Source of the DNA: Cryobacterium sp.
GTDB taxonomy: Bacteria; Actinomycetota; Actinomycetes; Actinomycetales; Microbacteriaceae
Assembly (NCBI GenBank): GCA_014376815.1
Contig: JACMQV010000178.1
Span: 1-36,178 of the forward strand
Direction: 5' to 3'
Length of the DNA: 36,178 nt
Shown: positions 1-36,178 of the stretch, in pieces
Layout of the letters: each line of letters begins with the position of its first letter
Position numbering within the stretch: the stretch's first letter is position 1
Made by a program: the position numbers and the translations under genes
Notes under the pieces: model-generated
What the model was told of the DNA's origin: nothing
What the model saw: only the letters and a program-made list of their open reading frames with translations
Databases searched by the model: none

Positions 1-131
1 AGGCTTTCAATGGGGGTGGTCACAAACACCAGAATACGCTCAATCGAACGCATAAGCGAGATTGACTCAGGTTGTGGAGAACTTTTTTAGAAGATAAATC
101 TGTCCTCGGTGAGGGCGTGTTCGCGATGGAG

Positions 132-222
132 CCGAACCAATTCGACGGAGATTTTTCTCCAGAAACCCGTTCCAGGCCCGTTCGGGGCCAGTTTCGGCAG
201 AATCTCCGTCGAATTCGTTCGG
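132..222. repeat. Palindromic dispersed repeat, copy 1
   Basis: The left arm begins CCGAACCAATTCGACGGAGA and the right arm is its reverse complement with one mismatch in the shared arm (GAATTCGTTCGG against GAATTGGTTCGG). The arms enclose roughly 45 bases of spacer. The same arms recur at 20641-20735 with a mostly different spacer. It lies just upstream of the gene starting at 294 and accounts for most of the non-coding first 293 bases; nothing else is recognised there. It could be a REP/MITE-like element or a conserved structured RNA or regulatory palindrome. No obvious target-site duplication is visible. Confidence 0.75.
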
Positions 223-293
223 GACACGGGGCGGAACGCCGAGCCGACGCCCCGACACTGGCGCAGCACCGGGCGCGGGGCCACACTGGCCGC

Positions 294-842
294 ATGCTGG
301 GTAAACTGAATGAGCCTGAGATCGAGTCTGTGCTGCGCGAGGCGATCGTCGGCCGAATCGGCTGCCACACCGAGGGCCGCACCTACATCGTGCCGATTTC
401 GTATGCCTACGAGGACGGCGCCGTCTACGGCCACAGCGCATCCGGAAGCAAGGTGCGGATGATGCGTGCGAACCCGTCGGTCTGCTTCGAGGTGGAGCAG
501 GTCGACGATCTCGCGAACTGGCGCAGCGTGATCGGCTGGGGAACCTTCGAGGAGCTGACCGGGGATCAAGCGGCGGCCGGGATGCGCGTGCTGCTCGCGC
601 GGTTCGCGCCTCTGGTGACCAGCGTCACCGCCGCACCGCGCCTGGGACCGGACGGCACCGTGATGCCGGAACCGGCGCCGGCGCCGAGATCGGTGCCCAA
701 GCCGGGACCAGGGCCCCGGCCGAAAACGGATCCCCGGACATCCGTGCTGCCCCCGGACCATGCCGCCGGCGCGTCAACGCAGCACGCCGTGCTGTATCGG
801 ATCAGGCTCGGCGAGAAGACCGGCCGTTTCGAGAAGAACTGA
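294..842 (+). CDS. Pyridoxamine 5'-phosphate oxidase-like flavin-binding protein (NimA type)
   Basis: This 182-residue protein resembles the pyridoxamine-phosphate-oxidase-like split-barrel family that includes NimA nitroimidazole-resistance proteins. These bind FMN or F420 in the cytoplasm; the true substrate is unknown. Diagnostic core segments are the GRIGCHTEGRTYIVPISYAY region, the GHSASGSK stretch and the strand around CFEVEQVD, followed by W-RSVIGWGTFEEL. The open frame extends upstream to 72, but that part runs through a palindromic repeat and has no family resemblance, so the ATG at 294 is chosen. An unusual Pro/Lys/Arg-rich insertion of about 40 residues (about 116-157) separates the core from the usual C-terminal strand (VLYRIRLGEKTGRFEKN). 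It converges on the FKBP gene. Confidence 0.85.
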   Translation: MLGKLNEPEIESVLREAIVGRIGCHTEGRTYIVPISYAYEDGAVYGHSASGSKVRMMRANPSVCFEVEQVDDLANWRSVIGWGTFEELTGDQAAAGMRVLLARFAPLVTSVTAAPRLGPDGTVMPEPAPAPRSVPKPGPGPRPKTDPRTSVLPPDHAAGASTQHAVLYRIRLGEKTGRFEKN

Positions 843-844
843 TC

Positions 845-889
845 CCGAACGGGCCGCGGACCGAGGCCCGAGGCCCGAGGCCCGTTCGG
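845..889. terminator. Bidirectional hairpin between convergent genes
   Basis: CCGAACGGGCC (845-855) pairs perfectly with GGCCCGTTCGG (879-889). The 23-base loop includes GAGGCCC repeats in tandem. It sits between the stop codons of the flavoprotein (842) and the FKBP gene (901) and could serve both strands. There is no T-tract, so intrinsic termination is uncertain. Confidence 0.5.
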
Positions 890-900
890 CGCCGCGGCGC

Positions 901-1875
901 CTACGCGGCGGCCGAGCCGAGGATGTCGACGACGAACACGATCGTGTCGGTGCCCGTGATCCCGGCCTGGCTCTGTCCGCCGGAGCCGTAGCCGAGTTCC
1001 GGCGGGATGACGACGACGACCTGCGAGCCGACCGTCTGGCCGACCAGGCCCTGCGCGAACCCGGGGACGACGCCGCTGAGGGAGATCTGAGTCGGACCGC
1101 TCTTGCCCCAGGTCTGGTCGAACACCTTGCCGCTGGACCAGACGACGCCCGCGTACTGCATGGTGACGGTGTCCCCTTCGGCGACCTTGGCGCCGTCGCC
1201 CTTCTTGAGCACCTCGGTCTTCAGCTCCGTCGGAGCGTCAGCCTTCGGGATCGTCATGGTCGGGGTGCCGTCCTTGGCCAGTGCGACGGTCGGGAAGCCG
1301 TCCTGCGGCTTCTGGTCCTTGCCGCTCGCGCGGGTCGGGATCTGGCCCTTCACGTCGATGACGAAGAGGATGTTGTCCTTGGCGCCGACCTTGAGGTCCT
1401 TGTTCCCGGCCTCGCCGAAGGCGTCGGCCGGGGCCGAAACGACCGCGACCCGCGCTCCGTAGTTGGAGCAGGCGACGCCCTTGAGAATGGCCGGGAAGAC
1501 GCCCGAGTCCTTGGCGAGGGTGATGGAGGCGCCCGCGGCGTCACCGTAGCCCCCGGCATTCATCTTCTCGCCCGTGGTCGCGTTGTACACCGCGAAGGCC
1601 AGTTCGACGACGTCACCGGTCTGCACGGCGTCGCCCTTGCCTTCCGTGATGACGCTACCTTCGGTGGTCTTCGTGTTCAACGGCTTCGAGAATTTCACGG
1701 CGGGTTCGGCGTTGGCCTTCCCGGTGACCTTGACGGAATCCGAAACCTTGCCGGAATCCGTGCAGGTGAGCGACGACGCTCCGGACGCCTTGTCGGCAGA
1801 GGGAGAGGCGCCGCAACCCGCGAGCGCGAGAACGGCGACCGTGGCAACGGAGATGAGGGCAGGAAGTTTACGCAC
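901..1875 (-). CDS. FKBP-type peptidyl-prolyl cis-trans isomerase, lipoprotein
   Basis: A 324-residue predicted lipoprotein. A short basic start (RKLP) is followed by a hydrophobic stretch and an LAGC lipobox with Cys21, so it should be anchored on the outer face of the membrane. Residues about 216-324 form a canonical FKBP domain, with YAGVVWSSGKVFDQTW, VVPGFAQGLVGQ and IPPELGYG. The region from about 55 to 200 looks like a second, degenerate FKBP-like repeat. FKBPs catalyse prolyl isomerisation and assist folding of exported proteins. The frame continues upstream to an ATG at 1956, but the GTG at 1875 gives a normal lipoprotein signal and the extra residues come from small DNA repeats, so the GTG is preferred. 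Monocistronic. Confidence 0.9.
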   Translation of the reverse strand: MRKLPALISVATVAVLALAGCGASPSADKASGASSLTCTDSGKVSDSVKVTGKANAEPAVKFSKPLNTKTTEGSVITEGKGDAVQTGDVVELAFAVYNATTGEKMNAGGYGDAAGASITLAKDSGVFPAILKGVACSNYGARVAVVSAPADAFGEAGNKDLKVGAKDNILFVIDVKGQIPTRASGKDQKPQDGFPTVALAKDGTPTMTIPKADAPTELKTEVLKKGDGAKVAEGDTVTMQYAGVVWSSGKVFDQTWGKSGPTQISLSGVVPGFAQGLVGQTVGSQVVVVIPPELGYGSGGQSQAGITGTDTIVFVVDILGSAAA

Positions 1876-1926
1876 GCTGATCTTTCTATTCGGCAATGCC
1901 CGGATCGGCAATGCTGTTTCGACAAT

Positions 1927-1956
1927 GGACTGATTCGGCACGGACTGATTCGGCAC
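1927..1956. repeat. Tandem 15-bp repeat upstream of the FKBP gene
   Basis: GGACTGATTCGGCAC occurs twice head to tail. Related TCGGCAATGC pieces lie at about 1892-1916. The repeats lie in the leader of the FKBP lipoprotein gene and create an N-terminal extension of its open frame. The function is unknown and could simply be replication slippage. Confidence 0.7.
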
Positions 1957-2071
1957 GGGGCCGTTTCAAAGCCGCTTCAACGTTGGACCATCGTCAGTAT
2001 GCCGGAACGACATCCGTGACCGCTGAGTCCTGGCTGGCACCCGCATCAGTATCGGCTGAGATCCCGCTGGG

Positions 2072-3757
2072 TCAGAGGCCCTCAGCGATCGCCGCGGTGG
2101 CGAGGAGCCAGGCCTCCCTGGTGCGGGGGGCGAGGGCATCGATGTTGAGGGATCCGCCGGCGACGAGGGCCGTGTCGTAGGGAACATCCACGACGGCGCG
2201 GGTCAGCTGGCTGAAGTGGTCGTGCAGCCGGCTGGACAGGTGCCGGTCGGCCGTCTTGGCCGGCGACGCGAGGATGGTGACGGCCTGGGCGACCTTGTCG
2301 GCATGCCCCTTCTGCCGCAGCCCATCCAGCAAGGAGGCCGCCCCGTACGCGGTGTCCTCGCGGATGGTGGAGACGACCACGAGCTGGTCGGCCGTCTCGA
2401 CGGCCGCTTCCCAGTTGGACGCCCGCATGTTGTTGCCGGTGTCGATGATGAGCACGCGGTAGAACCGGCTCAGTGCGGCGTGCAGTTTGCCGAAGGCGAC
2501 ATCGTCGATGCTGGCCGCGCCGGCCGGATCGAGGTCGGAGGCGAGGGCGTCGAACCGGGCTTCGCCCTGGTTGCGAACGTAATTGTCGAGGTCGCCGACA
2601 CGGGCGGAACTCGAGTAGGCGAAGTTATCCAGGTCGCGGAGAAGGTCGACCGCGGTGTTCGTGTGCGCCGCGGTCTGAGCGCGCACGCCGAGCGTGCCCA
2701 TGGTCTCGTTGTTGTCCCAGGCAAGCGTGTAACCGCCGCGATGGATGCCGAAGGTCGCCGCGATCAGGAGGGTGGCCGTCGTCTTGTGCGCGCCGCCCTT
2801 GGGGTTGAGCACGACGATCGTGCGCGGCCCGATCAGGCTGCGCTGCACCGCAGACACGGCGGCACGGTGCGACATCTCTCCGTTTCCCGGGGCCGGGGAG
2901 ACGAGCCCCCCAGTGACGCGGCGGACCGTTCCCTGCCAGCCCAGAACGGCCGGGCCGGCGACCAGCGGCGGACGGGAGTTCATGAAATCGGCGAGATTGG
3001 GCCCTGCGCCGTCGCCGGGTGCGACGCCGAGTACGGGGGCCGGGGAGGCCGGGACCAGCCCGATGAAGGGCGAGGCAGACCGGGGAACGGCGTGCGCCTC
3101 GTTCTCGGAGCCGAGGTCAAGGTCAGAGTCCTCGAGATCAGAGTCGTCGAGGTCGGAGTCGAGGCCGGTCGACGGGTCGAACATGAGGTTCTCGAAGGGC
3201 CGCAGCGCGGCGGTTGCGAGGGGATCTGCCGACCGGGCCGGCACGAAACCGGTGTGGGGTGCTCCCAGCACGGCGGCATCGAGCGGAGCCGCCCCCCGGC
3301 CGGTCGCGTCGAGGTCCGCCCCGTCGGAGTCCGTATCCACGTCGACGCCGGGCCGGGCATCCGCGAGGGTGGCGTCATACGGCTCCGGAGAGGCAACCAC
3401 GTCGATCGCCAGGGTCTCGGTCGCCTCGGCCGCCGGAGCGGTCGTCTGGGTGACGCCGAACGAGCGGGCCGTGGCGCTGCCGCCGGCGGGAGTCGGGATG
3501 AAGGCCCCGTCGGATTCCACGTCCCCGTCGGGGTGCACGATCAGCGGCGACTGGCCCTGCTCGTCCTCGGCGGTCAGGCGCACCGGGCGACCGATCTCGC
3601 GGGCAGCATCCGCGACCCGGTTGATGATCTCTTCGCGAACGCCGGCCTCGTCGGCGGCGACGATGCGCTGGCTCACGCCGTCGATGGTGAGGTCACCCGT
3701 GCCGTCACTTCGGATCATCGCACGGATGCGAGGGAGTTCGGATACGTTCTGCTTCAT
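2072..3757 (-). CDS. MinD/ParA-like P-loop ATPase with long N-terminal region
   Basis: A 561-residue protein. Residues 1-100 form a conserved-looking N-terminal domain. About 100-300 is an acidic, low-complexity linker with DLDDSDLEDSDLDL repeats. From about 310 there is a SIMIBI-class ATPase fold. The deviant Walker A region reads NPKGGAHKTT (318-327), with Lys320 as the signature lysine and Lys325 as the P-loop lysine, but His324 replaces the usual Gly before Lys325. A switch-like DNNETMGTLG and a Walker B IIDTGNN follow. Such proteins position chromosomes, division or secretion machinery on membranes or DNA; the partner here is unknown. An AAGG ribosome-binding site precedes the ATG. No ParB, parS or pilus genes are adjacent, so a role in chromosome segregation is not supported by context. 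Confidence 0.85.
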   Translation of the reverse strand: MKQNVSELPRIRAMIRSDGTGDLTIDGVSQRIVAADEAGVREEIINRVADAAREIGRPVRLTAEDEQGQSPLIVHPDGDVESDGAFIPTPAGGSATARSFGVTQTTAPAAEATETLAIDVVASPEPYDATLADARPGVDVDTDSDGADLDATGRGAAPLDAAVLGAPHTGFVPARSADPLATAALRPFENLMFDPSTGLDSDLDDSDLEDSDLDLGSENEAHAVPRSASPFIGLVPASPAPVLGVAPGDGAGPNLADFMNSRPPLVAGPAVLGWQGTVRRVTGGLVSPAPGNGEMSHRAAVSAVQRSLIGPRTIVVLNPKGGAHKTTATLLIAATFGIHRGGYTLAWDNNETMGTLGVRAQTAAHTNTAVDLLRDLDNFAYSSSARVGDLDNYVRNQGEARFDALASDLDPAGAASIDDVAFGKLHAALSRFYRVLIIDTGNNMRASNWEAAVETADQLVVVSTIREDTAYGAASLLDGLRQKGHADKVAQAVTILASPAKTADRHLSSRLHDHFSQLTRAVVDVPYDTALVAGGSLNIDALAPRTREAWLLATAAIAEGL

Positions 3758-3929
3758 TTCGGCCTTATTCCCGTCGAGCTCAGCTCATCAGCGTGAGCAC
3801 GTCGAAAAAAATCCATCGAGCGTGCCAACCCCAGCCTAACCGCGCAAGCGTCCCACCCCTCGTTTGCGCGCCAGCGCGGTCGGAGCCTGGGGGCGATTCC
3901 GGAAAAAAAGAGAGTTGTGCCCCGAACGG

Positions 3930-4178
3930 TTGCATGACCTCCCGGTCGAGGTTCACTCTTTAACACTGAAAGACAGTGACCGGGTTTTGACCGCTTGTTG
4001 CCGGGAGTGCGGAGTCTCCGGCACCGTCGCCATCCGCGCTGATCACAACTTCGTCTGGCCGGGCATCGTGCACGAGACCGATTGCGGGCTGGCCAAGCAC
4101 GGGGACCTCAAAGAAATGCACTCCTGGTCCCCGAACGCCCGTCCCTCCGAGGAGGCAGCCTCGGGCCTGCTGGCCTGA
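3930..4178 (+). CDS. Small Cys-containing protein of unknown function
   Basis: A reading frame of about 82 residues with a plausible composition, ending in SEEAASGLLA. It contains a CCREC cluster, then HNFVWPGIVHETDCGLAKHGD, so Cys and His residues could bind a metal. I do not recognise a family. The start is uncertain: TTG codons at 3930 and 3915 are the in-frame candidates, and the frame is open back to 3864. It ends five bases from the oppositely oriented gene at 4184. The antisense frame across this region is Pro/Arg-rich and looks like a shadow. Confidence 0.45.
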   Translation: MHDLPVEVHSLTLKDSDRVLTACCRECGVSGTVAIRADHNFVWPGIVHETDCGLAKHGDLKEMHSWSPNARPSEEAASGLLA

Positions 4179-4183
4179 GCGGC

Positions 4184-4381
4184 TCAGACGGCCCGCAGAG
4201 CCTGACCGGCATAGCCGAGCCAGCGGATGGCTCGCAGGCCGGCCCGGGTGGCGTGCGTGTCGTCGTGGCCGTTCTGGCGCCGGCACTCGACCAGGTCCTT
4301 CGCCGGGGTGATGTGCGGGTCCCGGCACGAGTTCGCGTAGCTGGTGTAGTCGGTTTCGAGAAGTAGTTCATCGTCGGTCAT
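4184..4381 (-). CDS. Small hypothetical protein
   Basis: A 65-residue protein starting MTDDELLLETDYTSYANSCR, with two Cys and a basic C-terminal half (GLRAIRWLGYAGQALRAV). No family is recognised. The frame is open to an ATG at 4438, but the ATG at 4381 gives a typical acidic start and is preferred. The 325 bases between it and the acyl-CoA ligase gene at 4707 show no convincing gene. The neighbouring convergent small gene ends at 4178. Confidence 0.5.
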   Translation of the reverse strand: MTDDELLLETDYTSYANSCRDPHITPAKDLVECRRQNGHDDTHATRAGLRAIRWLGYAGQALRAV

Positions 4382-4706
4382 GGCTCTGTTCTCTGGTTCT
4401 GCCGCTGCGTGCGCGCCTGTGTGGTTCTGGTGGATCACCCGGTGTCACAGCGGGCCAGTCGTCACTCCGCGCTGGCGGTCCTGCAGGGTGCGCAAGTCCG
4501 TACGAGGCTGGTTGGTTGTGTGACAGCGTACGGGTACGGGCAGCAAATGGCACCATAAAGTCGAGTATTGGTCATCTCTGTTACCGAACTGGTGACCCCG
4601 GGGGCGGGCCACCGTGCGGCGGAGGCGGGGATGCCGGGGCTCGGCTCGGACGCACGGCGGCACCGTCGAGACCTGCGGCCGCACGTCACATCCGTCGCCA
4701 GCGGCC

Positions 4707-6356
4707 CTACTCCACCGGCTCGACGTGCAGGTCGCGCAGCATCATCTTCATGACCTTGCCCGTGGCCGTGCGGGGCAGCGTCTCGACGAAGTGCACGTCG
4801 TCGGGCACCTTGAAGCTCGCGATCAGGTAGCGGGTGTGGGTGAGCAGGTCGACGGCCGTGACGGCGTGGTCGGGCCGGAGCACCACATAGGCTTTCGGAC
4901 GCTCTCCCCACTTCTCGTGCGGGATGCCCACCACGGCCACGTCCAGCACGGTCGGGTGCGAGAGCATCGCGTTCTCCACCTCGATCGAGGAGATGTTCTC
5001 ACCGCCGGAGATGATGATGTCCTTGGCCCGGTCCCGCAGTTCGAGGTAGCCGTCGGGGTGCATCACGCCCAGGTCTCCGGTGTGGAACCAACCGCCCCGG
5101 AACGCCTCAGCGGTCGCCTGCGGGTCCCGGTAGTAGCCGAGCATGACGTTGTTGCCGCGCAGCACGATCTCGCCGATCGTGACACCGTCCTGGGGCACGT
5201 CGACCATGAACTCGTCGACCACCCTCGCGCTCTCGGCCTGCAGCATCCCGACGCCCTGGCGGGAGATCCTGCGGGCGCGCTCGGCGGCGGGCAGGTCGTC
5301 CCACTCCGGCTGGTACTCGCAGATCGTGTACGGCCCGTAGACCTCGGTCAGCCCGTACACGTGCACGACCTTCACGCCCAGCTTCTCCAGCTGCTCGATC
5401 ACGCTGGGCGCGGGCGGGGCGCCGGCCGTGGTGATGCTGAGCGGCCGCTTCACCCGGTGCGCCTGGGGCGCGTTCGCGATCAGGCTGCAGACCGTGGGGG
5501 CGCCGCAGAGATTGGTGATGCCGAGCGTGTCGATGGCGTCCCACACGGCATCCGGGCGCACCGCGCGCAGGCACACGTGGGTCGCCCCGGCCGCAGTGAC
5601 CGCCCAGGGCGTGCACCAGCCGTTGCAGTGGAACATCGGCAGGGTCCACAGATAGACGGATGCGCTCGTGAACGAGTTGTGGAAGACCTCGCCGAACGAG
5701 TTGAGATAGGCGCCCCGGTGCGAGTAGACGACGCCCTTGGGCTTGCCGGTCGTGCCGGACGTGTAGTTGATGGTGAGGGGCGACCGCTCGTCGTCGACGT
5801 CCCAGCGCAGCGGCCGGGCATCCGTCAGGGCGGCGGCGTCACCCTCGGCCAGGAAGGAGTCGAGCGTCTGCTGGCCGAAGTCCAGCCCGCTCGCGGCGAG
5901 GCCGAATTCGGCGTCGGCGATCTCGATCACGCCGGTGAGGAACTTCGAGGCCGGCCGGGCGTCGCCGACGGTGGCGACGAGCTCGGCGTCGACGAACAGC
6001 AGCGACGCCTCGGAGTGCGCGAGCACGTACTCGATTTCGGGCCGGGCCAGCCGGGAGTTCAGGGCCACCAGGATGCCGCCGGCCAGGGGCACGGCGAAGT
6101 GCGCGATCAGCATCTCCGGCACGTTCGGGGCCAGGAAGACCACCCGGTCGCCCGGTGTGATGCGGGCACGGATGGCCCGGGCCATCCGCTCGGCCGCCGC
6201 CTTGAACTCGGTGTAGCTGTAACGGCGGCTGCCGTAGAGGATGGCGTCCTTGTTCGGGTAGACCTCCGCGGACCGCTGCAGGAATCGCAGCGGGGTGAGC
6301 GGGGAATCGTTGGGCAGCCCGGGTGCGGGCTCGAGCGGCGTCAGCTGTTCAAACAT
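4707..6356 (-). CDS. Acyl-CoA synthetase (AMP-dependent fatty acid-CoA ligase)
   Basis: A 549-residue member of the ANL adenylating superfamily. It activates a carboxylic acid with ATP to an acyl-adenylate and transfers it to CoA in the cytoplasm. Visible motifs are the P-loop [15 protein letters not shown] at about 194-208, [10 protein letters not shown], the hinge motif [33 protein letters not shown], and the C-terminal catalytic Lys534 in TATGKVMK. It is the last gene of a minus-strand operon with an acyl-CoA dehydrogenase 65 bases upstream and a FadB-type fusion before that. A medium- or long-chain fatty acid is the likely substrate, though chain length cannot be read from sequence. Confidence 0.93.
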
Positions 6357-6421
6357 GGGGACTCCCTTGTCCTTCGTCTGGTGCGAGTGTCGTGCGGAAG
6401 AGTGGTGCCGGCGGGGCCGGG

Positions 6422-7603
6422 TCAGCGGAAGGCGCTGATCCCGGTCAGGTCGCGCCCGATCAGGAGCGACTGCACACTCTCGGTGCCCTCATAGGTGTGG
6501 ATGGACTCGATGTCGGCCAGGTGCCGGATGACGTGGTTCTCCAGCAGGATGCCGTTGCCGCCGAGCATGTCCCGGGCGATCGCCGCGATCTCCCGGGCGG
6601 CGCGGGTGTTGTGGTACTTCGCCAGCGACGCCTGGATCGGCCGCAGGGTGCCCGCGGCGTCGAGTTCGGCCAGGCGCAGGCAGTGCAGCTGCATCGACGT
6701 GAGCTGGGACAGCATGATGGTCAGGCGCTCCTGCACCAGCTGGAAGCCCGCGAGCGGCTTGCCGAACTGGATGCGCTTCGTCGAGTAGTTCAGGGCGGCC
6801 TCGAAGACGGCGGTCGCGTGGCCGAGAGCGGACCAGGCCACCCCGAGCCGCGTGGCGAACAGCACCGCGGACGCATCCTTGAACGTGCGGGAGCCGGGCA
6901 GAACGGCGTCGAGCGGTACCCGGACGTCGTCGAACCTGATCCGGGCCTGGTGGATCGCGCGGAGCGATCCCTTGCCGGTGATCGTCTCGGCGTGGTAGCC
7001 GGGGGTGTCCTGCTCGACCAGGAACCCGCGCACATTGCCGTCGTCGTCCCTGGCCCAGACGACCGTCACGTCGCCGACCGAGCCGTTGCCGATCCACTTC
7101 TTCTCACCGTTGATGACCCACTCGTCGCCCTCGCGGTGCGCGGTGGTCTCCAGGCCGACCGAATCGGAGCCGTGGTCCGGCTCGGTCAGGGCGAACGCCC
7201 CGAGCTTCTCGGCCCTGGCCAGCGGCACCAGCCACTGTTCCTTCTGCTCGGCGCTGCCGAACAGGGCGATGCTGCGCAGGGCCAGCCCGCCCTGCACCGC
7301 GACCACGGTGCCCATCGAGCCGTCCCCGCGGGAGATCTCCATATTGACGAGGCCGGCGGCCAGCGGCGACATCTCGGTCAGCCCCGGGCCCTCGACCCCG
7401 TCGGTGAGCAGATCGAGTTCGCCGAGCCTTCGTGCCAGGTGGATCGGATACTCGGCCTTGTCCCAGGCCTCGGTCAGCTCGTCCAGCGTCTCCGTGGCGA
7501 AGGTGCGGGCGCGGTCCCAGAAGGCCCGGTCGGCGGCGGGAACATCGGCGAACACACCGTAGTAGTCGGTGTCGAGGGGCATGGAGACGTCGTAGTCGGG
7601 CAC
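6422..7603 (-). CDS. Acyl-CoA dehydrogenase, glutaryl-CoA dehydrogenase-like subgroup
   Basis: A 393-residue flavoprotein that should oxidise acyl-CoA to trans-2-enoyl-CoA using FAD. The substrate-binding FALTEPDHGSDS and GEKKWIGNGSVGDV segments match the glutaryl-CoA dehydrogenase-like branch. Glu372 in TYEGTESVQSL is in the position of that branch's catalytic base. The RDMLGGNGIL segment is typical. The frame is open far upstream through the next gene, but a GTG at 7603 follows AAAGGG by five bases and fits the family start. It lies 32 bases downstream of the FadB-type gene and 65 bases before the ligase, so it belongs to one operon supplying successive beta-oxidation steps. Glutaryl-CoA as substrate is possible but not implied by the neighbours. 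Confidence 0.93.
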   Translation of the reverse strand: MPDYDVSMPLDTDYYGVFADVPAADRAFWDRARTFATETLDELTEAWDKAEYPIHLARRLGELDLLTDGVEGPGLTEMSPLAAGLVNMEISRGDGSMGTVVAVQGGLALRSIALFGSAEQKEQWLVPLARAEKLGAFALTEPDHGSDSVGLETTAHREGDEWVINGEKKWIGNGSVGDVTVVWARDDDGNVRGFLVEQDTPGYHAETITGKGSLRAIHQARIRFDDVRVPLDAVLPGSRTFKDASAVLFATRLGVAWSALGHATAVFEAALNYSTKRIQFGKPLAGFQLVQERLTIMLSQLTSMQLHCLRLAELDAAGTLRPIQASLAKYHNTRAAREIAAIARDMLGGNGILLENHVIRHLADIESIHTYEGTESVQSLLIGRDLTGISAFR

Positions 7604-7635
7604 GGTTTCCCTTTCGTGGAAGACGGGTGAGGCGT

Positions 7636-9798
7636 TCAACGGGCAGCCACGGTGGCAACCCCGGCGGGGTGGAAGAGGGTGCCGTGCGCGGACATCGAGG
7701 CCCCCGAACGGTCGAGCAGCGGGGTCAGCCCGCCGGTGTGGTGCGGGTAGTTGGCCCCGAGGATCATGCAGGCGTCGATGTCCGCGGCGGTCCGCACGGT
7801 GCCCTCGGCGAGCATCCGCCCGGCTTCGTCGGCCAGTCCGTGCAGAAGGTGGCGGCGCACTGTCGCCTGGGTCTCCGGCACGGCCGGGCGCGCGCCGACC
7901 GGCGGCAGGGCCTCCGCGACGGCCGCGGCAGCCGCCGCCGTGAGCCTGCCGTCGGTGTCGACATAGCTGGGCAGCGAGAGCTGCACGATCCGGCGCAGGC
8001 TCGGGCTGACCGTGAACCGGTCGGCGAAGCCCCGCTCCATCGTGTCCAGGATGTGCAGCTGCACGGCGGGGCCGATGTGACGGATGAGGGTGAGCGGCGT
8101 CATCGGGAAGCCGTCGCCGACGAGGGCGGTGTCCACCAGCTGCGCGTCCGCGCCGGCATCGATCAGGGCCAGGGCGTCGCTGAACCACCGGGTGATCAGG
8201 CGGTTGACCACGAACCCGGACGAGTCGGCCACGAGCACGGCGGTCTTTCCCAGCCGGCCGGCGAGGGTGAAGGCCGCCTCGACGGTCTCCGGGCTGGTGC
8301 CCGGCGCCCGCACGATCTCGACGAGGGGCAACACGGCCACCGGGTTGAAGAAGTGGAACCCGACCAGGCGTTCCGGGTGCAGCAGGTGTGCGCCCTGGTC
8401 GGCGATCGAGAGTGACGAGGTGTTGGTGAGCAGCAGCGCGCCGGGCTTCACGACCGCCTCGACCGACGCCCAGACCTCCCGCTTGACCGTGAGGTCTTCG
8501 AAGACCGCCTCGATCACGATGTCGCACCCGGACAGGTCGGCGACGTCGGTCGTGCCGCTGACCAGGGCGGAGACGCGGGCGCTTGTATCGGCCGTCATCG
8601 TCCCCCGGACCACGGCCCGTTCGAGCTGGTCGGCGACGCAGTCGATGGCCTGGCTGACCCGGTCGGGGGTGAGGTCGGTGATCAGGACGGGAACGTCGAG
8701 GCGCTCGGCGAAGACGAGCGCGAGCTGGGTGGCCATCCGCCCGCCACCGACGACGCCGACGGCGGCGACCGGCTGGCCGGCCCCGCCGTGGCGGCTGCGC
8801 TTGCGGGCCGCCTGCAGGGCGTAGAAGGCGTAGATGCTGGCGCGGCACTCGTCGCTGTAGAGCAGCGTGCCGAAGGCCGTGATGGTCTCGGCCTCGACCG
8901 GGTCGCCGCCGCGGGCGAGCCGCGCTGCCGTGCGGGAGGCCGGGCCGGCGTTCGCGGCGGTGCCGGCCCGGGCGTCTGCCCGGGCCTGCCAGGTCATCAG
9001 AAGGCTGAGTGCCGCGTCGACGGCCGGGATGTCCCCGGGGATCCGCTTGGCCACGGCTGCGCGCACGTCGGCCGGGTCCCACCGGGCGGGGCGCGATCCG
9101 GGCCGTGCCACGGATGCCGCCGCGACCGCGGACGCCGACGGGGAGACGCTCCGTGTTCCGGCCAGAACCTCCGCCGCCCAGGCGAGGGAGTCCGCGACGA
9201 AGTCCTCGTCGCCGTGGACCACATCGACCAGGCCTCGCCGCAGGGCCTCCCCGGCGGAGAGGTGCCGGCCCGACAGCGACCGGGTGACGGCGATGTCGGC
9301 TGCATCGGCGACCCCGATGAGCTCGCTCAGTGAGGAGAGCCCGCCCCAGCCGGGCACGAGCCCCAGCCGCACCTCGGGCAGGCCGATGCTGCGGGCGGAG
9401 CGGGCGACCGTGCGGTAGTCGGCGCGAAGGGCGAGCTCGAGGGCGCCGCCCAGGGCGGTGCCGTTGATGAAGGCGAAGGTCGGCAGGTCGAGCCGGCTGA
9501 TCCGGTCCAGCACCGAGTAGCCCTCACGGGCGATGCGTTCGCCGTCTGCCCGGGAGGTGGCGAACCGGAACGGGCCGAGGTCGGCACCGGCCCCGAAGAT
9601 GGCCCCTTCGCCGGTGAAGGCGACGGCGTCCACCTCGCCGGTATCGAGCGAGTCCACCGCTTCACCCAGGGCAGTGAGCGCATCCCAGGTCCAGGAGAGG
9701 AGCGCGCCGGGAGGAGGGCTGAAGGCCACCAGGGCGAATCGTCGGCCACCGACCGTTCGGTTGGTGACGTCGACTTGTGTGCTCAGCCCATTGTGCAC
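7636..9798 (-). CDS. FadB-type enoyl-CoA hydratase/3-hydroxyacyl-CoA dehydrogenase fusion
   Basis: A 720-residue bifunctional enzyme for beta-oxidation. The N-terminal crotonase domain (about 10-200) keeps both catalytic glutamates, in GGALELAL and LPEVRLGLVPGWGG. The central NAD-binding domain starts at VGVVGGGRMATQLAL (about 345), has HFFNPV with the catalytic His and PLVEIVR with its partner Glu, and is followed by the two C-terminal helical repeats. It hydrates trans-2-enoyl-CoA and oxidises the 3-hydroxyacyl-CoA with NAD; a partner thiolase is not in this window. The start is GTG at 9798, preceded by AAGGGGG. It is the first structural gene of the operon and sits directly behind a promoter with two palindromic operators. 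Confidence 0.93.
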   Translation of the reverse strand: MHNGLSTQVDVTNRTVGGRRFALVAFSPPPGALLSWTWDALTALGEAVDSLDTGEVDAVAFTGEGAIFGAGADLGPFRFATSRADGERIAREGYSVLDRISRLDLPTFAFINGTALGGALELALRADYRTVARSARSIGLPEVRLGLVPGWGGLSSLSELIGVADAADIAVTRSLSGRHLSAGEALRRGLVDVVHGDEDFVADSLAWAAEVLAGTRSVSPSASAVAAASVARPGSRPARWDPADVRAAVAKRIPGDIPAVDAALSLLMTWQARADARAGTAANAGPASRTAARLARGGDPVEAETITAFGTLLYSDECRASIYAFYALQAARKRSRHGGAGQPVAAVGVVGGGRMATQLALVFAERLDVPVLITDLTPDRVSQAIDCVADQLERAVVRGTMTADTSARVSALVSGTTDVADLSGCDIVIEAVFEDLTVKREVWASVEAVVKPGALLLTNTSSLSIADQGAHLLHPERLVGFHFFNPVAVLPLVEIVRAPGTSPETVEAAFTLAGRLGKTAVLVADSSGFVVNRLITRWFSDALALIDAGADAQLVDTALVGDGFPMTPLTLIRHIGPAVQLHILDTMERGFADRFTVSPSLRRIVQLSLPSYVDTDGRLTAAAAAAVAEALPPVGARPAVPETQATVRRHLLHGLADEAGRMLAEGTVRTAADIDACMILGANYPHHTGGLTPLLDRSGASMSAHGTLFHPAGVATVAAR

Positions 9799-9837
9799 GG
9801 TGCCCCCTTGCGCCGGTCATGAAATGCGTAAGTACAA

Positions 9838-9866
9838 GTTCTACCTGACACTGAGTCTCAGGTCAA
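9838..9866 (-). promoter_or_regulatory. Promoter of the beta-oxidation operon
   Basis: Read on the minus strand, TTGACC (9866-9861) and TAGAAC (9843-9838) are separated by exactly 17 bases, a good housekeeping-type promoter. Transcription would start near 9831, about 30 bases before the GTG at 9798. A palindromic operator occupies most of the spacer, which suits repression by the TetR gene next door. Confidence 0.75.
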
Positions 9867-9883
9867 GTGGTACTGAGTCTCAG
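9851..9883. promoter_or_regulatory. Twin TetR-type operators, CTGAGTCTCAG
   Basis: The 5-1-5 palindrome CTGAGTCTCAG occurs at 9851-9861 and again at 9873-9883. The centres are 22 bp apart, about two helical turns. The first copy sits between the -35 and -10 of the fad promoter and the second overlaps the 3' end of the TetR gene at 9880. The arrangement implies two dimers on one DNA face. That the adjacent TetR protein binds here, with acyl-CoA as ligand, is inference. Confidence 0.75.
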
Positions 9884-10635
9884 CTTGAGGGCGGGCCGGG
9901 TACGGAACGGAGGCGGGCCTCGATGGCGCGCGCCACGTCGCCGGGCGGTGTGGCCGCCGGGAAGACGGCGACGACCACGGCATCCGTCGGAGGCGCCCCG
10001 CGGCCGCTCGCGACGCTGTCCGGTTGGACGCTGTCCGGGTGGAAGAGGCGCCGAACCTCCTGCAGTTCCGCGCCCAGCGTGTCGGGTCCGACGACATCCG
10101 TGCCGCGGATCAGGCGGCGCAGGACGAAGTTATGCGTGGCCGTGACCGCGGCCGCGAACCGGATGGCCGTCAGGGCGGGGACGTCGGGGACGGCGGCGCG
10201 AAGATAGCTGGCGAAGATCCGTTCGTACCGGATCGCCATGATGGTCTCCCGGTCACGCAGCACGGGGGTCTGCCGCACCACCTGGTCCCGGATGCGCACG
10301 ATCTCCAGGCGTTCCCGGAACCGCTCGAAGACCATGGTGGCCGCCTCGGTGACGGCCCGCCAGGGATCCTCGTGCGGGGCCGTGAAGTAGGCGCCGATCA
10401 GCGCGACCAGTTCATCGTGGTCGGCGAAGATCACGTCGTCTTTCGAGCGGAACTGCCGGAAGAACGTGCTGCGCGAGACCCCCGCCGCCTCGGCGATGTC
10501 CACGGTGCTCGTTGCCTCATAGCCCTGCTCGCGGAACAGGCGAACCGCGATGTCGGCGACGTCCACGCGGGAGAGCGGTCGCTGCGGCCGGGACGCGTCG
10601 GCGGGACGGGAGGATCCCTCGGGAAGCACTGACAT
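9880..10635 (-). CDS. TetR-family regulator of the beta-oxidation operon
   Basis: A 251-residue regulator. The N-terminal helix-turn-helix (about 22-70) reads VADIAVRLFREQGYEAT, STVDIAEAAGVSRSTFFRQF and SKDDVIF. The helical ligand-binding domain follows, with IRDQVVRQTPVLRDRE and a Pro-rich low-complexity tail. It lies immediately upstream of the FadB-type gene on the same strand, and its stop overlaps the second of two CTGAGTCTCAG palindromes, so it probably represses the operon and responds to acyl-CoA. No Shine-Dalgarno is visible before the ATG. A TAATTT at 10650-10645 lies nine bases upstream, suggesting leaderless translation. Confidence 0.88.
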   Translation of the reverse strand: MSVLPEGSSRPADASRPQRPLSRVDVADIAVRLFREQGYEATSTVDIAEAAGVSRSTFFRQFRSKDDVIFADHDELVALIGAYFTAPHEDPWRAVTEAATMVFERFRERLEIVRIRDQVVRQTPVLRDRETIMAIRYERIFASYLRAAVPDVPALTAIRFAAAVTATHNFVLRRLIRGTDVVGPDTLGAELQEVRRLFHPDSVQPDSVASGRGAPPTDAVVVAVFPAATPPGDVARAIEARLRSVPGPPSS

Positions 10636-10644
10636 GGTCTGGCG

Positions 10645-10650
10645 AAATTA
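10645..10650 (-). promoter_or_regulatory. Candidate -10 element for leaderless TetR transcript
   Basis: On the minus strand TAATTT lies nine bases before the ATG at 10635, with no ribosome-binding site between. This spacing puts the transcription start at or close to the A of ATG. No convincing -35 was found. Confidence 0.4.
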
Positions 10651-10728
10651 GCACGGAACGATCCGGCCCCGCTGCGCCTATCCCGGGCGTGACCATCCGG
10701 GCATTCTGAGACCGACGACGGGAGCACC

Positions 10729-11106
10729 ATGTCCACATCAGGTCGAGGCGTCCACCCGTCGGCCCACCGCGCACCGGTCGAGGGCCGCCGCCTGGTGCGC
10801 TCCGCCTGGATCTGCGTGGCGGTACTGCCGGTCTCCTTCGTCGCGGCCATGGTCCTGGGCGAGGCCCTGCTCGGCCTCCAGGGCCACGACAGCGGCAGCG
10901 AGTCGCCGATCCCGATCGGCGTCGTACTGCTGGCCGGCATTCCCGCCGTGCTGGTCCTGGTCGCGCCGACCGTCCCGGCGATCTGGTTCGGCTTCCGGGC
11001 GCGGCTCCTCGGCGCGCCCTCCGGCCTCGTCCCGGCCGCGATCGGGGCGACGGTCCTGGGGTTCGGGCTGCTCATGAACACGCTTCCCGTTCTCTTCGGC
11101 CGGTGA
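10729..11106 (+). CDS. Small integral membrane protein, unknown function
   Basis: A 125-residue protein with a basic N-terminus and three hydrophobic segments, at about 25-48, 62-85 and 98-120. The segments include WICVAVLPVSFVAAMVLG and IPIGVVLLAGIPAVLVLVAP. GGGAG-like GGGAG precedes the ATG by five bases. No family is recognised; it resembles the many short, unclassified actinobacterial membrane proteins. It is transcribed divergently from the fad-operon TetR gene 93 bases away. Confidence 0.75.
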   Translation: MSTSGRGVHPSAHRAPVEGRRLVRSAWICVAVLPVSFVAAMVLGEALLGLQGHDSGSESPIPIGVVLLAGIPAVLVLVAPTVPAIWFGFRARLLGAPSGLVPAAIGATVLGFGLLMNTLPVLFGR

Positions 11107-11302
11107 CCAGCCGGGTGCGGCAGGCGTCCCGGAAACCCGCTCTGGTCTCGGATGCAGTTCCGGAGTAACGTTTCGGTCACGCCCGTGAATGCCCTCGTCG
11201 CCCGGCACGCGACATCAGGGACCGTCTTCGTCTGAGAGCGCTCCCCCACCGGTTCACCGTGCCCCTTACCCGCGTGACCCCGCCTCAAAGGAGAAATCGG
11301 CC

Positions 11303-11464
11303 ATGGACTTCAGTCCCCCCTGCATGCAGCAGGCGTGCGCAGGTCGGATGCGCACGTGCGCGCCGGCCATCGACACGCTGGCGGATGAGGAGCTCTGGTT
11401 CCAGTGCGAGGAATGCGGCACCGAGAAGCACTCGACGAATCTCGGCGACCGGGGCGCTCGCTAG
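11303..11464 (+). CDS. Cys-rich miniprotein (possible zinc ribbon)
   Basis: A 53-residue protein starting MDFSPPCMQQ after a strong AAAGGAG site. Five Cys residues are visible: C7, C12, C19, and a CEEC pair at about 35-38, followed by a charged end. The pattern suggests metal binding. The family is not recognised. The open frame extends upstream to 11189, but the ribosome-binding site supports the ATG at 11303. It is too small to assign by neighbours; a TetR gene follows on the same strand. Confidence 0.6.
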   Translation: MDFSPPCMQQACAGRMRTCAPAIDTLADEELWFQCEECGTEKHSTNLGDRGAR

Positions 11465-11559
11465 GAGCGCCAGCCGGGGCATCCTCTGCCGTAGCGTGGG
11501 TCTCGCCGCCGGCCACTGACCGCGGGCCAGTGTCCCCGACCCGGAAACGAGCACCCACC

Positions 11560-12267
11560 ATGGCAGACGGATCCCCCGCCGGAGCACCGGCCGCCACCGG
11601 GCCGGAACCCTCCGGCCCCCCTCGCCGAGCCGGACGTCCGCACGAGAACGTGCTGTCCAGGAAGCTCATCACCGAGGCGGCGCTGAAGGCCATCGCGGTC
11701 GAGGGCTACAGCGCCTTCACGATGTCGAGCCTGGCCCGGCGCCTGAGCGTGGCCCCCTCGGCCCTGTACAACCACGTCGCCTCCAAGCAGGAGGTGCTGC
11801 GATGGCTGCAGGACCACGTGATGACCCAGGTGGACGTCAGCGGGTTCACCACGGAGCCCTGGGATGCCGCGGTGCGCCGTTGGGCCTGGTCCTATCGTGA
11901 CGTCTTCGCCGGCCACGCTCCCCTGATCCCCATCGTCGCCGTGCTGCCCGTCGCCGGGGCCCCCGAGACGCTGAAGATGTATGAGAAGGTCGCCAGCGGC
12001 CTCGCCGCCGCCGGAGTCCCGGCCGCCCTGATCGTGCCGGGCATCGTTGCCCTGGAGTCCTTCATTTTCGGCTCCGCCCTCGACGCCACGGCCCCCGCCG
12101 ACATCTTCGACACCGGGGAGCTGGCCGAGACCAGCCCGACCTTCACCGCCGCCGTCGGCGCACAGGACCGGGAGGCAGGTGCACCGGCAGACAACGCGTT
12201 CCGCTTCGGCCTGGACGCACTGTTGGCGCAGCTGCAATCCACCCAGGCCACCGGCTCCGCCGACTGA
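11560..12267 (+). CDS. TetR-family transcriptional regulator
   Basis: A 235-residue regulator. A low-complexity Pro/Ala-rich start is followed by the helix-turn-helix at about 30-80: LITEAALKAIAVEGYSAFT, MSSLARRLSVAPSALYNHV and SKQEVLRWL. The C-terminal ligand domain starts at about 95 with RRWAWSYRDVFAGH. The frame is open further upstream, but ATG 11560 gives a normal length. It precedes an APC permease on the same strand by 162 bases and may regulate it. A TAGCGT that resembles the putative MFS promoter lies at 11492-11497 and could drive it with a leader of about 55 bases. Confidence 0.85.
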   Translation: MADGSPAGAPAATGPEPSGPPRRAGRPHENVLSRKLITEAALKAIAVEGYSAFTMSSLARRLSVAPSALYNHVASKQEVLRWLQDHVMTQVDVSGFTTEPWDAAVRRWAWSYRDVFAGHAPLIPIVAVLPVAGAPETLKMYEKVASGLAAAGVPAALIVPGIVALESFIFGSALDATAPADIFDTGELAETSPTFTAAVGAQDREAGAPADNAFRFGLDALLAQLQSTQATGSAD

Positions 12268-12307
12268 CCCTCCCGCGGGCAGCTTCTGGCATCATTTTCT
12301 GGTTTTG

Positions 12308-12323
12308 CTTGCAATCGGGCAAG
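12308..12323. promoter_or_regulatory. Weak candidate operator upstream of APC permease
   Basis: CTTGC-AATCGG-GCAAG is a 5-bp inverted repeat in the 162-base gap between the TetR gene and the permease. It is short, so it may be chance. Confidence 0.2.
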
Positions 12324-12429
12324 TCCACCCCCAAACTAAACGAACTCAATTCATTTATTGGTCCCCACACCCGTCCCTACCGACGCATCGTCAGTGCTGA
12401 CGCTCGCGCCTGCTTCCCGAAAGGTCATC

Positions 12430-14013
12430 ATGACCGAAGTCTCCACCGCGGCGGCTCCAGCCGTCGGCGCTCACATTCACAGCGATCAGCTCCACGACGC
12501 CGCGGGCACCCGCCACGGCATCACGGGCAAGGGACTCAAGGGTGGCCAGCTCGGCCTGCTGGCCGTCGTCGTCATGGGCGTGTCCTCGGTCGCCCCGGCC
12601 TACAGCCTGACCAGCTCGCTCGGCGCGACCGTGAACGAGGTCGGATTCCAGGTTCCGGCGATCTTCATCGTCGCCTTCATCCCGATGATCCTGGTGGCCC
12701 TGGCCTACCGTGAACTCAATGCCGACTCCCCGGACAGCGGAACGTCCTTCACCTGGACCACCAAGGCGTTCGGTCCGTTCGTCGGCTGGATGGGCGGCTG
12801 GGGGATGCTTGCCGCCAACATCATCGTGCTCTCCAGCCTGGCCGGCGTCGCGGTCAGCTTCTTCTACGTGTTCCTCGGCGAGGTCTTCGGCAATCCCGCC
12901 CTCGCCGCCCTCTCCGACAACACGGCCGTGAACATCGTCACCTGCCTGGCCTTCGTCGCCCTCGCCGTCTGGGTCAGCTACCGCGGCCTGCACGCCACGA
13001 AGCTCGTGCAGTACAGCCTCGTCGGGTTCCAGCTGATCGTGCTGGGCGTCTTCACCGTCTCGGCGTTGATCGGCGCCGGCTCCACCGCCTCTAAGACGGC
13101 CATCCCCTTCAGCTGGACGTGGTTCGACCCCACCCAGGTGCAGAGCTTCAGCCAGTTCGCCGCCGGGATCTCGCTGGCGATCTTCGTGTACTGGGGTTGG
13201 GATGTCTGCCTCACCATGAATGAGGAGACCAAGGGCGGCCAGAGCACGGCCGGCAAGGCCGGCACCCTGACCGCCCTCGTCGTGCTCGGCCTCTACCTGG
13301 CCCTGATCGTGGCGACCATGATGGTCTCCGGCGTCGGCATCGACGGCATCGGCCTGAGCAACCCCGACAACCAGGGAAACATCTTCGCGGCCATCGCGTC
13401 TCCCATCATGGGCCCGCTCGCCGTCCTGATGTCCCTCGCCGTGCTCGCGAGCTCGGCCTCCTCCCTGCAGTCCACGATGACCTCCCCCGCCCGGACGCTG
13501 CTTGCCATGGCCCACTACAACGCGCTCCCGCCGAAGTTCGCCAGCATCAGCAAGCGGTTCGGCTCGCCCGGCTACGCCACCATCGCCGCCGGCGCCATCG
13601 CGGGCGCGTTCTACGCGGTCATGACCATCATCAGCGTCAACGTTCTCAACGACACCATCATGTCCCTCGGCCTGATGATCTGCTTCTACTACGCTCTGAC
13701 GTCGTTCGCCTGCGTCTGGTACTTCCGGCAGAGCCTGTTCAGCAGCATCCGTAATTTCTTCATGCGCCTGCTCGTTCCGGGGCTCGGCGGGCTGATGCTC
13801 ACCGTCGTCTTCGTGCAGACCGCGGTGAGCAGCTGGAGCCCCGACTTCGGGAGCGGCTCTGAGCTCTTCGGGATCGGACTCGTCTTCGTGATCGGCGTCG
13901 GACTGCTGCTGCTCGGCGGCGCGGTGATGGGCCTCACGTACTGGCGGCAGCCGAGCTTCTTCCGCGGCGAAACCCTGCGCAAGGACACGCCAGCGCTGGT
14001 GGTCCCGGAGTAG
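12430..14013 (+). CDS. APC-superfamily amino acid/polyamine permease
   Basis: A 527-residue secondary transporter of the plasma membrane with about 12 hydrophobic segments. The first, LLAVVVMGVSSVAPAYSLTSSLG, carries the conserved unwound-helix Ser/Ala-Pro region of APC proteins. YRELNADSPDSGTSFTWTTKAFGPFVGWMGGW is the family signature, the usual PDAGG-like motif being PDSGTSF here. CLTMNEETKGG in the middle is also typical. GAAAGG precedes the ATG at 12430, and upstream in-frame codons lack family resemblance. The substrate is likely an amino acid or amine, but specificity cannot be read from sequence. The TetR gene immediately upstream is a plausible local regulator. Confidence 0.92.
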   Translation: MTEVSTAAAPAVGAHIHSDQLHDAAGTRHGITGKGLKGGQLGLLAVVVMGVSSVAPAYSLTSSLGATVNEVGFQVPAIFIVAFIPMILVALAYRELNADSPDSGTSFTWTTKAFGPFVGWMGGWGMLAANIIVLSSLAGVAVSFFYVFLGEVFGNPALAALSDNTAVNIVTCLAFVALAVWVSYRGLHATKLVQYSLVGFQLIVLGVFTVSALIGAGSTASKTAIPFSWTWFDPTQVQSFSQFAAGISLAIFVYWGWDVCLTMNEETKGGQSTAGKAGTLTALVVLGLYLALIVATMMVSGVGIDGIGLSNPDNQGNIFAAIASPIMGPLAVLMSLAVLASSASSLQSTMTSPARTLLAMAHYNALPPKFASISKRFGSPGYATIAAGAIAGAFYAVMTIISVNVLNDTIMSLGLMICFYYALTSFACVWYFRQSLFSSIRNFFMRLLVPGLGGLMLTVVFVQTAVSSWSPDFGSGSELFGIGLVFVIGVGLLLLGGAVMGLTYWRQPSFFRGETLRKDTPALVVPE

Positions 14014-14054
14014 GGCGAGCCGGCGTCGCGGCGGGGGCGGAGCGCGCTCTGGCG

Positions 14055-14060
14055 TAGCGT
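14055..14060 (+). promoter_or_regulatory. Candidate -10 for near-leaderless MFS transcript
   Basis: TAGCGT ends ten bases before the ATG at 14071 and no Shine-Dalgarno follows it. The surrounding CTCTGGCGTAGCGTGGGT closely matches CTCTGCCGTAGCGTGGGT at 11485-11502, upstream of the second TetR gene, so the two may share a promoter class. It also overlaps an alternative GTG start at 14059. Confidence 0.4.
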
Positions 14061-14070
14061 GGGTGCAGCA

Positions 14071-15345
14071 ATGACCGCACCCCGCTCCGCTCCCCCGGCA
14101 TCCGGGCTGCCCCACGCCTGGACGGGGCACTCCCGCGGCAGCCGCGACTACCGACGGCTGCTGGCGGCCCTGTTCTTCGCCGGCATCGCGACCTTCGCCC
14201 AGCTCTATTCGCCCCAGGCGACGCTGCCCCAGATCGCCGCAGACCTGCACGTGGGCGCGGCGTCGGCCGCCCTCGTGGTCTCGGCCTCGACCGTGGGCCT
14301 GGCGATCGGCGTCATCCCGTGGTCCGCGGTCGCCGACCACGTCGGACGCGTGCGCGCGATGACCTTCGCCGTCTCTGCGGCGACCGTGTTCGGGCTGGTG
14401 GTGCCCTTCGCGTCCACCTTCCCACTGCTCCTCACCGGACGACTGTTGGAGGGCCTGATGATCGGGGGCGTGCCCGCCATCGCCATCGCCTACCTGAGCG
14501 AGGAGATCACGGCCGGCCACGCCGCGCGCGCGGCCGGGACCTACGTCGCGGGCACCTCCATCGGCGGCCTGCTCGGCCGCCTCGTCGCCGGGCCCGTCGC
14601 CGAGCTGTCGAACTGGCGCATCGGGGTCTTCTCCGTGGCCGTCCTCTGCGCGATCGCGGCGGCGCTGTTCGTGGCCCTCGCCCCGAAACCGCGCGGCTTC
14701 ATCCCGCGGCGGGCACGTGCGCGCGACCCCGCGGAGACCCTCCATCGCCTGCTGGCCGTCAATCTGCGCTCACCGCGGCAACTGGCCCTGTACGCGCAGG
14801 GGTTCCTCCTCATGGGCGGCTTCGTCGCGCTCTACAACTACCTGGGCTTCCGGCTGAACGAGCCGCCGTTCGACCTGCCGCAGACCCTGATCAGCCTCGT
14901 CTTCGTCGCGTACCTGGCCGGCACCTGGTCCTCGGCGCAGGCCGGCATCCTCGCCTCCCGGTTCGGCCGCCGCACCGTGCTCCTCGTGTCGATCGCGGTC
15001 ATGATCGCGGGGGTGCTTCTGACCCTGACGACCGCGGTTCTCCCCGTGCTGATCGGTCTGGTCGTGGCCACCGCGGGTTTCTTCGCCGCGCACGCGATCG
15101 CATCCGGCTGGACCGGGAGCGACGCGACCGTCGGACGCGCGCAGGCGTCGTCGCTCTACAACTTCTTCTACTACGCCGGTTCGAGCCTGTTCGGCTGGCT
15201 GGGCGGGGTCTTCTTCGTGAGCCTGGGCTGGGTCGGCACCGCCGGCATGGTCGCGGGGCTCGCGGCCCTGGCCGGAGCGCTCGCGCTAATGCTGCTCCCC
15301 GGCAGGTCCGGCGCCGGAATTGCACTGGCTGAGCGGGTGCCGTAA
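14071..15345 (+). CDS. MFS transporter, YnfM/drug-exporter-like
   Basis: A 424-residue, 12-helix major facilitator. The first helix contains FAQLYSPQATLPQIAADL, characteristic of YnfM-like exporters. The loop 2-3 motif is WSAVADHVGRVRAM. GRLLEGLMIGGVPAIAIAYLSEE matches the family's fifth-helix region and GTSIGGLLGRL follows. It would use the proton gradient to export a small molecule; the substrate is unknown. A GTG at 14059 is an alternative start, adding four residues. It lies 54 bases upstream of sucrose phosphorylase on the same strand, but no functional link is evident. Confidence 0.9.
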   Translation: MTAPRSAPPASGLPHAWTGHSRGSRDYRRLLAALFFAGIATFAQLYSPQATLPQIAADLHVGAASAALVVSASTVGLAIGVIPWSAVADHVGRVRAMTFAVSAATVFGLVVPFASTFPLLLTGRLLEGLMIGGVPAIAIAYLSEEITAGHAARAAGTYVAGTSIGGLLGRLVAGPVAELSNWRIGVFSVAVLCAIAAALFVALAPKPRGFIPRRARARDPAETLHRLLAVNLRSPRQLALYAQGFLLMGGFVALYNYLGFRLNEPPFDLPQTLISLVFVAYLAGTWSSAQAGILASRFGRRTVLLVSIAVMIAGVLLTLTTAVLPVLIGLVVATAGFFAAHAIASGWTGSDATVGRAQASSLYNFFYYAGSSLFGWLGGVFFVSLGWVGTAGMVAGLAALAGALALMLLPGRSGAGIALAERVP

Positions 15346-15399
15346 CTTCTGAATCGGCGTCGCTCGTGCGGTGCCGGACCGAACAGGGAGTGCACCACC

Positions 15400-16890
15400 A
15401 TGACCGATGTCGAGCTGCTCGTCTACGCCGACCGCCTGGGTGGCACCATCCACGACCTGCAGGCGCTGCTTGACGGGCCGCTGCGCGCATTCGGGAGCGT
15501 TCACGTGCTGCCGTTCTATGTTCCCTTCGACGGCGCGGACGCCGGCTTCGACCCGATCGACCATGCCGCGGTGGACCCGCGCCTGGGGACCTGGGACGAC
15601 ATGCGCAGCCTCGCCGGCACGCGGGGGCTCACGGCGGACCTGATCGTCAACCACGTCTCCTCCTCGTCGGTCGAATTCGTCGACTGGCTCGCCCGCGGCG
15701 GCGCATCCGACTACGACGGCATGTTCCTCACCTTCGACACCGTCTTCCCCAACGGTGGCACGGAGAAGGACATCACCGCGTTCTACCGGCCACGGCCCGG
15801 CCTCCCGTTTTCGGCCTACCAGGGCGCCGACGGCAGCCGCCACCTGGTTTGGACGACCTTCATGCCCACCCAGGTCGACCTGGACGTGCACCACCCCGCC
15901 GCCCTCGCCTATCTGACCCGCGTCCTGAAAACGCTCGCCGACGGCGGTGTCACGACCGTGCGCCTGGATGCCGTCGGCTACGCCGTGAAGACACCGGGCA
16001 CCGACAGCTTCATGACGGAACAGACCCTCGAGTTCGCCCGCACGGTTGTCACGCTGGCGCACGAGGAGAAGCTGGAGGTGCTGGTCGAGGTGCACGCGCA
16101 CTACAGCCAGCAGCTCGCGATCGCCCCGATCGTCGACCGCGTCTACGACTTCGCGCTCGCACCGCTGCTGTTGCACTCGCTCGGCACCGGAACGGTGGAC
16201 CGGCTCGCACGCTGGTTCGAGATCCGGCCGGAGAACGCGATCACCGTGCTCGACACGCATGACGGCATCGGCATCATCGACGCGGGCCCGATCGGAACGA
16301 AGACGGGCCTGCTCACCCACTCCGAGATGGTCGACATCTTCGCTCGCGCACACACGGCCACGGCCGGCCACTCCACGATCGCATCCGTGGTGCCCGAGTG
16401 GTTCACTCTGCCACACCAGATCAACGCGACGTTCTACAGTGTGCTCGGCGGCGAGGACCTGCCCTATTTCCTGGCCCGCGCCGTGCAGCACTTCCTGCCC
16501 GGGCGCCCGCAGGTCTACTACGTCGGGCTCCTCGGCGGGCTCGACGACTCCGCGCTGTTCGCAAGAACCGGGAGCGGGCGCGACGTGAACCGCCACGTCT
16601 ACACGGCGGAGGAGATCGAGGAGGCCCTGACGACCGACATCACCCGGGCACAGCTCGGACTGGCCCGCCTGCGGTCGACGCATCCCGCGTTCGAGGGGGA
16701 TTTCGCCTGGAACATCCGGGGCGAGGACGCCCTCGAACTGCGCTGGTCGCTCGGTGACGCCGCGGCGACACTCACCGTGACCACCACGGTGGGCGCACCC
16801 ACCGTGCGCATCGAACTGACGGATGCCGGGCACACGCAGGTGCTCGACACCCTGGCGTCCGTCGCCGAGTGGGCCCTCGCGATTCGCTGA
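15400..16890 (+). CDS. Sucrose phosphorylase (GH13 subfamily 18)
   Basis: A 496-residue enzyme, close to the 490-505 residues usual for sucrose phosphorylases. It should convert sucrose and phosphate to glucose 1-phosphate and fructose in the cytoplasm. The start LLVYADRLGGTIHDL, LPFYVPFDGADAGFDPIDH, IVNHVSSSSVEF and FYRPRPGLPF match the family. Catalytic residues are visible: nucleophile Asp190 in RLDAVGY, acid/base Glu230 in EVHAHY, and transition-state Asp288 in DTHDGIG. GGGAG lies nine bases before the ATG. GH13_18 also contains phosphorylases for sucrose 6-phosphate, glucosylglycerate and glucosylglycerol, and these cannot be wholly excluded. No sugar transporter is adjacent. Confidence 0.9.
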   Translation: MTDVELLVYADRLGGTIHDLQALLDGPLRAFGSVHVLPFYVPFDGADAGFDPIDHAAVDPRLGTWDDMRSLAGTRGLTADLIVNHVSSSSVEFVDWLARGGASDYDGMFLTFDTVFPNGGTEKDITAFYRPRPGLPFSAYQGADGSRHLVWTTFMPTQVDLDVHHPAALAYLTRVLKTLADGGVTTVRLDAVGYAVKTPGTDSFMTEQTLEFARTVVTLAHEEKLEVLVEVHAHYSQQLAIAPIVDRVYDFALAPLLLHSLGTGTVDRLARWFEIRPENAITVLDTHDGIGIIDAGPIGTKTGLLTHSEMVDIFARAHTATAGHSTIASVVPEWFTLPHQINATFYSVLGGEDLPYFLARAVQHFLPGRPQVYYVGLLGGLDDSALFARTGSGRDVNRHVYTAEEIEEALTTDITRAQLGLARLRSTHPAFEGDFAWNIRGEDALELRWSLGDAAATLTVTTTVGAPTVRIELTDAGHTQVLDTLASVAEWALAIR

Positions 16891-16939
16891 TCTCGGCGCG
16901 CCCGGAGCGCGAGACCAGACGATCGCGCTTGACTGAACT

Positions 16940-17914
16940 GTGCGCACCCGAACCCGCTGTTACCGCGACGGAATCCTCGTCGACGAGGATTTCCCCCTGG
17001 CCGACGTCTCAGAGCATCTCGCTCTGCCCGGCAGCGTCGTCTGGGTCGACCTGTCCGACCCCGCCGAGAGCGACCTCGCCCTCCTGGCCGAGGAACTCGA
17101 TCTGCACGAACTGGCGGTCGAAGACGCCCTCACCCTGCGACAGCGGCCCAAGCTCGACCGCTACCCCGACCATCTGTTCCTGTCCGCGTACTCCATCGGC
17201 ATCGAGAAGGACACAGCGCGGGTCAGCACGAACGAGATCGCCGCCTTCATCACCGACCGGGCCCTGGTGACCGTGCACAAGAACGGCAGATTCGACCTGG
17301 AGGCGGTCGTGAACCGCTGGGATTCCACTCCTGACCTGGCCACGAACGGCGTCGCCTACCTCCTGCACGGTCTGCTCGACTACCTCGTAGACGGTTACTT
17401 CGAGGCGGTCGAAGCGCTGGACGACGAGATCGAGGACCTCGAGGACCAACTGTTCCTGCCCAACAGCAACCAGGAAGTGGTGCAGCGACGTTCCTTCGAA
17501 CTGCGCAAGAGCCTCGTGACGCTGCGGCGGATCATCCTCCCGATGCGCGAGGTCGTGAACACGCTGCTGCGCCGCGACCTGCACCTGCTCCAGGATGAGA
17601 TGGGTCCCTATTTCCAGGACGTGTACGATCACGTGCTGCGGGCGATGGAGTGGACGGAGAGCCTGCGGGACCTGGCCACCAGCATCCTCGAGGCCAATCT
17701 TGCCATTCAGGGGAACCGGCTCAACGTGATCACCAAGAAGGTCACCGGGTACGCGGCCATCATCGCGGTGCCAACGGCCATCACCGGGTTCTACGGCCAG
17801 AACGTCCCCTACCCCGGATTCGCCGAGCCGCTCGGCTACTACAGCTCCGGCGCATTGATCGTGGGCCTCTCGGCCCTGCTGTACTTCCTGTTCAAACGCA
17901 ACGACTGGATCTGA
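16940..17914 (+). CDS. CorA-family divalent cation channel
   Basis: A 324-residue protein of normal CorA length. The cytoplasmic alpha/beta domain (about 1-150) contains WVDLSDP and LDLHELAVEDALTLRQRPKLDRY. A long stalk helix with RRSFELRKSLVTLRRIILPMREVVN follows, then two C-terminal membrane helices at about 260-285 and 298-318. The pore loop reads YGQN (285-288) instead of the usual YGMN, followed by VPYPGF. It would form a pentamer importing Mg2+ or a related ion. The start is GTG at 16940 with no clear ribosome-binding site. The Gly and Asn of the motif are kept, so transport of Mg2+ is still plausible; Zn2+ or Co2+ is an alternative. Confidence 0.9.
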   Translation: MRTRTRCYRDGILVDEDFPLADVSEHLALPGSVVWVDLSDPAESDLALLAEELDLHELAVEDALTLRQRPKLDRYPDHLFLSAYSIGIEKDTARVSTNEIAAFITDRALVTVHKNGRFDLEAVVNRWDSTPDLATNGVAYLLHGLLDYLVDGYFEAVEALDDEIEDLEDQLFLPNSNQEVVQRRSFELRKSLVTLRRIILPMREVVNTLLRRDLHLLQDEMGPYFQDVYDHVLRAMEWTESLRDLATSILEANLAIQGNRLNVITKKVTGYAAIIAVPTAITGFYGQNVPYPGFAEPLGYYSSGALIVGLSALLYFLFKRNDWI

Positions 17915-17935
17915 TCCAACGGCCGGATCCAGCCG

Positions 17936-18517
17936 TCACGGCACCCAGTAGCCGGTCTTGCCGAGCAGCCGGGTTTCGAGGTCGGCCTGCGGTGACACGT
18001 CCACCTCCGCCCCGAACACGCCCATCGTGCGCCAGGCATCCACCTGAGGAACGATCTGCTCCCACAGGTTCTGGACCAGGGGCGAGGGCAAGGAGTAGTC
18101 GAGGCCGGTCAGCCGGGCGATCGACCAGGCCTGGAAGGCACGGTAGATGCTCACGTGCTGCAGGTACTCGGCGAGCGGGAAGTCACCGTAGCTGAGGTGG
18201 ACGATCGAGTCGGGATCGAGGTCACGATTGACCGCGGCGGTGGCGAGGTCATTCAACCGGTCATAGGCCCCGATCGGATCCTGGCCCAGCAAATCACCGG
18301 CATAGGTGTCGCCGACCTCCTCGATTGTGCGCCCGGACAGAACGTCAGGCACCCAGGCCTCGTCGCGCGCGTGCTCGGCGACGATGTCGCGCAGCGTCGG
18401 ATCCGGCGAGCGCGTCCAGTCGACCGGAGCCGGCAGTCGGAGTTGTTCCGGAGTGAGCCGGTCGAGCACGGAGCGCAAGGCGGCATCCGCCTGGAGGAAC
18501 ATCTCTTTCTGCTTCAT
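17936..18517 (-). CDS. DinB-like / maleylpyruvate isomerase N-terminal domain protein
   Basis: A 193-residue four-helix-bundle protein of the DinB/YfiT superfamily, often mycothiol-dependent in actinobacteria. The start MKQKEMFLQADAALRSVLDRL, the VDWTRSPDPTLRDIVAEHARDE segment with His near 46, and EYLQHVSIYRAFQAW supply the helix and metal-ligand pattern. The reaction is not assignable; relatives transfer or isomerise thiol-linked substrates. It converges with the corA-like gene, leaving 21 bases, and lies downstream of csbD on the same strand beyond a strong hairpin. Confidence 0.85.
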   Translation of the reverse strand: MKQKEMFLQADAALRSVLDRLTPEQLRLPAPVDWTRSPDPTLRDIVAEHARDEAWVPDVLSGRTIEEVGDTYAGDLLGQDPIGAYDRLNDLATAAVNRDLDPDSIVHLSYGDFPLAEYLQHVSIYRAFQAWSIARLTGLDYSLPSPLVQNLWEQIVPQVDAWRTMGVFGAEVDVSPQADLETRLLGKTGYWVP

Positions 18518-18550
18518 CCCCGCAAGCTAGCACGGAGGGAGGACACAGGA

Positions 18551-18586
18551 GGGGGCCGCGTTTCGCCCCTGTCGTTCGCGGCCCCC
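18551..18586 (-). terminator. GC-rich hairpin downstream of csbD
   Basis: GGGGGCCGCG (18551-18560) and CGCGGCCCCC (18577-18586) form a perfect 10-bp stem with a 16-base loop. It lies 48 bases after the csbD stop and 34 bases before the DinB start on the same strand. There is no T-tract, as is common in high-GC actinobacteria. Confidence 0.6.
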
Positions 18587-18634
18587 GGTCGTGCGGCGGC
18601 CCGGTTACCCGAGCGCCTGTCCTGAGGTGACGAT

Positions 18635-18808
18635 TCAGTGTTTGAAAGCGTCCTTGATGTTCTCGCCGGCCTTCTTCATACTGGCCGAGGCCTGCTGGGC
18701 CTTGCCCTCGGCGACCTGGGAATCATCATTGGTGGCCTTGCCGACGGCCTCAGTGGCCTTGCCCTTGAGATCCTCGGCGGCGTTCTCGATCTTGTCGGAT
18801 GCGCTCAC
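18635..18808 (-). CDS. CsbD-family stress protein
   Basis: A 57-residue hydrophilic, Lys/Ala/Glu-rich protein starting MSASDKIENAAEDLKGKATE and ending NIKDAFKH. The KGKATEAVGKAT and VAEGKAQQA pattern is that of CsbD proteins, small soluble helical proteins induced by general stress; their molecular function is not established. The start is GTG at 18808, preceded by AGGGAAG. It is divergent from the ECF sigma gene with 151 bases between them, suggesting it belongs to the same stress response. Confidence 0.85.
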   Translation of the reverse strand: MSASDKIENAAEDLKGKATEAVGKATNDDSQVAEGKAQQASASMKKAGENIKDAFKH

Positions 18809-18898
18809 GGCGTCTTCCCTTTCCGTTGGTGTTTCGTGGGAGCAGCATGCGTTCCTGGCTGCCGGATTCGGTCACTCATAAGACGTGGCTTGTGGCAT

Positions 18899-18922
18899 AT
18901 TTGTCACACGGATTTGTCAAAT
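18899..18922. promoter_or_regulatory. ATTTGTCA direct repeats between csbD and the sigma gene
   Basis: ATTTGTCA occurs at 18899-18906 and 18912-18919, 13 bases apart. The second is part of the palindrome ATTTGTCAAAT (18912-18922). This AT-rich patch stands out in an otherwise GC-rich divergent promoter region. It may be a regulator or sigma-factor recognition site; read on the minus strand it includes TTGACA. Confidence 0.4.
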
Positions 18923-18959
18923 GTCTTCTGGACACGGCGGGTGAGGAGGCGAAGAGGCG

Positions 18960-19538
18960 ATGCCAACGACCTCGACCCGGCAGCCGCTGGCGTCTCCGCT
19001 CGAATCCTTCCCCGACCGGACCCTGGCCGGCCGGGCGGCTGACGGCGACGTGCGGGCGTTCGAGGTGCTCGTGCGGCGCCACGGCCCGCTGATGCGGGTG
19101 TACGCCAGCCGGGTTCTCGGATCGAACGACGAAATGGACGACGTCGTGCAGGAGTCCTTCATCACCGCGTGGCAGCAGCTTCCGAACCTCGATAACGGCG
19201 GGGCCGTCAAGAGCTGGCTGATGCGGATCGTCAGCCGCAAGAGCATCGACCGGGTGCGTGCCCGGCGGCGGCACGTTGATATCGACCTCACGGATCCGCC
19301 GGCTCCGGAACGTGAGTCCCCGCATAGACTCGTGGAAGCGGAGTCACAGACGGAAGCCCTGACGCGTGTACTCGCCGAACTGCCTGAAGACCAGCGACGG
19401 TGCTGGATGCTCCGGGAGCTGGGCGAGTGCAGTTACGGCGACATCGCCGATGAGCTGGAACTGCCCGTCTCAACTGTTCGCGGGCTCCTGGCACGAGCTC
19501 GCAACACCCTGCTCCATGAGATGGAGGAATGGCGATGA
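18960..19538 (+). CDS. ECF-type RNA polymerase sigma factor
   Basis: A 192-residue extracytoplasmic-function sigma factor. Region 2 spans about 20-95: DVRAFEVLVRRHGPLMRVYA, DEMDDVVQESFITAWQQLP and SWLMRIVSRKSIDRVRARRR. Region 4 spans about 125-190: LAELPEDQRRCWMLRELGECSYGDIADELELPVSTVRGLLARAR. It would direct RNA polymerase to stress promoters. Its stop overlaps the next gene's start in an ATGA junction, the usual arrangement for a sigma factor and its anti-sigma partner, but here the partner is an Asp23-type protein. Confidence 0.92.
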   Translation: MPTTSTRQPLASPLESFPDRTLAGRAADGDVRAFEVLVRRHGPLMRVYASRVLGSNDEMDDVVQESFITAWQQLPNLDNGGAVKSWLMRIVSRKSIDRVRARRRHVDIDLTDPPAPERESPHRLVEAESQTEALTRVLAELPEDQRRCWMLRELGECSYGDIADELELPVSTVRGLLARARNTLLHEMEEWR

Positions 19539-20194
19539 CCTCATCGGATGAGCCCTCCGCAGCGTCCGTCGCGAACCAGACCGCCGCTCGCGAACTCGCC
19601 CAGTACGCCGGGCACACTCTGGAGGAGCTGAGCGACTATCTCGACCGGGACCGCACCCCCGCGGACCCGAGTACCGACGGCTCCCCGGAGTGCCAGATCG
19701 CCCTGCAGGGGATGCAGCGGCTTCGGCGAACGCAGCGCACCCTGCTGCGGGAGGATGTTCGGCGCGAGGTCGAGCGCGGCGACGGCTGGGTGACATCGAT
19801 CCTGGCGCACATCAGCCTCGAGGCGCGTTCCGGGCGCGACATCCCGATCGAGCACCCGTCTCCGAGTGCGCGTCTGGTGGTGACCGAGGGGGCCGTGCGC
19901 GGCATCCTTCGGGCCGCCGGTGACAGTCTCCCGAACATCATCGTGGGCCGGTGCCGTCTCGACGGCGACGTGACCGTGCCGGGCACCCCCATCACCGTGC
20001 GCGTCGACGCCTCGGTCCGGGAAGGGGAGAACATTCCGGCCACGGCCGGCGCCCTCCGGCGGGTGCTCTACGCTGCGCTGCGCCAGCACACGGATCTCAA
20101 CGTCGCCGCCGTCGACATCACGATCCGCGACCTCTATGCCGCGATCCCGGCTGCCGAAGTCCCCTCTCCAACGGAAGCGAGCAGCGATGAGTGA
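19535..20194 (+). CDS. Asp23/Gls24 family protein with anti-sigma-like N-terminus
   Basis: A 219-residue protein. The C-terminal half (about 105-205) resembles the Asp23/Gls24 alkaline-shock envelope proteins: ARLVVTEGAVRGILRAAGD, IIVGRCRLDG, ITVRVDASVREGENIPATAGALRRVLYAALRQHTDLNVAAVDI. The N-terminal part contains GHTLEELSDYLD followed later by SPECQIAL, spaced like the zinc-anti-sigma pattern of H-LEELSAYLD and CPEC, though the first CPEC Cys is a Ser. GGAGG lies seven bases before ATG 19535, favouring it over ATG 19529. The start overlaps the sigma stop as ATGA. It could both sense envelope stress and restrain the sigma factor; that dual role is inference. Confidence 0.8.
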   Translation: MTSSDEPSAASVANQTAARELAQYAGHTLEELSDYLDRDRTPADPSTDGSPECQIALQGMQRLRRTQRTLLREDVRREVERGDGWVTSILAHISLEARSGRDIPIEHPSPSARLVVTEGAVRGILRAAGDSLPNIIVGRCRLDGDVTVPGTPITVRVDASVREGENIPATAGALRRVLYAALRQHTDLNVAAVDITIRDLYAAIPAAEVPSPTEASSDE

Positions 20195-20516
20195 CGTCCT
20201 CCCCTCCGCCGGGCTGCTCGACGACCTGGTCCGGGCCGTCCCCGGCGTGGACACGCTGTACTCGGCCGCGCCTTTCGTGGCCACCGTGATCGCCGCCGCC
20301 GTTGACGCGGTGACCGGTCGGTCGTCCTCCGCCAACTCCGTGGTGATCGTGCAGCGCAAGTCCGGCCTGTGCGTTTCGGTCAAGATCGGCATTGTCGAGT
20401 CATTCGCCGCCACCGAGGTGTGCCGCCGCGTGCACGACGCCATCGCGGAGCAGCTCGACCGCACCGGCGAAGGGCCGGTGGCCGAGATCGCGGTCACGGT
20501 CGCCCGCATCGGCTGA
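20187..20516 (+). CDS. Short Asp23/Gls24-like protein
   Basis: A 109-residue protein overlapping the previous gene by eight bases, so the three genes form one transcript. It contains SSANSVVIVQRKSGLCVSVK, IGIVESFAATEVCRRVHDAI and ends GPVAEIAVTVARIG. This alternation of short strands and a helix resembles the Asp23 core without its C-terminal extension. No signal peptide is seen; the moderately hydrophobic stretch at about 28-42 is short for a membrane helix. It probably assembles with the larger Asp23 protein. The family assignment is weaker than for its neighbour. Confidence 0.65.
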   Translation: MSDVLPSAGLLDDLVRAVPGVDTLYSAAPFVATVIAAAVDAVTGRSSSANSVVIVQRKSGLCVSVKIGIVESFAATEVCRRVHDAIAEQLDRTGEGPVAEIAVTVARIG

Positions 20517-20640
20517 GGCGTCCACGAAATCCCCCGCGCTGTAGATGATCGGCCGGTTGCGGTTAACCTCGACGGCCCGCACGATGTGGGGGGAATGATC
20601 GCGCCGGTCAGACCGCCACGCCCCCGCCGCCCCCGCCGCC

Positions 20641-20735
20641 CCCCGAACCAATTCGACGGAGATTCTTCTCAAAAAGCGGGAATCAGGCCGAAAAAACCGG
20701 TCCCTGGCGAACATCTCCGTCGAATTGGTTCGGGG
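20641..20735. repeat. Palindromic dispersed repeat, copy 2
   Basis: Perfect 23-bp inverted arms, with the left beginning CCCCGAACCAATTCGACGGA, flank a spacer of about 49 bases. The arms are shared with the copy at 132-222 while the spacer is largely diverged, although TTCTC after the left arm and fragments such as GGCC recur. It sits in the 357-base gap between the Asp23 operon and the SDR gene. The rest of the gap holds a C-rich tract before the repeat and no gene. The conserved arms imply selection or recent mobility. Confidence 0.8.
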
Positions 20736-20873
20736 CGCGGGTGGCTCGGCGGGGGTGGTCGGCGACGAATCGGAACCTGGTCCCGCGCGGCCGGTAGCCC
20801 CAGGTCGGTGGCGAGTGCTAAATAGTGGTTAGCGCCGCACTCAGACCGCTATCGCTCGGAGAGGAACACCGTC

Positions 20874-21632
20874 ATGACCGTCGATTTCATCCCCAACCGC
20901 TTCCAGGGCCAGACCGTGATCGTGACCGGAGCCGGGTCCGGAATCGGTCGCGCCACGGCCATCCGTTTCGCCCACGAGGGAGCCAGGGTCATCGCAGGCG
21001 ACGTCTCGACCGAACGGCTGAGCCAGTTGACCGAGGACTTCCCGGACCTCGACATCACGACCCTCGCCGGCGATGTGGCCCTGGAAGAGACTGCTCAGGC
21101 GCTCCTGGCAGCCGCCGGCGGCCCGGTCGACGTGCTCGCCAATGTGGCCGGCATCATGGATGCGTTCCTGCCGCTGGCCGAGATCGACGACGCCACCTGG
21201 GAGCGTGTCTTCGCGGTGAACCTCACCTCGGTCATGCGACTGACCCGCGCGGTGCTGCCGGGCATGATCGAGGCCGGACACGGCGCGATCGTGAATGTGT
21301 CCTCGGAGGCCAGCCTGCGGGCATCCGCCTCGGGCGTCGCCTACTCCGCTTCCAAGCACGCCCTCAACGGGCTGACCAAGAGCGTCGCAGTCGTCTACGG
21401 ACCGAAGGGCATCCGGGCGAACGCCGTGGCCGCGGGCGCCGTGAAGACCAACATCGAGGCGCCGTTCAAGTCCGCCTGGGCGCAGGAGCGCCTCGGGCCG
21501 CTCATGGCGGTCATCCCCACGTTCTCGGAGGCCGAGGAGCTTGCAGCCTCGATCACGTGGCCCGCGAGCAGCGACGCCAGCAACGTCAACGGGGCGATCC
21601 TGCCCGTCGATGGCGGCTGGTCCGCCATCTAG
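20874..21632 (+). CDS. SDR-family NAD(P)-dependent oxidoreductase
   Basis: A 252-residue classical short-chain dehydrogenase. The cofactor-binding TGAGSGIGR motif begins at residue 18, and GDV follows strand 3 in AGDVAL. NVAGIM is the NNAG-like motif, and the catalytic Ser144-Tyr157-Lys161 set is in NVSS and YSASKHAL. The Asp after strand 2 (IAGDVS) suggests NAD preference. The end, [15 protein letters not shown], is typical. The substrate is unknown. GAGAGGA precedes the ATG. It converges with the GGDEF/EAL gene, the two stops overlapping by four bases. Confidence 0.92.
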
Positions 21633-24514
21633 GACCGAACGGCTGCCGGTACCCGCCCCACGGCCGCCGTCACGGGCCAGCCGGCCAGCGGGTCGAATAC
21701 CGCACTCGGCCGGCCCAGCAGGTAGCCCTGCGCCAGCACGCATCCGCTGGCGCGCAGAATATCGAGCTGGTCACGAGTCTCCACGCCCTCGGCGACCACC
21801 TCGACGCCGAGTTTCGATGCCAGCGCGAGGATTCCCTGCACGAGCGGCACGGAGGCGGCGTCGGGCAGATTCATGATGAAGCTGCGGTCGATCTTGATCT
21901 GGTCGACCGGCAGGGCGTTGAGCCAGGCGAGCGTCGAGAAACCGGTCCCGAAGTCGTCGAGCGAGATATGGATGCCCAGGCGACGCAGTTCCACGAGCCG
22001 TTCGACGATGCCGGGGAGGTCGATGAGAGCACTGCTCTCCACCACTTCCAGAATGAGCCGCTCCGGCGCGAGGGCATGTCGGTTGAGGGCGGCGCGAACG
22101 GTCGGAACGAGTCTCCGGTCGAGCAGCGTGGCGGCGTCGAGGTTGACCGCGACGCCGAAGGGGCGCCCCGCCGGCTGCGGCCATTCAGCGACCGCGGCAC
22201 ACGCGGCTCCGACCACCCACAGGTCCAGTTCGGTGATCAGTCCCGTCTCCTGGGCCAGCGGCAGGAACGCGGCCGGGGCCAGCACACCCAGCCGGGGGTG
22301 AGCCCAGCGGATGAGGGCCTCCGCGCCGACCACGCGCTCCTCCCCCGCACGGGAGATGTCGAAGACCGGCTGGAAGTACAGCCTCATCTGGTCCGCGTCC
22401 AGGGCGCTCGCCAGTTCCAGGGAGAGCGATGTTCCGGCATCCCCGCGCTCCTCGTGGCCGGCGACGGCGATCTGGTTGCGTCCGGTTCGCTTGGCCGCGT
22501 ACATGGCACCGTCGGCCTGGTCGAGGAGGCGCTCGCCGCGGCCGCCCTGACCCGTGTGCACGGCGACGCCCACACTGGCCGAGATCCGCAGGTCCTGGCC
22601 GGCCAGGTGGAACGGATGGTTCAGGCAGTCGACTGCCCGACGGGCCAGGTCGATGGCCGCCGCCTCGCCCTCCAGATCGGTGACCAGCACCGCGAACTCA
22701 TCGCCGCCGAGCCGCCCGATCACGTCCCCGCTCCGCATTTCCGCACGCAATCTCGCCGCGACCTGCCGCAGCAACTCGTCGCCCGCCCGGTGTCCCAGGC
22801 GGTCGTTGACGCGTTTGAAGTTGTCGAGGTCGCAGAACAGCACCGCCGTGGCGGTCTGGTCCCGGCATTCCGACAGGGCAGTGTCCAGTTGCAGGGCGAA
22901 CAGGACCCGGTTGGGCAGGCCGGTCAGGGCGTCGTGCTGCGACTGGTGGCGAACCGTGGTGAGCAGCCGGGCCTTCTGCATGGCCGTGGCCGCCTGGTGG
23001 CTGACGCCCTCCATCCGGGCGGTGGCCTCAGCCAGGACCGCCTCGCCCACGGCTCCGCGCCAACTGACCGTGGCGACGCCCATCAGCACATCCCCGGCCA
23101 GGAGCGGCACCGCCACAACGTTGAACACACCGACCGCGCGGAGTATGTCCGACAGTGCCGGGCTTGCCCCGTCTGCGGTGATCAGAAGGCGTTTTTGCCG
23201 GGTGAGAAGACCGATCAGTTCCGGCGTCTGGTCGATCGAGATCGTCGTACGCAGTAGCTGCTCGCTTTGGGCGGCCCCGAGGCCGGTGGATGCGACGGGG
23301 CGGAGTTCACCGAGATCGGCGTCCCAGAGCAGGACCCCTGCGGAGTGGCTGCCGACGATCGTCGGCAGCGCCGACGCGACGACCTCCGCGATCGCCTCGA
23401 CGCTGTCGCTGGTCGCCAGCTCGTGGGCGAGGCCGAGAAGCGCGGCCGTGCGCAGTCCTTCCCTGCGCGACTCCTCGAGTGCCGTAAAGAGGTCGAGGGC
23501 GGCGGCCGCGTGTCCGGCGTAGGCCTCGAGCAGTGCCCGGTCTCCGCCCATCGCGGCGTGTCCCTCGGAGAAGAGGGCCGCGAGGTGTCCGTGGATCCGC
23601 CGGTTAGACGCGATGTCGACGACCAGCGCGCGCTCCCCCAACTGCTCGCCGCGCAGCATCCGTTCGACGAGCGCCCCGGCCCGTTCGTCGGTCATTCCTC
23701 GGTGGCGCACCAGCGGCGCCCCGCCTCCCTCGGGCTCGACGATGAGGAGGTAGCCGGGCGCGAGCACCGCCGAGGTGGCGCGGTCGACGATTCGGGCGAG
23801 CACGTCGTCGACGTCGTCGCTGCTGACGAGGTCCGCGGCGGCCAACTGCACCTCGCGAACTTTGTCGCGCAGAACGGACAGTGAGTCGTCCACCCATCGA
23901 TTCCTGGTCCGGCGTGACCACCAGTGCACCCGCATGGACCAGGTCACCAGGTATTCGCACTCCGGGTAGCCATCCGACTGGCACCGCGGGTGGCTGACCC
24001 GTGCGGGAGCGAGGCCGAAGACGGCCGGAACGGCCGAAAACAGGCCCTGGGCGTACTGGCAGTCCAGGCGGGAGGGGTGATAGCCGTCGTGGAGGCGGTA
24101 GCGGAGGGTCGCCGTGGTCCGGCCGACCTCGACGACGTCCATCGTGGACGTGGTGGTGAACTTGGGCACCATGCGCGGCAGCTGGCGGTAGATCGCAGCC
24201 GGCGAGGCGAACACGGTCAGCAGCTGCACGAGCACAGGCTGGATCTCGCCGCGGACCGACCCCGCGCCCACGGTGAACATGGTCGCCGGGTCACCGAGCA
24301 CGGCCGTTGCCGCCTCGAACAGCCGGATCCGGGTGTCATACCCGACCCACGTCGAGGCACTTTGGAGAACGGCCGCATCCTGCGCCACGCCCGCCCGGGC
24401 GAGCACCTCGGCAACCGCCTCATCCCCGCCCTGCTGGCGCACGTGGCGCAGGAGCAGGCTGATCGTCGTGCTCGCGGTCTCGCGCGGCTCTGCATCCATC
24501 GTCTTCCATCCCAC
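21629..24514 (-). CDS. Sensor diguanylate cyclase/phosphodiesterase (GAF, GGDEF, EAL)
   Basis: A 961-residue cytosolic c-di-GMP enzyme. Residues 1-200 form a helical N-terminal domain ending in HPRCQSDGYPECEYLVTW, resembling small-molecule-sensing domains. Two GAF-like domains follow (about 225-345 and 360-510). The GGDEF domain (about 530-690) has intact GGDEF at 603-607 and an RSGD inhibitory site nine residues ahead. The EAL domain (about 705-945) keeps Glu732 in EALIRW, DDFGTGFS, the Lys in IKIDRSF, VVAEGVET and QGYLLGRP. Both activities look possible; many such hybrids use only one. The start is GTG 24514, with ATG 24499 as an alternative. No membrane segment is visible. Confidence 0.92.
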   Translation of the reverse strand: MGWKTMDAEPRETASTTISLLLRHVRQQGGDEAVAEVLARAGVAQDAAVLQSASTWVGYDTRIRLFEAATAVLGDPATMFTVGAGSVRGEIQPVLVQLLTVFASPAAIYRQLPRMVPKFTTTSTMDVVEVGRTTATLRYRLHDGYHPSRLDCQYAQGLFSAVPAVFGLAPARVSHPRCQSDGYPECEYLVTWSMRVHWWSRRTRNRWVDDSLSVLRDKVREVQLAAADLVSSDDVDDVLARIVDRATSAVLAPGYLLIVEPEGGGAPLVRHRGMTDERAGALVERMLRGEQLGERALVVDIASNRRIHGHLAALFSEGHAAMGGDRALLEAYAGHAAAALDLFTALEESRREGLRTAALLGLAHELATSDSVEAIAEVVASALPTIVGSHSAGVLLWDADLGELRPVASTGLGAAQSEQLLRTTISIDQTPELIGLLTRQKRLLITADGASPALSDILRAVGVFNVVAVPLLAGDVLMGVATVSWRGAVGEAVLAEATARMEGVSHQAATAMQKARLLTTVRHQSQHDALTGLPNRVLFALQLDTALSECRDQTATAVLFCDLDNFKRVNDRLGHRAGDELLRQVAARLRAEMRSGDVIGRLGGDEFAVLVTDLEGEAAAIDLARRAVDCLNHPFHLAGQDLRISASVGVAVHTGQGGRGERLLDQADGAMYAAKRTGRNQIAVAGHEERGDAGTSLSLELASALDADQMRLYFQPVFDISRAGEERVVGAEALIRWAHPRLGVLAPAAFLPLAQETGLITELDLWVVGAACAAVAEWPQPAGRPFGVAVNLDAATLLDRRLVPTVRAALNRHALAPERLILEVVESSALIDLPGIVERLVELRRLGIHISLDDFGTGFSTLAWLNALPVDQIKIDRSFIMNLPDAASVPLVQGILALASKLGVEVVAEGVETRDQLDILRASGCVLAQGYLLGRPSAVFDPLAGWPVTAAVGRVPAAVRS

Positions 24515-24562
24515 CAGTTCATTATCGGCGGGTTCACGCGCCCGGTTAGGGGGACACGCAAC

Positions 24563-24607
24563 AACAATCGCCGGTCAGCGGATTCGGTGCAGTGAACGGC
24601 GATTGTT
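24563..24607. other. Inverted repeat in the 24515-24818 gap
   Basis: AACAATCGCCG (24563-24573) is the exact complement of CGGCGATTGTT (24597-24607), with a 23-base loop. It lies about 50 bases upstream of the c-di-GMP gene and about 210 bases before the hydrolase. It may be an operator or structured leader. No gene was found in this 304-base gap. Confidence 0.4.
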
Positions 24608-24818
24608 CTCAGTCGCCGCCGGTCAGCCGTTGATCACCTGGGGCACCCCGAGCGCTTTGAGGCCGTATCCAGCGGATGCCGGCCTCGTTTGTTCCAGCGC
24701 GCAGTGCGGTTGTTGTCTGGCGCAGGACCGGCATCCGCTTGCCGTGCGCCTCCAGTCGTGCCACCATGGCCAGCACCCTGGGCCCTGCCGAGAACTGTCA
24801 CGCGCGATTGGAGACGCG

Positions 24819-26318
24819 ATGAGCGAGCGCTACCCCGTGATTTACGTTCGCGGTTTTGCCGGCGGCCAGAACGCCATGGACGTTGCAGCGGATGACCCGT
24901 TCTACGGGTTCAATGAGGGCTCGACCCATGTGCGGGTGGGGGCCGGCGGCCAGCCGCGGTTCTATCAGTACGAGGGTCCACTGCTGCGGCTGGTCAGGGA
25001 CCAGCAGTACCGGATCGAAGTCGGCGGCAGCCAGCAGAACATCCTGATCAATGCCGCTGCGGGCTCACTGGAGCCGAACTCCGTCTGGATCTACCGGTTC
25101 TACGACGCCTCGTCTGGCACATTCGGTGTTGAGCCGCAACCGTACGATATCGGCCGCGCAGCGAGGGGGCTGGTGGATTTCATCGACCTGGTGCGCAGCA
25201 AGACCCGCGGAGGACCCCCGGTCTACCTCGTGGCCCACTCCATGGGCGGGCTGATCTGCCGCGCCGCGCTGCAGCGCGAACTCGTTGACCCCGCCGGGGC
25301 CGTGTCGAAGCTCTGCACGATCGGCACGCCGCACGGCGGCATCTCCCCCGAACTCGGCGGGCCGATCGGCGGCTGGATCATGGACCGGTTCGGGCCGCTG
25401 GGCAGCGACATCTTCGCGCCCCGGCGCATGCAGGAATACCTGTTGCCGGCAGGCCACGACCCTGACCGGGAGACCGACCCGAAGACAGGCCGGTGGGACC
25501 CGAGACGACTGGTGGGCACCTTCCCGGCCTCCCGCGTCCTGAGCATCGTCGGCACGAATTCGCGGGACTACGCCGTCGCGGCCGGGCTGTCGTCCGCGGT
25601 CATGGGAATGCAGAGCGATGGCCTGGTCGCCATCCGCAACGCGTACGTTTACGGGGCCGCGCGCGCCTACATCCATCGCTCCCACTCAGGCCGGTACGGC
25701 CTGGTCAATTCCGAGGAAACGTACCAGAACCTGTCCCGCTTCCTGTTCGGTGGGTTGCGGGTGGAGGTCGGCCTGCACGGGGTGGAGCTCGATCGCAAGG
25801 ACCGCATCTGGCAGGGCGAGGCGAGGCTGGCCATCCGCGGCGTGCCCGTGCTGATCCATGAACAGACGGCCGATCACTACTGCCCGATCGATCTGAACGC
25901 AGCCGCCCAGGGTATCGCCGGGCCGCTGTCACCGGTGCCGTTGATGACGATCTTCCTGCAGCCGAAGAACGTGCGGAAATGCCGTTACGCCCTCGACCTC
26001 AAGGTGAGCTCGCTCAAGGAGACGGGCGGCATCCTCGGTTTCGGGGACCATCTGGAGCAGATTGCGGACTGGCAGGACACCCTCATCGTCGACGTCGAGG
26101 TGAACGACACCGGCGTGGCCAGAAGCGTGACCTGGGAATGGAACAGCGCCCTCGCCGGTCGCATCGCCGAGCAGGCGCAGTTGCCCCACCAGCTCGACTG
26201 GGCACCGGGAAAATCCGCCGGCGGACAGTGGCAGCTGCCGGTCCCGATCGCCCCGATGGGGCAGGCGGTGCTCGGTACCGACGCTCGCTTGCAGCTCGAC
26301 ATCAGCCTCTGGGCCTGA
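24819..26318 (+). CDS. Lipase-like alpha/beta hydrolase with C-terminal domain
   Basis: A 499-residue protein. The N-terminal alpha/beta-hydrolase part (about 1-310) begins YPVIYVRGFAGGQNAMD and carries the nucleophile Ser141 in VAHSMGGL. GTPHGG follows, then MQSDGLVAIRNA with a likely catalytic Asp and HRSHSGRYGLVN with a likely His. This layout is that of triacylglycerol-lipase/PGAP1-like esterases. Residues about 315-499 look like a beta-rich accessory domain unknown to me. No signal peptide is seen, so it may act in the cytoplasm. GGAG sits six bases before the ATG at 24819; the frame is open further upstream but without coding character. Confidence 0.8.
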   Translation: MSERYPVIYVRGFAGGQNAMDVAADDPFYGFNEGSTHVRVGAGGQPRFYQYEGPLLRLVRDQQYRIEVGGSQQNILINAAAGSLEPNSVWIYRFYDASSGTFGVEPQPYDIGRAARGLVDFIDLVRSKTRGGPPVYLVAHSMGGLICRAALQRELVDPAGAVSKLCTIGTPHGGISPELGGPIGGWIMDRFGPLGSDIFAPRRMQEYLLPAGHDPDRETDPKTGRWDPRRLVGTFPASRVLSIVGTNSRDYAVAAGLSSAVMGMQSDGLVAIRNAYVYGAARAYIHRSHSGRYGLVNSEETYQNLSRFLFGGLRVEVGLHGVELDRKDRIWQGEARLAIRGVPVLIHEQTADHYCPIDLNAAAQGIAGPLSPVPLMTIFLQPKNVRKCRYALDLKVSSLKETGGILGFGDHLEQIADWQDTLIVDVEVNDTGVARSVTWEWNSALAGRIAEQAQLPHQLDWAPGKSAGGQWQLPVPIAPMGQAVLGTDARLQLDISLWA

Positions 26319-26342
26319 TCGGCGGGGCCGAGCCCGGGCCGC

Positions 26343-26348
26343 TAGGCT
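26343..26348 (+). promoter_or_regulatory. Candidate -10 for a leaderless MBL-fold transcript
   Basis: TAGGCT ends seven bases before the ATG at 26356, and no Shine-Dalgarno is present. The spacing places the transcript start on the start codon itself. No clear -35 is visible. Confidence 0.45.
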
Positions 26349-26355
26349 TCCCCGC

Positions 26356-27153
26356 ATGGGAACCCACGCACACCGGACTGTGGGTATCGAGCGCAGCAGC
26401 CTGCTCACCCGACGGCTGCTCGCGCCCAACCCCGGCCCCATGACCCTCGACGGCACCAACAGCTACCTCATCGCCGCACCCCACTCCGAATCGCTGGTGG
26501 TGGTCGATCCGGGACCGACCGACGACGCCCACCTGGCAGTGTTGGCCGAGGCCGGTTCGATCGATCTGGTCCTGATCACGCATCACCACGCGGACCACAG
26601 CGCGGCGAGTGAAGGGTTCGCTCGGCTCACCGGCGCGCGGGTGCGGGCGTTCGACCCGGCGTTCTGCGTCGATGCCGCGCCCCTGACCGACGGGGAGCAG
26701 ATCGAGGCCGGAGGAACGCGCATCCGTGTCATCGCCACGCCGGGGCACACCGCGGATTCCGTGTGTTTCCAGCTGCCCGCTGACGGGCCGAAGGGGTCTG
26801 TGCTCACCGGCGACACGATTCTGGGGCGCGGAACGACGATCATCGCCCACCCGGACGGAACGCTCGACGGCTACCTGCGCTCGCTCTCCACCCTGCGGGC
26901 GCTCGGGCCCGCCACGGTTCTCCCCGCCCACGGCCCTGTGCTTCCCGACCTCAGGGCGGTGTGCGACGCATACCTCGCCCACCGCCACGAGCGCCTCGAC
27001 CAGGTGCGCCGCGCTCTGGCCGCCCTGGGGCCGGACGCGACGGTCGAACAGGTCACCGACCGCGTCTATGCCCACCCGGATGCCGCCGTCCGGTTCGCCG
27101 CGGAGGCGTCGGTCCGCGCGCAGCTGGCCTACCTGCGCGGCACCCTCCGATGA
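26356..27153 (+). CDS. MBL-fold metallo-hydrolase (lactamase-B-like)
   Basis: A 265-residue hydrolase. It has the metal-binding motif HHHADH (76-81, that is H76, H78, D80, H81), His131 in TPGHTADS and Asp153 in TGDTILGRG. A later His in LPAHGPV completes the dinuclear zinc site. The start, with TRRLLAPNPGPMTLDGTNSYL, and the C-terminal helical tail with HRHERLDQVRRAL, place it near the LACTB2/YcbL-type branch, which hydrolyses thioesters or nucleic acids. The substrate is not defined. It appears leaderless and stands alone 37 bases after the lipase-like gene. Confidence 0.88.
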   Translation: MGTHAHRTVGIERSSLLTRRLLAPNPGPMTLDGTNSYLIAAPHSESLVVVDPGPTDDAHLAVLAEAGSIDLVLITHHHADHSAASEGFARLTGARVRAFDPAFCVDAAPLTDGEQIEAGGTRIRVIATPGHTADSVCFQLPADGPKGSVLTGDTILGRGTTIIAHPDGTLDGYLRSLSTLRALGPATVLPAHGPVLPDLRAVCDAYLAHRHERLDQVRRALAALGPDATVEQVTDRVYAHPDAAVRFAAEASVRAQLAYLRGTLR

Positions 27154-27163
27154 CGGTACCAGT

Positions 27164-27949
27164 TCAGGCCCGGACCGAGGCGGCGTCGTCGCGTTCGCCT
27201 GAGACTCCGGGCGTGGTTGCCCGACGTGTCTTACGCAGAATGAGAGTGGTGCCGAGGGTGGCGACCCACAGCCCCCAGCTGGCGCTTCCGATCAGGCCGG
27301 CGATGTCGATGATGGGGAAGCCGGGAATGGCGGTCGCAAGGATGTCACCCTGGTTGAGGAGGTAGATGCTGCTCGAGACCACCCCGAACCAACCGAGCCA
27401 GCGCGGCAGGATTGCGGTGCGCAGGACGATGATGCTGAGCGTGATCGACCAGGCGATGGCACCGAGCTGGCCGAGGTGCTCACCGAGGAGCGCTCCGCCG
27501 AACTGGTGCTGGGCAAGCCACGCGGCCTCGGTGGCAGCGCGGGTCACCGCGTCTCCTGATTCCCACGAGCTTGCGAGGGCGGGGACGACGAAGACCCAGC
27601 GAAGGAAGCCGATGAGGGATAAGGCGACGGAGGCCGCTCCGACCGCCGTCGCGACCCGTAACGCCGGATCGTCGGCGCGACCGAGCACGCGGGGCAGAAG
27701 CAGCAACGGTACGACGAGGATCGCGTAGGTCCACGCCGTGGCGAACCAGGTCCAAATCAGGGCCGGACCGCCCTCGAGAAAGGCCGGGAGGACGAGATCG
27801 GCGTCCTCGCGCAGGATATCGGGCCAGTCGAAGGTGGCGGAGAGGACGCTGGCGGCGGTCCCGAAGGCCAGCGCGCCGACGAGGAATAGGAATCCGGTCG
27901 TGCGCCGCAAGGCCACGGAATCGGCCGCAGCCGGGAGTGTCGTATTCAT
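27164..27949 (-). CDS. DUF4386-type integral membrane protein
   Basis: A 261-residue membrane protein with about six hydrophobic segments. It begins LRRTTGFLFLVGALAFGTAAS, has AWTYAILVVPLLLLPRVLG near 75 and ends in IDIAGLIGSASWGLWVATLGTTLIL. This pattern fits the uncharacterised DUF4386 family, but I rely on overall resemblance only. GGAG lies eight bases before the ATG. It is divergent from a TetR gene across 76 bases that hold a strong inverted repeat, so it is probably that regulator's target. It converges with the MBL gene, leaving ten bases. Confidence 0.7.
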   Translation of the reverse strand: MNTTLPAAADSVALRRTTGFLFLVGALAFGTAASVLSATFDWPDILREDADLVLPAFLEGGPALIWTWFATAWTYAILVVPLLLLPRVLGRADDPALRVATAVGAASVALSLIGFLRWVFVVPALASSWESGDAVTRAATEAAWLAQHQFGGALLGEHLGQLGAIAWSITLSIIVLRTAILPRWLGWFGVVSSSIYLLNQGDILATAIPGFPIIDIAGLIGSASWGLWVATLGTTLILRKTRRATTPGVSGERDDAASVRA

Positions 27950-27970
27950 TTCTTCTGCTCCAATCGGTTA

Positions 27971-28008
27971 GTGTACGGTGTACGCAGAAGATAACGTACA
28001 GCGTAAAC
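27971..28008. promoter_or_regulatory. TetR operator between DUF4386 and TetR genes
   Basis: GTGTACGGTGTACG (27971-27984) faces CGTACAGCGTAAAC (27995-28008) across ten bases; the arms match at 12 of 14 positions. The left arm is itself GTGTACG twice. It lies between the divergent starts and overlaps where both promoters should be, so one bound regulator could control both genes. Confidence 0.75.
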
Positions 28009-28025
28009 AAATCGAGAGTCAAGGG

Positions 28026-28703
28026 ATGTCAGAAGAAAAAGCCACCGATCAGCGTCGAGTGCGTCGGGTGCGCAGTTCCGTCACGGCCGACGAGATACTG
28101 CAGGCGGCCGAGCATGTCGCGCGCGACGGCTTCGAGGCCCTGACAATGCGGGCGGTCGCCATGCGGATGGGCTCTTCCCCGATGGCGCTGTACCGCTACT
28201 TCGCCACGAAGGACGAACTCGTGGACGCGATGCTCGACCGCGTGCTCGGCCGGATAGAGCTCCCCGCGCCCACCGACGACTGGTTGGCCGACCTGGCGGG
28301 ATTCGCGACGGCGCACCGGGCGGTCCTGGCCGAACATCCGTGGGCGATCGTGCCACTCTTCACGCACTCGAACCCCGGCATCAACGCCACCGTCATCGGC
28401 GAGGCCGCTCTCGGGATACTGCACCGCGGCGGCATCACGGGAGGCGAGGCCGTCGCAACCTTCTGCGGCGTTCTCGCCCTCAATTACGGCTGGTTCGCTT
28501 TCACCACGGCCCGGAATGCCATCCGAGCGGGCACCGAGCCGGAGCTCATTCTCGCCGGCGCCCTGTCGGCGCTTCCCGCCAAACGCTTCCCTCTGACCGT
28601 GTCGGTGGCAGACCAGTTGAGCAGCTACGGGAGCGACTCGCACTACGCCTTCGCGCTGCGCGCGCTGATCGCGGGGGTCGGATCGACAGCAGGAACGGTG
28701 TGA
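28026..28703 (+). CDS. TetR-family regulator, divergent from DUF4386 gene
   Basis: A 225-residue regulator. The helix-turn-helix at about 20-65 reads TADEILQAAEHVARDGFEALT, MRAVAMRMGSSPMALYRYF and TKDELVDAML. The C-terminal domain resembles the TetR_C subgroup with AGFATAHRAVLAEHPW. ATG 28026 is preferred because it leaves the operator outside the gene; GTG 27978 in the same frame is within the operator. It probably represses itself and the divergent membrane-protein gene. Confidence 0.88.
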   Translation: MSEEKATDQRRVRRVRSSVTADEILQAAEHVARDGFEALTMRAVAMRMGSSPMALYRYFATKDELVDAMLDRVLGRIELPAPTDDWLADLAGFATAHRAVLAEHPWAIVPLFTHSNPGINATVIGEAALGILHRGGITGGEAVATFCGVLALNYGWFAFTTARNAIRAGTEPELILAGALSALPAKRFPLTVSVADQLSSYGSDSHYAFALRALIAGVGSTAGTV

Positions 28704-28803
28704 CCGGGGCGGGGTCCCGGATTCTCCTGCCACTGTTGTCCTAACGCCTCAGGTTCAGCGTGCCGCCCTGTGCGGTGACACCGGGCACGGTTTCGCTGCC
28801 GAG

Positions 28804-29448
28804 TTACTTCGGGGCGAGCACGCCGTACACCAGGACGTCGACATGCGAGCGCAAGGTCGCCGTCAGGGTCTGGGGGTCCTCGCGCCCGATGCTGACACGG
28901 ATCAGCTCCATGTGCAGCGTCGAAAAGATGGTTCGCGCCGCGCCGCGGAGGTCGACCCCGTGCCTGACCCGGTGGGTGCTCGTGAATCTTCCCAGGATGT
29001 CCCCGATCGCTTCCTCGAGTTCGGAGATCCGCGCGAGCGCCTCGGTACGGTATTGCCCGTGCTCGGCGCCGAAGAGAATCTCCCGCTGGTAGACCGCGGT
29101 GTTCTCCGGGAACGCCAGCGGCAGGTGAATCTGGGGTGCCAGCAGCGCCATGATCGCCTCGGTCGGCGAGGTGCCGGAAGCGGCGGCGGCGATGCCCTCC
29201 CTGGTGTCGAGCCGCATCTGCTCGTTCATGACCATCATCAGCAGTTCCGCCTTGGAGCTGGCGTAACGGAACAGCGTGCCCGTTCCGACGTCCGCCCGGT
29301 CCGCGACCATCTGCGTCGTCACGGCCGAGTAGCCCCGGCTGGCGAACAGTTCCGAGGCGGCCAGATAGATGCGCTGCTGCTTGTCTGCCTTGTTGCGGGC
29401 CCGCAGGCCAACTGTGGACAGCATTCTCGGTGCCTGCGTTGACGTCAC
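28804..29448 (-). CDS. TetR-family regulator, divergent from oleate hydratase
   Basis: A 214-residue regulator. The helix-turn-helix (about 20-65) reads QQRIYLAASELFASRGYSAVT, TQMVADRADVGTGTLFRYA and SKAELLMMV. The C-terminal ligand domain includes LPLAFPENTAVYQREILFG. The GTG at 29448 follows AGGAG by eight bases and is preferred over 29484. It is transcribed away from the oleate hydratase gene, with an inverted repeat between them. Response to an unsaturated fatty acid would be logical but is inference. Confidence 0.88.
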   Translation of the reverse strand: MTSTQAPRMLSTVGLRARNKADKQQRIYLAASELFASRGYSAVTTQMVADRADVGTGTLFRYASSKAELLMMVMNEQMRLDTREGIAAAASGTSPTEAIMALLAPQIHLPLAFPENTAVYQREILFGAEHGQYRTEALARISELEEAIGDILGRFTSTHRVRHGVDLRGAARTIFSTLHMELIRVSIGREDPQTLTATLRSHVDVLVYGVLAPK

Positions 29449-29472
29449 GGGTAACGCTCCTTCCAAACGGGT

Positions 29473-29503
29473 GGTCAGGATCACGGCCGGACGTTTCCTG
29501 ACC
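29473..29503. promoter_or_regulatory. Inverted repeat in the TetR/oleate hydratase divergent region
   Basis: GGTCAGGA (29473-29480) and TCCTGACC (29496-29503) are perfect 8-bp complements with 15 bases between. The repeat begins 25 bases upstream of the TetR GTG and lies 87 bases before the hydratase start. It is a plausible operator for the TetR protein. Confidence 0.55.
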
Positions 29504-29590
29504 GATTTGCATCAGACCCAGCATGCGGATTACGCTCCGAAATGAGCACAGTCCGATTCTAGCTGAGGCAGCCGAACGAGAGGAACGATC

Positions 29591-31186
29591 TTGAGCATCG
29601 ACCCGAAACAGGCCCATTTATGGATCGTGGGTGGGGGCATCGCCGGCATGGCGACCGCAGCCTTTGCCATCCGCGATGCCGGCGTACCCGGCGAGAACAT
29701 CCACATCCTCGAGGAGCTGGGGCACGTCGGCGGCGCAATGGATGCCGTGGACTCTCCCGCAATCCGTGGCGCCATGGTGACACGCGGGGCCCGGATGTTC
29801 TGCGAGGAGGTGTACCAGACCACCTGGGACCTCTTCTCCACGATTCCCTCCCTGGAAGACCCCGAAGTCACCGTCCGGCAGGAAATGCTGGACTGGAACG
29901 ACAGGCACGAGACCCATGGCAAGACACGCTTGGCGGATGCGCGGCACCGCATCCTGGACGCCACCGAGTACGGCCTGACCGCGCGCGACCGGTTTGAGAT
30001 CACGCGCATGCTCGCCCTGGGCGAGAAGGCACTCGGGGCTCGCCGCATCGAGGACCTCTTCAGTGCGCACTTCCTGCAGACCAACTTCTGGCACATGTGG
30101 CGCACCACGTTCGCTTTCCAGAAGTGGAACTCCGCAGCCGAGCTTCGCCGCTATTTCCTGCGTTTCATCCAGGAGTTCGACAACCTCGACACACTCTCCG
30201 GGGTCCGGCGGACCAAGTACAACCAGAACGACTCGATGATCGTGCCGCTCCAGCGCTGGCTCGTGGACCAGGGCGTCGACGTGCGCTTCGGCACGCGCGT
30301 CACCGATGTCGACTTCACGAGCTCCCCGAAGCGGCGGCGCGCAACACGCCTGCACGTGCAGGACTCGGCCGGCAGCAGGGCGATCGACCTCGGCCAGAAC
30401 GACCTCGCCTTCATCACCATCGGCTCCATCGTCGCCGACACCACCTACGGCGGCAACGACACGGTGCCGCCCCTGGTCCGGGACCGGGTGGACGGCAGTT
30501 GGTCGTTGTGGGAGGAGCTGGCCAAGAAGGCCCCGGACTTCGGGCGCCCCAACACCTTCTGCGGCAACGTCGACGAGAGCAAGTGGGAGTCGTTCACCCT
30601 GACGATGCACAGCGACACTCTAATCAAGCGCTGGGTCGAGTACACCGGCAACGAACTCGGCACCGGTGCCATGACGACGTTGATCGACTCGGGCTGGTAC
30701 ATGTCTGCGGTCGTGGTGGCTCAGCCACACTTCGCCAATCAGCCCGAGGGTACCTACACGATGTGGGGCTGGGGGCTGGAGATCGACAACGAGGGCGACT
30801 ATGTCAAGAAGCGGATGTCGCAGGCGACCGGCACCGAGATCCTCACCGAGCTCATCCACCAGTTCGGTTTCGAGGACATCCTCGACGAGGTGCTCGCCAC
30901 GACCGACGTCACGACCTCGATGATGCCGTACGCCTCCGCGCTGTTCGCCCGCCGCGTCCCGGGGGACCGCCCCAAGGTCATCCCGGACGATGCGCAGAAC
31001 TTCGCGTTCCTCGGCCAGTTCACCGAGCTTCCCGGCGACGTCGTGTTCACCGTGGAGTACTCGATCCACGGCGCGATGCACGCGGTGTACGAGTTCCTCG
31101 GGGTCGACCGGCCCATCCCGCCGATCTACCGGGGGCTGCATGGCCCCAAGGTCAGCCTGAAGGCGCTCCAGGCCGCGTTCAAATGA
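29591..31186 (+). CDS. Oleate hydratase
   Basis: A 531-residue FAD-dependent enzyme of the myosin-cross-reactive-antigen family. It adds water to the cis-9 double bond of oleate to give 10-hydroxystearate, which detoxifies or modifies unsaturated fatty acids. The FAD-binding start WIVGGGIAGMATAAFAIRDAG is followed by ILEELGHVGGAMD. The family regions TNFWHMWRTTFAFQKWNSA, RTKYNQNDSMIVPLQRWL and FLGQFTELPGDVVFTVEYSI are present. The start is TTG 29591 with GAGAGGA six bases before. It is divergent from a TetR gene and followed by a strong terminator at 31253-31289. Confidence 0.93.
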   Translation: MSIDPKQAHLWIVGGGIAGMATAAFAIRDAGVPGENIHILEELGHVGGAMDAVDSPAIRGAMVTRGARMFCEEVYQTTWDLFSTIPSLEDPEVTVRQEMLDWNDRHETHGKTRLADARHRILDATEYGLTARDRFEITRMLALGEKALGARRIEDLFSAHFLQTNFWHMWRTTFAFQKWNSAAELRRYFLRFIQEFDNLDTLSGVRRTKYNQNDSMIVPLQRWLVDQGVDVRFGTRVTDVDFTSSPKRRRATRLHVQDSAGSRAIDLGQNDLAFITIGSIVADTTYGGNDTVPPLVRDRVDGSWSLWEELAKKAPDFGRPNTFCGNVDESKWESFTLTMHSDTLIKRWVEYTGNELGTGAMTTLIDSGWYMSAVVVAQPHFANQPEGTYTMWGWGLEIDNEGDYVKKRMSQATGTEILTELIHQFGFEDILDEVLATTDVTTSMMPYASALFARRVPGDRPKVIPDDAQNFAFLGQFTELPGDVVFTVEYSIHGAMHAVYEFLGVDRPIPPIYRGLHGPKVSLKALQAAFK

Positions 31187-31252
31187 GCTGACGATGACGA
31201 CGCCGGTCAACCGGCACGGGCTGGAGACTGACCGGCACCAACTCCGCATACG

Positions 31253-31289
31253 ACGAATGGCCTCCGAATCCTCGGAGGCCATTCGTTTT
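31253..31289 (+). terminator. Rho-independent terminator after oleate hydratase
   Basis: ACGAATGGCCTCCGA (31253-31267) and TCGGAGGCCATTCGT (31272-31286) form a perfect 15-bp stem with loop ATCC, followed by a short T run to 31289. It is a strong intrinsic terminator 67 bases after the hydratase stop. Most of it is repeated at 35053. Confidence 0.85.
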
Positions 31290-31307
31290 GGAGCGAGTTC
31301 CAGGAAC
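31256..31307. repeat. Hairpin repeat, copy A
   Basis: This 52-bp segment aligns to 35053-35104 with 44 identical positions. The identity continues about 20 bases past the hairpin, through the GAGTTC and GGAAC stretches, so it is a duplicated block and not two unrelated terminators. Confidence 0.7.
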
Positions 31308-31584
31308 AGAATCAACCAGTTCGAAGGACAACCCCATCAGCGCTGTGACGCCGGCCCTCGGGCGGACCCAAGTCGTGGGGCTGATTCTAAGGAAACAGAT
31401 AAATACTCAGGTAGCTGGCAGCCGGGAGTGAAGTTCACCAGAAGCCGATCCGTTGCCTGGCGCCTCCACTTATCGAATCAGACGGCGGCTCGAAATCCGG
31501 CCTTCTCCCCCCCCCCTCCATCTCCTCGACTGACCACGAACAAGAACCATCGAATCCGTCCGGTTTCGGGCGTGATCCGCAGAA
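31308..31584. other. Non-coding gap before the PBP gene
   Basis: No gene is visible. The stretch holds a run of ten C at 31507-31516, a potential phase-variable or slippage-prone tract, and presumably the PBP promoter, which I could not identify. A short open frame that starts inside the hairpin repeat has no coding signal. Confidence 0.4.
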
Positions 31585-34068
31585 ATGGCGATCCACGCAA
31601 TGACTATGAAACAGCCCAGCAGGAAGAAACGCCGTCGAGCGCGTCGCCGGTTCGTCGTCCTCACCACGATCAGTGTCATCCTGGGCATCGTTGCGGCGAC
31701 GACGATCGCCTTCGTCGTGAACCTGCCCGACGCACTGGTGATCAGCCAGCTCTCCCAAAAAAGCAACGTGTACGCCACCCGGAGCGACGGGTCCCCCGAA
31801 CTGCTCGCCTCGTTCTACGACCAGAACCGGGTCGAGGTCACCTCGGATGCGATCAGCCAGTTCGTCAAGGACGCCGCCACGTCCGGCGAGGATCCGGGTT
31901 TCTACCAGCACGGCGGCGTCGACGTCATGGGCACGCTCACCGGCCTCGTCGCAACCCTCGTCACGGGCTCGACCCGGGGCGGATCCTCGATCACGCAGCA
32001 ATACGTCAAGAACGTGCTCGTGCAGAAGTGCGAGTCTCTCGGCGACCCGACGAAGCGCACCACCTGCTACGACGCCGCGACTGCGACCACGCCGGACCGC
32101 AAACTCAAGGAGATGAGCCTCGCGATCGGGTTGGAGAAGGAGTATTCCAAGGAAGACATCCTGCGCCAGTATCTCAACATCACCGGTTTCGGCGGCTCGG
32201 TGTACGGGATTGAGGCGGCCGCGAGCTACTACTTCAACACGACCGCGGCGACGCTGACCCTGCCGCAGGCTGCGAGCCTCGTAGCGATCGTGAACAACCC
32301 ACTCAAGTTCCAGCTCGACGACCCGCAGAGCACGACGAACGGCGACGCCAACGGGTACGCGGCGAACAAGGAGCGCCGCGACTACATCCTCGACCAGATG
32401 CTCCAATACACAAAGATCACCCAGAAAGACCACGACGCCGCGATCAAGGCACCGATCCAGCCGACCATCACCGAGCCGAGCACCGGCTGCCAAACCGCCG
32501 GCGGCAGCGCCTACTTCTGCGATCTGGTGCTCAACACGCTGCGAAACGATCCGACCTTCGGCGCGGACGACACCACCAGGCTGGCGAACTTCCGGCGCGG
32601 TGGGTACAACGTGTACACGACGCTGGACCCCGACCTGCAGGCCGCTGCGGAGAAGACGATGAAGGAGAACGTGCCGGCCACCTACCCCGGCTGGGATGTC
32701 GCCGGCGTGATCACGAGTGTGCAGGTCGGCACCGGGCGGGTACTCGGCATGAGCCAGAACAAGGACTACAGCCAGGACCCGGCCGTGCAGTCCACCGGGG
32801 CGAATTACACCGGCGTCAACTACAACACCGACATCGGCCAGGGCGGCTCCAGCGGCTTCCAACCAGGGTCGACCTACAAGGTCTTCACCCTCGCCGAATG
32901 GCTCAAGGAAGGTCACGCCCTCAACGAACGGGTCGATTCGCGGCAGACGTCGAATTGGGGCACGTTCCAGGACAGCTGTAAGGGACCTCAGAACTACGGC
33001 ACGAGCTTCAATCCCAAGAACGATTTAAGTAATGAAACCGGGACGAATTACAGCGCCCTCGAGTCGACGGTCGAATCGCATAACACGGGGTACTTCGGCC
33101 TGGCCAAGAAACTGGACCTGTGCGCCATCCGCAAAACGGCTGAATCTTTTGGTGTGCACCGTGCCGACGGGGGCGCGTTGCAACAGGGTGCCTCGTCCGT
33201 GATCGGCACCAACGAGATCTCTCCCCTCACCCTGGCGGCCGCGTACGCGGGGATCGCGAACAACGGTGTCACGTGCAGCCCCGTCGTGATCGACAAGATC
33301 ACCGGTCCCAGCGGGCCGATCGCCGTCCCGAAATCAACCTGCACCCAATCCGTCGACCCGTCCGTGGACGCCGGGATGACGCACGCCCTGCAAAAAGTCC
33401 TGACGAGTGGCACTGCCACCGACTCGTATAGAAATACCTCGCCCAAGGTGCCGATGATCGGGAAGACCGGGACCACCGACGGAAACAAGGACACCTGGAT
33501 GAGCGGGGCGAGCACCAAAGTCGCCACCGTCGTCGGGGTCCTGAGCGTCAGCGGCTACATCGACCAGCGAACCACCTACTTTGCCAGCGGTCAGGCCGCG
33601 ACGGCGCGCCACCGGATGTGGCCCGCCGTCATGTCCGTCGCGAACGCAAAATACGGCGGAGACCCCTTCGCCGAGGCATCGACCATGGTCATCCAGGGGG
33701 TTCAGGTGCCGATTCCCGACTTACGCGGCAAGACGATGGATGACGCCAAGTCGGCGCTCGAGGCCGACGGCTTCAGCTTCGCCGACGGAGGGTCGACGAG
33801 TTCCACGAGGCCGGTCGGCACAGTTGCCCGCACCGATCCGGCCGGAGGCACATCAGCGAGCCGCGGAGCAGTGGTCACGGTGTACTCCAGCAGCGGCCCC
33901 CCGGCAACCGCGCCGGCGGAACCCCCCAAGGGCTCCGATAAACCGACGCCAACAGAAGCACCCCGAGGAGTCGACACACCAACACCAACGCCAACACCAG
34001 TGCCCCCTGGGGTGGACAAAAAAACGCCAACGCCAGTACCCGGCGCCGTCGGTCCCCCGCAATCGTGA
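31585..34068 (+). CDS. Class A penicillin-binding protein (transglycosylase/transpeptidase) with PASTA domain
   Basis: An 827-residue bifunctional cell-wall synthase. A basic N-terminus and a membrane helix at about 25-47 come first. The GT51 glycosyltransferase (about 75-270) has Glu102 in GEDPGFYQHGGVD, and RGGSSITQQYVKN. The transpeptidase domain (about 360-690) has the SxxK motif Ser429-Lys432 (STYK), SHN at 498-500 and KTGT from Lys627. A single PASTA domain spans about 708-775, and the rest is a Pro/Thr-rich tail ending in GPPQS. It polymerises and cross-links peptidoglycan outside the membrane. ATG 31585 is used; ATG 31600 is possible. The tail almost abuts the next, convergent gene. 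Confidence 0.93.
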   Translation: MAIHAMTMKQPSRKKRRRARRRFVVLTTISVILGIVAATTIAFVVNLPDALVISQLSQKSNVYATRSDGSPELLASFYDQNRVEVTSDAISQFVKDAATSGEDPGFYQHGGVDVMGTLTGLVATLVTGSTRGGSSITQQYVKNVLVQKCESLGDPTKRTTCYDAATATTPDRKLKEMSLAIGLEKEYSKEDILRQYLNITGFGGSVYGIEAAASYYFNTTAATLTLPQAASLVAIVNNPLKFQLDDPQSTTNGDANGYAANKERRDYILDQMLQYTKITQKDHDAAIKAPIQPTITEPSTGCQTAGGSAYFCDLVLNTLRNDPTFGADDTTRLANFRRGGYNVYTTLDPDLQAAAEKTMKENVPATYPGWDVAGVITSVQVGTGRVLGMSQNKDYSQDPAVQSTGANYTGVNYNTDIGQGGSSGFQPGSTYKVFTLAEWLKEGHALNERVDSRQTSNWGTFQDSCKGPQNYGTSFNPKNDLSNETGTNYSALESTVESHNTGYFGLAKKLDLCAIRKTAESFGVHRADGGALQQGASSVIGTNEISPLTLAAAYAGIANNGVTCSPVVIDKITGPSGPIAVPKSTCTQSVDPSVDAGMTHALQKVLTSGTATDSYRNTSPKVPMIGKTGTTDGNKDTWMSGASTKVATVVGVLSVSGYIDQRTTYFASGQAATARHRMWPAVMSVANAKYGGDPFAEASTMVIQGVQVPIPDLRGKTMDDAKSALEADGFSFADGGSTSSTRPVGTVARTDPAGGTSASRGAVVTVYSSSGPPATAPAEPPKGSDKPTPTEAPRGVDTPTPTPTPVPPGVDKKTPTPVPGAVGPPQS

Positions 34069-34069
34069 A

Positions 34070-34531
34070 CTACTGGGTGTCACCCTCGAGTAGGATCGCG
34101 AGCTCGTCGAGTTCGACGTCCCAGCCCTCTCGGTTCTGCTCAAGACGTTCGCGACGGTAGAGGGTGCCGCCGGGGAGTTTGTCGAAGCCCGATTCGATCA
34201 CCGTGACATCCGTCCCGGTACCAGCCTCGGCGATAATGAAGCGCACGTGCGTCGAGTACTCGTCGAGCGCTTCGGCTGGGATTCCCGACCAACGGAAGCC
34301 GAACGAGCCGTCGGGCACCACCTCGGTGATTTCGATCGGGAAGCTGCCGTAGTCATCCCAGTCGATGCTGCCTAAAGCACCGGGCTCGAGCGCGGCGAAC
34401 CCCACACCGTCTCCGAACCACTTGACCATCACCTCGGGGTCGGTCAGCGCCTTCCAGACGCTCGCGCGCGAGGCCTCGATGTGCACGGTGCGGGTCACGG
34501 TGTGGCCCTTGATTCTTGCGTGATCAGACAC
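34070..34531 (-). CDS. AHSA1/SRPBCC-domain protein
   Basis: A 153-residue START-like fold protein. It includes VTRTVHIEASRASVWKALTDPEV, the W-FGDGVGF element and FRWSGIPAEAL, with the typical C-terminal helix LEQNREGWDVELDELAILLEG. This family forms a hydrophobic pocket; individual ligands are unknown. The GTG at 34531 follows AAGGAA by five bases, so the longer frame to 34615 is rejected. It converges on the PBP gene with one base between the stops. The usual ArsR partner is not next to it. Confidence 0.85.
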   Translation of the reverse strand: MSDHARIKGHTVTRTVHIEASRASVWKALTDPEVMVKWFGDGVGFAALEPGALGSIDWDDYGSFPIEITEVVPDGSFGFRWSGIPAEALDEYSTHVRFIIAEAGTGTDVTVIESGFDKLPGGTLYRRERLEQNREGWDVELDELAILLEGDTQ

Positions 34532-35350
34532 GGTGTTTCCTTCACGTTCGAGCTGGGCGCGACGGGACATTGCCCGCCGAGCGACGCGTGAACTCGTTCC
34601 GCAAACGCGCCTCATCGAGCGTACCCATGATTGCGTATCTGTTCACCGGCGGGAGAACTCCGTGAACGCGAGTGGCAACGTATCAGAGGTCGGTCTAAGT
34701 TCCTCACTGACCGTGCCACGCAGGCAACGCAAGGCAACCCGACTCCCCCAACGGGTATGGGGCCCGTACGGTCAACGACTCGACGTCGGGACCGCGATGG
34801 CCACTCCAACTACAAGGCCAACTGGCCACTCAAGGTGCTACCCGGCGCCCCGGACGGCGCGGAGATCGACCCGCCGCTCAGAACATAACCGCGCGCTGCA
34901 ACCGGCCATTCATCACTCCACCGCACGACCAGGACAATTCGCAGCGCCGAAAAGCGGCCGTTCGAGCATCCCTGGCCGTGCATTGTCATTTAATCCGCAG
35001 CCGCCAGCCCGCGTGAGTGGAAGATCACGCGTCACCCACGCCGGAAACGACAAATAGCCTCCGAAACCTCGGAGGCCATTCATTTTGAGACGAGTTCTTG
35101 GAACTTCGCAGACTCTCACGCGCGATTCGATAGCCGACGCGCTCGACCGCCCAAACGTGGTGCGGTACGCCGCGATCATGCGCGACAAGGATCCAGGTGT
35201 GCGCAAGCATGGGCACGTCGTGTTTGCATTAAGCCTCAATCCACCGATCGGGATCGGGATCTAGCGGCGCGTTAAACAGAGAATGCCCGTCTTATCAGGG
35301 AAAATTGTACTTACCACAGTCACAATTCGCTGAGCCAGAGGGGCATCTCG
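34532..35350. other. Probably degraded intergenic region
   Basis: About 0.8 kb without a convincing gene. Weak coding-like pieces exist. One on the plus strand ends at 34888 (reading NYKANWPLKVLPGAPDGAEI before the stop). Another on the plus strand ends at TAG 35262-35264 and reads TRDSIADALDRPNVVRYAAI upstream, open back to about 35085 directly after the hairpin repeat. I do not recognise either. The pattern suggests remnants left by insertion and deletion next to the IS1380 element. Confidence 0.45.
35053..35104. repeat. Hairpin repeat, copy B
   Basis: This 52-bp copy matches 31256-31307 at 44 positions. Its stem is AAT-A-GCCTCCGA with TCGGAGGC-C-ATT, loop AACC and one A-C mismatch, followed by TTTT. 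It could still act as a terminator, but no intact gene lies directly upstream. Confidence 0.65.
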
Positions 35351-35380
35351 TAGATACAAGTTTCGCACACCACCGCAGCC

Positions 35381-36178
35381 GTGTCCGCGTCATTTGACGA
35401 CTCGAACCTCGTGTCTTCTGCGGGGTTGGTGCCCGCGATGAAACTGGCCGAGAAAGCCGGCCTGCGCCGTCTGGCCGACCGGCGGTTGAGCGTGGCCACG
35501 GACAAGGGTGCCAACGCCGGGCTGAAGGTCGTCTCGCTGGTGGCCGGGATGCTTGCCGGTGCGGGCTCCATCGATGACATGGCCGTGCTCCGACACGGTG
35601 GGATGCGGAAAATCTTCGCTCACCTCTACGCCCCGTCGACGCTCGGGTCGTTCTTGCGTGCGTTCACGTTCGGCCATGTGCGTCAGCTGGACGCGATCGC
35701 GTCCCGGTTCCTGATCAGCCTCGCCGCACTGAGCCCGCCGGTCCCAGAACCCGACGGCGACTACGTGTTTCTGGACGTGGACGACACCATCATCGAGGTC
35801 CACGGGCACCAGAAACAAGGCGCCAGCTTCGGCTACTCCAAGGTGCGGGGGCTGAACGCGATCCTCGCAACGCGGAAAACGGTCACCGGCGCGCCGATCA
35901 TCCTCGCCCAACGCCTCCGCCGGGGCGCCTGCTCGTCCCCGCACGGCGCGACCCGGCTGATCCGGGATGCTCTCGCCGCCCTCCGCCGCCTGCCCGGGAT
36001 GGCCGCCGCCCGGATCTTGTTCCGCGCCGATTCCACGTTCTACACGTTCGCGGCCATCCACGCAGCACTGGCCGGCGGCGCGGACGTCTCCGTCACCGCC
36101 CGCCTGGACTCCGCCGTCAGGAAGCGCATCGCGGCCATCCCGGCGACCGAGTGGACGCCGATCAAGTACACCCATGCG
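35381..36178 (+). CDS. IS1380-family transposase, 3' end cut by window
   Basis: The reading frame is open from 35354 to the window end, so only the first 265 to 275 residues are seen. It contains SSAGLVPAMKLAEKAGLRRL, TDKGANAGLKV, SIDDMAVLRHGGM, YAPSTLGSFLRAFTFGHVRQLDA, and the DVDDTIIEVHG motif with the first Asp of the DDE set, then ILFRADSTFY with the second. These are hallmarks of IS1380-type transposases. The start is unclear: GTG 35381 is the first usable codon, while relatives would begin a few residues earlier, where the codon is ATA (35354). The element may be intact or may have lost its start. Confidence 0.88.
   Translation, partial: MSASFDDSNLVSSAGLVPAMKLAEKAGLRRLADRRLSVATDKGANAGLKVVSLVAGMLAGAGSIDDMAVLRHGGMRKIFAHLYAPSTLGSFLRAFTFGHVRQLDAIASRFLISLAALSPPVPEPDGDYVFLDVDDTIIEVHGHQKQGASFGYSKVRGLNAILATRKTVTGAPIILAQRLRRGACSSPHGATRLIRDALAALRRLPGMAAARILFRADSTFYTFAAIHAALAGGADVSVTARLDSAVRKRIAAIPATEWTPIKYTHA

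Follow-up and report, generated by a model that had tools for sequence, protein, structure and literature searches.

A probable sigma/anti-sigma pair in Cryobacterium, with an Asp23-like domain joined to a likely degenerate zinc anti-sigma domain and a predicted csbD/asp23 regulon

Which protein holds the ECF sigma factor that is encoded next to csbD in Cryobacterium, and which genes would this sigma factor read? The question is raised by a locus in a stretch of DNA of 36,178 nucleotides, analysed as a whole and referred to here as the window, in which the sigma gene is directly followed by a gene for a protein of 219 aa with an Asp23-like C-terminal half. The genome to which the window belongs (as contig C60) has a size of 3.1 Mb in 301 contigs, with a completeness of 87.5% and a contamination of 6%. 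Its closest named relatives are Cryobacterium, and the 219-aa protein shows 82% identity to that of C. shii. The reading favoured here, with a probability of about 0.8, is that the sigma factor is paired with a soluble class I-type anti-sigma factor, in which the zinc site has decayed and the C-terminus is Asp23-like, and that csbD and asp23 genes form the regulon of this sigma factor. The features of the locus are listed below.

18635 to 18808, minus strand: csbD, a CsbD-like stress protein of 57 aa with a GTG start (PF05532, E = 9e-17)
18882 to 18907, minus strand: ECF-type promoter motif GTGACAAA-N14-CGTC, directed towards csbD (exact pattern search)
18960 to 19538, plus strand: ECF sigma factor of 192 aa (Pfam Sigma70_r2, E = 6e-18; Sigma70_r4_2, E = 1e-14)
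19535 to 19538, plus strand: ATGA overlap of the sigma stop codon and the start codon of the fused gene (read from the sequence)
19535 to 20194, plus strand: fused protein of 219 aa, most likely anti-sigma/Asp23-like, directly 3' of the sigma gene
19607 to 19831, plus strand: most likely a degenerate zinc anti-sigma domain, residues 25-99 (predicted helices, ligand columns, profile comparisons)
19835 to 20137, plus strand: Asp23-like domain, residues 101-201 (weak PF03780 match; profile comparison with canonical Asp23)
20187 to 20516, plus strand: putative short Asp23-like protein of 109 aa, with an 8-base overlap with the fused gene (open reading frame)

All four genes, the two-domain protein included, are located where the initial annotation had placed them, with csbD on the minus strand and thus divergent from the sigma gene on the plus strand. 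The sigma factor scored 91.6 bits against TIGR02937 (sigma70-ECF), for which the cut-off is 42.9. The ATGA overlap between its stop codon and the next start, claimed earlier, was verified at positions 19535-19538; an alternative in-frame ATG for the fused gene is present at 19529, and the overlap arises only with the start at 19535. The two stretches in which a degenerate zinc anti-sigma domain had been suspected, HTLEELSDYLD and SPECQIAL, correspond to residues 27-37 and 50-57 of the 219-aa product.

The arrangement was surveyed in 274 related loci. A scan of named genomes contributed the best 80 out of 156 relatives, and the others came from searches at the levels of relatives, family, order and phylum and from 80 further stretches. 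In the family, order and phylum searches, only the best places were listed and taken. The initial annotation had called for a survey of the co-occurrence of the sigma factor, the 219-aa protein and csbD, and the first two were found together in every case: a relative of the fused protein was encoded directly after the sigma gene in 253 out of 253 loci having a sigma gene. Of 208 distinct sigma/fused pairs, 196 showed a four-base overlap (ATGA, GTGA or TTGA). The remaining 21 loci (L204-L224, from the phylum search) have no sigma gene, show matches that are nearly confined to the Asp23-like half, and were kept outside the pair counts. Recurring in all sigma-holding loci, the arrangement is far from chance, and the coupling of the fused gene to an adjacent ECF sigma gene is that of an anti-sigma gene. 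Matches to the 219-aa protein were found in 22 of 40 relatives and in 159 of 398 family genomes, representing 42 of 85 genera, some of these family genomes possibly having an Asp23-type match only. Sigma-coupled relatives were also present outside this family, at the levels of order, class and phylum, and most of the remaining matches listed in the order and phylum searches span the Asp23-like part alone.

According to the initial annotation, the proposal would be refuted if homologous loci had an anti-sigma gene separate from the fused one. No such gene of the zf-HC2 type was found in the flanks (about 0.15 to 3 kb) of the 274 loci. When two zf-HC2 anti-sigma profiles were run against the open reading frames of these loci, the matches were fused proteins only (L150, L157, L198 and L199).

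The N-terminal domain of the window protein reads GHTLEELSDYLD...SPECQIAL. In relative L148, which has the same gene order, the corresponding stretch is ECGHSLEELSTYLDTGDIPDPHHLAECPDC, containing an upstream Cys and then Hx3Cx2C. This combination, C + Hx3Cx2C, is described as the signature of zinc-binding class I anti-sigma domains (PMC7406223). The ligands were counted in 206 distinct relatives, obtained from the 208 distinct pairs by removing rows that were identical to the window or broken. All four ligands were present in 18 relatives and only the His was missing in 10; the last Cys alone was left in 131 (window included), none in 42, and five were in between. The four ligand columns of the window hold a gap, Ser46, Ser50 and Cys53, and with Cys53 alone left the protein lacks the ligand set of a zinc-binding anti-sigma (ZAS) domain. 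Over the whole set of 206 relatives, 164 retain Cys53 and 137 retain His27. On a tree of the sigma partners, made for 68 of the 206 pairs, the zinc states were clustered, requiring 10 changes compared to a mean of 38.4 upon shuffling, with the four-ligand members located on outlying lineages and also within a single group further inside the tree. The tree was rooted at its midpoint only, and an ancestral zinc site that decayed is its simplest reading.

Profile-profile comparisons were performed to relate these domains to one another and to other anti-sigma proteins. The window-type N-domains matched seven zinc members of one family with a probability of 99.8% (E = 3e-28) and five farther zinc members with 91.5%. 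In turn, 13 zinc members matched asdA, a set of 19 sigma-linked zf-HC2 proteins, with 94.7% (E = 6e-8), and three unrelated control profiles (csbD, the 109-aa protein and the sigma factor) stayed below 2%. Both asdA, which was taken as RsrA-like, and a second set, asdB, consist of zf-HC2 genes beside ECF sigma genes in related genomes and not of tested proteins. Since the zinc members and the zf-HC2 set had both been chosen by the HxxxCxxC motif, all other columns were shuffled as a control; the score observed for the 13 zinc members against asdA was reached by none of 60 shuffles in which the motif columns were kept. The five farthest zinc members alone matched asdA with 25%, and when the seven nearer members were compared with asdB, one of 60 shuffles scored better. 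Compared directly, the window-type N-domain matched asdA weakly (probability 2.6, none of 60 shuffles as good) and asdB not at all (0.17, with 37 of 60 shuffles reaching this score). Homology to anti-sigma domains is thus reached only through the zinc-bearing relatives, in the two steps of 99.8% and 94.7%. Pfam zf-HC2 gave no significant match even in members with the zinc motif (best E = 0.076 among 10 scanned), and the zf-HC2 label for the window protein, unsupported by HMMER, was dropped.

With relatives at the same gene position that carry the full C + Hx3Cx2C, and with the profile links described above, the N-domain of the 219-aa protein is most likely a degenerate zinc anti-sigma domain, as had been suspected. 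Gene position, the zinc-bearing relatives and the zf-HC2 profile similarity likewise uphold the proposal that the second protein is the anti-sigma factor of its neighbour, and make it most likely the cognate one.

The AlphaFold2 model of the 219-aa protein (mean pLDDT 86.8, pTM 0.56) contains helices at residues 29-37, 45-48, 51-79 and 83-98, followed by an alpha/beta domain at 102-201. In a fold search with the whole model, the Asp23-like half brought in small alpha/beta domains such as the C-terminal domain of MamM (6h88; Z 9.9, rmsd 2.5, 79 residues aligned). Because matches of this half filled the list, the N-domain was modelled alone, upon which helices 3 and 4 merged into one long helix. 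Compared with solved structures, this isolated model with its fused helices gave eight matches, the best at E = 4.1, with no anti-sigma factor among them. Sequence searches of solved structures yielded two chance-level matches with the family profile and three unrelated matches with one zinc-bearing relative (best E = 0.011). Class I domains are described to contact the sigma factor by helix 1 and helix 4, the latter in some groups via a conserved aromatic residue (PMC7406223). Among the 206 relatives, Tyr35 is conserved in 188 and Asp37 in 168, both in helix 1, and Trp85 in helix 4 in 183; the fit of these residues to the sigma-binding helices of class I is suggestive. Mean-field covariation between the sigma factor and the fused protein showed no excess for the N-domain in 205 pairs (one fewer than in the zinc-state count; effective number 113), the top covarying pairs being spread over both halves of the fused protein about as length predicts; it counts neither for nor against a contact between the two.

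Several of these results would also fit a fused protein that is an Asp23-type envelope protein, merely co-transcribed with the sigma gene and using its N-terminal helices for oligomerisation or membrane contact, with the sigma factor controlled otherwise, by transcription, a kinase or a distant anti-sigma factor. Such a protein is in line with an N-domain that has no significant zf-HC2 match, with an isolated model, helices 3 and 4 merged, that matched no solved anti-sigma factor, and with covariation that is uninformative. It does not account for the intact C + Hx3Cx2C of relatives in the same position, for a similarity to sigma-linked zf-HC2 proteins that exceeds the motif alone, for flanks devoid of any other zf-HC2-type gene throughout the 274 loci, or for a coupling to the sigma gene that is seen in every sigma-holding locus, and we regard it as quite unlikely. 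Still less probable is a redox or metal switch that has been kept, in which Cys53, together with His27 or other residues, would bind a metal or react and the signal would be sensed through the N-domain, as is the case in RsrA and ChrR. The retention of Cys53 and His27 in most relatives and of three ligands in 10 of the 206 argues for it; against it stand the loss of three of the four ligand columns in the window and the 42 relatives with the same gene order and no ligand at all, some of them of the same genus (e.g. L013-L020).

The annotation of an Asp23/Gls24 domain in the second protein holds for the family and less so for the single sequence. The match of the 219-aa protein to Pfam Asp23 (PF03780) covers residues 121-200 with 21.5 bits and E = 3e-4, which is below the curated cut-off of 28 bits. 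Matches to Asp23 at E = 1 or better were found in all 79 alignment members, window included (best 1e-8), and the cut-off was passed by five of 10 distant relatives scanned. The profile of the Asp23-like domain matched that of seven canonical Asp23 proteins with a probability of 95.9, the latter profile being seeded by seven distinct sequences from a strict regular expression (10 of 134 loci). For the shorter gene that follows, the overlap with the fused gene was confirmed, but its likeness to Asp23 is merely marginal (E = 0.03); its family profile matched the Asp23-like domain of the fused protein with a probability of 78 and canonical Asp23 with 45. The first survey comprised 99 distinct loci, and in 87 of these a homologue of the 109-aa protein is encoded after the fused one.

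The place originally given to csbD, as a part of the switch, was revised upon inspection of the motif and of the placement of Asp23 genes in the named loci; csbD is rather a probable target. The motif upstream of it has its −35 part at 18900-18907 and its −10 part at 18882-18885, and ends 73 bases upstream of the csbD start. A layout like GTGACRAA-N14-CGTC is typical of ECF promoters. A wider form of the motif was present at the divergent site beside the sigma gene in 71 of 132 distinct loci (raw count).

In 25 genus genomes, 142 exact sites were located. An exact motif lies on the same strand within 400 bases upstream of 26 out of 35 canonical Asp23 genes, with 0.01 expected, and is missing from the other nine; on the opposite strand upstream of these 35 genes no motif was found. 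Among 37 csbD genes in the same genomes, an exact motif precedes four within 400 bases, again with 0.01 expected, and is missing from 33. The Asp23 genes were divided by hand from their coordinates: of 20 at a sigma locus, 16 have the motif, and of 15 at other places, 10 have it. Since the motif also precedes Asp23 genes away from the sigma gene, the result does not depend on the places that had yielded the motif. In the incomplete genome of the window, a single canonical Asp23 gene was found (contig C168, positions 7030-7353, minus strand), and it has the motif on the same strand at C168 positions 7465-7490.

Among 68 distinct named loci, canonical Asp23 is encoded opposite to the sigma strand in 37, and 35 of these contain the motif. 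Of the others, 14 encode Asp23 on the strand of the sigma gene, and one of these has the motif; the flanks of the remaining 17 are devoid of Asp23, and five of these have it. In the window locus, csbD occupies the place of the opposite-strand canonical Asp23. Canonical Asp23 is missing from three of the 25 genus genomes (G001, G017 and G022), exactly those without the fused protein, kinship being ignored in this comparison; they hold three, two and two motif sites, which is chance level, whereas the other 22 genomes average 6.1. For the sigma operon itself, no promoter was identified. A single reading frame encoding both Asp23 and CsbD was observed at the divergent position, behind the motif, in one relative (L230; L012).

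As the motif is located before csbD in the window, before the Asp23 gene of the same genome and before most canonical Asp23 genes of the genus, the sigma factor probably drives Asp23 and CsbD, with csbD as a target and not a component of the switch. The anti-sigma factor then probably carries a relative of Asp23, a product of the regulon. Alternatively, GTGACRAA-N14-CGTC could be read by a different ECF sigma factor to which the csbD and asp23 genes belong. The genomes do have further sigma/anti-sigma pairs, with zf-HC2 genes beside sigma genes, and promoter recognition is beyond the reach of sequence alone. This alternative is nevertheless considered unlikely, given the position of the wider motif in the divergent space beside this very sigma gene in 71 of 132 distinct loci, and given that canonical Asp23 and the fused protein are missing from exactly the same three genomes of the genus.

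From the arrangement, its conservation, the decay of the zinc site and the placement of the promoter, all read in the sequences, we infer how binding, inhibition, promoter recognition by this sigma factor and the signal could be connected in the preferred reading of a sigma factor held by the fused protein. ChrR and RsrA are the models for soluble class I anti-sigma factors. The anti-sigma factor would bind the sigma factor via helix 1 (LEELSDYLD) and the Trp85-bearing helix 4 and keep it away from RNA polymerase, and translational coupling at ATGA would provide both in near-equal amounts. A signal would act on the Asp23-like domain, or on the third, also Asp23-like, protein, and lead to release of the sigma factor; entry via the Asp23-like domain would be the simplest route, because the zinc site is gone. 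The freed sigma factor would then transcribe the genes behind GTGACRAA-N14-CGTC, csbD next door and canonical Asp23 elsewhere in the genome.

A more tentative extension, possible at best and rather doubtful, is that the switch monitors what it produces. Through homotypic contact, the anti-sigma factor might use its Asp23-like domain to gauge the amount of Asp23 that is free or has assembled at the membrane, and this might have superseded an ancestral zinc (redox) switch in Cryobacterium and related lineages, where the zinc ligands would have decayed step by step. If it is true that the Asp23-like domain reads Asp23, the cell would possess a simple gauge of its envelope state.

Curtobacterium belongs to the same family as Cryobacterium. 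Drying of a Curtobacterium is described to raise Asp23/Gls24 proteins, CsbD proteins and two sigma factors, the latter unspecified in the account concerned (PMC12029717). As far as this account goes, the response fits a stress role without identifying the present sigma factor. Two questions become testable with this locus, namely which stimuli induce Asp23-type envelope proteins in actinobacteria and how an anti-sigma factor can sense after the loss of its zinc site.

The class I zinc anti-sigma factors include ChrR, RsrA and RsiW. The window protein has in common with them the helical N-domain, the C...Hx3Cx2C of its distant members and the coupling to an ECF sigma gene, but it is without three of the four ligands and its C-terminal part is Asp23-like. 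In its C-terminal half it resembles the Asp23/Gls24/YqhY family, with Asp23 of Staphylococcus aureus and YqhY of Bacillus subtilis; it differs from plain Asp23 by the additional N-domain, the tie to a sigma gene and a score under the Pfam cut-off. The roles described for this family are membrane association and control of lipid synthesis (PMC8144471).

A literature search returned no title on an Asp23-type anti-sigma protein among the matches listed. In a review, soluble anti-sigma factors of the Asp23 family are reported for the sigma factors of groups ECF286 and ECF292 as predictions, taken from its reference 7 and, according to the review, without experimental data (PMC8999054). The present locus is alike in that an ECF sigma gene stands beside a gene for a putative soluble Asp23-like protein, here with a score under the Pfam cut-off, and the combination of a sigma factor and an Asp23-family anti-sigma factor, as far as that passage describes it, is thus already known as a prediction. 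The same passage names no zinc domain before Asp23, no decay and no Asp23 targets. What the present analysis would add to these pairs, until now known as predictions only, is an anatomy, with a probable zinc anti-sigma domain before Asp23, an evolutionary course, with the graded loss of its ligands, and a predicted regulon of Asp23 and CsbD.

Beyond csbD and the canonical Asp23 genes, the ECF-type promoter motif (GTGACRAA-N14-CGTC) was also found in front of other genes of the genus set. A gene for a CinA-like protein lies directly 3' of it in genome G004 (locus L237; Pfam CinA, E-value 3e-35), as does a closely similar frame in G024 (L243; the Pfam match is that of the L237 frame) and a gene for a polyketide-cyclase-like protein in G007 (L244). 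The genes at these three loci are possible additional regulon members.

The motif likewise precedes a single open frame holding both a canonical Asp23 and CsbD, which is divergent from the sigma gene (L230, positions 792-1445, in genome G005; also L012). As the joined frame is known from a single genome, it may result from a sequencing error.

The pair of sigma and fused anti-sigma genes occurs twice per genome in G012 (L003 and L023) and G013 (L006 and L024). The two copies of G013 differ in their zinc ligands, one retaining the last Cys only and the other the three-Cys form. At two further Cryobacterium loci, L045 (C. breve TMT4-23) and L051 (Cryobacterium sp. M96), the sigma reading frame is in pieces, reflecting either real decay or an assembly error.

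One repeat was located next to the locus in the window:

20621-20755, just 3' of the locus: palindromic repeat, arms with CCGAACCAATTCGACGGAGA, extended arms 49 bases apart

It is a member of a dispersed family. Allowing up to two mismatches, 119 arm matches were counted in the window's own genome, 175 in G012, 43 in G005, 34 in G008 and none in G019. The repeat resembles an element of the REP or MITE type.
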